Assembly: GCF_011320095.1 (NCBI RefSeq)
Contig: NZ_JAANOY010000022.1
Location: forward strand, 1-32,679
Length of the DNA stretch: 32,679 nt
Direction: 5' to 3'
DNA from: Cognatiluteimonas telluris
GTDB lineage: Bacteria; Pseudomonadota; Gammaproteobacteria; Xanthomonadales; Xanthomonadaceae
The position numbers were made by a program, and so were the translations under genes. Positions 1-32,679 of this stretch are shown one piece after another (within the stretch, counting starts at the first letter, position 1; each line of letters begins with the position of its first letter). Under the pieces are notes generated by a model that had not been told where the DNA came from, did no database searches, and saw only the letters and a list, made by a program, of their open reading frames with translations.

Positions 1-279
1 GTGGCGCTTGCGCCTGCGCTGCCGGGCGCGCACGCCGGGGCGGGACCGCTCGCCACGTCCGCCGCCGATGCCGGCCTGGCGATCGCCATCGCCCGCGAAT
101 CGGCGGCGCGCGCCGCGCTCGACCAGACGCTGCACGTGCAGCGGCGGCTGCAGGAAGACGAGCGCGAACATCGCCAGGCACGCGAGGCCGCGCAACGCGG
201 CAATGGCAGCGAACGCTGCATCGCCGGCCAGAAGATGCGTCGCGTCAGCAACGGCTGGGTGCAGGCCGGATCCTGCTGA
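1..279 (+). CDS. Hypothetical protein, probably the 3' part of a gene cut by the window edge
   Basis: The frame is open from the first base and ends at a TGA at 277-279, giving 92 residues. The N-terminal half is Ala-rich; a charged helical stretch (QRRLQEDEREHRQ) follows, and the C-terminus carries the pattern CIAGQKMRRVSNGW ending in Cys. That tail looks like a constrained protein end rather than random GC-rich sequence. Base 1 happens to be GTG, but the true start may lie outside the window. I do not recognise the family. Several other frames are also open here because of the high GC, so confidence is limited. Confidence 0.4.
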   Translation: MALAPALPGAHAGAGPLATSAADAGLAIAIARESAARAALDQTLHVQRRLQEDEREHRQAREAAQRGNGSERCIAGQKMRRVSNGWVQAGSC

Positions 280-528
280 GCCGATAGCCGGTACGACTCC
301 GGTGCGCTCCGCGAACCGGACAACGCCTGCTGACGTTGCGTAGCGTCGGGAGCCCGGCCGGCGCCATTGGCTGCCGCATTCCCGGGCCGGCGTCGCGTCG
401 GTCACGCCGGGGAGCGCGCGCAGGGTCGCGATCGCGCAGTGGGCGTCACTTCGACGCGCGCGGTTTCCGGCGGCCGCGGCCGCGCCAGGTCAGTCGTGCC
501 CATCGCATCAGGCCTGCTGCGACGCGGT

Positions 529-933
529 TCAGGCCCAGGTCTCCCCGTCCGACCAGGCCTGCGATGCCGCGCGACCGGCGGCGATGTCATCGACCACCAG
601 AATCAGCTGGTTGGCGTGGTCGCTGTACAGCACTTCGATGTTGACGCCGGCATCGGCCATGCGCTGGCACAGCAGTCCCAGTTGCCCGGGCACGTCCTGG
701 CGCAGGCGCTGCACCAGCACCTCGCGCACCGCCGACAGGGTGATGTCCGCCCGCGCCAACGCACGCACGGCCGCGGCTTCGTCAGCGTCGGCGACCAGGA
801 AATGCGCCACGCCCTTGCCGCCGACCACCCACGCGCCACCGCCCTCGACGCTGACGCCGGCCTGCCCCAGCGCAGCGCCCATGCGCGCCAGCGCGCCCGG
901 CCGATCGTCCAGCAGCAGCGCAAGATCCTTCAT
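529..933 (-). CDS. ACT domain protein (two tandem ACT modules)
   Basis: This 134-residue protein begins MKDLALLLDDRPGALARMG, a classic ACT-domain opening in which a beta strand is followed by a D-x-PGxL turn and a helix. A second module starts near residue 74 with DVPGQLGLLCQRMADAGVN. ACT domains bind amino acids or other small ligands and usually regulate metabolic enzymes; here there is no catalytic domain, so it is a free-standing sensor. Its ATG overlaps the TGA of the upstream OsmC gene as ATGA, so the two are probably translated together. The ligand cannot be told from the sequence. Confidence 0.85.
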   Translation of the reverse strand: MKDLALLLDDRPGALARMGAALGQAGVSVEGGGAWVVGGKGVAHFLVADADEAAAVRALARADITLSAVREVLVQRLRQDVPGQLGLLCQRMADAGVNIEVLYSDHANQLILVVDDIAAGRAASQAWSDGETWA

Positions 934-1424
934 GGCGCCGCCATCGTCGCGTCGGCGGCGCTCACCACCGCCTCGTGCGCGATCGGGAAGTTGCAGGAAT
1001 TGGCGATGAAGCACAGCGCATGCGCGCGTTCGTGCAGCGCGATCGCACGCTCGACCTGCGCCACGTCGGCGACCACGACGCGCGGGTGCAGCAGCGCCGC
1101 GGTGAAGCGTCCACTGCCGTCGGGCGACAACGCCATCGTCGCCGTGGCGTCGTCGCTGTAGGCCAGCACGTTGACCCGGTGGCGTGCGCACAACGCGAGG
1201 TAGGACAGCATGTGGCAACTGCTGATCGCCACCAGCAGCAGGTCTTCGGGGTTGTGCCGCGAGGGATCGCCGCGGAAGCCGGGATCCGCCGAACCCGACA
1301 GCTCCGGCTTGCCCTGGATCCGCACGCGGAACTCGCGTCCGTAATCGTCGTAGTGCGACGTGCCCTGGCCGCGGTTTCCGGTCCAGGCCAGCGCGGCGGC
1401 GTAGTGGTGCGTTGCATCGGACAT
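930..1424 (-). CDS. OsmC family protein
   Basis: The 164-residue protein has the OsmC-like fold markers: NPEDLLLVAISSCH at about residues 58-71, with Glu60 and Cys70, and a second cysteine region near 138-144 (CFIANSC). OsmC/Ohr proteins reduce organic hydroperoxides with a cysteine pair in the cytoplasm; the spacing fits the broader OsmC group better than Ohr proper. The ATG at 1424 was chosen because the family core begins right after it. The frame stays open upstream to about 1709, but that stretch does not resemble an OsmC N-terminus. It is the first gene of a two-gene operon with the ACT protein. Confidence 0.85.
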   Translation of the reverse strand: MSDATHHYAAALAWTGNRGQGTSHYDDYGREFRVRIQGKPELSGSADPGFRGDPSRHNPEDLLLVAISSCHMLSYLALCARHRVNVLAYSDDATATMALSPDGSGRFTAALLHPRVVVADVAQVERAIALHERAHALCFIANSCNFPIAHEAVVSAADATMAAP

Positions 1425-1722
1425 GGCGGTCTCACCGGGGACGCACCGCCATGCTAAGCCCGGCGCCGCCCGGGCAGGGCCCGCGCGGGCAAAGCTCGCC
1501 CGGGCCGTGCGAGGCGGGCGCCCGCCGTCGACGCCCGGTATTGCGGAAGGCACCATCGAGTTCGGGCCCATGGTCGTCGGCAGCACGCCGTCCCAGCGCC
1601 CGGCGCGGGTGAAGTCGACCAGGTTCTCGGCGACGTTCCCCCTGGTGTGCTCATGGTTTTCCCCTGGCGACGGAATGTCGCCGCCGCGGTTTATCGGTGA
1701 TGTGTGCATCCTGCGCCGCCCG
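1425..1722. other. Spacer upstream of the OsmC gene, no assigned gene
   Basis: No gene can be assigned with confidence. The minus-strand frame of the OsmC gene stays open through this stretch and encodes a peptide containing ENLVDFTRAGRWDGVLP and SMVPSAIPGVDGGR (about 1540-1650), which reads more like real protein than GC noise. It could be a small gene, a remnant, or chance. Confidence 0.4.
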
Positions 1723-1752
1723 CCAAAAGAAAGGCCCCGCCGGAGCGGGGCC
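1723..1752 (-). terminator. Rho-independent terminator of the EF-hand gene
   Basis: The arms GGCCCCGC (1733-1740) and GCGGGGCC (1745-1752) enclose the loop CGGA. Read on the minus strand, the stem is followed by a TTTCTTTT tract. It lies 27 bases past the stop codon of the EF-hand gene. Confidence 0.85.
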
Positions 1753-1778
1753 CTGTCGACGGCGCCGGTGGCGCGCGC

Positions 1779-2483
1779 TTACTTCGCCGGCGGTGCGCGA
1801 TGGCCCGCGCCGATCTCATCCCTGGACACGAAGCCGTCGTGGTTGGCATCCATGCGCGCGAACATCGCCTGCGCGGCGGCCGCATGTTCGGCGGCGGTGA
1901 TGCTGCCGTCGTGGTTGGCGTCCATCATCGCGTGCATGCCACCCATCCCATGATGGCCACCCCAGTCGCCACGGCCAGGGCCGTCGTCGTCCGTCGCGTG
2001 CATCGCCTGCATTTCCGCGGCGGTGACCTTGCCGTCATGGTTGCCATCCATGCGTGCGAATTTCGCGCGCGCCCGGGCCACCGCTTCGGCCTCGGTCAAC
2101 ACCCCGTCCTGGTTGGCATCCATCCTTGCCATGTGCCCGCCACGCATGCCTTCGTGCATGCCTTCGTGCATCCCGTCGTGCATGCCCCCGTGCCCCATGG
2201 CCTGGCGCATCGCCTCGTGCCCGGCCTGCATCTCGGCGGTGCCGATGGTGCCGTCGTGGTTGGCATCCATGCGCGCGAACATCGCCTGCGCGCCGGCGGC
2301 GTGCTCCTGCGCGGAGAGGCGGCCATCGCGGTTGCCGTCCATGCGCTGGAACATCGCGTCCATGCCTGCCGTGGCGGCGGCTGGCGCGGCGGGCGCCTTC
2401 ACGTCCTGGGCCCAGGCCGTGGCCGACAGGGCCAGGCCGCCGACCATCGAAAACAGGATCGTCTGGCGCATCTTGCGATTCAT
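1779..2483 (-). CDS. Exported six-EF-hand calcium-binding protein
   Basis: The 234-residue protein starts with a signal peptide (basic MNRKMRQ, a hydrophobic stretch, then ATAWA before QD). Six canonical 12-residue EF loops of the form D-x-N-x-DG-x-(I/V/L)-x-x-x-E lie at residues 49-60, 73-84, 122-133, 146-157, 188-199 and 212-223. Between loops 2 and 3 is a Met/His/Gly-rich stretch (about 97-118) with repeated HEGM/HDGM units, and a shorter His-rich stretch lies near 176-184. The protein probably binds Ca2+ in the periplasm or outside the cell; the Met/His insert could bind Cu or another soft metal, which is inference. It is a single gene ending at the terminator 27 bases downstream. Confidence 0.85.
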   Translation of the reverse strand: MNRKMRQTILFSMVGGLALSATAWAQDVKAPAAPAAATAGMDAMFQRMDGNRDGRLSAQEHAAGAQAMFARMDANHDGTIGTAEMQAGHEAMRQAMGHGGMHDGMHEGMHEGMRGGHMARMDANQDGVLTEAEAVARARAKFARMDGNHDGKVTAAEMQAMHATDDDGPGRGDWGGHHGMGGMHAMMDANHDGSITAAEHAAAAQAMFARMDANHDGFVSRDEIGAGHRAPPAK

Positions 2484-2647
2484 TTCAGACTCCGACTGCG
2501 GAAAGTCCGGACACCCTGCGCCGCCGGGAATGAGTCGCCGGTAAATATCCGCCCGGCCGGGGCACCGCATTCAGCTGTCGTCCGCCCATCCAGGGTCCGG
2601 CCGCGGTCGGTCGCCTGCGTTCCGGGCGCAGCGCCGCAACCAGGCGG

Positions 2648-3517
2648 CTACAGCGGCCGCCCGCTGGTGAATTCCCGCGCGCGGCCGTCCAGCGGATCCG
2701 CGAAGGCCAGCTTGCGCGCCAGCAGCCGCAGTGGCCGCGCGGGATCGTCCGCCACGGGCGAGACGCGCGGATACAGGCGGTCGTTCGCGATCGGCGCGCC
2801 GAGCGCGGCCATGTGCACGCGCAACTGGTGCTTGCGACCGGTGATCGGCACCAGGGCGTAGCGCCACGGGCCATCGCCGCGCTGAAGGACGTCGATCCGG
2901 CTGTGGCTGTCCGGCGGACCGGGGACTTCGCGCATGCGGAAGAAGGGCTCGCCGCGTTCCAGTCGTGAACTGCGGACGTGCGGAAACTCCAGGTCGCGCA
3001 ATGCCGGCGCGAGCGCCTCGTAGCTTTTCTCGACCCGTCGATGGGCGAACAACGCGCTGTAGCGCGCGCGACTGCCGGGATCGGCGGAAAACAACACCAG
3101 CCCAGCGGTATCGCGATCGATCCGATGCAACGGCACCAGCTGCGGATTGCCCAGCAGCGCGACCAGCCGCGCGAGCAGCGTCTCGCGCACGAAGCGGCCT
3201 GCAGGCATTACCGGCAGGAAGTGCGGCTTGTCGACGACGACCAGGTGCGCATCGACGTGCACCAGCCGCACGTCGCCGTCGATCGGTGGCTCGTCCGCCA
3301 CCTCGCGGAAATAGCGCACTTCCAGCCCGACGCGATGGACGGCATCCACTGCGAGCGCGTTGCCGTCGCCGTCGAGCACGCGTCCGCGCGCGAAGCGGTC
3401 GCGCCAACGCTCGCGGTCGATCGCGGGAAAGCGCGCGCACAGGGCATCGAGCACGGTCGCCCACGGCCCCGGCGGCAACTGCAGGCGACTGGGCGGGGTG
3501 GAATCCGGCGAAGGCAT
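2648..3517 (-). CDS. RluA family pseudouridine synthase
   Basis: The 289-residue protein carries the RluA-family active-site motif HRIDRDTAG (residues 131-139), in which Asp134 is the expected catalytic aspartate, the preceding LVVVDKPHFLPVMP segment, and a late GRKHQLRVHMAALGAPI segment. It converts uridine in rRNA or tRNA to pseudouridine; the target cannot be told. The ATG at 3517 was chosen because the conserved LPPGPWATVLDALCARFP opening follows at once. The frame is open to 3631 with other ATGs, but that extra N-terminus is basic and low in information. The gene is divergent from the DJ-1/PfpI-like gene starting at 3689. Confidence 0.88.
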   Translation of the reverse strand: MPSPDSTPPSRLQLPPGPWATVLDALCARFPAIDRERWRDRFARGRVLDGDGNALAVDAVHRVGLEVRYFREVADEPPIDGDVRLVHVDAHLVVVDKPHFLPVMPAGRFVRETLLARLVALLGNPQLVPLHRIDRDTAGLVLFSADPGSRARYSALFAHRRVEKSYEALAPALRDLEFPHVRSSRLERGEPFFRMREVPGPPDSHSRIDVLQRGDGPWRYALVPITGRKHQLRVHMAALGAPIANDRLYPRVSPVADDPARPLRLLARKLAFADPLDGRAREFTSGRPL

Positions 3518-3688
3518 CGCGGCAGCTTGGCGCGCCGGCGGTGGCTTGCCAACGGGTCGTCGTCTGGCGGCCATCGGCGCGGCGCGATCCATCCGCCAGC
3601 CCGTTGGCAGGGTTTGACTGCTTGTTGTCATTTACGCCAGGCGCGGTGCGCCGGATCGTCTGCCTGCCGAATCCTGAAGGACACCGCC

Positions 3689-4849
3689 ATGCGTCGACGC
3701 CCCCACCTGCTTGCCTGCGCCCCGCTCGTCGCCGCGCTCGCTTTCGCCTGCACCACGCCCGCGCTGGCGTCCGATGCCGCCACCATTCCCCCGCTCGCCG
3801 CGGTCCCTGGCCATGCCACGCTCGAGCACATCGCGCCCTGGCACAGCCGCTTCGGCCGCAGCCGCCCGCTGGTCGCGATCGTCGGCAACAACAGCGGCAC
3901 CGAACTGGTCGATTTCGTCGTCCCCTACGGCGTGCTGATGACGGCCGACGTCGCCGATGTCGTCACCGTCGGCGCGCATCCCGGACCGCTGACCATGCGC
4001 CCGGCGCTGCAGCTGCAGCCGCAGGCGGGCACGCGCGAATTCAACGCGCGCTTTCCCGATGGGGCCGACTACGTGATCGTGCCGGCGGTGGTGGATCGCA
4101 CCGATCCGGTGCTGCTGGGCTGGATCGCCGCGCAGTACCACCGCGGCGCGACCCTGGTGAGCATCTGCGATGGCGCGCTGGTCGTCGCCGAGGCCGGCCT
4201 GTCGAACGGCCACGTCGCCACCGCCCACTGGGCGACCGAATCCCTGCGCGCGCAGCGCTATCCCGGCACGCACTGGGTCAAGGACGCGCGCTACGTCGCC
4301 GATGGCCGCATCGTCTCCAGCGCGGGCATCAGCGCCGCGATGCCGACGTCACTGGCATTGGTCGAAGCCATCGCCGGCCGCGCGCGCGCCGAAGCCACCG
4401 CGCGCGCGCTCGGCGTGGCCGACTGGAGCCCGCGCCACGACAGCGATGCGTTCCAGCCGCGGTTCGGGGTCAACCTCGGCGCGTTCGCCGCCACCAACTA
4501 CACCAACCACTGGTTCCATTCGCTGCAGCACGTCGGCGTGCCGGTGGCCGCGGGCGTCGACGAGATCGCGCTGGCGATCACCGCCGATGCGTATTCGCGC
4601 ACCGGGCGCAGCCACGCCGAGGCCGTAACTGCTGCGCGCGGGCCGCTGGCCACGCGCCATGGCCTGGTGCTGCTGCCCGATCGCGTGGCAGGCGACGGAC
4701 AGGCGACGGACGTGATGCTGCCGGCGCTGGCGGCCGCACCGCCGGCGAAGACGTTCGATACGGTGCTGGCGTCGATCGCCACCCGCTACGGTCGCCGCAC
4801 CGCTTACGGCGTGGCACTGGACTTCGAGTATCCCGGCTTCCGACACTGA
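3689..4849 (+). CDS. Exported DJ-1/PfpI-like protein
   Basis: The 386-residue protein has a signal peptide (MRRRPHLL, hydrophobic stretch, ALA before SD near residue 28) followed by a DJ-1/PfpI (class I glutamine amidotransferase-like) domain with a nucleophile-elbow motif ICDGA at Cys160. The region about 190-245 (GHVATAHW, then DGRIVSSAGIS) aligns by eye with the ligand-sensing domain of the AraC regulator next door. A C-terminal part of about 130 residues has no HTH and may be a second, degenerate domain of the same type. AAGG at 3677-3680 is a plausible ribosome-binding site. Export of a GlxA-like sensor domain is unusual; its substrate is unknown. Confidence 0.75.
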   Translation: MRRRPHLLACAPLVAALAFACTTPALASDAATIPPLAAVPGHATLEHIAPWHSRFGRSRPLVAIVGNNSGTELVDFVVPYGVLMTADVADVVTVGAHPGPLTMRPALQLQPQAGTREFNARFPDGADYVIVPAVVDRTDPVLLGWIAAQYHRGATLVSICDGALVVAEAGLSNGHVATAHWATESLRAQRYPGTHWVKDARYVADGRIVSSAGISAAMPTSLALVEAIAGRARAEATARALGVADWSPRHDSDAFQPRFGVNLGAFAATNYTNHWFHSLQHVGVPVAAGVDEIALAITADAYSRTGRSHAEAVTAARGPLATRHGLVLLPDRVAGDGQATDVMLPALAAAPPAKTFDTVLASIATRYGRRTAYGVALDFEYPGFRH

Positions 4850-4872
4850 CCGCCCCACCCCGGCACGCCGCG

Positions 4873-5922
4873 ATGGACACCTCCGCCCTCCCGCCCCCGG
4901 TTCCGCTGCGCGTGGTGCTGCTGGCCCACGAACAGATGAACCTGCTCGACCTCAGCGGCCCGCTGCAGGCGCTGGCCACGGCGCGGCGCGTGGATGCGCG
5001 GCCCGACGGCGACGAGCCCGCCCTGTACGACACCATCGTCGCCTCGGTCGATGGCGGCGTCGTCACCACCAGCTGCGGATTGCCGATCATGACGGTGGCG
5101 CTGGCGTCGCTGGACGCCATCGCCATCGACACCCTGATCGCGCCGGGTGGCTGCAAGGGCGATGTGTTCGAAGCGCCGCCGCGGCTGGTGGCGTGGATCG
5201 CGCAACGCGCGCCGCAGGTGCGCCGGGTGTGCTCGGTGTGCACCGGCGCCTTCCTGCTGGCCGCGGCTGGGCAGCTCGACGGCCGCCGGGTCGCCACCCA
5301 CTGGGACTGGGTGTCGCGGCTGGGCGCGCAGTACCCCGGCATCCGCATCGACGCCGACCGCATCTACATCCAGGACGGCAACGTCTGGACCTCGGCGGGC
5401 GTCAGTGCCGGCATCGACCTCACGCTGGCCCTGATCGAAGCCGACTTCGGCCACCAGGTCGCGATCCGGACCGCGCGGCAACTGGTGATGTTCATCAAGC
5501 GCTCGGGCGGGCAATCGCAGTTCAGCGTGCCGCTGGCCGCGCAGCTGCATGACCGCGGCGACTTCGCCGACCTGCACGCGTGGATGGCGGCGCACCTGGC
5601 CGACGACCTCGGCGTCGAGCGCCTGGCCGCGCAGGCCGGCATGTCGCCGCGCAACTTCGCCCGCAGCTATGCCGCCCGCGTCGGCCGCACCCCGGCCAAA
5701 ACCGTCGACGCCATGCGCCTGGAAGCCGCATGCCGCGCACTGGAAGACACCAGCCTGCCGCTGAAGACGATCGCCGCCGCCACCGGCCATGGCGAGGAGC
5801 AGACATTGCGTCGTGCCTTCCAGCGCCAGCTCGGCGTCAGCCCGACCCAGTACCGCGAACGCTTCGCCGCGCGTCCGGCCGCGGCATCCGGTCGCCAGCG
5901 CGCCACTCCGGGCGTGGCGTAG
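4873..5922 (+). CDS. GlxA-type AraC family transcriptional regulator
   Basis: In this 349-residue protein, residues about 10-205 form a DJ-1/PfpI-like domain (PGGCKGDVFE, then VCSVCTGAFLL with Cys123 at the elbow, then VATHWDWV and TSAGVSAGIDLTLALIE). Residues about 240-335 form an AraC DNA-binding domain with two helix-turn-helix units (RLAAQAGMSPRNFARSY and IAAATGHGEEQTLRRAF). Members of this group (GlxA, ArgR/CdhR-like) respond to small metabolites. It starts 23 bases after the exported DJ-1 protein, so the two are probably one operon, and the regulator may control it. The ligand is unknown. Confidence 0.88.
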   Translation: MDTSALPPPVPLRVVLLAHEQMNLLDLSGPLQALATARRVDARPDGDEPALYDTIVASVDGGVVTTSCGLPIMTVALASLDAIAIDTLIAPGGCKGDVFEAPPRLVAWIAQRAPQVRRVCSVCTGAFLLAAAGQLDGRRVATHWDWVSRLGAQYPGIRIDADRIYIQDGNVWTSAGVSAGIDLTLALIEADFGHQVAIRTARQLVMFIKRSGGQSQFSVPLAAQLHDRGDFADLHAWMAAHLADDLGVERLAAQAGMSPRNFARSYAARVGRTPAKTVDAMRLEAACRALEDTSLPLKTIAAATGHGEEQTLRRAFQRQLGVSPTQYRERFAARPAAASGRQRATPGVA

Positions 5923-6029
5923 GCGCGGCGTAGGCGCTTCGCCCTTGCGGCACGCACGGCCGCCTGCCATCGGCGCAGGCGATTCGCCTGTCTGGCAGCC
6001 TTGCTTCCGAAAGCCGAAGCGCGCGGTGC

Positions 6030-6752
6030 TCAGCGCGGTATCCGCTGGCCCAGGCTCGCCGACGGTGCCGACGGCCGTCGGGCGACGGTGCCTTGCTCCA
6101 GCGCCTTCACCAGCAGCTCGGCCGCAGCCTGGCTCGACTTGGGATTCTGGCCGGTGATGAGCTGCCGATCCTGGCGCACGTGGCTGGCCATCGGCGGGCC
6201 GTTCTCGACCTGCGCGCCGAGTTCGCGCAGCCGCGTCGACAGCAGGAACGGGACGACGTCGGCAACGCCCGCGAGCTGTTCTTCCTCGTCCGAGAACGCG
6301 GTCAGCGTGTAGCCCTCGACCAGCGGTTTGCCATCGCCGCGGCTGACGCCGACGAAGGCCGCCGGGCCATGGCAGACCGACGCGATCGGCTTGCCCTGCG
6401 CAAGGAAGTCGGCGAGCACCGCGCCGAGCACCGGATTGTCCGGGAAGTCGAACATGGTGCCATGGCCGCCGGGGATGAACACCGCGTCGAAGTCATCGGC
6501 ATGCCGCCCTTCCAGCGGATGCGCCTGCTGCAGGCGCTTGCCGGCCTCTTCCCACTCGGGGTGCCTTTCGGCCTCGCCAGCACTGTGCGGATCGATCGGC
6601 GTGTCGCCGCCCTTGGGGCTGGCGACGGTCAGCGCGTGTCCGGCGTCGCGCAGCACGTCATGCGGGACCGCGAATTCCTCCAGCCACAGGCCCGTGCCCG
6701 AGCCGTTGGGCATGCGCCCGGCGCTGGTGACGATCATGAGGATGTTGGCCAT
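6030..6752 (-). CDS. DJ-1/PfpI family protein, Hsp31-like
   Basis: The 240-residue protein shows the Hsp31/YhbO-type pattern: TGLWLEEFAVPHDVL with Glu25 or Glu26, FIPGGHGTMFDFPDN, and the nucleophile motif ASVCHGPAA with Cys127-His128. Relatives act as glutathione-independent glyoxalases (methylglyoxal to lactate), protein or nucleotide deglycases, or chaperones. AGGAG lies a few bases upstream of the ATG at 6752 and supports that start. The gene stands alone. The C-terminal 20 residues are Arg/Ser/Ala-rich and look like a free tail. Confidence 0.88.
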   Translation of the reverse strand: MANILMIVTSAGRMPNGSGTGLWLEEFAVPHDVLRDAGHALTVASPKGGDTPIDPHSAGEAERHPEWEEAGKRLQQAHPLEGRHADDFDAVFIPGGHGTMFDFPDNPVLGAVLADFLAQGKPIASVCHGPAAFVGVSRGDGKPLVEGYTLTAFSDEEEQLAGVADVVPFLLSTRLRELGAQVENGPPMASHVRQDRQLITGQNPKSSQAAAELLVKALEQGTVARRPSAPSASLGQRIPR

Positions 6753-6865
6753 GGTGGGCTCCTGCGCTTGGGGCCACGAAGGATCGCGCACGGCGGGTTA
6801 AGCAGAAGGGACGACGGGCGAGCGGCAAAGCGGGCGCCGGGGCGACGAAAACGGCGTTTGTTCCG

Positions 6866-6994
6866 GACACACCGCAGGTGCACCATCAGCTGCAGTCCGG
6901 TCCGGGCTTCCAGGACGCCGACGCATTGGCCTGCCACTTCGACGGCATCGACCCGGAGATCCTCGACCGCGGAAGCTGCCTCGAGGCGAAGTAG
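6866..6994 (+). pseudogene. Orphan C-terminal fragment of an M23 peptidase gene
   Basis: In this frame the translation begins DTPQVHHQLQSGPGF and ends ILDRGSCLEAK followed by TAG. It matches the last 42 residues of the intact M23 peptidase at 15840-16898 (DTPHVHYQLQSG to ILDRGTYFEAK) at about 29 of 42 positions, including the stop. No start codon, signal peptide or upstream peptidase domain precedes it, so it is the relic of a duplicated, truncated gene. The second metal-ligand motif H-V-H survives only as V-H-H. Confidence 0.8.
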
Positions 6995-7050
6995 CGGAGA
7001 ACGGTGGTGAAGTCGCTCATCCGTCGCGCCTGTCTCGAAGGAGTTCCTCC

Positions 7051-7968
7051 ATGCAAACAAGTACCTTGGCATGGCCGCGCGTGGTCTTGCTTGGATTGTT
7101 GGCCTGCGCAGCGCCCGCCGCGATCGCGTCCTGTCCACCCGTGGGCTGGAGCCAGGCCGGACTGGATGCGCTCAAGGCCGCGGACTTCCACATCGAAGGG
7201 TCCGACCGTCGCGCCGCCCTTGCGCTCGGCCTGCTCGATTGCCTGGGCGCACGCAATCCGGCGGTGCGCGACGGCATCGCCTTCGAAGCCTGGTCCACCT
7301 GGCTGCGCGCGGGACAACTGGATCAGGAAACGCGACAAGCCGCGCTCGACCGGCTGTTGCCGCGGATCCGTCCGGCCGCGCGCGATGACGACGCGGGATT
7401 CTCCGCGCCGTTTGCCGCACTGGTGTTGTCCGGGATCGCCCGCAGCGACCGCGTCGCACCATGGATGATGCCCGACCAGCGCGAGCAGTTGATCGCGGCC
7501 GGCACCGCATACCTGGCATCGGTGCGCGACTACCGCGGCTTCGATGCGCGCGACGGTTGGCGCCACGGCGTCGCCCACGGCGCCGACCTGATGTTGCAGC
7601 TCGCGCTCAATCCGGCGCTGGACAAGGGCCAGCTCGACCGCATGTTCGCGGCCGTCGCGAGCCAAGTCGCCCCATCGGGCCACGCCTACATCTATGGCGA
7701 GCCCGAGCGCCTGGCGCGCCCCGTGTTGTACGGCGCGCTGCGCGGCCTGCACACCGAAGCCGACTGGTCCGGATGGTTCGAAGCGCTGGCAGGCCCCGGC
7801 GATGCCGCCAGCTGGCAGGAAGCGATGAACACCCAGGCCGGGCTCACCCGCCGCCACGACCTGCGCGCCTTCCTGCTCGCGATCTACGCAGAGATCGCCG
7901 AGGAAACGCGGCCGGAACTCGTCGCCATGCGCCCGGCCGTCCTCGCCGCCCTCAAGCGCGTGCCCTGA
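7051..7968 (+). CDS. Exported DUF2785 family protein
   Basis: The 305-residue protein has an N-terminal hydrophobic signal (WPRVVLLGLLACAAPAAIASC). The sequence IASC fits a lipobox, so it may be a lipoprotein; ordinary cleavage after AIA is also possible. The rest is alpha-helical with WLRAGQLDQETRQAALDRLLP and a GWRHGVAHGADLMLQL motif that I associate with DUF2785, a family of unknown function. AAGGAG eight bases before the ATG fixes the start. The gene follows the M23 relic directly and is convergent with hsp20. Confidence 0.75.
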   Translation: MQTSTLAWPRVVLLGLLACAAPAAIASCPPVGWSQAGLDALKAADFHIEGSDRRAALALGLLDCLGARNPAVRDGIAFEAWSTWLRAGQLDQETRQAALDRLLPRIRPAARDDDAGFSAPFAALVLSGIARSDRVAPWMMPDQREQLIAAGTAYLASVRDYRGFDARDGWRHGVAHGADLMLQLALNPALDKGQLDRMFAAVASQVAPSGHAYIYGEPERLARPVLYGALRGLHTEADWSGWFEALAGPGDAASWQEAMNTQAGLTRRHDLRAFLLAIYAEIAEETRPELVAMRPAVLAALKRVP

Positions 7969-8071
7969 CACGCGCGCAATCGCCGCTCAGCCACCGGCGT
8001 GCCAAAAAGACGCTCTTCGCCGGAGCGGCTCATTTATTCCGTGCCCCCGTTTTGCACACAGCGCACGCGCC

Positions 8072-8104
8072 AAAAAGATGCGCCGCCCGGCAGCGGGGCG
8101 GCGC
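8072..8104 (-). terminator. Rho-independent terminator of the hsp20 gene
   Basis: The arms GCGCCGCCC (8080-8088) and GGGCGGCGC (8096-8104) enclose a 7-base loop. On the minus strand the stem is followed by ATCTTTTT. It lies about 20 bases past the hsp20 stop codon. Confidence 0.82.
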
Positions 8105-8124
8105 GTGTAGGCAGCGCGAGCGAA

Positions 8125-8466
8125 TCAGCGCGATGATCCCACCTTGATCCGGCGCGGCTTGGATTCCGGCCGCTTGGGGATCTCCACCTGCAGCACGCCG
8201 TTGTGGCCGTGCGCCTGGATCCCTTCCGGGTCGGCGCTGTCGGGCAACGCGAAGCGACGGTGGAAGACGCCGTGCAGGCGTTCGATGCGCGAGAAGCGCC
8301 CGTTGTCGCTGCCCATTCCGGCAGGCCGCTCGCCCTTGATCGTCAGCAGCCCGCGGTCCATCTGTACCTCGATGTCCTTGGGATCGACGCCGGGGATATC
8401 GGCGTAGAGCACGAACCGGTCGGGCTCTTCGCGGATGTCGACCATCGGCGACCACTGGCTGGTCAC
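8125..8466 (-). CDS. Small heat shock protein, Hsp20 family, with a short N-terminus
   Basis: The 113-residue protein is an alpha-crystallin domain starting almost at once (SPMVDIREEPDRFVLYADIPG), with the typical LTIKGER and RFALPDSAD segments and a C-terminal RRIKV that matches the I-x-I/V anchor. Small heat shock proteins hold unfolding proteins in the cytoplasm. Relatives in this group usually have 25-40 further residues (a DPW or R-rich leader) before the domain. Here the only usable start is GTG at 8466, and an in-frame TGA lies about 65 bases upstream, so the leader is missing. It may be a truncated or rearranged copy. Confidence 0.8.
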   Translation of the reverse strand: MTSQWSPMVDIREEPDRFVLYADIPGVDPKDIEVQMDRGLLTIKGERPAGMGSDNGRFSRIERLHGVFHRRFALPDSADPEGIQAHGHNGVLQVEIPKRPESKPRRIKVGSSR

Positions 8467-8746
8467 CCCCGGCCGACCACCCGCATCCGCCAGGGCAGAG
8501 CAAACGCCGTGCCGAAGGTCGATCGATCACACTTCCATTCGCCCGTTTTGTGATCACAACCACGCGCGCAATCCCCAGGCCAGGCCGAGGGCCACGCCGA
8601 CCAACAGGCCGATCCCGAGGCCGCCGCCTGCCCTCTTGCCGCACTGGTAAGTGAACCTGACCCCGTTTTCGCCCCAGTCTTGATGCGACCGCGCGCTCGG
8701 CCCGCCGGGACTAGACTGCGCGCGCGCCTCCTCAGCTGCTCACCGG

Positions 8747-11011
8747 ATGGCCTGCGTGCGTCCAGTCTCCCCTGCCACGGGTCCCGCGCTCTCCGCACCA
8801 GTCGGTGCGCCGGTGGACGCGGGACTGGTGCGGCGGTTGCTGCAGGTCGCCCGGGCCTGCGCGCTGCTGGTGGCCACGGTGGGCGTGCTGGTACTGATCG
8901 GCTGGCAGGCCGACATCGGGCTGTTCAAGACGCTGCGCCCGGGCATGGGCGCCATGGCCCCCGCGGCCGCCGTGGCGCTGGTGGCGTCCGCCGCGGCGCT
9001 GTGGCTGCTGCAACCGCGCTACGACGGCAGCCGATGGGGATGGCTCGGTCGCGCGTTGCCCTGGCTGGTGCTCGCATTCAATGCGCTGACGCTGGCCGAA
9101 TACCTGCTGCACGTCGACCTGGGCATCGACCAGATCGTCTTCCGCGATGTGCGCCACGAAGTGCAGACCGCTTACCCCGGGCGGATGGCGATCGTCACGG
9201 TGCTGGGCTTCTTGCAGTTGAGCTGCGCCCTGGTGCTGATCGGGGTCCGCTCGCGCACCGCGCAGCGGGTCGCGCGGCTGGTGACACTGGCGACCGGCGG
9301 GCTGTTGCTGATGGGCCTGCTCGGCTTCCTCTACGGCAAGGCCTCGTTGTATGCGGTTCCCGTCTTCCTCGGTGTCGCCCTGCACCTGCTCCTCGCCCAG
9401 CTGCTGCTGGCCGCCGGCATCCTCGCCATGCAGCCGTCGCGCGGCTTTGCCACCCTGCTCGCCAGCGCCGGTGCCGGCGGCCGGTTGTCGCGCCGACTAC
9501 TGCCGGCCGCCGTCCTGACGCCGCTGGTGCTGGGCTGGCTGCGGCTGCAGGGCGAGCACGCCGGACTCTATGGCGCCGCGCTGGGTGTCGACCTGATGGT
9601 CGTCACCATGATCGCGTTCTTTGCCGCGCTGATCTGGTGGAACGCGCGCCTGGTGGACATCGCCGACACCCGGGCGCGGCTGGCGCAGGCCGACGTGCGG
9701 CGCAATGCCGAAGAAATGCGCGACCTCTACGAACGCGCCCCCTGTGGCTACCACTCGCTGGATGCCGACGGCGTCTTCGTCCGCATCAACGACACCGAGC
9801 TGGCGTGGCTGGGGTATGCGCGCGACGAGGTGGTCGGCAGGCTGCACCTGCGCGAGCTGCTCACGCCGGCCAGCCAGGCGGTCTTCGATGCGCTGTTCCC
9901 GGTCTTCAAGACCAAGTACGTGCTGAACGACGTCGAGCTGGAGATGCGACGCAAGGACGGCAGCCTGCTTCCGGTGTCGGCGAGCTCCACGGCGGTGCGC
10001 GATGCCTCCGGCGGTTACCTGATGAGCCGGACCACCGTCTTCGACATCACCGAGCGCCGGCGCGCCGAACAGGCGCTGCGCGAAGCCAGCGAGCAGGCGC
10101 GCCTGCGCCTGGCGGAAATCGAACAGATCTACCGCTACGCCCCGGTGGGGCTGTTCACCTTCGACCGCGAGTACCGCTTCGTGCGCATCAACGAGCGCAT
10201 GGCGCAGATCAACGGGTTCGCGCCGGACGCGCACATCGGCAAGTCGATGTGGGACATCGTGCCGAACCTGGCGCCGCAACTCGAGCAGCTCTACCGGCCG
10301 ATCTACGAGCGCGGCGAGCCGGTGCTCGATGTCGAGATCCACGGCCGCACCGCCGGCGACCCGGACCACGACCACGATTGGCTGGGCAACTTCTTCCCGC
10401 TCACCTCCGATGGCGCGGTGATCGGGCTGATCGGCGTGGTGCTGGACATCACCGAGCGCAAGCGCACTGAACAGGCGTTGCGCGAGAGCGAAGCGGCCGT
10501 GCGCGCGCTGTCGCTGACCGACCCGCTCACCGGCCTGGCCAACCGGCGCCGCCTGGACGAAGACCTGCGCGGCGAACTGCACCGCGTGCGCCGGTATGGC
10601 GGGCAGCTGTCAGTGATCATCGCCGACCTGGACCACTTCAAGCGCATCAACGACGCGCACGGGCACGAGGTCGGCGACCAGCTGCTGCATGCCTTCGCAC
10701 GGATCCTGCAAGGGCACTGCCGCGACGTCGACCTGGCGGTGCGCTTCGGCGGCGAGGAATTCGTGCTCCTGATGCCCGAGGTCGATGCCGCCGAGGCACG
10801 CGCCTGCGCCGAGCGCATCCGCGAGGCCCTGGCGGCGCAGCACATCGCCGCGCTGACGCAGCCCGTCACCGCCAGCTTCGGTGTCGCCGAACTCGGCGCG
10901 GGCGAAACCGAAGCCGACCTGCTGCGCCGCGCCGACCAGGCGCTGTACCGGGCCAAGGCGACGGGGCGCAACCGGGTGGTGGTGGCCGAGGCCGCCATCC
11001 CGGCGCCGTGA
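8747..11011 (+). CDS. Membrane-bound diguanylate cyclase with two PAS domains
   Basis: The 754-residue protein has an N-terminal membrane region with several hydrophobic segments (about residues 35-305). Two PAS domains follow, at about 325-450 (YERAPCGYHSLDADG) and 455-580 (YRYAPVGLFTFDREYRF), each ending in a DITER linker, and then a GGDEF domain from about 590 (LTDPLTGLANRRRLDED). The active site is RFGGEEF with GGEEF at 668-672, and RDVD five residues before it is an intact inhibitory I-site. The enzyme should make cyclic-di-GMP from GTP and be product-inhibited. The membrane part resembles a MASE-type sensor, but the signal is unknown. No EAL domain is present and the gene stands alone. 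Confidence 0.93.
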   Translation: MACVRPVSPATGPALSAPVGAPVDAGLVRRLLQVARACALLVATVGVLVLIGWQADIGLFKTLRPGMGAMAPAAAVALVASAAALWLLQPRYDGSRWGWLGRALPWLVLAFNALTLAEYLLHVDLGIDQIVFRDVRHEVQTAYPGRMAIVTVLGFLQLSCALVLIGVRSRTAQRVARLVTLATGGLLLMGLLGFLYGKASLYAVPVFLGVALHLLLAQLLLAAGILAMQPSRGFATLLASAGAGGRLSRRLLPAAVLTPLVLGWLRLQGEHAGLYGAALGVDLMVVTMIAFFAALIWWNARLVDIADTRARLAQADVRRNAEEMRDLYERAPCGYHSLDADGVFVRINDTELAWLGYARDEVVGRLHLRELLTPASQAVFDALFPVFKTKYVLNDVELEMRRKDGSLLPVSASSTAVRDASGGYLMSRTTVFDITERRRAEQALREASEQARLRLAEIEQIYRYAPVGLFTFDREYRFVRINERMAQINGFAPDAHIGKSMWDIVPNLAPQLEQLYRPIYERGEPVLDVEIHGRTAGDPDHDHDWLGNFFPLTSDGAVIGLIGVVLDITERKRTEQALRESEAAVRALSLTDPLTGLANRRRLDEDLRGELHRVRRYGGQLSVIIADLDHFKRINDAHGHEVGDQLLHAFARILQGHCRDVDLAVRFGGEEFVLLMPEVDAAEARACAERIREALAAQHIAALTQPVTASFGVAELGAGETEADLLRRADQALYRAKATGRNRVVVAEAAIPAP

Positions 11012-11200
11012 CCGGCTTGCCAGGGGCGCGCGCCCCGCTTGGCGCCGGCTGGCCGGGGCGGAGGAAAGCGCGATTGGCCGGGTGTGCTTCAACACCCGAC
11101 GGCCGTGATCGCCGGGCTAACGACGCACCCTGGCCGCTGTTTTCTCTTCGCCCCGCCGCGGCGGCTATGCTTGCCGGAGCCCCGCCGCACCGAGCCGAGC

Positions 11201-11734
11201 ATGTCCTCGTCCACCCTGCGCTACACCCGTTCCGCGCGCTGGTTCCACTGGCTGGTGTTCGCCGCGGTGGCCCTGGCCTATGCGTTCATCAATTTCCGCG
11301 GCGTCTTTCCGCGCGGCACGCCGGCAAGTCGCGTGCCGATGCAGGGACACATGCTGTTCGGCGTCGTCGTGCTTGCCCTGGTCCTGCCACGACTGCTGCA
11401 TCGCCTGCGCAACACCCCGCCGGCCGTCGTGCCACCACTGGCGGGCTGGGAATCCGTGCTCTCGCGCATGACCCACTTCGCGCTGTATGCCTTCCTGCTG
11501 GTGCAGCCGCTGCTGGGGCTGGCCACGGTGTTCGCCAACGGCCCGCTCACGGTTCCATTCACCACGCTGCAGATCCCATCGCCGATGACGCGCGACCATG
11601 CGTTGCACGAGCAGCTCGGCGAGATCCACGAGACGATCGGCACGATCTTCTATTACGTGATCGGCCTGCACATCGCGGGCGCGTTGTGGCACCACTTCTT
11701 CCGGCGCGACAACACGCTGCGTCGCATGCTGTAG
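11201..11734 (+). CDS. Cytochrome b561 family protein
   Basis: The 177-residue protein has four hydrophobic helices and the histidines expected for two b hemes: His16 (RWFHWL), His50 (MQGHMLFG), His143 (EIHE) and His157 (GLHIAGALWHH). Bacterial b561 proteins move electrons across or within the inner membrane, in E. coli from superoxide to quinone. The start at 11201 (MSSSTLRYTRSARWFHW) fits the family. The frame is open further upstream without family features. The gene stands alone between the diguanylate cyclase and the S41 peptidase. Confidence 0.9.
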   Translation: MSSSTLRYTRSARWFHWLVFAAVALAYAFINFRGVFPRGTPASRVPMQGHMLFGVVVLALVLPRLLHRLRNTPPAVVPPLAGWESVLSRMTHFALYAFLLVQPLLGLATVFANGPLTVPFTTLQIPSPMTRDHALHEQLGEIHETIGTIFYYVIGLHIAGALWHHFFRRDNTLRRML

Positions 11735-11852
11735 CGCGGCACGGCGCGCGCCTGGTCACACGAACGCGAAGCACCCGTTACCACATGCCCACCCGGCGGC
11801 CGTCATGCCTGATAGTTCTCCGGCATTGCCGCTGCCCTCGACTGGAACCCGG

Positions 11853-12962
11853 ATGACCCGCCGTCACTCGCTCGTCCTTGTGCTGGTGTTCGCGCTTGCA
11901 CCGTTCGGCCTGGCCGCGGCCGGCGCGAAGCCAGGGCTGCTCGACGCCGGACAACGCAGCGCCGTGATCACCACGCTGGCCGGGCAGCTGCACGCCAACT
12001 ATGTGTTCCCCGAGGTCGCCGACCAGCTGTCGGCCAGGCTCAAGGCCAAGGATGCGAGCGGCGGCTACGCCTCGGCCAGCGATGCCGACGCCTTCGCCAG
12101 CGCGTTGTCGCTGGATCTGGTGGCACTCGGCAAGGAGGGTCATTTCCGGGTGACGTACGCGCCGGGCTATCACCCACGGCCAGAGAGCTCGGCGGACGCG
12201 GCGCCAGACCCGGAGCAGTTGCGACAGCAGCGCGAGGACGTAGCCCGCCGCGGATACGGCGTGCGACGAGTCGAACGCTTGCGGGGCAACGTCGGCTTGA
12301 TCGAACTGCGCGCGTTCGGCCCGACGCCGATGGTGGCGCACGCATTGTCAGCCGCGATGACCTTGGTCTCCGGCACCGACGCCCTGATCCTTGACCTGCG
12401 CTTCAATGGCGGCGGCGACCCGTCGACCGTCGCCTACCTGCTCAGTCACTTCTTCGTCGAAGGCGACGCGCGCCACCTGAACGACATTTATTCCCGTAGC
12501 ACCGATACCACCAGGCAGTACTGGACGCAGGCGGCGGTCTCCACGCACTACGCCAAGCCCGTGTACGTGCTGACCTCGGGTTGGACGTTCTCCGGCGGCG
12601 AAGAATGCGCGTATGACTTCCAGACCCAGAAGCGCGGAACGATCGTGGGGGAGACCACCGGCGGCGGCGCCAATCCAGGCGACGACTTCGACCTCGGCCA
12701 CGGCTTTGTGGCCTTCATCCCGACTGGACGTGCGATCAACCCGGTGACGCACACCAACTGGGAACACATCGGCGTGAAGCCGGATATCGCCACGCACGCT
12801 GCCGACGCGCAGAAGGTTGCCTACACCACGAGCCTGCGCGCGCTGCTGGCAACGGCTAACGATCCGGACCAGCGCAACGAGTTGCAGGATGCGCTGCACA
12901 AGGCAGCGTCGGGCGTCGCCGATGTCGCCAACTACAGCAAAGAGAAAGGATACGCGCCGTAG
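11853..12962 (+). CDS. Exported S41 family peptidase (paralogue of the one at 29.9 kb)
   Basis: The 369-residue protein has a signal peptide (MTRRHSLVLVLVFALAPFGLAAA) and an S41/tail-specific-protease-like core: LILDLRFNGGGDPSTVAYLLSHF, then TSGWTFSGGEE with the probable nucleophile Ser247, then TIVGETTGGGANPGDDF. There is no PDZ domain, as in the IRBP-like branch; His97 in EGHFRV and the Glu of VGE are candidates for the rest of the catalytic set. ATG 11853 is preferred to ATG 11805 because it gives a clean signal peptide and exactly the length of the paralogue. Unlike the paralogue, it has no BlaI-type dyad upstream. The substrate is unknown. Confidence 0.88.
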   Translation: MTRRHSLVLVLVFALAPFGLAAAGAKPGLLDAGQRSAVITTLAGQLHANYVFPEVADQLSARLKAKDASGGYASASDADAFASALSLDLVALGKEGHFRVTYAPGYHPRPESSADAAPDPEQLRQQREDVARRGYGVRRVERLRGNVGLIELRAFGPTPMVAHALSAAMTLVSGTDALILDLRFNGGGDPSTVAYLLSHFFVEGDARHLNDIYSRSTDTTRQYWTQAAVSTHYAKPVYVLTSGWTFSGGEECAYDFQTQKRGTIVGETTGGGANPGDDFDLGHGFVAFIPTGRAINPVTHTNWEHIGVKPDIATHAADAQKVAYTTSLRALLATANDPDQRNELQDALHKAASGVADVANYSKEKGYAP

Positions 12963-13061
12963 GTCGCCGCGGAGACGGCCGATGCCATCGATCGCCGGCT
13001 TTCAGTGTGCAGGCGCGACGCGGATGTGCACTCTGACCCGGTTTTTCGGTTTTTCTCTGCC

Positions 13062-13550
13062 TCAGTCCGCGGCCGCAAGTGCCGTCCAGTAACCGGTCAG
13101 CGGCTGGCCATCGATCATTGCCTCGACGACGCGCACGAATGCCGGATTGAAAAACCCCGCGCACAGGGCCCAGTAGCGGCGCGCGCGTGGGGTCCCCAGC
13201 ACGAAGGGAATGAGCTGCCGGTAGGAGGCCCACGTGGCCTCGTCCAGCGCCCCGCTGGTGTATTGCAACCACTCGTACTCGCGCGCGCGCAACGACGCCA
13301 CGATCCAGAAGTTGAGGCGGATCCTCGCCTCTTCGGTGATCGGTCCGGCGCTGGCGAAGCTGGCGGCGATGTCCGGATATTCGATGAATTTACGAATGTG
13401 GTCCTGGTCGGTTTCGACCTGCGCCTGCCGCGCCCCGGCCCGCATCAGCAGATTGTTCTGACGGACCTGGATCGACAGGTACACCAGCGTAACGAGCGAC
13501 GCGCTACCGGAGGCCGCCCCGATCCACGTCACCAGGTCCTGCATGTTCAT
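13062..13550 (-). CDS. Membrane-anchored protein of unknown function
   Basis: The 162-residue protein has one N-terminal transmembrane helix (about residues 7-28, IGAASGSASLVTLVYLSIQV). A soluble helical domain follows with FWIVASLRAREYEWLQYTSG and a WALCAGFFNPAFVRVVEAMI end. I recognise the general pattern (a membrane anchor, then a Q-V-R-Q-N-N segment) from many uncharacterised proteobacterial proteins, but know no function. The gene stands alone, with repeat-like sequence on both sides. Confidence 0.7.
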   Translation of the reverse strand: MNMQDLVTWIGAASGSASLVTLVYLSIQVRQNNLLMRAGARQAQVETDQDHIRKFIEYPDIAASFASAGPITEEARIRLNFWIVASLRAREYEWLQYTSGALDEATWASYRQLIPFVLGTPRARRYWALCAGFFNPAFVRVVEAMIDGQPLTGYWTALAAAD

Positions 13551-13703
13551 CGATGCCCCCGTGCGTTCGCATGCGGTGGCGAATGATATCGCCGGGACCG
13601 GTCAGGCAGCGCACTTCGCTTGTCCGGCCTGCGATCGACAGGCGCAATGTTTGAGAGACGATTTTGACGTAATGGGGACGACGTAATTGGCGACGCAATG
13701 GGC

Positions 13704-13743
13704 ACGGAGGTAATTAAGGCGATTCCGGATTAATTGCCTCCGT
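13704..13743. repeat. REP-like hairpin with a GGAGGTAATTAA arm
   Basis: The arms ACGGAGGTAATTAA (13704-13717) and TTAATTGCCTCCGT (13730-13743) pair at 13 of 14 positions around a 12-base loop. The right arm plus CCCC recurs with one mismatch at 17022-17039. The sequence between the flanking genes (about 13551-13779) otherwise holds only low-complexity GTTTCCC repeats. Confidence 0.75.
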
Positions 13744-13779
13744 CCCCTTTGTTTCCCTTTGTTTCCCGTTTTCGCGAAC

Positions 13780-14712
13780 TCAGCGGCGCATTGATGCCGA
13801 GCGATCGCGCGCGCATCGCGCCGGGTCGCTGGCCGGGAATTGCGCGGCGAGGAAGGCTTCGACACGATCCAGGTGCTGCAGCGGCGCGGCATGGCCGCCG
13901 ACGAAGACATCATGGATGTGTGCGTAGGGGAAATGTCGCGCGTCCAGCCGCCGCATCATCGCGCGCGCCATCATCGTCGACGGCCAGAGCTCATCGTGCG
14001 TGGGCGACATCAGGTACACCGGCCCATTGATGCGTTCCACCGGCGTGGCGGCCGCTTCCACCGCGGGCGCATTGGCCAGCATCTTCTCGAACGCCGGCTC
14101 CAGGCGATGCTGCAGCAGGTCCGGCACCGCGCGCCAGGGCACCGGCACGAACGGCAGCGGCTTGCCGTGCCAGGTGAAGGCGGAGGTGTTCATGGCCGGC
14201 GTGTTGCCCACGAAGACCGCGCTGCCGGGCGACATCGCCACCACCGCCTTGATGTCGTCGTCGCGGCTGGCCAGCGCCAGCGCCAACTCGGCACCGCGCG
14301 AGCCGCCGATCAGCGCGATGCAGCGGCCATCGATTCGCGGGTTGCGCGCGGCGTCGGCGATCGCCGCGTGCACCGCGTCCAGCGAAATTCGATCGAGCCG
14401 CTCCGGCGTGCCGGGAAGGCCGAAGTAGCCGAGCGCGAGGAAGGCATAGCCCTTGCCCACCAGTGCATCGCGTTCGGGCTTCCAGTGATCGCTGGCCCAT
14501 GCGTTGCCGCCTTCCGCGCCGCCCAGTCCGACCAGCAACGGCTGCCGTTGACCGGCGCCGAGATACATCCGGGTGGCGACCCGGCCGTAATTGGCTGGCA
14601 GCGTCGCGGTGTCGAACGTGCGCGACTGGTACACGCTGTAGCCCGTCACGGCCAGGACGAGCGTAGCGATGCCGAGGAAGATCCATTTCAACAGCTTGAG
14701 CACGACCCTCAT
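13780..14712 (-). CDS. Alpha/beta hydrolase, BAAT/acyl-CoA thioester hydrolase-like
   Basis: The 310-residue protein begins with a membrane anchor or signal anchor (LLKWIFLGIATLVLAVTGYSVY). The hydrolase core shows the nucleophile elbow GGSRGAE with Ser138, the acid at Asp240 in SPTHDELWPS, and His274 in VGGHAAP. The GYAFLALGYFGLPGTPERLDRI segment is typical of the BAAT C-terminal (dienelactone hydrolase-like) group. Substrates are probably esters or thioesters; the exact one is unknown. The last 20 residues are basic and may be disordered. The gene lies downstream of, and in the same direction as, the membrane protein-HTH pair, about 90 bases on. Confidence 0.85.
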   Translation of the reverse strand: MRVVLKLLKWIFLGIATLVLAVTGYSVYQSRTFDTATLPANYGRVATRMYLGAGQRQPLLVGLGGAEGGNAWASDHWKPERDALVGKGYAFLALGYFGLPGTPERLDRISLDAVHAAIADAARNPRIDGRCIALIGGSRGAELALALASRDDDIKAVVAMSPGSAVFVGNTPAMNTSAFTWHGKPLPFVPVPWRAVPDLLQHRLEPAFEKMLANAPAVEAAATPVERINGPVYLMSPTHDELWPSTMMARAMMRRLDARHFPYAHIHDVFVGGHAAPLQHLDRVEAFLAAQFPASDPARCARDRSASMRR

Positions 14713-14802
14713 GGGTGTTGTTCCAGGTCGCCCTGGTGCAGGGCGTGAGTGCGGGGAGGCGGCGTCGCCAAGCGGACGTTCGCTGCGAGGAGAAGACGGG
14801 GC

Positions 14803-15015
14803 TTACTGCCTCCAGGCGAACACGTCCTCGACGCCGACGCCGAACGCGCGGGCGATGCGGAACGCCAGTTCCAGCGATGGTGCGTACCTGCCGGCTTCCA
14901 GCGCGATCACGGTCTGGCGGGTGATGCCGCACATGTCCGCCAGCGCCTGCTGGGTCATCTCGCCGTGCTCGAAGCGCAGCTTGCGGATGACGTTGTCGAT
15001 CGGCGTGCCGGTCAT
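14803..15015 (-). CDS. Small XRE-family DNA-binding protein
   Basis: The 70-residue protein is a single helix-turn-helix domain (MTQQALADMCGITRQTVIALEAGRY), ending with the GVGVEDVF motif typical of small XRE regulators paired with membrane proteins. Its ATG overlaps the TGA of the upstream membrane gene as ATGA, so the two are co-translated. It probably represses its own operon; repeated ACAAGAC half-sites lie in the promoter region (see 15666-15714). Confidence 0.9.
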   Translation of the reverse strand: MTGTPIDNVIRKLRFEHGEMTQQALADMCGITRQTVIALEAGRYAPSLELAFRIARAFGVGVEDVFAWRQ

Positions 15016-15653
15016 GCGCGGTGTCGATCGCGCCAGTACGACAGCCCCGTCGCTGTGTATTCGACCAGGCTCGTTGCGACCAGGCCCACCATCATCAGGT
15101 TGGACAGCATCATCGGCCGCGCCCAGCCCAGGCGGTCGAGCGGCGAGAACGCGAACGCCAGCGCCACGCCGAACACGAACACCGACAACGCGCTGCGGGC
15201 CCAGCCGCACGCGCGGGCATGGATCGCGCGGTCGCGCTCGTCCTCGTCCACCGTGTCATGCCAGCGCCGGCGCAGCACCCGCATCACCACCAGCCAGACG
15301 AGCACGAGCGTGCCGATGTGCCTGCCGATGGCGGAAGCCGCCGGCGCCATGGTGCCGTCGGCGGCCACCATCTCCCCGCCGCGCAAGGCGTAGAAGACGA
15401 GGATCGCGGCGGTGAACAGCAGGCCGACCCAGGCCCGCTGCTCGGCGGGCGAGACCGGCGCCGCCGCGTCGCCCCGGGAGGCGGAGGCGGGCATCCGCAT
15501 CGTGGCCCACAGGAGGTACCAGACCACGCAGGCCGCGATCAGCACCCCCGATCGCAGCGGCAGCTCCCAGCCGGGATGGGGCACCACGAACTCCAGGGCG
15601 AAGGCCAGGATCGCCAGCGGGATCAGGACGGCGTAACGCAGGGATCGGGACAC
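15012..15653 (-). CDS. Multi-pass membrane protein co-operonic with the XRE regulator
   Basis: The 213-residue protein has about six hydrophobic segments (for example IPLAILAFALEFVVP, VGLLFTAAILVFYAL and IGTLVLVWLVVMRVL) and a charged central loop (DTVDEDERDRAIHARA). Similar membrane protein/short HTH pairs are common in bacteria, but I know no defined function. The start is GTG at 15653, supported by GGAG eight bases upstream. The stop overlaps the start of the XRE gene. Confidence 0.82.
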   Translation of the reverse strand: MSRSLRYAVLIPLAILAFALEFVVPHPGWELPLRSGVLIAACVVWYLLWATMRMPASASRGDAAAPVSPAEQRAWVGLLFTAAILVFYALRGGEMVAADGTMAPAASAIGRHIGTLVLVWLVVMRVLRRRWHDTVDEDERDRAIHARACGWARSALSVFVFGVALAFAFSPLDRLGWARPMMLSNLMMVGLVATSLVEYTATGLSYWRDRHRA

Positions 15654-15665
15654 AATGTCATCTCC

Positions 15666-15714
15666 ACAAGACTCGGTGTACTGTGCACATTACATTTTGT
15701 CTTGTCAACAAGAC
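15666..15714 (-). promoter_or_regulatory. Probable autoregulatory operator with ACAAGAC half-sites
   Basis: GTCTTGT-CA-ACAAGAC at 15699-15714 is a perfect 7-2-7 inverted repeat, and a third ACAAGAC lies at 15666-15672. On the minus strand the inverted repeat contains TTGACA, a perfect -35 box, so a repressor bound here would block transcription of the membrane protein-XRE operon. No clear -10 box was found. That the XRE protein binds here is inference. Confidence 0.55.
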
Positions 15715-15839
15715 GGTCCTGTCGATCACGGCCAGGCAGTCGATCGCATCGGCCAGTCCGGTGAGCAAAAACTTCCGGCACATCCCTGCAGCAAGGCACC
15801 GGCTTACCGTCGGGCCTCGTTCCGGAGGAGCACCGTTGC

Positions 15840-16898
15840 GTGTCGATCCTGGCTTGCGTGCTGTTGCTCGGCCTCGGTGGCGCGGCCGCCAATCCCGCTC
15901 CTGCCGCGATGGCTGAGCTGACGCTGCAGCCGTTCCCCAGCCACGTCTACAAGGCCGAGGATCGTTCGCACGAGCCCACCGCCAGCTGGATCTTCTCGCT
16001 CACGGTGCAGAGCACGCAGCCGATCCAGCTTGCGCCGGAATCGATGGCGATCGACCTGATGCACGGACGGCAGGTGTTGCGGCATTCGACATACAACCGT
16101 GAGGGATTCGAACCGCTGACCTACACCTCCGCGTTGTCGCCGACGTTGCCCGATGGCGCGCCATCGCCGTCGCCACTGTACTGGCCACTCTCGATCCGCC
16201 TGCGGTATGTCGAGCCGGCGACCCTGCCGGTGGATGCGATGCACATCCTCGTGAAGCTGAAGGACGCGCAAGGCCGCACGCATACCGTGCATCAGGATGT
16301 GGCCATCAGCACCTACCAGCAGAAAGCACAGCTGATCTTTCCGTTCCGCGGCAAGGGGATTGTCCTGCAGGCCGGCGCGATGAACGGCGGCCACCGCGAC
16401 CGCAGCGGGCAATACGCGCTGGACAGCACCGTGCTCGACGAGGGCTGGTCGCCACTGAAGCCGGGCGACGGCAAGCACAACGCCGACTACTACGGTTACG
16501 GGCACGACCTGCTCGCTCCAGCCGACGGCACCGTGGTGCGCGTGCGCAATGATCGCCCCGACCAGCCCGTCGGCGATACCAGCGATCCTGCGTACTACGC
16601 GCCGGAGTTCCCGCGCGGCGGCGACCCCGGCAACAACATCGTGATCGACCACGGCAATGGCGAGTTCAGCATGATCGCCCACCTCCAGCCGGGCTCGATC
16701 CGGGTCACACCTGGCCAGCGTGTCGCGCAGGGACAGGTGATCGGCAAGCTTGGGCATTCGGGCGACACCGATACCCCGCACGTGCACTACCAGCTGCAAT
16801 CGGGTCCGGATTTCCGGTACGCCGACGCGTTGCCCTGCCACTTCGACAACATCGCGCAGAAGATCCTCGACCGCGGAACCTACTTCGAGGCGAAGTAG
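15840..16898 (+). CDS. Exported M23 family metallopeptidase
   Basis: The 352-residue protein has a signal peptide (ILACVLLLGLGGAAANP), an N-terminal beta-rich domain of about 180 residues, and a LytM/M23 domain from about 200. The domain shows HDLLAPADGTVVRVRND (His222-Asp223, with His213 nearby), NIVIDHGNGEFSMIAHL, and the H-V-H motif at His314/His316. M23 enzymes cut peptidoglycan cross-links or act as inactive envelope scaffolds; the zinc ligands look present, so activity is plausible. The start is GTG at 15840, with GGAGGAG nine bases upstream. Its last 42 codons recur as a relic at 6866-6994. Confidence 0.88.
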   Translation: MSILACVLLLGLGGAAANPAPAAMAELTLQPFPSHVYKAEDRSHEPTASWIFSLTVQSTQPIQLAPESMAIDLMHGRQVLRHSTYNREGFEPLTYTSALSPTLPDGAPSPSPLYWPLSIRLRYVEPATLPVDAMHILVKLKDAQGRTHTVHQDVAISTYQQKAQLIFPFRGKGIVLQAGAMNGGHRDRSGQYALDSTVLDEGWSPLKPGDGKHNADYYGYGHDLLAPADGTVVRVRNDRPDQPVGDTSDPAYYAPEFPRGGDPGNNIVIDHGNGEFSMIAHLQPGSIRVTPGQRVAQGQVIGKLGHSGDTDTPHVHYQLQSGPDFRYADALPCHFDNIAQKILDRGTYFEAK

Positions 16899-17021
16899 CA
16901 CGCAGGTTCCTGAACCCGCCTTACCGTCGACGCCGGTCGCCAGGAAGTTGGTCGAGCAGGCCCTCAACCGGCCGGTCGGCGTCAGGCCGAGGGGCAGGCC
17001 ACCAGTGGCACCTGTAAGGGG

Positions 17022-17039
17022 TTAATTACCTCCGTCCCC
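17022..17039. repeat. Second copy of the TTAATT(A/G)CCTCCGTCCCC element
   Basis: The 18 bases match 13730-13747 with one mismatch. They lie in the 192-base spacer between the M23 gene and the small membrane protein; this spacer holds no gene. Confidence 0.65.
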
Positions 17040-17079
17040 ATTGTTCGGAACAGATTCCCAAAACCGAACACCGCGCTTC

Positions 17080-17101
17080 GTAGGAGCGGCTTACAGCCGC
17101 G
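17080..17101. repeat. REP-like element GTAGGAGCGGCTtacAGCCGC
   Basis: GCGGCT (17086-17091) and AGCCGC (17095-17100) form a hairpin preceded by GTAGGA. This is the REP head known from many Xanthomonadaceae and Pseudomonas genomes. It overlaps the stop codon of the membrane protein gene on the minus strand. Confidence 0.7.
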
Positions 17102-17579
17102 AGCGCTTCAACCGCGCGCGCAATCCCCAGGTGTAGGCCAGGCCATAGCCGAGGAACACGCCGGCGACGGCCGTCCACGCGCCCGCATCCAGCCACAGCG
17201 CGGTGGCATCCGGCGTCGCCTGCGTGACGCGTCGCCACGTCATCCAGAGGCTTGCGATGATCCGCGCCGCCACCAGCGTCGTCAGGATCAGCACCGGCCA
17301 GCGGTTGGGCGTGAACCACAGGACGTCGCCGTCGCGCTCGAAGCGCGTGAGCCACAGGCTGACCAGGCCAAAGAGCACGCCGACCAACAGGCCGATCCCC
17401 GCATCACGCAGTGCCATCGGCGCCCAACGTGTCGCCACCCAGGATGACGCCAGAAACACCGGCAGCGACACCAGCAACAGCCACGCATTGCCGCGCACCA
17501 CCCAACCACGTGCACGTCCCCGCGCGCGCCCGGAGCGATAGCGCATCAGGAGCGAGAGCGGCAGAAGGACCAGCCACAA
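17091..17579 (-). CDS. Small multi-pass membrane protein, start codon uncertain
   Basis: The 162-residue reading has about five hydrophobic segments (for example AWLLLVSLPVFLASSWVATRW, DAGIGLLVGVLFGLVSLWLT and TAVAGVFLGYGLAY). I do not recognise a function. The only usable start is TTG at 17579, in the middle of a hydrophobic run. The frame stays open upstream to a TAA near 17636 and reads TTPLLLLIPLLVLGILALW, with ACG at 17625-17627 just where related proteins would have ATG. The gene may therefore have lost its start codon, or may use a non-standard one. The C-terminus runs into a REP-like element. Confidence 0.6.
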   Translation of the reverse strand: MWLVLLPLSLLMRYRSGRARGRARGWVVRGNAWLLLVSLPVFLASSWVATRWAPMALRDAGIGLLVGVLFGLVSLWLTRFERDGDVLWFTPNRWPVLILTTLVAARIIASLWMTWRRVTQATPDATALWLDAGAWTAVAGVFLGYGLAYTWGLRARLKRSRL

Positions 17580-17720
17580 GGCCAGGATGCCCAGGACCAG
17601 CAGCGGGATGAGCAGGAGCAGCGGCGTGGTGCCGGTTTACAGGAGGCTGGGGTGCCAACTAGCCATGGGATGCGCGATGGCTGGGTGAGTCAGTCGTCGT
17701 GGTGCTCAGAGCGGATGTAG

Positions 17721-17738
17721 GGCGGGTTTTAACCCGCC
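17721..17738. repeat. Perfect palindrome at the left edge of the island
   Basis: GGCGGGTTTTAACCCGCC is an 8-2-8 inverted repeat. It has no T-tract on either strand, so it is more like a REP unit than a terminator. It lies 33 bases past the stop codon of the EVE-HNH gene. Confidence 0.6.
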
Positions 17739-17770
17739 GAACTGACGCAGTCAGTTCCGGCTTTGCACGT

Positions 17771-18766
17771 TCAGCGCGTCATTCTCGATTCAAGAAAGAC
17801 GCTTTCCCGATGGAATGCCAAATAGGACCTCTGGCCTTCGGAAAAGCCCCCTACGTTGCGCCGAAGTGCATCCTCAAGCCCCATTCGGTGAAGCGACTCA
17901 CGATGGGCTACGGGCGAAACCAAAACAGTCCCGTTGTCTTCGAAGCTAATGAAACCGCGATCAAACAGATGATCGACATCCGGCGTGAGCAGCAACCCAT
18001 TCTCGCCATCCAGGCGTTCGGTGTTGCTCGCATCCCGCCACGGCTTGCAATGGCTCGCCCGCAAATGCTCGATCTGATCAACTTGCGTGACGCGGCAATT
18101 GGATTCGATTCGCTGGACGTTCTGTTTAAACAAGCCCTGCCCTCGACGTGCCATGACGACTGCCTGACGGGTAGTCTCCGGAATCGTCTGATCAGCGATC
18201 ACTTGTTCCATCTCGTGGGTTTCCCACTCCACGAGGCCGATGGCCACCGGTGCGTTGTCGAGATCTCTAAGGCGTCGCATCTCGATGATCGTACGAGCCT
18301 CCCGACCGATGAGGTCGGCAAGCGTAATCGCGAAGTCGTCCGGCAACCGGGTAAGGTAAACGCCTTGCAAACCACTGCCATTTTGCTGCAGCGGTGCATA
18401 TCGATCCGGAAGTCGCGGCGCGAGTTGCGCCATGTGCTCCGCCGGCTTGAGTGGACCGTGTAGCTCCGTGAAGCGAACATCGACGCGCCACCCAATGTTG
18501 TCCCAATAAGCACCCGTTTGCCCGAACTCGCGCGGTTTGGGAGCCTCGTAAGCATGGGAAGCGGCAATGCCGATCGCTTTGATGTAAGTGTCTGAAAAGG
18601 AGAACACCACATCACCCGGAGCGACTTCACGCATGAAGTCATAGAACGGATTGCGAGTCCCGTTCGAGTGGCGATCGCTGGTCCGATTGCGTTTTGGCGA
18701 CCACAGATAGCCGCCCGGGACCTCGTGGCGGTACGTCTGGTTCTGATTTACCCACCAGTAGCGCAT
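17771..18766 (-). CDS. EVE-like/HNH endonuclease, predicted modification-dependent restriction enzyme
   Basis: The 331-residue protein opens with an EVE/PUA-like domain (MRYWWVNQNQTYRHEV, GGYLWSPK, then NPFYDFMREVAPGDVVFSF; residues 1-140). The C-terminal HNH_2-type nuclease (about 200-290) shows Cys224, RASHCKPW with His239, NGLLL with Asn256, and DHLFDRGFISF with His266. EVE-like domains read modified cytosines, and EVE-HNH fusions are associated with restriction of phages with modified DNA, so this is a likely type IV-like defence enzyme. ATG 18766 is preferred to a TTG at 18787 because the family opening begins there. The gene lies at the left end of the island and needs no partner gene. 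Confidence 0.85.
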   Translation of the reverse strand: MRYWWVNQNQTYRHEVPGGYLWSPKRNRTSDRHSNGTRNPFYDFMREVAPGDVVFSFSDTYIKAIGIAASHAYEAPKPREFGQTGAYWDNIGWRVDVRFTELHGPLKPAEHMAQLAPRLPDRYAPLQQNGSGLQGVYLTRLPDDFAITLADLIGREARTIIEMRRLRDLDNAPVAIGLVEWETHEMEQVIADQTIPETTRQAVVMARRGQGLFKQNVQRIESNCRVTQVDQIEHLRASHCKPWRDASNTERLDGENGLLLTPDVDHLFDRGFISFEDNGTVLVSPVAHRESLHRMGLEDALRRNVGGFSEGQRSYLAFHRESVFLESRMTR

Positions 18767-18810
18767 GGACACATCATGCCTGGTCAACCTGCGCCATGCA
18801 TCCAGTCTTG

Positions 18811-18900
18811 GTGGGGCGCATTAGCCAAAGGCGTAATGCGCCGGATGCGCCTAATCCGGCGGAGTATGCGTCGCAACGCGCTCCGCTTATTGCGCCCTAC
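18811..18900. repeat. REP-like palindromic unit between two island genes
   Basis: GGCGCATTA (18815-18823) and TAATGCGCC (18834-18842) pair perfectly around a 10-base loop, followed by further related blocks (GATGCGCC, CGCTTATTGCGCCC). The arrangement matches the repeated GCGCAATA/TATTGCGC units seen in many beta- and gammaproteobacteria. It fills the spacer between the EVE-HNH gene and the ImmA/IrrE gene. Confidence 0.65.
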
Positions 18901-18906
18901 GCGGGC

Positions 18907-19842
18907 TCAAAGCGAAGTGTCGGCGACCACGGGATTCCCGACGTTAGTAATGATCGGAGCAACTCTAAGCAGGCGCCCCAAAGTCAATGTGTGGTACTTC
19001 ACGCAGAAGGTTTCCATCGCGAACAAGTACGACGTACCAGTACGATCTTTGATCACGACTTCGTTGGAACCAAGAGGACCTACTCGCTGATAACCGCAAT
19101 AGGACCGAATTAGGCCCCATACCTGAGCTTCGTCCACGTTTTCAAATTGATCAGCGAACGTCCCTGACCTAATGAAGTGTTCAACAGGCAGTGCGGTCGC
19201 TTGACCATATCGCGGATGGCCGCTGATCAACCCAAAGTCAGAATTTTCGCTGCTTTCCACACACCGCCAGAGCGTGCTCGTAATAGTGTTTCCAAACTCC
19301 TTGGCGAGCTTCCGAACCAAGACAAGCGAGAGCTGCTCTGATCTGCGACTTTCATGGAAAGCCACAGGCGGGAATAGAAGCTGTCCCGCGCCATAGTTCG
19401 CCTCAGCCTCAATTCGTTCGTGACAGGATGGCGACAACGTTGCGCCATCGTCGCCAAACATATAATCCGCGTGCCAGGGAATCAGGCTATGCGACACCTC
19501 GTGAGATTCGCTCCAACGCTTTTTTAGATCAGGCGTCTTGCCATCAATGAAGATTCGCTTCTGATCCGGCACGAACAAGGCCTTTAGATCGAACTTGCGC
19601 ACCGCCTCTATCAGGAGGGATGGGCGCTCAAAGACTTGCTTAGCACCGATACGAAGCCGATGAACGACTCCGTCAAGAACGCTGGGGTCGTCGAGCTGGT
19701 AATACCTGAGATCCAGACGAAGTAAATCACGGACCTCGGCGAGTTCGACTTTTCCGCTCTTGTATGCGAGGTCGCGGTGGACCTTTCCCACTTGGGCATC
19801 GATGTCGTTTCTCGTTCGATGGTCCAGCAGGATATTTCGCAC
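18907..19842 (-). CDS. ImmA/IrrE family metallopeptidase
   Basis: The 311-residue protein carries the zinc-peptidase motif SHEVSH (His114, Glu115, His118) and the downstream IEAEANYGAGQLLFP segment that gives the third ligand in this family. ImmA/IrrE peptidases cut HTH repressors (ImmA of ICEBs1 cuts ImmR) or act as the toxin-like partner of an XRE antitoxin. The upstream HTH gene ends 2 bases before this GTG start, so the peptidase/regulator pair is complete. The C-terminal ~110 residues have no motif I recognise. It is the last gene of the four-gene minus-strand operon. Confidence 0.85.
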   Translation of the reverse strand: MRNILLDHRTRNDIDAQVGKVHRDLAYKSGKVELAEVRDLLRLDLRYYQLDDPSVLDGVVHRLRIGAKQVFERPSLLIEAVRKFDLKALFVPDQKRIFIDGKTPDLKKRWSESHEVSHSLIPWHADYMFGDDGATLSPSCHERIEAEANYGAGQLLFPPVAFHESRRSEQLSLVLVRKLAKEFGNTITSTLWRCVESSENSDFGLISGHPRYGQATALPVEHFIRSGTFADQFENVDEAQVWGLIRSYCGYQRVGPLGSNEVVIKDRTGTSYLFAMETFCVKYHTLTLGRLLRVAPIITNVGNPVVADTSL

Positions 19843-19844
19843 GC

Positions 19845-20330
19845 CTATCGATCTTCCGAAAGCGCCGCCACTAGTGCGCGAACGACGTCGAACTCGCTTA
19901 CGGTGCCCACGTCAACGCGCCTTGAGTTTGCAGCAAACCGCATTCCAGTCCCGTGCGAAGGATTTAGATCGGATTTGTGCTGCGCGAGAGATATGAACTT
20001 CGATCTAGAAAAATGACAAACGTCTGCCAACATCGCCACAGTTCGAGGCGGCGGATCATAGTCGGGCGAAGTTTCTATGTTCGTCACTTCGAACTCGTCG
20101 ATATTTGCAAGATTGGCTATATCACTGCGAGTCCAGCCCCTGCTCTCGCGGACGTATCTCACAACCTTACCGAGATCAGTCGGAACCTCTGAGAGTACCG
20201 CTGGAGTAACCGCTCTCTGGCTTACTTCCTTATCTAAGTCGGCCAATGACGTGCCTCCAGCACCAGCGTAAGCATCATCACAATGAGCAAGCTTGTTAGC
20301 TAGCCACTGCCGTGTAATTACGAGCTTCAT
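19845..20330 (-). CDS. HTH protein paired with the ImmA/IrrE peptidase
   Basis: The 161-residue protein has an XRE-like helix-turn-helix at about residues 53-107 (LGKVVRYVRESRGWTRSDIANLANIDEF, read in parts). Flanking it are an N-terminal helical region (MKLVITRQWLANKLAH) and a C-terminal tail. ATG 20330 was chosen because GGAGGA sits 7 bases upstream, inside the last codons of the GNAT gene; an in-frame start at 20363 would overlap that gene. It is probably the DNA-binding partner and the cleavage target of the downstream peptidase. Confidence 0.8.
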   Translation of the reverse strand: MKLVITRQWLANKLAHCDDAYAGAGGTSLADLDKEVSQRAVTPAVLSEVPTDLGKVVRYVRESRGWTRSDIANLANIDEFEVTNIETSPDYDPPPRTVAMLADVCHFSRSKFISLAQHKSDLNPSHGTGMRFAANSRRVDVGTVSEFDVVRALVAALSEDR

Positions 20331-20334
20331 AGCT

Positions 20335-20946
20335 CTATCCTCCAGCGATAAACGAGCCGACATTTGCCTCGTCCAACTCGTAGTACTTCAAGTTTTGTGT
20401 GTCGGGGTCATGATTCATCGGACTCAGGCCGAGGCATTCGTAAAAACGTTCCGACTTCGGAAGGGAATGGAGCCCGATCCTGCCCTTGAAGCCGACGTCG
20501 ATACTCACCTGCACAGCAGCGCGCATGAGAACAGTGCCCACACCACGGAACCTTGAGCCAAATTCCGGAAGATTCCAAGGAGCCGTAGCGAGGTAACGCA
20601 CGTACACCAAGGACTTCGACTCATGGCCCGGCAGCCGACAGCGACGACCGTCCGTGAGAAGGGCCATCATTCCCTGTTTTTCGCCTTGATACGTGATAGC
20701 CAACGTCGGCATCGAGATCAAGTTTCCTGAGCGTTCGACCTTAGCTTCCCAGTTCCAACCCTCGGGTTCGGCCGTGGGGATAGCGAGGCCCGAATCTCTT
20801 GCGAAATCCTGCGCCGCACGCACATGTGCCGCCCAGGCGCTGTCAGCTTCGCGGGCAAAGTCGATGTCGATTCGCTCGAACAGCAGCGCATCGATATAAG
20901 CGCCGTTCTTGCAATCCAAGAGCGGAACAACGATGCCGTCTGTCAT
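20335..20946 (-). CDS. GNAT family N-acetyltransferase
   Basis: The 203-residue protein has a GNAT core in its second half: LVYVRYLATAPWN (beta4), the acetyl-CoA loop RFRGVGTVLMRAA (residues 132-144, R-x-x-G-x-G pattern), and SERFYECLGL (165-174). The first ~75 residues are not typical. Its ATG overlaps the TGA of a ribbon-helix-helix gene. RHH-GNAT pairs such as AtaR-AtaT and TacA-TacT are toxin-antitoxin modules in which the enzyme acetylates aminoacyl-tRNA, so a toxin role is possible. The protein is longer than those toxins (about 160-175 residues), so another substrate is also possible. Confidence 0.78.
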   Translation of the reverse strand: MTDGIVVPLLDCKNGAYIDALLFERIDIDFAREADSAWAAHVRAAQDFARDSGLAIPTAEPEGWNWEAKVERSGNLISMPTLAITYQGEKQGMMALLTDGRRCRLPGHESKSLVYVRYLATAPWNLPEFGSRFRGVGTVLMRAAVQVSIDVGFKGRIGLHSLPKSERFYECLGLSPMNHDPDTQNLKYYELDEANVGSFIAGG

Positions 20947-21155
20947 AGCACAACAAGCTCGCGCTTCTCTTTGGAAATTTCATCTTCCAAAAACAACTTC
21001 TCGCCTGCGCGAATTCGGCCGTCCACCAACTGGTATAGCCGCAGCGCCTGCCGCATGACATGCGTCTTCGACATGTCCTTTTGAGTCGACAGCTCCTCCA
21101 ACACCGCCATTTCTGAGTCGGTGAGATTGAGCGTCATTGTTCGCTTCGGATTCAT
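20943..21155 (-). CDS. Ribbon-helix-helix (CopG/Arc-type) regulator
   Basis: The 70-residue protein has a beta-strand (RTMTLNLT), helix A (DSEMAVLEELSTQ) and helix B (SKTHVMRQALRLYQLV), which is the ribbon-helix-helix plan. A charged C-terminal tail could bind a partner. GGGAG upstream supports the ATG at 21155. It is the first gene of the operon and divergent from the ubiquitin-like cassette. It probably binds the TAGCTA repeats in the shared intergenic region and may act as antitoxin to the GNAT protein. Confidence 0.82.
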   Translation of the reverse strand: MNPKRTMTLNLTDSEMAVLEELSTQKDMSKTHVMRQALRLYQLVDGRIRAGEKLFLEDEISKEKRELVVL

Positions 21156-21184
21156 AGCATCTCCCTGAGCAAACCATACGCCAT

Positions 21185-21236
21185 CTAGCTAGTTATGGCA
21201 ATAAAACTTGCTTGCGTTTTAGCTATCATATAGCTA
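21185..21236. promoter_or_regulatory. Divergent control region with three TAGCTA palindromes
   Basis: TAGCTA occurs at 21186-21191 (within CTAGCTAG), 21220-21225 and 21231-21236; the last two are separated by 5 bases. The region is AT-rich and lies between the divergent RHH and Ubl genes. Ribbon-helix-helix dimers commonly bind such short palindromes in tandem, so this is a candidate operator for both directions. No clean -35/-10 pair could be fixed. Confidence 0.6.
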
Positions 21237-21273
21237 TCGTTCGCTCACCACTCGTTCGTAAGGAGTCGCCAAA

Positions 21274-21537
21274 ATGTCTGTAAACGCCGCAAACCATCCG
21301 CATAATCAATCAGTTATCCCAATTTTCATCGATGGGGAGAAGTACGACGCCGCGAGCCATCAGATGTCCGGCCACGACCTTAGGGGCCTCGTTCCCGTTG
21401 CAGCGGACCGCGACCTGTGGCTCGAAGTCCCTGGTCCTTCTGACGACGTTCCGATCAAGGAAAGCGTCGTTTATGAAGTCAAGTCAGGAGCTCACTTTTA
21501 CACCGCACCAAGCACCATCAACCCCGGGACTAACTGA
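21274..21537 (+). CDS. Ubiquitin-like protein of the multiubiquitin family (single domain)
   Basis: The 87-residue protein has one beta-grasp-like domain of the type annotated as Multiubiquitin: PIFIDGEKYD, then SGHDLRGL, then HFYTAPSTINPG at the end. Family members usually carry two or more such domains in tandem; here there is one. The chain ends NPG-Thr-Asn, so Gly85 would be exposed only after removal of two residues, probably by the JAB protease of the third gene. AAGGAG eight bases upstream fixes the start. It is the first gene of the conjugation cassette, 1 base before the E2-like gene. It is the likely modifier attached to targets. Confidence 0.88.
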   Translation: MSVNAANHPHNQSVIPIFIDGEKYDAASHQMSGHDLRGLVPVAADRDLWLEVPGPSDDVPIKESVVYEVKSGAHFYTAPSTINPGTN

Positions 21538-21538
21538 A

Positions 21539-21928
21539 ATGAAGCTGCCCTCGCGCGATCAAGCGTTTCTAGATGATCGAGGGTATGACTGGGAGTTGTT
21601 GTCCGAGTCCGCGGGCGGCTACTTGATTGTTCGCAACTTCGACGTCACTGGCGGCGGCTTCGCGCCGTCGCCGGTGACGTTGATGATTCGAATTCCCCCG
21701 CAGTTCCCTATGACTCCGCTTGATATGTGGTACTGCAACCCGCCAATTCGAATTGCAGAGTCAGGCCACTTCGCCCCTGCTTCTGAGGTGATGGAGTCCC
21801 ACGTTGGGAAGAACTGGCAACGCTTCTCGAGACATCTAAATGGCGGTTGGAGACCTGGAGTGGATGGCCTCAGATCGTTCTTCGTTCTGATTCAACGAGA
21901 GCTACAGGGATTGGGTTCAACCAAATGA
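21539..21928 (+). CDS. E2/UBC-like protein, prokaryotic family E type
   Basis: The 129-residue protein has the E2-like order: a beta-meander (GGYLIVRNFDV), IPPQFPMTPLDMWYCNPPI (matching the YPxxPP strand of E2 enzymes), then NWQRFSRHLNGGWRPGVDGLRSFF, where W104 and the next helix align with the W-S-P region that follows the catalytic Cys in eukaryotic E2s. At the position of that Cys this protein has F-S-R-H (96-99). Its only cysteine is Cys66, in the central strand. It follows the Ubl stop by one base and overlaps the E1 start as ATGA. Transfer chemistry through Ser97 or His99, rather than Cys, is inference. Confidence 0.82.
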   Translation: MKLPSRDQAFLDDRGYDWELLSESAGGYLIVRNFDVTGGGFAPSPVTLMIRIPPQFPMTPLDMWYCNPPIRIAESGHFAPASEVMESHVGKNWQRFSRHLNGGWRPGVDGLRSFFVLIQRELQGLGSTK

Positions 21929-23271
21929 AAACGCTCGTCATGACCGAGGCACAACTTGAGTTGCTCCGGCAGCACGTCTTTGATCAGCCCGGGCTTGAAG
22001 GCGCTGCATTCCTGCTCTGCGGGCAGTCAATGTCAGATGAAAGCGCCAAGCTAATTGTTCATGCGGTGATGCCAATCGACGCGGCCGATTTTGACGAACG
22101 GCGACGCGACGGTCTCGTAATTAAGTCCTCAGCTCTCACCCGCATCGCAAAGCTGGCCAGAAACGAGGGCCTCTCTATTGTATTTGTCCATTCCCACCCC
22201 GATGGGGCTGACGATTTTTCGGCGCAGGATGACCGGGAAGAAGGCCGACTGATTCCCTTCCTGCAAGCTCGTGTTCCTGGAAAAATTCATGGGACGCTGG
22301 TTCTAACGAAGAACTCTATTGTTGGGCGCTTGTATATGCCGGATCGACAAGCCCTCGACAAGACCATTGCGGTCGGATCGCGCATTCGGTGTTGGAGGGC
22401 GACATCGCAAGTGCAGAGTGACTTCCTTGACCGCCAGATTCGTGCCTTTGGAAAAGATATTCAGTCGGCGTTGAGTTGTCTCCACATCGGGATTGTTGGC
22501 CTGGGTGGCACCGGTTCTCCCGTAGCAGAGCAGCTTGCGCGGCTGGGTGTGGGGATGATTTCGCTCTTCGACGGCGACACTCTTGAGGCATCCAATCTCA
22601 ACCGAGTACAAGGCTCGCATCGAGCTGACGTGGGGCTTTACAAGGTTGATATCGCCAAACGCAATATCGAGAAGATGGGACTTGGAACAGTCGTTCGCGC
22701 GATTCCTGAGCACATTACGACTGAAAGAAGCGCTCTAGCCTTGCGTGAATGCGACATTGTTTTCGGCTGCACTGATAAGCAGCGACCGCGAGCGATCTTG
22801 GGATGCCTTTGTGTAGCGTACTCAATTCCAGTCTTTGACATGGGCGTGCTAATCGATTCGCTCGGCGGACAAATTATCGGCGTGCACGGCAGGGTTACTA
22901 CTCTTCTCCCAGGGGAAGCTTGCCTCTTTTGTCGAGGTCGAATTTCGGTCGAAGGAATGCGACTCGAGACACTGTCCGCTGCAGAGCGCGCCGGTCAGGC
23001 GAGAGAAGGCTACGCGCCGGAGCTGGAGCAGCCTGCGCCCGCCGTCGTCACGTTCACAACCGCAATTGCCGCACTAGCAGTTACAGAGCTGCTCCACCGA
23101 TTGACTGGATTCAAAGGAGCGGACCGGCAATCGTCCGAACTTCTCGTGGCATTTGATCAGTCTCGGATGCGGACAAATCGCTTCGAGCCTCATGAGGAGT
23201 GCAGCTGCAACGATCAAGCGCGATGGGGTCGCGGCGACGAGGAGCCCTTCTTAGGCTTGGCTTGGGGCTAG
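21925..23271 (+). CDS. JAB protease-E1 (ThiF) fusion
   Basis: In this 448-residue protein, residues 1-145 form a JAB/JAMM metalloprotease domain: Glu25 and HSHPDGADDFSAQD (His89, His91, Ser99, Asp102), a complete motif. Residues about 165-420 form a ThiF/MoeB/E1-type adenylation domain: GLGGTGS (192-198), LFDGD with Asp218, NLNR (224-227), Lys240, and GCTD with Asp284. Cys333/Cys336 (CLFC) and Cys426/Cys428 (CSC) look like the zinc site. No cysteine lies in the crossover region 337-425, where MoeB/ThiF/E1 relatives carry the thioester Cys. It should adenylate the Ubl C-terminus and trim or remove the Ubl. Confidence 0.9.
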   Translation: MKTLVMTEAQLELLRQHVFDQPGLEGAAFLLCGQSMSDESAKLIVHAVMPIDAADFDERRRDGLVIKSSALTRIAKLARNEGLSIVFVHSHPDGADDFSAQDDREEGRLIPFLQARVPGKIHGTLVLTKNSIVGRLYMPDRQALDKTIAVGSRIRCWRATSQVQSDFLDRQIRAFGKDIQSALSCLHIGIVGLGGTGSPVAEQLARLGVGMISLFDGDTLEASNLNRVQGSHRADVGLYKVDIAKRNIEKMGLGTVVRAIPEHITTERSALALRECDIVFGCTDKQRPRAILGCLCVAYSIPVFDMGVLIDSLGGQIIGVHGRVTTLLPGEACLFCRGRISVEGMRLETLSAAERAGQAREGYAPELEQPAPAVVTFTTAIAALAVTELLHRLTGFKGADRQSSELLVAFDQSRMRTNRFEPHEECSCNDQARWGRGDEEPFLGLAWG

Positions 23272-23663
23272 TCTTCGCACCAAATGATTCGAGAATCCCG
23301 AAGAAAAAAGTGAGCTCCGCAGTGCTTCGCGTCGATTGATGGCGCAATCGAGATGAGGCCGCCTGTACTGAGCTTCACGGTCCAGCGGGGCGAGCGGCTT
23401 GCCATTAAGTTCAGCTGAAGTTGTTCCTTGCAGCCGCAAGGGCACTTCAGATAAGCCCACTTGAGGGCGCCGGGGTTCACCAGCGCAACCACGCCCTTTT
23501 CATAGGCCGCCGCCTCGGCATCCTCCCGACGCTCAAAGCTCACAAATCGGTAGCGCCACCGCTTGGAGGCATTCCTGTATACGTATTTCGCGAATTGTTC
23601 GCGAAGGCTGAGGAGCCAAGCAGGAATTCGAGAGTGACTAGCCATCCGCGCATTCTGGGGCAT
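23268..23663 (-). CDS. DUF6527 protein, convergent partner of the Ubl cassette
   Basis: The 131-residue protein carries the DUF6527 pattern: LKCPCGCKEQLQL (Cys74, Cys76, Cys78), W94, an ISIAPSI block (about 104-110), and HCGAHFFLRDSRIIW (Cys115, His118). The Cys/His set suggests a metal site. Genes of this family are, to my recollection, found beside Ubl/E2/E1 operons, and a peptidase role has been suggested. The stop codon interlocks with that of the E1 in the four bases CTAG (23268-23271), so the genes are tail to tail. The start is 23663 or the second ATG at 23645; no strong ribosome-binding site marks either. Confidence 0.8.
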   Translation of the reverse strand: MPQNARMASHSRIPAWLLSLREQFAKYVYRNASKRWRYRFVSFERREDAEAAAYEKGVVALVNPGALKWAYLKCPCGCKEQLQLNLMASRSPRWTVKLSTGGLISIAPSIDAKHCGAHFFLRDSRIIWCED

Positions 23664-23874
23664 AGACCGATGAGATGAGTCCTATCGCATGTCCGGTCGG
23701 ATGTCGTCAACTTATCCGCCGAGGTGGGAACTCGCAATGCCGCAGAAACGGCAAGCCCTGGTCAAGAATTGACCTAGCTCGAGCCGCCACCGGAAGAAAA
23801 GCAGAATTACGAAGCTCGACAGAATTCAAGCTGCATCCCCGAGGCCGACGTTCTACTCGTTTCATTGCCGAGGA
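23664..23874. other. Spacer between the island and aceE
   Basis: The spacer is 211 bases long and holds no convincing gene. No tRNA, integrase or clear direct repeat marks it as an attachment site. It separates the less GC-rich island from the aceE stop codon. Confidence 0.5.
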
Positions 23875-26562
23875 TCAAACCCCAATCGGAGTCGCCTTCC
23901 CCTCATCAATCCGATAAAGCTTCATCGCCCGCGCCACATCCTTCCCACTCATCTTCCCATCCGCCACCAGCGCAGCCACCGCCGCATGCGCAATATGGTT
24001 GCGGTCGACTTCGAAGTGCCGCCGCAGGTTCTCGCGCGTATCCGAGCGCCCGAAGCCATCCGTCCCCAGCACCGTGTACCGCATCGGCACGAACCCGCGG
24101 ATCTGTTCGGGGTACGCACGGATGTAATCGGTGGCGACGATCGCCGGGCCCTGGCGGCCTTCGAGCAGTTGGGTGACGTAGGGCTTGCGTTGTTCGGACT
24201 CGGGGTGGAAGCGGTTGAAGCGTTCGGCATCGACGCCGTCGCGCGCGAGTTCGTTGAAGCTCGGGCAGGACCAGATGTCGGCCTTGATGCCGAAATCCTT
24301 GTCGAGCAGGTCGGCCGCGGCGATCGCTTCGCGCAGGATCGTGCCACTGCCGAGCAACTGCACCCGCAACTCGCCCTTCTTCGCCTTTCCGCCATCGCGG
24401 AACAGGTACATGCCCTTGATGATGCCGTCGGCCGCGCCTTCGGGCATGTCCGGGTGGGCGTAGTTCTCGTTCATCAGGGTGAGGTAGAAGTACTCGTCGC
24501 GCTGCTCGGTGAGCATGCGTTGCATGCCGTACTGCAGCAGCACGGCGACTTCGTAGCTGAAGGTCGGATCAAAGCTGCGGCAGTTGGGGATGAGGCCGGC
24601 CTGGACCATGCTCTGGCCGTCCTCGTGCTGCAGGCCTTCGCCGTTGAGCGTGGTGCGGCCGGCGGTGGCGCCGAGCAGGAAGCCGCGCGAGCGCATGTCC
24701 GCCGCCTGCCAGGCGCTGTCGCCGATGCGCTGGAAGCCGAACATCGAGTAGTAGATGTAGAACGGGATCAGCTGCAGATCGTTGGTGCTGTAGCTCGTCG
24801 CGCACGCCATCCACGAGGAGAACGCGCCGGCCTCGGTGATGCCTTCCTCCAGCACCTGGCCGGTGGCGTCCTCGCGGTAGTACATGAGCTGGTCGCGGTC
24901 GACCGGCTTGTACTTCTGCCCGTGCGGGGCGTAGATGCCGAGCTGGCGGAACATGCCTTCCATGCCGAAGGTGCGCGCTTCATCCGCAACGATCGGAACG
25001 CAGCGCGGGCCGACCTGCTTGTCGCGCAGGGTGATGTTGAGTGCCTGCACGAACGCCATCGTGGTGCTGATCTCGCGATCGCCGGTGGTCTTGAGCAGGC
25101 GCTCGTAGACCTCGAGCTTCGGCGCTTCGAGCGATTGCGATGACTTGCGCCGGCGCTGCGGCAGGTAACCGCCGAGGGCCTTGCGGCGCTCGTGCATGTA
25201 TTCGACTTCCGGCGACTTCTCGCCGGGATGGAAGAACGGCACCTTGCCGTCGGCCAGCTGCGCGTCGGTGATCGGGATCTGGAAGCGGTCGCGGAACGTG
25301 CGCACGTCCTCGTCGTCCATCTTCTTGGTGCCGTGGGTGGGGTTGAGCGCCTCGCCCGCCGCGCCCATGCCGTAGCCCTTGACCGTCTTGGCGAGGATCA
25401 CGGTCGGCTGGCCGGTGGTCTTCACCGCGGCGTCGTAGGCGGCGTAGACCTTGTGCGGATCGTGACCACCGCGGTTGAGGCGCCAGATGTCGTCGTCGGA
25501 GAGATTCGCGACGAGCGCGGCGGTCTCGGGATACTTGCCGAAGAAGTTCTCGCGCGTGTACTTGCCGCCGAAGGCCTTGCAGTTCTGGTATTCGCCGTCG
25601 ACGGTTTCCATCATCAGCTGGCGCAGCTTGCCGGTGGTGTCGCGCGCGAGCAGCGGATCCCAGTACGTGCCCCAGATGGTCTTGATGACGTTCCAGCCGG
25701 CGCCGCGGAAGTTGCCTTCCAGCTCCTGGATGATCTTGCCGTTGCCGCGCACCGGGCCGTCAAGGCGCTGCAGGTTGCAGTTGACGACGAAGATGAGGTT
25801 GTCGAGGCCTTCGCGGCCGGCCACCGAAATCGCGCCGAGCGATTCGGGCTCGTCGGTTTCGCCGTCGCCGAGGAAACACCACACCTTGCGCCCGGTCTTG
25901 GGCATCAGGCCGCGGCCTTCGAGGTACTTCCAGTTGCGCGCCTGGTAGATCGCGGCGAGCGGGCCGAGGCCCATCGACACCGTGGGCGTCTGCCAATAGT
26001 CGGGCATCAGCCACGGATGGGGATACGAGCTGACGCCGCGGCCGTCGACTTCCATGCGGAAGTGGTCGAGCTGCGATTCGCTGATGCGGCCTTCGAGGAA
26101 CGAGCGCGCGTAGATGCCGGGCGAGGAATGGCCCTGGATGTAGAGCAGGTCGCCGGGGAAGTCCTCGGTCGGCGCGCGCCAGAAATGGTTGAAGCCGACG
26201 TCGTAGAGCGTCGCACCGGAAGCGAACGAGGCGATGTGGCCACCGAGTTCGCCCGGCTTGCGGTTGGCGCGCACGACCATCGCCATCGCGTTCCAGCGGA
26301 TCAGCGAGCGGATGCGCCACTCCATGTTGGAGTCGCCGGGCATCTGCGGCTCCTGCCCGGCGGGAATGGTGTTGACGTATTCGGTGGTCGGCGAGAACGG
26401 CAGGTGCGCGCCGGCGCGACGGGTGAGCTCGACCATGCCTTCGAGCAGCTGGTGCGCGCGCTGCGGGCCGCCGTTGTCGATGACGGCCTTGAGCGACTCG
26501 ATCCACTCGCGGGTTTCGGTGGGATCCGGGTCGTTGAGCAGCAGTTCGTTGAGCCAGGTCAT
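23875..26562 (-). CDS. aceE: Pyruvate dehydrogenase E1 component, homodimeric type
   Basis: The 895-residue protein is close in length to E. coli AceE (887). It is the thiamine-diphosphate-dependent subunit that decarboxylates pyruvate and passes the acetyl group to lipoyl-E2. The TPP motif runs from GDGETDEPES (Gly232-Asp233-Gly234) to NCN (261-263). Other family blocks include EYVNTIPAGQEPQMPGD, GHSSPGIYARSFLEGR and DEARTFGMEGMFRQLGIY. GGAG just upstream supports ATG 26562. The E2 and E3 genes are not adjacent; the defence island lies downstream. A perfect palindrome lies about 90 bases upstream. Confidence 0.98.
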   Translation of the reverse strand: MTWLNELLLNDPDPTETREWIESLKAVIDNGGPQRAHQLLEGMVELTRRAGAHLPFSPTTEYVNTIPAGQEPQMPGDSNMEWRIRSLIRWNAMAMVVRANRKPGELGGHIASFASGATLYDVGFNHFWRAPTEDFPGDLLYIQGHSSPGIYARSFLEGRISESQLDHFRMEVDGRGVSSYPHPWLMPDYWQTPTVSMGLGPLAAIYQARNWKYLEGRGLMPKTGRKVWCFLGDGETDEPESLGAISVAGREGLDNLIFVVNCNLQRLDGPVRGNGKIIQELEGNFRGAGWNVIKTIWGTYWDPLLARDTTGKLRQLMMETVDGEYQNCKAFGGKYTRENFFGKYPETAALVANLSDDDIWRLNRGGHDPHKVYAAYDAAVKTTGQPTVILAKTVKGYGMGAAGEALNPTHGTKKMDDEDVRTFRDRFQIPITDAQLADGKVPFFHPGEKSPEVEYMHERRKALGGYLPQRRRKSSQSLEAPKLEVYERLLKTTGDREISTTMAFVQALNITLRDKQVGPRCVPIVADEARTFGMEGMFRQLGIYAPHGQKYKPVDRDQLMYYREDATGQVLEEGITEAGAFSSWMACATSYSTNDLQLIPFYIYYSMFGFQRIGDSAWQAADMRSRGFLLGATAGRTTLNGEGLQHEDGQSMVQAGLIPNCRSFDPTFSYEVAVLLQYGMQRMLTEQRDEYFYLTLMNENYAHPDMPEGAADGIIKGMYLFRDGGKAKKGELRVQLLGSGTILREAIAAADLLDKDFGIKADIWSCPSFNELARDGVDAERFNRFHPESEQRKPYVTQLLEGRQGPAIVATDYIRAYPEQIRGFVPMRYTVLGTDGFGRSDTRENLRRHFEVDRNHIAHAAVAALVADGKMSGKDVARAMKLYRIDEGKATPIGV

Positions 26563-26650
26563 GGGGGCGGAGCTCCGCGCCGCCCGCGAGCGGCGTCATA
26601 GGTCGTGGGGATGGGTCGATTCTAGCAGGGGGGGGCAAGGCCGCCCGGCC

Positions 26651-26667
26651 CGTGACGGGCCGTCACG
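26651..26667 (-). promoter_or_regulatory. Candidate operator between aceE and the STAS-like gene
   Basis: CGTGACGG-G-CCGTCACG is an 8-1-8 perfect inverted repeat in the divergent intergenic region. Its symmetry suits a dimeric regulator. It does not match the PdhR site as I remember it (TTGGTnnnACCAA). Which gene it controls is unknown. Confidence 0.4.
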
Positions 26668-26722
26668 AACGGGCGCCTTGTCAGGGCGTATGTTCGGCGC
26701 GCCGATCTCCGAGCTGCGCGCC

Positions 26723-27145
26723 ATGGCGACTCCAAACCCGCCGGTTCATGCCGAGTTTTCCCGCTTCGGTTCCCAGGGCATGCAGGTCCGCGTGACCGGC
26801 ACGCGCTCGCTCGAAGGCACCATCGGTTACTGGACGCAGATCGTGGAGCACGTCGCGCGCGACCACCCGAGGTGCCTGCTGGTGATCGACGAGCTGGTTG
26901 GCACCGAACTGACGCCAGCGCAGTGGCACGACCTGGTCGAGACGATGTCGGGCAAGGGCCTGGAGCAGGTGCGCATCGCCCACGCCAAGGTCCACGGCCT
27001 GGACCACGTCGACTACTGCGAGCTGTACGCCAACATCGCCGGCTTCGATGCGCGCGCGTTCAACAGCCAGGGCGATGCCGAGCGCTGGCTGCGCTACGGC
27101 GACGCGGACACCAGGCCGGCGTCGTTCGAGTGGGCGCGCAGGTAG
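26723..27145 (+). CDS. STAS/SpoIIAA-like protein
   Basis: The 140-residue protein fits the SpoIIAA-like/STAS-SEC14 pattern: beta-strand MQVRVTGTRSLEG, RCLLVIDELVGTELTPAQWHDLVE, then VRIAHAKVHGLDHVDY, closing with RAFNSQGDAERWLRYG. Such small cytoplasmic proteins are often partners in regulation or lipid binding, but no function is proven. The start at 26723 (MATPNPPVHAEF) is preferred over 26690, since the extra residues carry nothing family-like. The gene is divergent from aceE. Confidence 0.7.
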   Translation: MATPNPPVHAEFSRFGSQGMQVRVTGTRSLEGTIGYWTQIVEHVARDHPRCLLVIDELVGTELTPAQWHDLVETMSGKGLEQVRIAHAKVHGLDHVDYCELYANIAGFDARAFNSQGDAERWLRYGDADTRPASFEWARR

Positions 27146-27288
27146 CGCTGGCGCGCGACGGCACTGGTGCCTGCCACGCGGCCTTTGCGCGCCTGTCAGT
27201 TTGAAGCCGGTCGCGCGGGCCGCTTTCCGACCCCGTGGTGGGCGCTTGCCTGATGGGTTGCCTCGGGCCAGGCGCGCATGGTCGGCAC

Positions 27289-27858
27289 ATGGAACCCACC
27301 ATCGCGATGCAACGAAGCGGACGGCGGTCGCCGACGGGACCGGCGTACCTGGTCACCTTCGGCACCGATCGCCGGCAGTTGCATTTTTCCGACTGGGACG
27401 TCGCGGTCGATGCCTGCCGGATGTTGACCGCGAGGCCGGCGTGGGAAGGTTCGCGGCTGCTGGCGTGGACGCTGATGCCCGACCACTGGCACGGACTGGT
27501 CGAACTGCACCCGCAGGACAGCCTGTCGGCGCTGGTCGGGCGCTTGAAGGGGCGCAGCGCACGCTACCTGCGCCAGGCGCACCCGCAGCTGGGATGGATC
27601 TGGGCACGTGCATTCCATGAGCAGGCGTTGCGCGCCGAGGAGGAGCGCGTGGCCGTGGCGCGCCACCTGGTCCTGCACGCGGTGCGCGCCGGGCTGGTGC
27701 GGCGGGCGGTGGAGTATCCGTTCTGGGATGCGGTGTGGCTGCTGCGCCAGGGCGTGCGCGCGGTTTCACCAGCCGCGGCGGCATGGGTGCCGGCGAGGGA
27801 GCCGGCCGGGCTCCCCGTTGACTTCGCTACTAATGACATAGTACTAATGCCGCCGTAG
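27289..27858 (+). CDS. REP-associated tyrosine transposase (RAYT) relative, tyrosine lost
   Basis: The 189-residue protein has the IS200/RAYT-type HUH block TLMPDHWHGLVEL (His66, His68), the SALVGRLKGRSARYL helix, and ARHLVLHAVRAGLV, which matches the usual A-R-Y-I-x-x-N-P-x-R-A-G-L-V. The nucleophilic Tyr of RAYTs is replaced by His126, and the N-P by H-A. RAYTs cut REP hairpins, and several REP-like hairpins lie in this window. This copy is probably inactive for cutting, or repurposed. Its last 13 codons overlap the blaI promoter and operator. Confidence 0.75.
   Translation: MEPTIAMQRSGRRSPTGPAYLVTFGTDRRQLHFSDWDVAVDACRMLTARPAWEGSRLLAWTLMPDHWHGLVELHPQDSLSALVGRLKGRSARYLRQAHPQLGWIWARAFHEQALRAEEERVAVARHLVLHAVRAGLVRRAVEYPFWDAVWLLRQGVRAVSPAAAAWVPAREPAGLPVDFATNDIVLMPP
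27818..27849 (+). promoter_or_regulatory. Promoter and BlaI-type operator of the blaI-M56 operon
   Basis: TTGACT (27818-27823) is a good -35 box. TACTAATGACATAGTA (27828-27843) is a 5-of-6 dyad, followed by TACTAATG that could serve as the -10 region. A very similar block precedes the S41 gene at 29.84 kb. BlaI/MecI repressors bind short dyads built around TACTA-like half-sites, so self-repression is likely. Confidence 0.75.
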
Positions 27859-27876
27859 TCACGAGCGAGGGTTTCC

Positions 27877-28263
27877 ATGGCGGCTCCCCGTCCCACCGAA
27901 GGCGAACTGGCGATCCTGCAGGTGCTGTGGGAGGGCCAGGGGCCGATGACCGTGCGCGAAGTGCACGCGGTGCTGTCGCGCAACAAGGACACCGCGTACA
28001 CCACGGTGCTGAAGATGCTGACGATCATGGCCGACAAGGGCCTGGTGCGCCGCGACGAATCCGAGCGCAGCCACACCTACGTCGCCGTGCATGCCGAGCC
28101 GGTGGTGCAGCAGTCGTTGCTGAAGGACCTGATGCGCAGGGCGTTTTCCGGATCGGCGTTGACGCTGGTCCAGCGTGCGATGGACGTCGATGTCGCCAGC
28201 GCCGAGGAGCTCGAGCAGATCTCCAGGCTCATCGCGCAGGCCAAGGCGAAGCGCAAGCGCTGA
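27877..28263 (+). CDS. blaI: BlaI/MecI family transcriptional repressor
   Basis: The 128-residue protein has the winged-helix pattern of BlaI: RPTEGELAILQVLWEGQGPMTVREVH, KDTAYTTVLKMLTIMADKGLVRR, and ESERSHTYVAVH in the wing. The C-terminal helices (from about 85) form the dimer domain. In other systems an M56 peptidase signals cleavage of this repressor. Here the M56 gene follows with a TGATG overlap, so the pair is complete. It probably binds the two TACTAA-N4-TTAGTA-like dyads at 27.83 and 29.84 kb. The symbol names the family; a link to beta-lactams is not shown. Confidence 0.9.
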   Translation: MAAPRPTEGELAILQVLWEGQGPMTVREVHAVLSRNKDTAYTTVLKMLTIMADKGLVRRDESERSHTYVAVHAEPVVQQSLLKDLMRRAFSGSALTLVQRAMDVDVASAEELEQISRLIAQAKAKRKR

Positions 28264-29825
28264 TGGACGCGCCGGTGCTGCTGTCGCTGCGTGTCGCGCC
28301 GGCGCTGGCCGCGGCACTGCTGCATTCGCTGTGGCAGGTGGCGTTGCTGGCGGGCGGCGCGTGGCTGGCGCTGTGGGCACTGTCGCGCCACGCCGCCGCG
28401 ACGCGGCATGCGGTGGCGATGGGCTTCCTGCTGGCGATGGTGCTGGCGCCGGCGTCGACGTTCCTGCGGATGGTCGGCGCCGATGGCGCGCAGCTCAACA
28501 GCGGTTGGTTGCCGGCGGTGACGCCACCGCAACTGGACGCCGCGACGGGACACTTCGTCCAGCAGAGTAATCCGCTTGCCGCGTTGCTGGTGATGGCGTG
28601 GCTGGTCGGGGTGGGGGCGATGCTGCTGCGGCGCTTCGGCGGCTGGCGACTGCTGCGCGCGCTCGACCGGCATCCGTCCACCGCCTTGCCGCCTCCGTGG
28701 CAGGCGCGTCTCGACGCGATGCGCGCAGCGATGGGCATCTCGCGCACGGTCGTGGTCCGGCTGTCGGCGGAAGTCGCCGGCCCGTTCACCGCCAGGCTGC
28801 TGCGGCCGGTGGTCTGGTTGCCGCTGTCATTGCTTGCGCAGCTGCCGCGCGACCAGGTCGAAGCGTTGCTGGCGCACGAACTCGCGCACATCGCGCGCAT
28901 GGACTGGTTGTGGAACGGCGCGCAGTGCGTGCTCGAAGCGCTGCTCTTCTTCCATCCAGCGGCGTGGTGGCTCGGCCGGCGCATCCGGCAGGAGCGCGAG
29001 CACGCCTGCGACGACACGGCCGTGGCGGTCTGCGGAGACGCCATCGCGCTGGCCGAGGCGCTCGCGCAACTCGAGCGCCAGCGGCCTTCCACTCCGCGCC
29101 TGGTGCTCGCAGCCCAAGGAGGCTCACTGATGAAACGCATTACCCGCCTGCTGGCGGTACCTCCCGTGCGCGCCCGCTGGGGCGCGGCCATCGGCACCGG
29201 CCTGCTGGTCGTGGCCGGGGTCCTGGTCGTGGCGCAGTTGAGCCTGGCCCACCATGGCCGCCATGCAATCGAGCTGAGCTCGACCACCGCGGGCGCGCTG
29301 GGCCCGGGCGACAGCCGCGAGATTTCCGCCTATGGGCCCGACGGCTGGCGTCACTACACCGTGCGCGTGGGCGCCAATGGCGCGATCACCGAAAGCCTGG
29401 AAGTCGATGGCAAGCCCAGGCCGGTGACGGATGAAACCCGCACCTGGATCGGCACGACGCTGTCGCTGGCCGCGCCACCCGCGCCACCGAAGCCACCGAA
29501 ACCACCGGCACCACCGATCGGACCGCTGGCGCCGCCGCTCCCTCCGCCGCCGGAAATTGTCGACAACACCATGGTCAAGGTCCTGATCCAGCATGTCGCG
29601 ATCGACCCGGCCGTCGTCGCCAGGCTCGGCAGCCCGGTGGTGATGGCATCGAAGGACGTTGACGGGCGCCTCGACATCGGCAACGGCGCGCGTGCCGATG
29701 GCGATGCCGACCTGCGCCTGCGGTTGCGTGGCCCCAAGGGCATGGCGAACGTCCGCGTGACGGCGCAGCTGGTCGCGGGCGAATGGTCGACGCCGCAGGT
29801 GGCGATCGAAGGCGACGCGCGCTGA
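28263..29825 (+). CDS. M56 family metallopeptidase (BlaR1-like, no penicillin-binding sensor)
   Basis: The 520-residue protein has membrane helices at about 12-38, 45-68, 104-122, 220-238 and 322-342. The zinc motif LLAHELAHIARMDW contains His205, Glu206 and His209, and REHACDDTAV gives the third ligand near Glu246. After the last helix comes an extracytoplasmic domain with a proline-rich stretch (about 398-425, PPKPPKPPAPP) and a beta-rich end. BlaR1 proteins have a beta-lactamase-like sensor there; this one does not, so the signal is something else. It overlaps blaI by one base and should trigger its removal. Confidence 0.88.
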   Translation: MDAPVLLSLRVAPALAAALLHSLWQVALLAGGAWLALWALSRHAAATRHAVAMGFLLAMVLAPASTFLRMVGADGAQLNSGWLPAVTPPQLDAATGHFVQQSNPLAALLVMAWLVGVGAMLLRRFGGWRLLRALDRHPSTALPPPWQARLDAMRAAMGISRTVVVRLSAEVAGPFTARLLRPVVWLPLSLLAQLPRDQVEALLAHELAHIARMDWLWNGAQCVLEALLFFHPAAWWLGRRIRQEREHACDDTAVAVCGDAIALAEALAQLERQRPSTPRLVLAAQGGSLMKRITRLLAVPPVRARWGAAIGTGLLVVAGVLVVAQLSLAHHGRHAIELSSTTAGALGPGDSREISAYGPDGWRHYTVRVGANGAITESLEVDGKPRPVTDETRTWIGTTLSLAAPPAPPKPPKPPAPPIGPLAPPLPPPPEIVDNTMVKVLIQHVAIDPAVVARLGSPVVMASKDVDGRLDIGNGARADGDADLRLRLRGPKGMANVRVTAQLVAGEWSTPQVAIEGDAR

Positions 29826-29831
29826 GTTTTT

Positions 29832-29863
29832 TTGACCCTGACTACTAACCGATTAGTACTAAC
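29832..29863 (+). promoter_or_regulatory. Promoter and BlaI-type operator of the second S41 gene
   Basis: TTGACC (29832-29837) resembles a -35 box. TACTAACCGATTAGTA (29843-29858) is a perfect 6-4-6 dyad, followed by CTAAC. CTACTAA and TAGTACTAA blocks with the same spacing precede blaI at 27.83 kb. The S41 gene starts 31 bases later, so it is probably repressed by BlaI. Confidence 0.78.
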
Positions 29864-29889
29864 ACCACCCACTCACCGAAGGAACCACC

Positions 29890-30999
29890 ATGCGCCACCG
29901 CAATCCCTGTGTATTCCTGTTGCTGGCCTCGATGTCGCTGGCTTGCGTGCCGTGCGTTGGCGCGCAGGAGCCGCCTGCCGCGCCGGCGGTCGATGCCGCC
30001 ACGCGGACCGCCGTGATCGCCGAACTTGGCAGGCAGCTGCACCGGTTCTATGTCTTTCCGGATGTGGCCGATACGGTGGCGACCGCGCTGATCGCCAAGG
30101 ACGCCCGCGGTGGCTACGCCGCCGATCGCGATGTGGAGGCGCTTGCGCAGGCGCTGTCGCAGGACCTGCGCATGCTCGGCAAGGACGGTCACTTCCGGGT
30201 CGGCTACGCGCCGGGCTACCAGCCGCAACCGACCACGCTGTCGCCCGCGCCACTTCCGCAGGCCGAGCACGACCGGATGCAACACGAAGTCGCCAGCATG
30301 GCCTATGGCATCCAGCGTGTGGAGCGGCTGGATGGCAACGTCGGCTATCTCGAACTGCGCGCGTTCGGCCCCACCGACATGGTCGGCGCGGCATTGACGT
30401 CGGCGATGACGATGCTGTCCGGCACCGATGCGCTGATCCTGGACCTGCGCCGCAACGGCGGTGGCGACCCGGCGACCGTGGCCTACCTGATGAGCCACTT
30501 CTTCGCCGCCGGCGACCGCCGCCACCTCAACGACATCAGAACCCGCGCAATTGCCAGGACCGATGAGTACTGGACGACGCCGGACGTGGGCGTGCATTAC
30601 GACAAACCGGTGTACGTGCTGGTTTCGGGACGCACATTCTCCGGCGGCGAGGAGTTCGCCTACGACATGCAGACGCAGAAGCGCGCGACACTCGTCGGTG
30701 AAACCACCGGCGGCGGCGCCAACCCGGGCGACGACTTCCCGATCGGGCATGATTTCGTCGCCTTCATCCCGACCGGGCAGTCGATCAATCCGGTCACCCA
30801 CACCAACTGGGAACACGTCGGCGTCAAACCCGATGTCGCTGTGCCGGCGGCCGATGCGCAGCAGGCGGCGTACCTGGCGATCCTGCACGAACTGCTTGCC
30901 GCGGCGACGGATCCGGAGCAGCGCGACTACCTGCAGCACACACTGGACCAGGCGCAGCCCGGCGCGAAGCCTGCGCCGGATTACGCGCGACGGCCCTGA
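29890..30999 (+). CDS. Exported S41 family peptidase under predicted BlaI control
   Basis: The 369-residue protein has a signal peptide (MRHRNPCVFLLLASMSLACV, cleavage likely near VGAQ) and the S41 core LILDLRRNGGGDPATVAYLMSHFF, then SGRTFSGGEEFAYD with the probable nucleophile Ser251, then ATLVGETTGGGANPGDDF. His101 (KDGHFRV) and Glu271 (VGE) are candidates for the remaining catalytic residues. It has the same length and layout as the protein at 11853-12962, so the two are paralogues. It follows blaI-M56, but a BlaI-type dyad in between suggests its own repressed promoter. Its substrate may be the envelope damage signal or a peptide target; that is inference. Confidence 0.88.
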   Translation: MRHRNPCVFLLLASMSLACVPCVGAQEPPAAPAVDAATRTAVIAELGRQLHRFYVFPDVADTVATALIAKDARGGYAADRDVEALAQALSQDLRMLGKDGHFRVGYAPGYQPQPTTLSPAPLPQAEHDRMQHEVASMAYGIQRVERLDGNVGYLELRAFGPTDMVGAALTSAMTMLSGTDALILDLRRNGGGDPATVAYLMSHFFAAGDRRHLNDIRTRAIARTDEYWTTPDVGVHYDKPVYVLVSGRTFSGGEEFAYDMQTQKRATLVGETTGGGANPGDDFPIGHDFVAFIPTGQSINPVTHTNWEHVGVKPDVAVPAADAQQAAYLAILHELLAAATDPEQRDYLQHTLDQAQPGAKPAPDYARRP

Positions 31000-31020
31000 G
31001 TGGGCTTGTTGGGCCGCATG

Positions 31021-31051
31021 AAAAAAGCCCCGCATCCGCGGGGCTTTTTTT
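31021..31051. terminator. Bidirectional Rho-independent terminator
   Basis: A-tract 31021-31026, stem GCCCCGC (31027-31033), loop ATCC, stem GCGGGGC (31038-31044) and T-tract 31045-31051. It serves the S41 gene on the plus strand and rho on the minus strand. Confidence 0.95.
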
Positions 31052-31061
31052 GATCTGACGA

Positions 31062-32679
31062 TCAGCGCTTCATCGAAGCGAAGAACTCGTCGTTCGACTT
31101 GCTCGACTTCATCTTGTCGAGCAGGAACTCCATCGCGCCGATCTCGTCCATGCCGTGCAGCAGCTTGCGCAGGATCCAGATCTTCTGCAGCAGGTCCGGC
31201 TCGATCAGCAGGTCCTCGCGGCGGGTGCCGGAGCGGTTGATGTCGATCGCCGGGTACACGCGCTTCTCGGCGATGCGGCGGTTCAGGTGCACTTCCGAGT
31301 TGCCGGTGCCCTTGAACTCCTCGTAGATCACCTCGTCCATCTTGCTGCCGGTCTCGACCAGCGCGGTGGCGATGATGGTGAGCGAGCCGCCTTCCTCGAC
31401 GTTGCGCGCGGCGCCAAAGAACCGCTTCGGCCGGTGCAGCGCGTTGGCGTCGACACCGCCGGACAGGATCTTGCCCGACGAGGGCACGACGTTGTTGTAG
31501 GCGCGTGCCAGGCGGGTGATCGAGTCGAGCAGGATGACGACGTCCTTCTTGTGCTCGACCAGGCGCTTGGCGCGCTCGATCACCATTTCGGCGACCTGCA
31601 CGTGGCGGCCGGCGGGCTCGTCGAAGGTCGAGGAAATCACCTCGCCGCGCACCGTGCGCTGCATGTCGGTGACTTCTTCCGGCCGCTCGTCGATCAGCAG
31701 CACGATCAGGTGCACGTCGGGATGGTTGTGGGTGATGGCGGTGGCCATCTGCTGCATCATCATCGTCTTGCCGGCTTTCGGCGGCGACACGATCAACGCG
31801 CGCTGGCCTTTGCCCTGCGGCGCCATCAGGTCCAGGATGCGGCCGGTGATGTCCTCGGTCGAACCATCGCCGCGCTCCAGGCGGAACTTGCGGCGCGGGA
31901 ACAGCGGGGTGAGGTTCTCGAACAGGACCTTGTTCTTCGACGCCTCGATCGGTTCGCCGTTGATGGTGTCGACCACGGCCAGCGCGAAGTACCGCTCGCC
32001 GTCCTTCGGCCAGCGGATGCGGCCCGAAAGATGGTCGCCGGTGCGCAGGTTGAAGCGGCGGATCTGCGAGGGCGAGATGTAGGTGTCGTCGGGCCCGGCG
32101 AGGTAGCTCGCCTCGGCCGCGCGCAGGAAGCCGAAGCCGTCGGGCAGGATTTCCAGCACGCCGTCGGCGGCGACGCCTTCGCCATGGCGCGTGAGCACCT
32201 TCAGCACGGCGAAGATCACGTCCTGCTTGCGGGCGCGGGCGACGCCTTCGGAAATGTTCAGCTGCTCGGCGATGTCGAGCAGTTTCTGCGCCGGCATCCG
32301 CTTGAGGTCGCCCAGCGAGTACTGCGGGAAGCCTTCGGGGATGTTGGCCGGGCGCTGGGCGTTGAACTGCTGGTTGCTGTTGTCGTCCTGCGGCATGCCG
32401 TCGTCGCGCGGGCGGCCGTCGTTGCGGTTGCGCTCGCGGTCGCGGCGGTTGCGGAAGCGGTCGCGGCGATTGTTGTGGCGGTCGCCGCCTTCGCGCGGTT
32501 CCTGGCCGCCGCCCTGCGCCTGGCCACCCTGGCCGGCGTTGGACGGGTTGTTGGCCTGGACCGCAGGCGGCGCGGACTCGGCGTGCTGCGATGCCGGTGG
32601 CGCCGACGGTGGTGCGGCGGCAGGCGGCGCGGCGCTGGAGGGCGTGTCGGCCGCGGCACCGGATTCGGCGGCGGCAGCG
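31062..32679 (-). CDS. rho: Transcription termination factor Rho, 5' end outside the window
   Basis: The RecA-like core is complete: [16 protein letters not shown] (Walker A), [14 protein letters not shown], and the C-terminal KTGNSEVHL-type block seen as [17 protein letters not shown]. It is preceded by the RNA-binding domain and the Rho_N helices ([21 protein letters not shown]). Rho is the hexameric RNA-dependent helicase that ends transcription. An ATG at 32396 exists, but the frame stays open to the edge and encodes at least 94 more residues, Ala/Pro-rich then Arg/Asn/Asp-rich ([19 protein letters not shown]). Long disordered N-terminal extensions are usual for Xanthomonadaceae Rho, so the true start lies further right. 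Confidence 0.95.

What the first reader, a model, noticed from the sequence alone, without database searches (positions are those of the whole stretch)
21274..23663. Four-gene ubiquitin-like conjugation cassette in a defence island
Seen: Ubl (multiubiquitin type), E2-like, JAB-E1 fusion and DUF6527, with 1-base, ATGA and CTAG junctions. Known: related bacterial Ubl operons (CBASS Cap2/Cap3, BilABCD, the Bub-type systems) act in phage defence or modify proteins. Inferred: this cassette conjugates its single-domain Ubl to targets and reverses that with the JAB, with DUF6527 as an additional processing or removal factor. A single-domain Ubl with a two-residue tail and a JAB fused to the E1 makes a minimal, self-contained version.
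Basis: partly seen in the sequence, partly recalled or inferred. Interest (0 to 1): 0.9.

Follow-up and report, generated by a model that had tools for sequence, protein, structure and literature searches.

The report
Bacterial ubiquitin-like operon with portable controller
The reported genes are a member of a recently described bacterial ubiquitin-like (Bub) tagging system, and the unreported part is a four-gene block next to it, with its own DNA repeat, that turns up in front of several different defence operons and looks like a reusable on-switch.

Summary
In detail: Ubl 21274-21537, E2 21539-21928, JAB-E1 21925-23271 on +; DUF6527 23268-23663 on minus, convergent, so not in the same operon. 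It is a Bub operon: JAB-E1 matches Citrobacter BubCD (2.3e-40), the E2 BubB (1.1e-11), the Ubl profile and model multi-ubiquitin proteins. One Ubl domain (53 of 65 PG-ending hits), a short tail after a conserved Gly and the JAB-E1 fusion are ordinary for the family. Phage defence is not shown. I found all four families in 25 loci, facing Bub (15), variant ThiF/Ubl operons (4), CBASS (3), other or unclear (3). Between block and operon lies a TAGCTA-N5-TAGCTA pair (at most one mismatch, in one copy) in 20 of 25; in 0 of 67 Bub loci without the block; once in the 2.86-Mb host genome. Best reading: a Bub pathway under a portable controller that adds an RHH-GNAT pair to CapH+CapP. Regulation and conjugation are inferred, not measured.

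The parts
21274..21537 (+). Ubl (BubA-like), 87 aa, one beta-grasp domain ending INPG, then TN; probably trimmed after Gly85 (inference)
21539..21928 (+). E2-like (BubB-like), Prok-E2_E; keeps Q94, R95, S97, R98, H99; its one Cys (66) is not conserved
21925..23271 (+). JAB-E1 fusion (BubCD-like): JAMM E25, H89, H91, S99, D102; GLGGTGS; C282; C333/C336 and C426/C428
23268..23663 (-). DUF6527 protein, convergent; C74, P75, P92, W94, P108, S109, H118, W128 in 74 of 74 rows
21156..21273 (.). 118-bp region shared by the two divergent operons, GC 0.449
21220..21236 (.). TAGCTA-N5-TAGCTA, operator-like 11-bp repeat; the only one in the held host genome at up to 1 mismatch
21186..21191 (.). third TAGCTA, inside the spacer of a promoter-like site TTGCCA-17-TATGGT (21201..21173, minus) of the divergent block (1 found, 0.2 expected in shuffles)
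20943..21155 (-). RHH (CopG-like) protein, 70 aa; first gene of the divergent block
20335..20946 (-). GNAT-like protein, 203 aa, overlaps the RHH gene by 4 bases; GNAT match is weak for the window (0.03) and clear for L009 and L014
19845..20363 (-). HTH protein in CapH position; the start may be internal (Met12)
18907..19842 (-). M78/IrrE-like peptidase with HExxH; CapP-like

Best explanation
A Bub pathway, probably acquired horizontally, under a divergent four-gene controller. Shown by sequence: BubA/BubB/BubCD homologues plus DUF6527; a block RHH-GNAT-HTH-M78 that recurs as a set in front of Bub, variant ThiF/Ubl operons and CBASS; an 11-bp-phased TAGCTA repeat between block and operon that goes with the RHH+GNAT block. 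Inferred: the RHH protein binds the repeat and represses both divergent promoters; the CapP-like peptidase, activated by ssDNA from phage replication or DNA damage, cleaves the HTH repressor and releases the operon; the GNAT forms a toxin-antitoxin-like pair with the RHH. Once expressed, the JAB trims the Ubl tail to Gly85, the E1 activates Gly85, and with the E2-like protein Ubl is joined to targets; the JAB, perhaps with DUF6527, removes it.
For: Bub. Catalytic residues over the ungapped rows: E25 74/74, H89 73/74, H91 74/74, S99 74/74, D102 74/74, C282 75/75. Gly with tail: 65 of 75 Ubl hits end in PG, 63 of these 65 with 1-26 further residues; 4 hits ending in TEG run straight into E2. Block: RHH and GNAT found in the same 9 of 76 loci, each with HTH and M78 (those loci were not gathered by block genes); 14 of 15 plasmid loci picked by M78 match; L110, L111. 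Portability: the block label needs 5 changes on an E1 tree of 82; the 3 CBASS-linked blocks form one clade within a 13-row group that is otherwise Bub-linked but for L096. M78: PADLOC capP in 9 of 9; solved IrrE 1.3e-7, CapP 0.0011. Repeat: 18 of 23 loci plus L110 and L111; 0 of 67 Bub loci without the block; once in the host genome at up to 1 mismatch; exact form in none of 99 other genomes searched. L081, L083, L095 (HTH+M78 beside Bub, no RHH/GNAT) have no pair.
Against: No activity or regulation was measured. The motif was chosen after looking at these loci. Five block loci (L009, L018, L074, L094, L096) have no scoring pair. The window HTH does not match the capH model; 5 of 9 members do. 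17 viral loci with RHH relatives show none of the other three families and no pair. 50 viral stretches with a triple repeat encode no RHH of this family, so the repeat alone is not diagnostic. Several plasmid loci are near-copies (L087/L090, L091/L098), so the 25 are not independent. Five changes on the tree may mix gains and losses. E2 Cys66 is not conserved; position 28 is Cys in 45 of 76 but Tyr in the window. Bub has no demonstrated anti-phage effect (PMC13373217).
Confidence: 0.6

Rival explanations
1. The RHH-GNAT pair is a toxin-antitoxin or addiction unit that travels with CapH+CapP in defence islands; the TAGCTA repeat only autoregulates that pair, and the Ubl operon is controlled by CapH+CapP alone.
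For: RHH precedes and overlaps GNAT, as GNAT toxins are encoded with RHH antitoxins (PMC9431474, two passages); one TAGCTA sits in the spacer of the block's own promoter-like site; RHH relatives occur without the block in viral loci.
Against: Where the pair of repeats is present it lies in the region shared with the divergent operon, and the same set faces Bub, CBASS and other operons. The GNAT profile has no PDB match at E<=0.01 and the window RHH no DUF1778 match at E<=1.
Confidence: 0.25
2. The TAGCTA repeat is the binding site of the HTH (CapH-like) protein, not of the RHH.
For: An HTH gene is present in all 25 blocks; RHH relatives in 17 viral loci have no pair.
Against: The HTH is the more variable protein (24-54% to the window against 59-75% for RHH); L081, L083 and L095, with HTH+M78 but no RHH/GNAT, have no pair.
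Confidence: 0.15
3. The cassette is a sulfur-carrier or small-molecule pathway of the ThiS/MoaD-ThiF kind rather than protein conjugation.
For: ThiF-type E1; no Cys conserved across the E2 family.
Against: Homology to BubCD, BubB and multi-ubiquitin proteins.
Confidence: 0.05

Closest known systems
Bub (bacterial ubiquitination-like) operons; Citrobacter BubA, BubB, BubCD
   Same: Multi-ubiquitin type Ubl, Prok-E2_E E2, JAB-E1 fusion; JAMM, adenylation and QRxSRH residues
   Different: One Ubl domain ending in PG plus a short tail; CxxC in the E1 where the aligned Citrobacter protein has none; DUF6527 convergent
CapH+CapP (CapP peptidase activated by ssDNA cleaves repressor CapH; Lau et al. 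2022 as cited in PMC13373217)
   Same: HTH plus M78 genes beside an immune operon; M78 matches the capP model in 9 of 9 members
   Different: Preceded by RHH and GNAT genes and a TAGCTA repeat; the window HTH does not match the capH model
GNAT-RHH type II toxin-antitoxin pairs (PMC9431474; names TacAT, AtaT, KacAT partly from recall)
   Same: RHH gene followed by an overlapping GNAT gene
   Different: CopG-like rather than DUF1778 RHH; GNAT profile without PDB match; the gene set goes on with HTH and M78
CapK+CapS controllers (PMC13373217)
   Same: Regulatory genes shared by Bub, CBASS and other immune operons
   Different: Other proteins: a kinase and a STAS-wHTH repressor

Membership tests
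Bub operon | Multi-ubiquitin type beta-grasp Ubl | tested here: met
   By profile and model; the single window sequence has no direct Pfam hit
Bub operon | BubB-type E2 (Prok-E2_E) | tested here: met
Bub operon | BubCD-type JAB-E1 with JAMM and adenylation motifs | tested here: met
Bub operon | Conjugation of Ubl to protein targets | not testable with these tools
   needs biochemistry
CapH+CapP | M78 peptidase with HExxH, related to CapP/IrrE | tested here: met
CapH+CapP | HTH partner matching CapH | tested here: inconclusive
   capH model matched by 5 of 9 members at E<=0.01, not by the window member
CapH+CapP | Location beside an immune operon | tested here: met
CapH+CapP | ssDNA-activated cleavage of the repressor | not testable with these tools
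   needs biochemistry
GNAT-RHH toxin-antitoxin | RHH gene directly before a GNAT gene | tested here: met
GNAT-RHH toxin-antitoxin | Sequence kinship to solved GNAT toxins or DUF1778 antitoxins | tested here: not met
   No PDB match of the GNAT profile at E<=0.01 (that GNAT toxins are in the PDB is recalled); no DUF1778 match; RHH profile finds CopG
GNAT-RHH toxin-antitoxin | Toxicity neutralised by the RHH | not testable with these tools
   needs a growth assay

The most novel reading that the evidence does not exclude
A portable four-gene controller (RHH repressor, GNAT enzyme, CapH-like repressor, CapP-like protease) with its own 11-bp-phased TAGCTA operator is swapped between unrelated bacterial immune operons (Bub, variant ThiF/Ubl operons, CBASS), giving them two inputs: ssDNA through the protease, and a second signal through an RHH-GNAT switch that may also arrest growth.
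Probability: 0.4. Interest if true: 0.7.

Novelty: new variant of a known kind. Interest (0 to 1): 0.5.

Why it matters
The conjugation cassette adds one more member to a described family. [quoted passage not shown] It would also tie an acetyltransferase to the control of ubiquitin-like tagging and CBASS, a role I know of nowhere else.

Tried and rejected
Rejected: that the two-residue tail or the single Ubl domain is unusual. Rejected: that the E2 works through a Cys conserved in the family; window Cys66 is Cys in 11 of 76, and position 28, Cys in 45 of 76, is Tyr in the window. Led nowhere: sequence and fold search for DUF6527 (best Foldseek E 0.59); genome-contig scan with JAB-E1 alone (32 stretches, no relative); phage records (17 records, none covering 80% of the query); the repeat as a finder of new block loci in viral contigs (0 of 50 stretches with an RHH of this family); three cyanobacterial plasmids with GNAT relatives (none of the other three families). 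Not examined: 13 of 29 plasmid records with an M78 match, most of the 51 with a GNAT match, the 8 weak GNAT matches, and 4 of the 12 aceE loci.

Papers not read: the Bub mechanism paper (doi 10.1038/s41594-025-01696-1), the bacterial Ubl structure paper and Chambers 2024 are not held; Lau 2022 was not asked for by id and did not show in the search listings. I therefore state neither the published Bub chemistry nor what those papers say of DUF6527 or of the block. Print check for RHH+GNAT with CapH+CapP: searches (12 papers listed; 0; 6), seen as listings; main text of PMC13373217 searched for acetyltransferase, GNAT and ribbon, 0 uses; DUF6527 named in 0 papers held. Supplements were not searched.

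Full report
Observation. The four genes and their junctions are as reported. Ubl, E2 and JAB-E1 run on the + strand with a 1-base gap and an ATGA overlap; the DUF6527 gene is on the minus strand and meets JAB-E1 tail to tail over CTAG. So the cassette is a three-gene run plus a convergent gene. In the 74 loci where both were found, DUF6527 is on the strand of JAB-E1 in 68 and opposite in 6: the window, L009, L014, L015, L019, L020.

Identity. JAB-E1 matches solved Citrobacter BubCD over residues 4-445 at 2.3e-40 and the E2 matches BubB at 1.1e-11. The window Ubl alone matches no Pfam, NCBIfam or PADLOC model at E<=1. Its family does: 40 of 43 aligned members match Multi_ubiq at E<=0.01, the window member not among them, and the profile hits 9cd2 at 1.1e-10 and 8u38 (BilA) at 2.4e-5. 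An AlphaFold2 model (43 sequences, pLDDT 87.9) has bacterial multi-ubiquitin structures as its eight best PDB matches and the BubCD-BubA complex 9ea8 at rank 10, E 6.5e-3. This is a Bub operon. PF14462 was found in 7 of 199 relatives, the window's genome included, and a JAB-E1 match in 324 plasmid records, 131 of them over at least 80% of the query.

Conservation. The survey set is 76 loci: the window and L008-L083 without L049. They were gathered by E2 or JAB-E1 likeness, so the presence of those two in 76 of 76 is partly by construction; DUF6527 was found in 74 and a Ubl in 73. Ungapped rows: JAMM E25 74/74, H89 73/74, H91 74/74, S99 74/74, D102 74/74; E1 G192, G195, G197 and C282 75/75; C333 and C336 71/75. 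The E2 keeps Q94 74/74, R95 74/74, S97 74/75, R98 74/74, H99 75/75. Its one Cys in the window, C66, is Cys in 11 of 76; position 28 is Cys in 45 of 76 but Tyr in the window. A Cys thioester on E2 is thus not a general feature; S97 or H99 are candidates for catalysis (inference). DUF6527 keeps C74, P75, P92, W94, P108, S109, H118 and W128 in 74 of 74; its model (46 sequences, pLDDT 90.0) has no PDB match at E<=0.001, best 0.59. Its role stays open.

Ubl tail. Of 75 Ubl hits, 65 end their domain in PG and 63 of those carry 1 to 26 further residues; two residues is the commonest length (21 of 65). 53 of the 65 have one detected domain and 12 have two. Four hits end in TEG directly before E2 in one frame; three free ones end at TEG; the other three end otherwise. 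This fits trimming or release by the JAB (inference) and makes the window's tail and single domain ordinary.

The missed block. Upstream and divergent lie RHH (20943-21155), GNAT-like (20335-20946), HTH (19845-20363) and M78 peptidase (18907-19842), all on the minus strand and close together. In the 76 loci RHH and GNAT each hit 9, the same 9 (window, L009, L014-L018, L074, L082), all with HTH and M78; HTH alone hit 20 and M78 12, the extra ones weakly. Of 29 plasmid records with an M78 match I looked at 16: L082 and L084-L098. Among L084-L098, 14 of 15 hold all four families and L095 lacks RHH and GNAT. The GNAT profile matched 11 of 398 genomes of the phylum at E<=0.001, only 3 of them strongly, and 2 of 385 of a class at 1e-12; L111 and L110 from these hold all four families, L112 the GNAT alone. 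In the 25 complete blocks the divergent partner is Bub in 15 (window, L009, L014-L018, L074, L082, L085, L087, L088, L090, L091, L098); a variant ThiF/Ubl operon in 4 (L089 and L094 by annotation, with no Ubl hit in L094; L097 and L111 partly read by eye); CBASS by annotation in 3 (L084, L086, L092); other or unclear in 3 (L093; L096, where an ISL3 transposase gene precedes the block; L110, a short piece).

Portability. On a tree of 82 E1 proteins the block label needs 5 changes, and well-supported branches force 5; these may mix gains and losses. L018, L077 and L089 were dropped for short matches, and L096, which has a block beside its Bub, was not labelled. On a GNAT+M78 tree of 24 blocks (midpoint root, two long rows L017 and L018) the three CBASS-linked blocks form one clade (100/99) inside a 13-row group (99/99) that is otherwise Bub-linked but for L096. 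The block thus seems to join different operons rather than to be inherited with one.

Operator-like repeats. The region between block and operon holds TAGCTA copies 11 bp apart, noticed by eye and then scored. A pair (at most 1 mismatch per copy, at least one copy perfect) is present in 18 of 23 block loci; dinucleotide shuffles expect 0 to 0.003 per locus; distances between sites peak at 11 (28), 22 (13) and 33 (9). L110 and L111 also have one. Misses: L009, L018, L074, L094, L096. Upstream of the Ubl (or E2) frame in the 67 loci without the block there is no pair, and a single perfect copy in 4. In the held host genome the pair at up to 1 mismatch occurs once, at 21220-21236, while the reversed control pattern occurs 7 times per strand. 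The exact pair is in 1 of 100 genomes searched, the window's own; the block-bearing G045 (L009) lacks it. Of 132 loci then held the exact pair was in 14, all block loci, three of them copies of the window. L081, L083 and L095, with HTH and M78 genes but no RHH/GNAT beside Bub, have none. Since RHH is the most conserved of the four proteins (59-75% to the window) and the repeat follows RHH+GNAT, RHH is the likeliest binder (inference). Against this: 17 viral loci with RHH relatives have no pair, and 50 viral stretches with a triple repeat have no such RHH.

Mechanism. From PMC13373217 (passages): CapP is activated by ssDNA and cleaves CapH; 219 of 544 Bub operons have CapW or CapH+CapP; Bub has not been demonstrated to protect against phage. 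The window M78 keeps HExxH; the capP model matches 9 of 9 aligned members; the profile hits Deinococcus IrrE at 1.3e-7 and CapP at 0.0011. The HTH is less sure: 5 of 9 members match capH, the window one does not. I infer derepression by ssDNA, with RHH as a second repressor and GNAT as its partner. GNAT toxins with RHH antitoxins are known (PMC9431474, two passages), but this GNAT profile finds no PDB entry at E<=0.01 and the RHH profile finds CopG at 0.0014.

Context. The window's genome is in the family of G096, whose contig matches in length the Pseudoxanthomonas sp. z9 record of L049 (inference). The island has GC 0.54-0.57 against 0.66-0.70 around it and lies at the 3' end of aceE (PDH E1). 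Of 12 aceE loci fetched I compared 8 relatives, 7 of the genus: in 7 the 1.5 kb there shows no island gene, and one (L124) has an HNH homologue at 41%. It looks like a variable site.

Verdict. The reported cassette is a new member of Bub. The further finding, a four-gene controller with its own repeat, is a new variant of the known immune-operon controllers; in the searches named under Tried and rejected I found no paper that describes it.

Noticed in passing
window 17771-18787 (-): HNH endonuclease (HNH_2 7.7e-9; PADLOC HNH 2e-19) at the island's other end; a 41% homologue lies beside aceE in a genus relative (L124).
   Followed up: partly
window 23664-23875 and L122-L129: The 3' side of aceE looks like a variable site: 1 of 8 relatives compared has an island gene there, 7 do not.
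   Followed up: partly
L080 and L092 (one Methylocystis plasmid): One plasmid holds a Bub operon faced by Fic, a small gene and a DUF6290 gene, and a CBASS operon faced by the RHH-GNAT-HTH-M78 block.
   Followed up: no
L096 1314-9935: Jiella plasmid with the block preceded by an ISL3 transposase gene, next to a Bub operon that has its own HTH+M78 pair.
   Followed up: no
L113-L115: Three cyanobacterial plasmids carry relatives of the GNAT without the other three families.
   Followed up: partly
L133-L149: RHH relatives occur in 17 viral loci without GNAT, HTH or M78 of the block.
   Followed up: partly
L012, L013, L074, L079, L082, L085, L087, L088, L090, L091, L098: Ubl and E2 hits in one open frame; in L013, L074, L079 and L082 the Ubl ends in TEG directly before E2, a possible internal cleavage site.
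   Followed up: partly
L090 6076-7701: Annotated anti-phage dCTP deaminase gene directly beside the block in Rhizobium sp. CIAT894.
   Followed up: no
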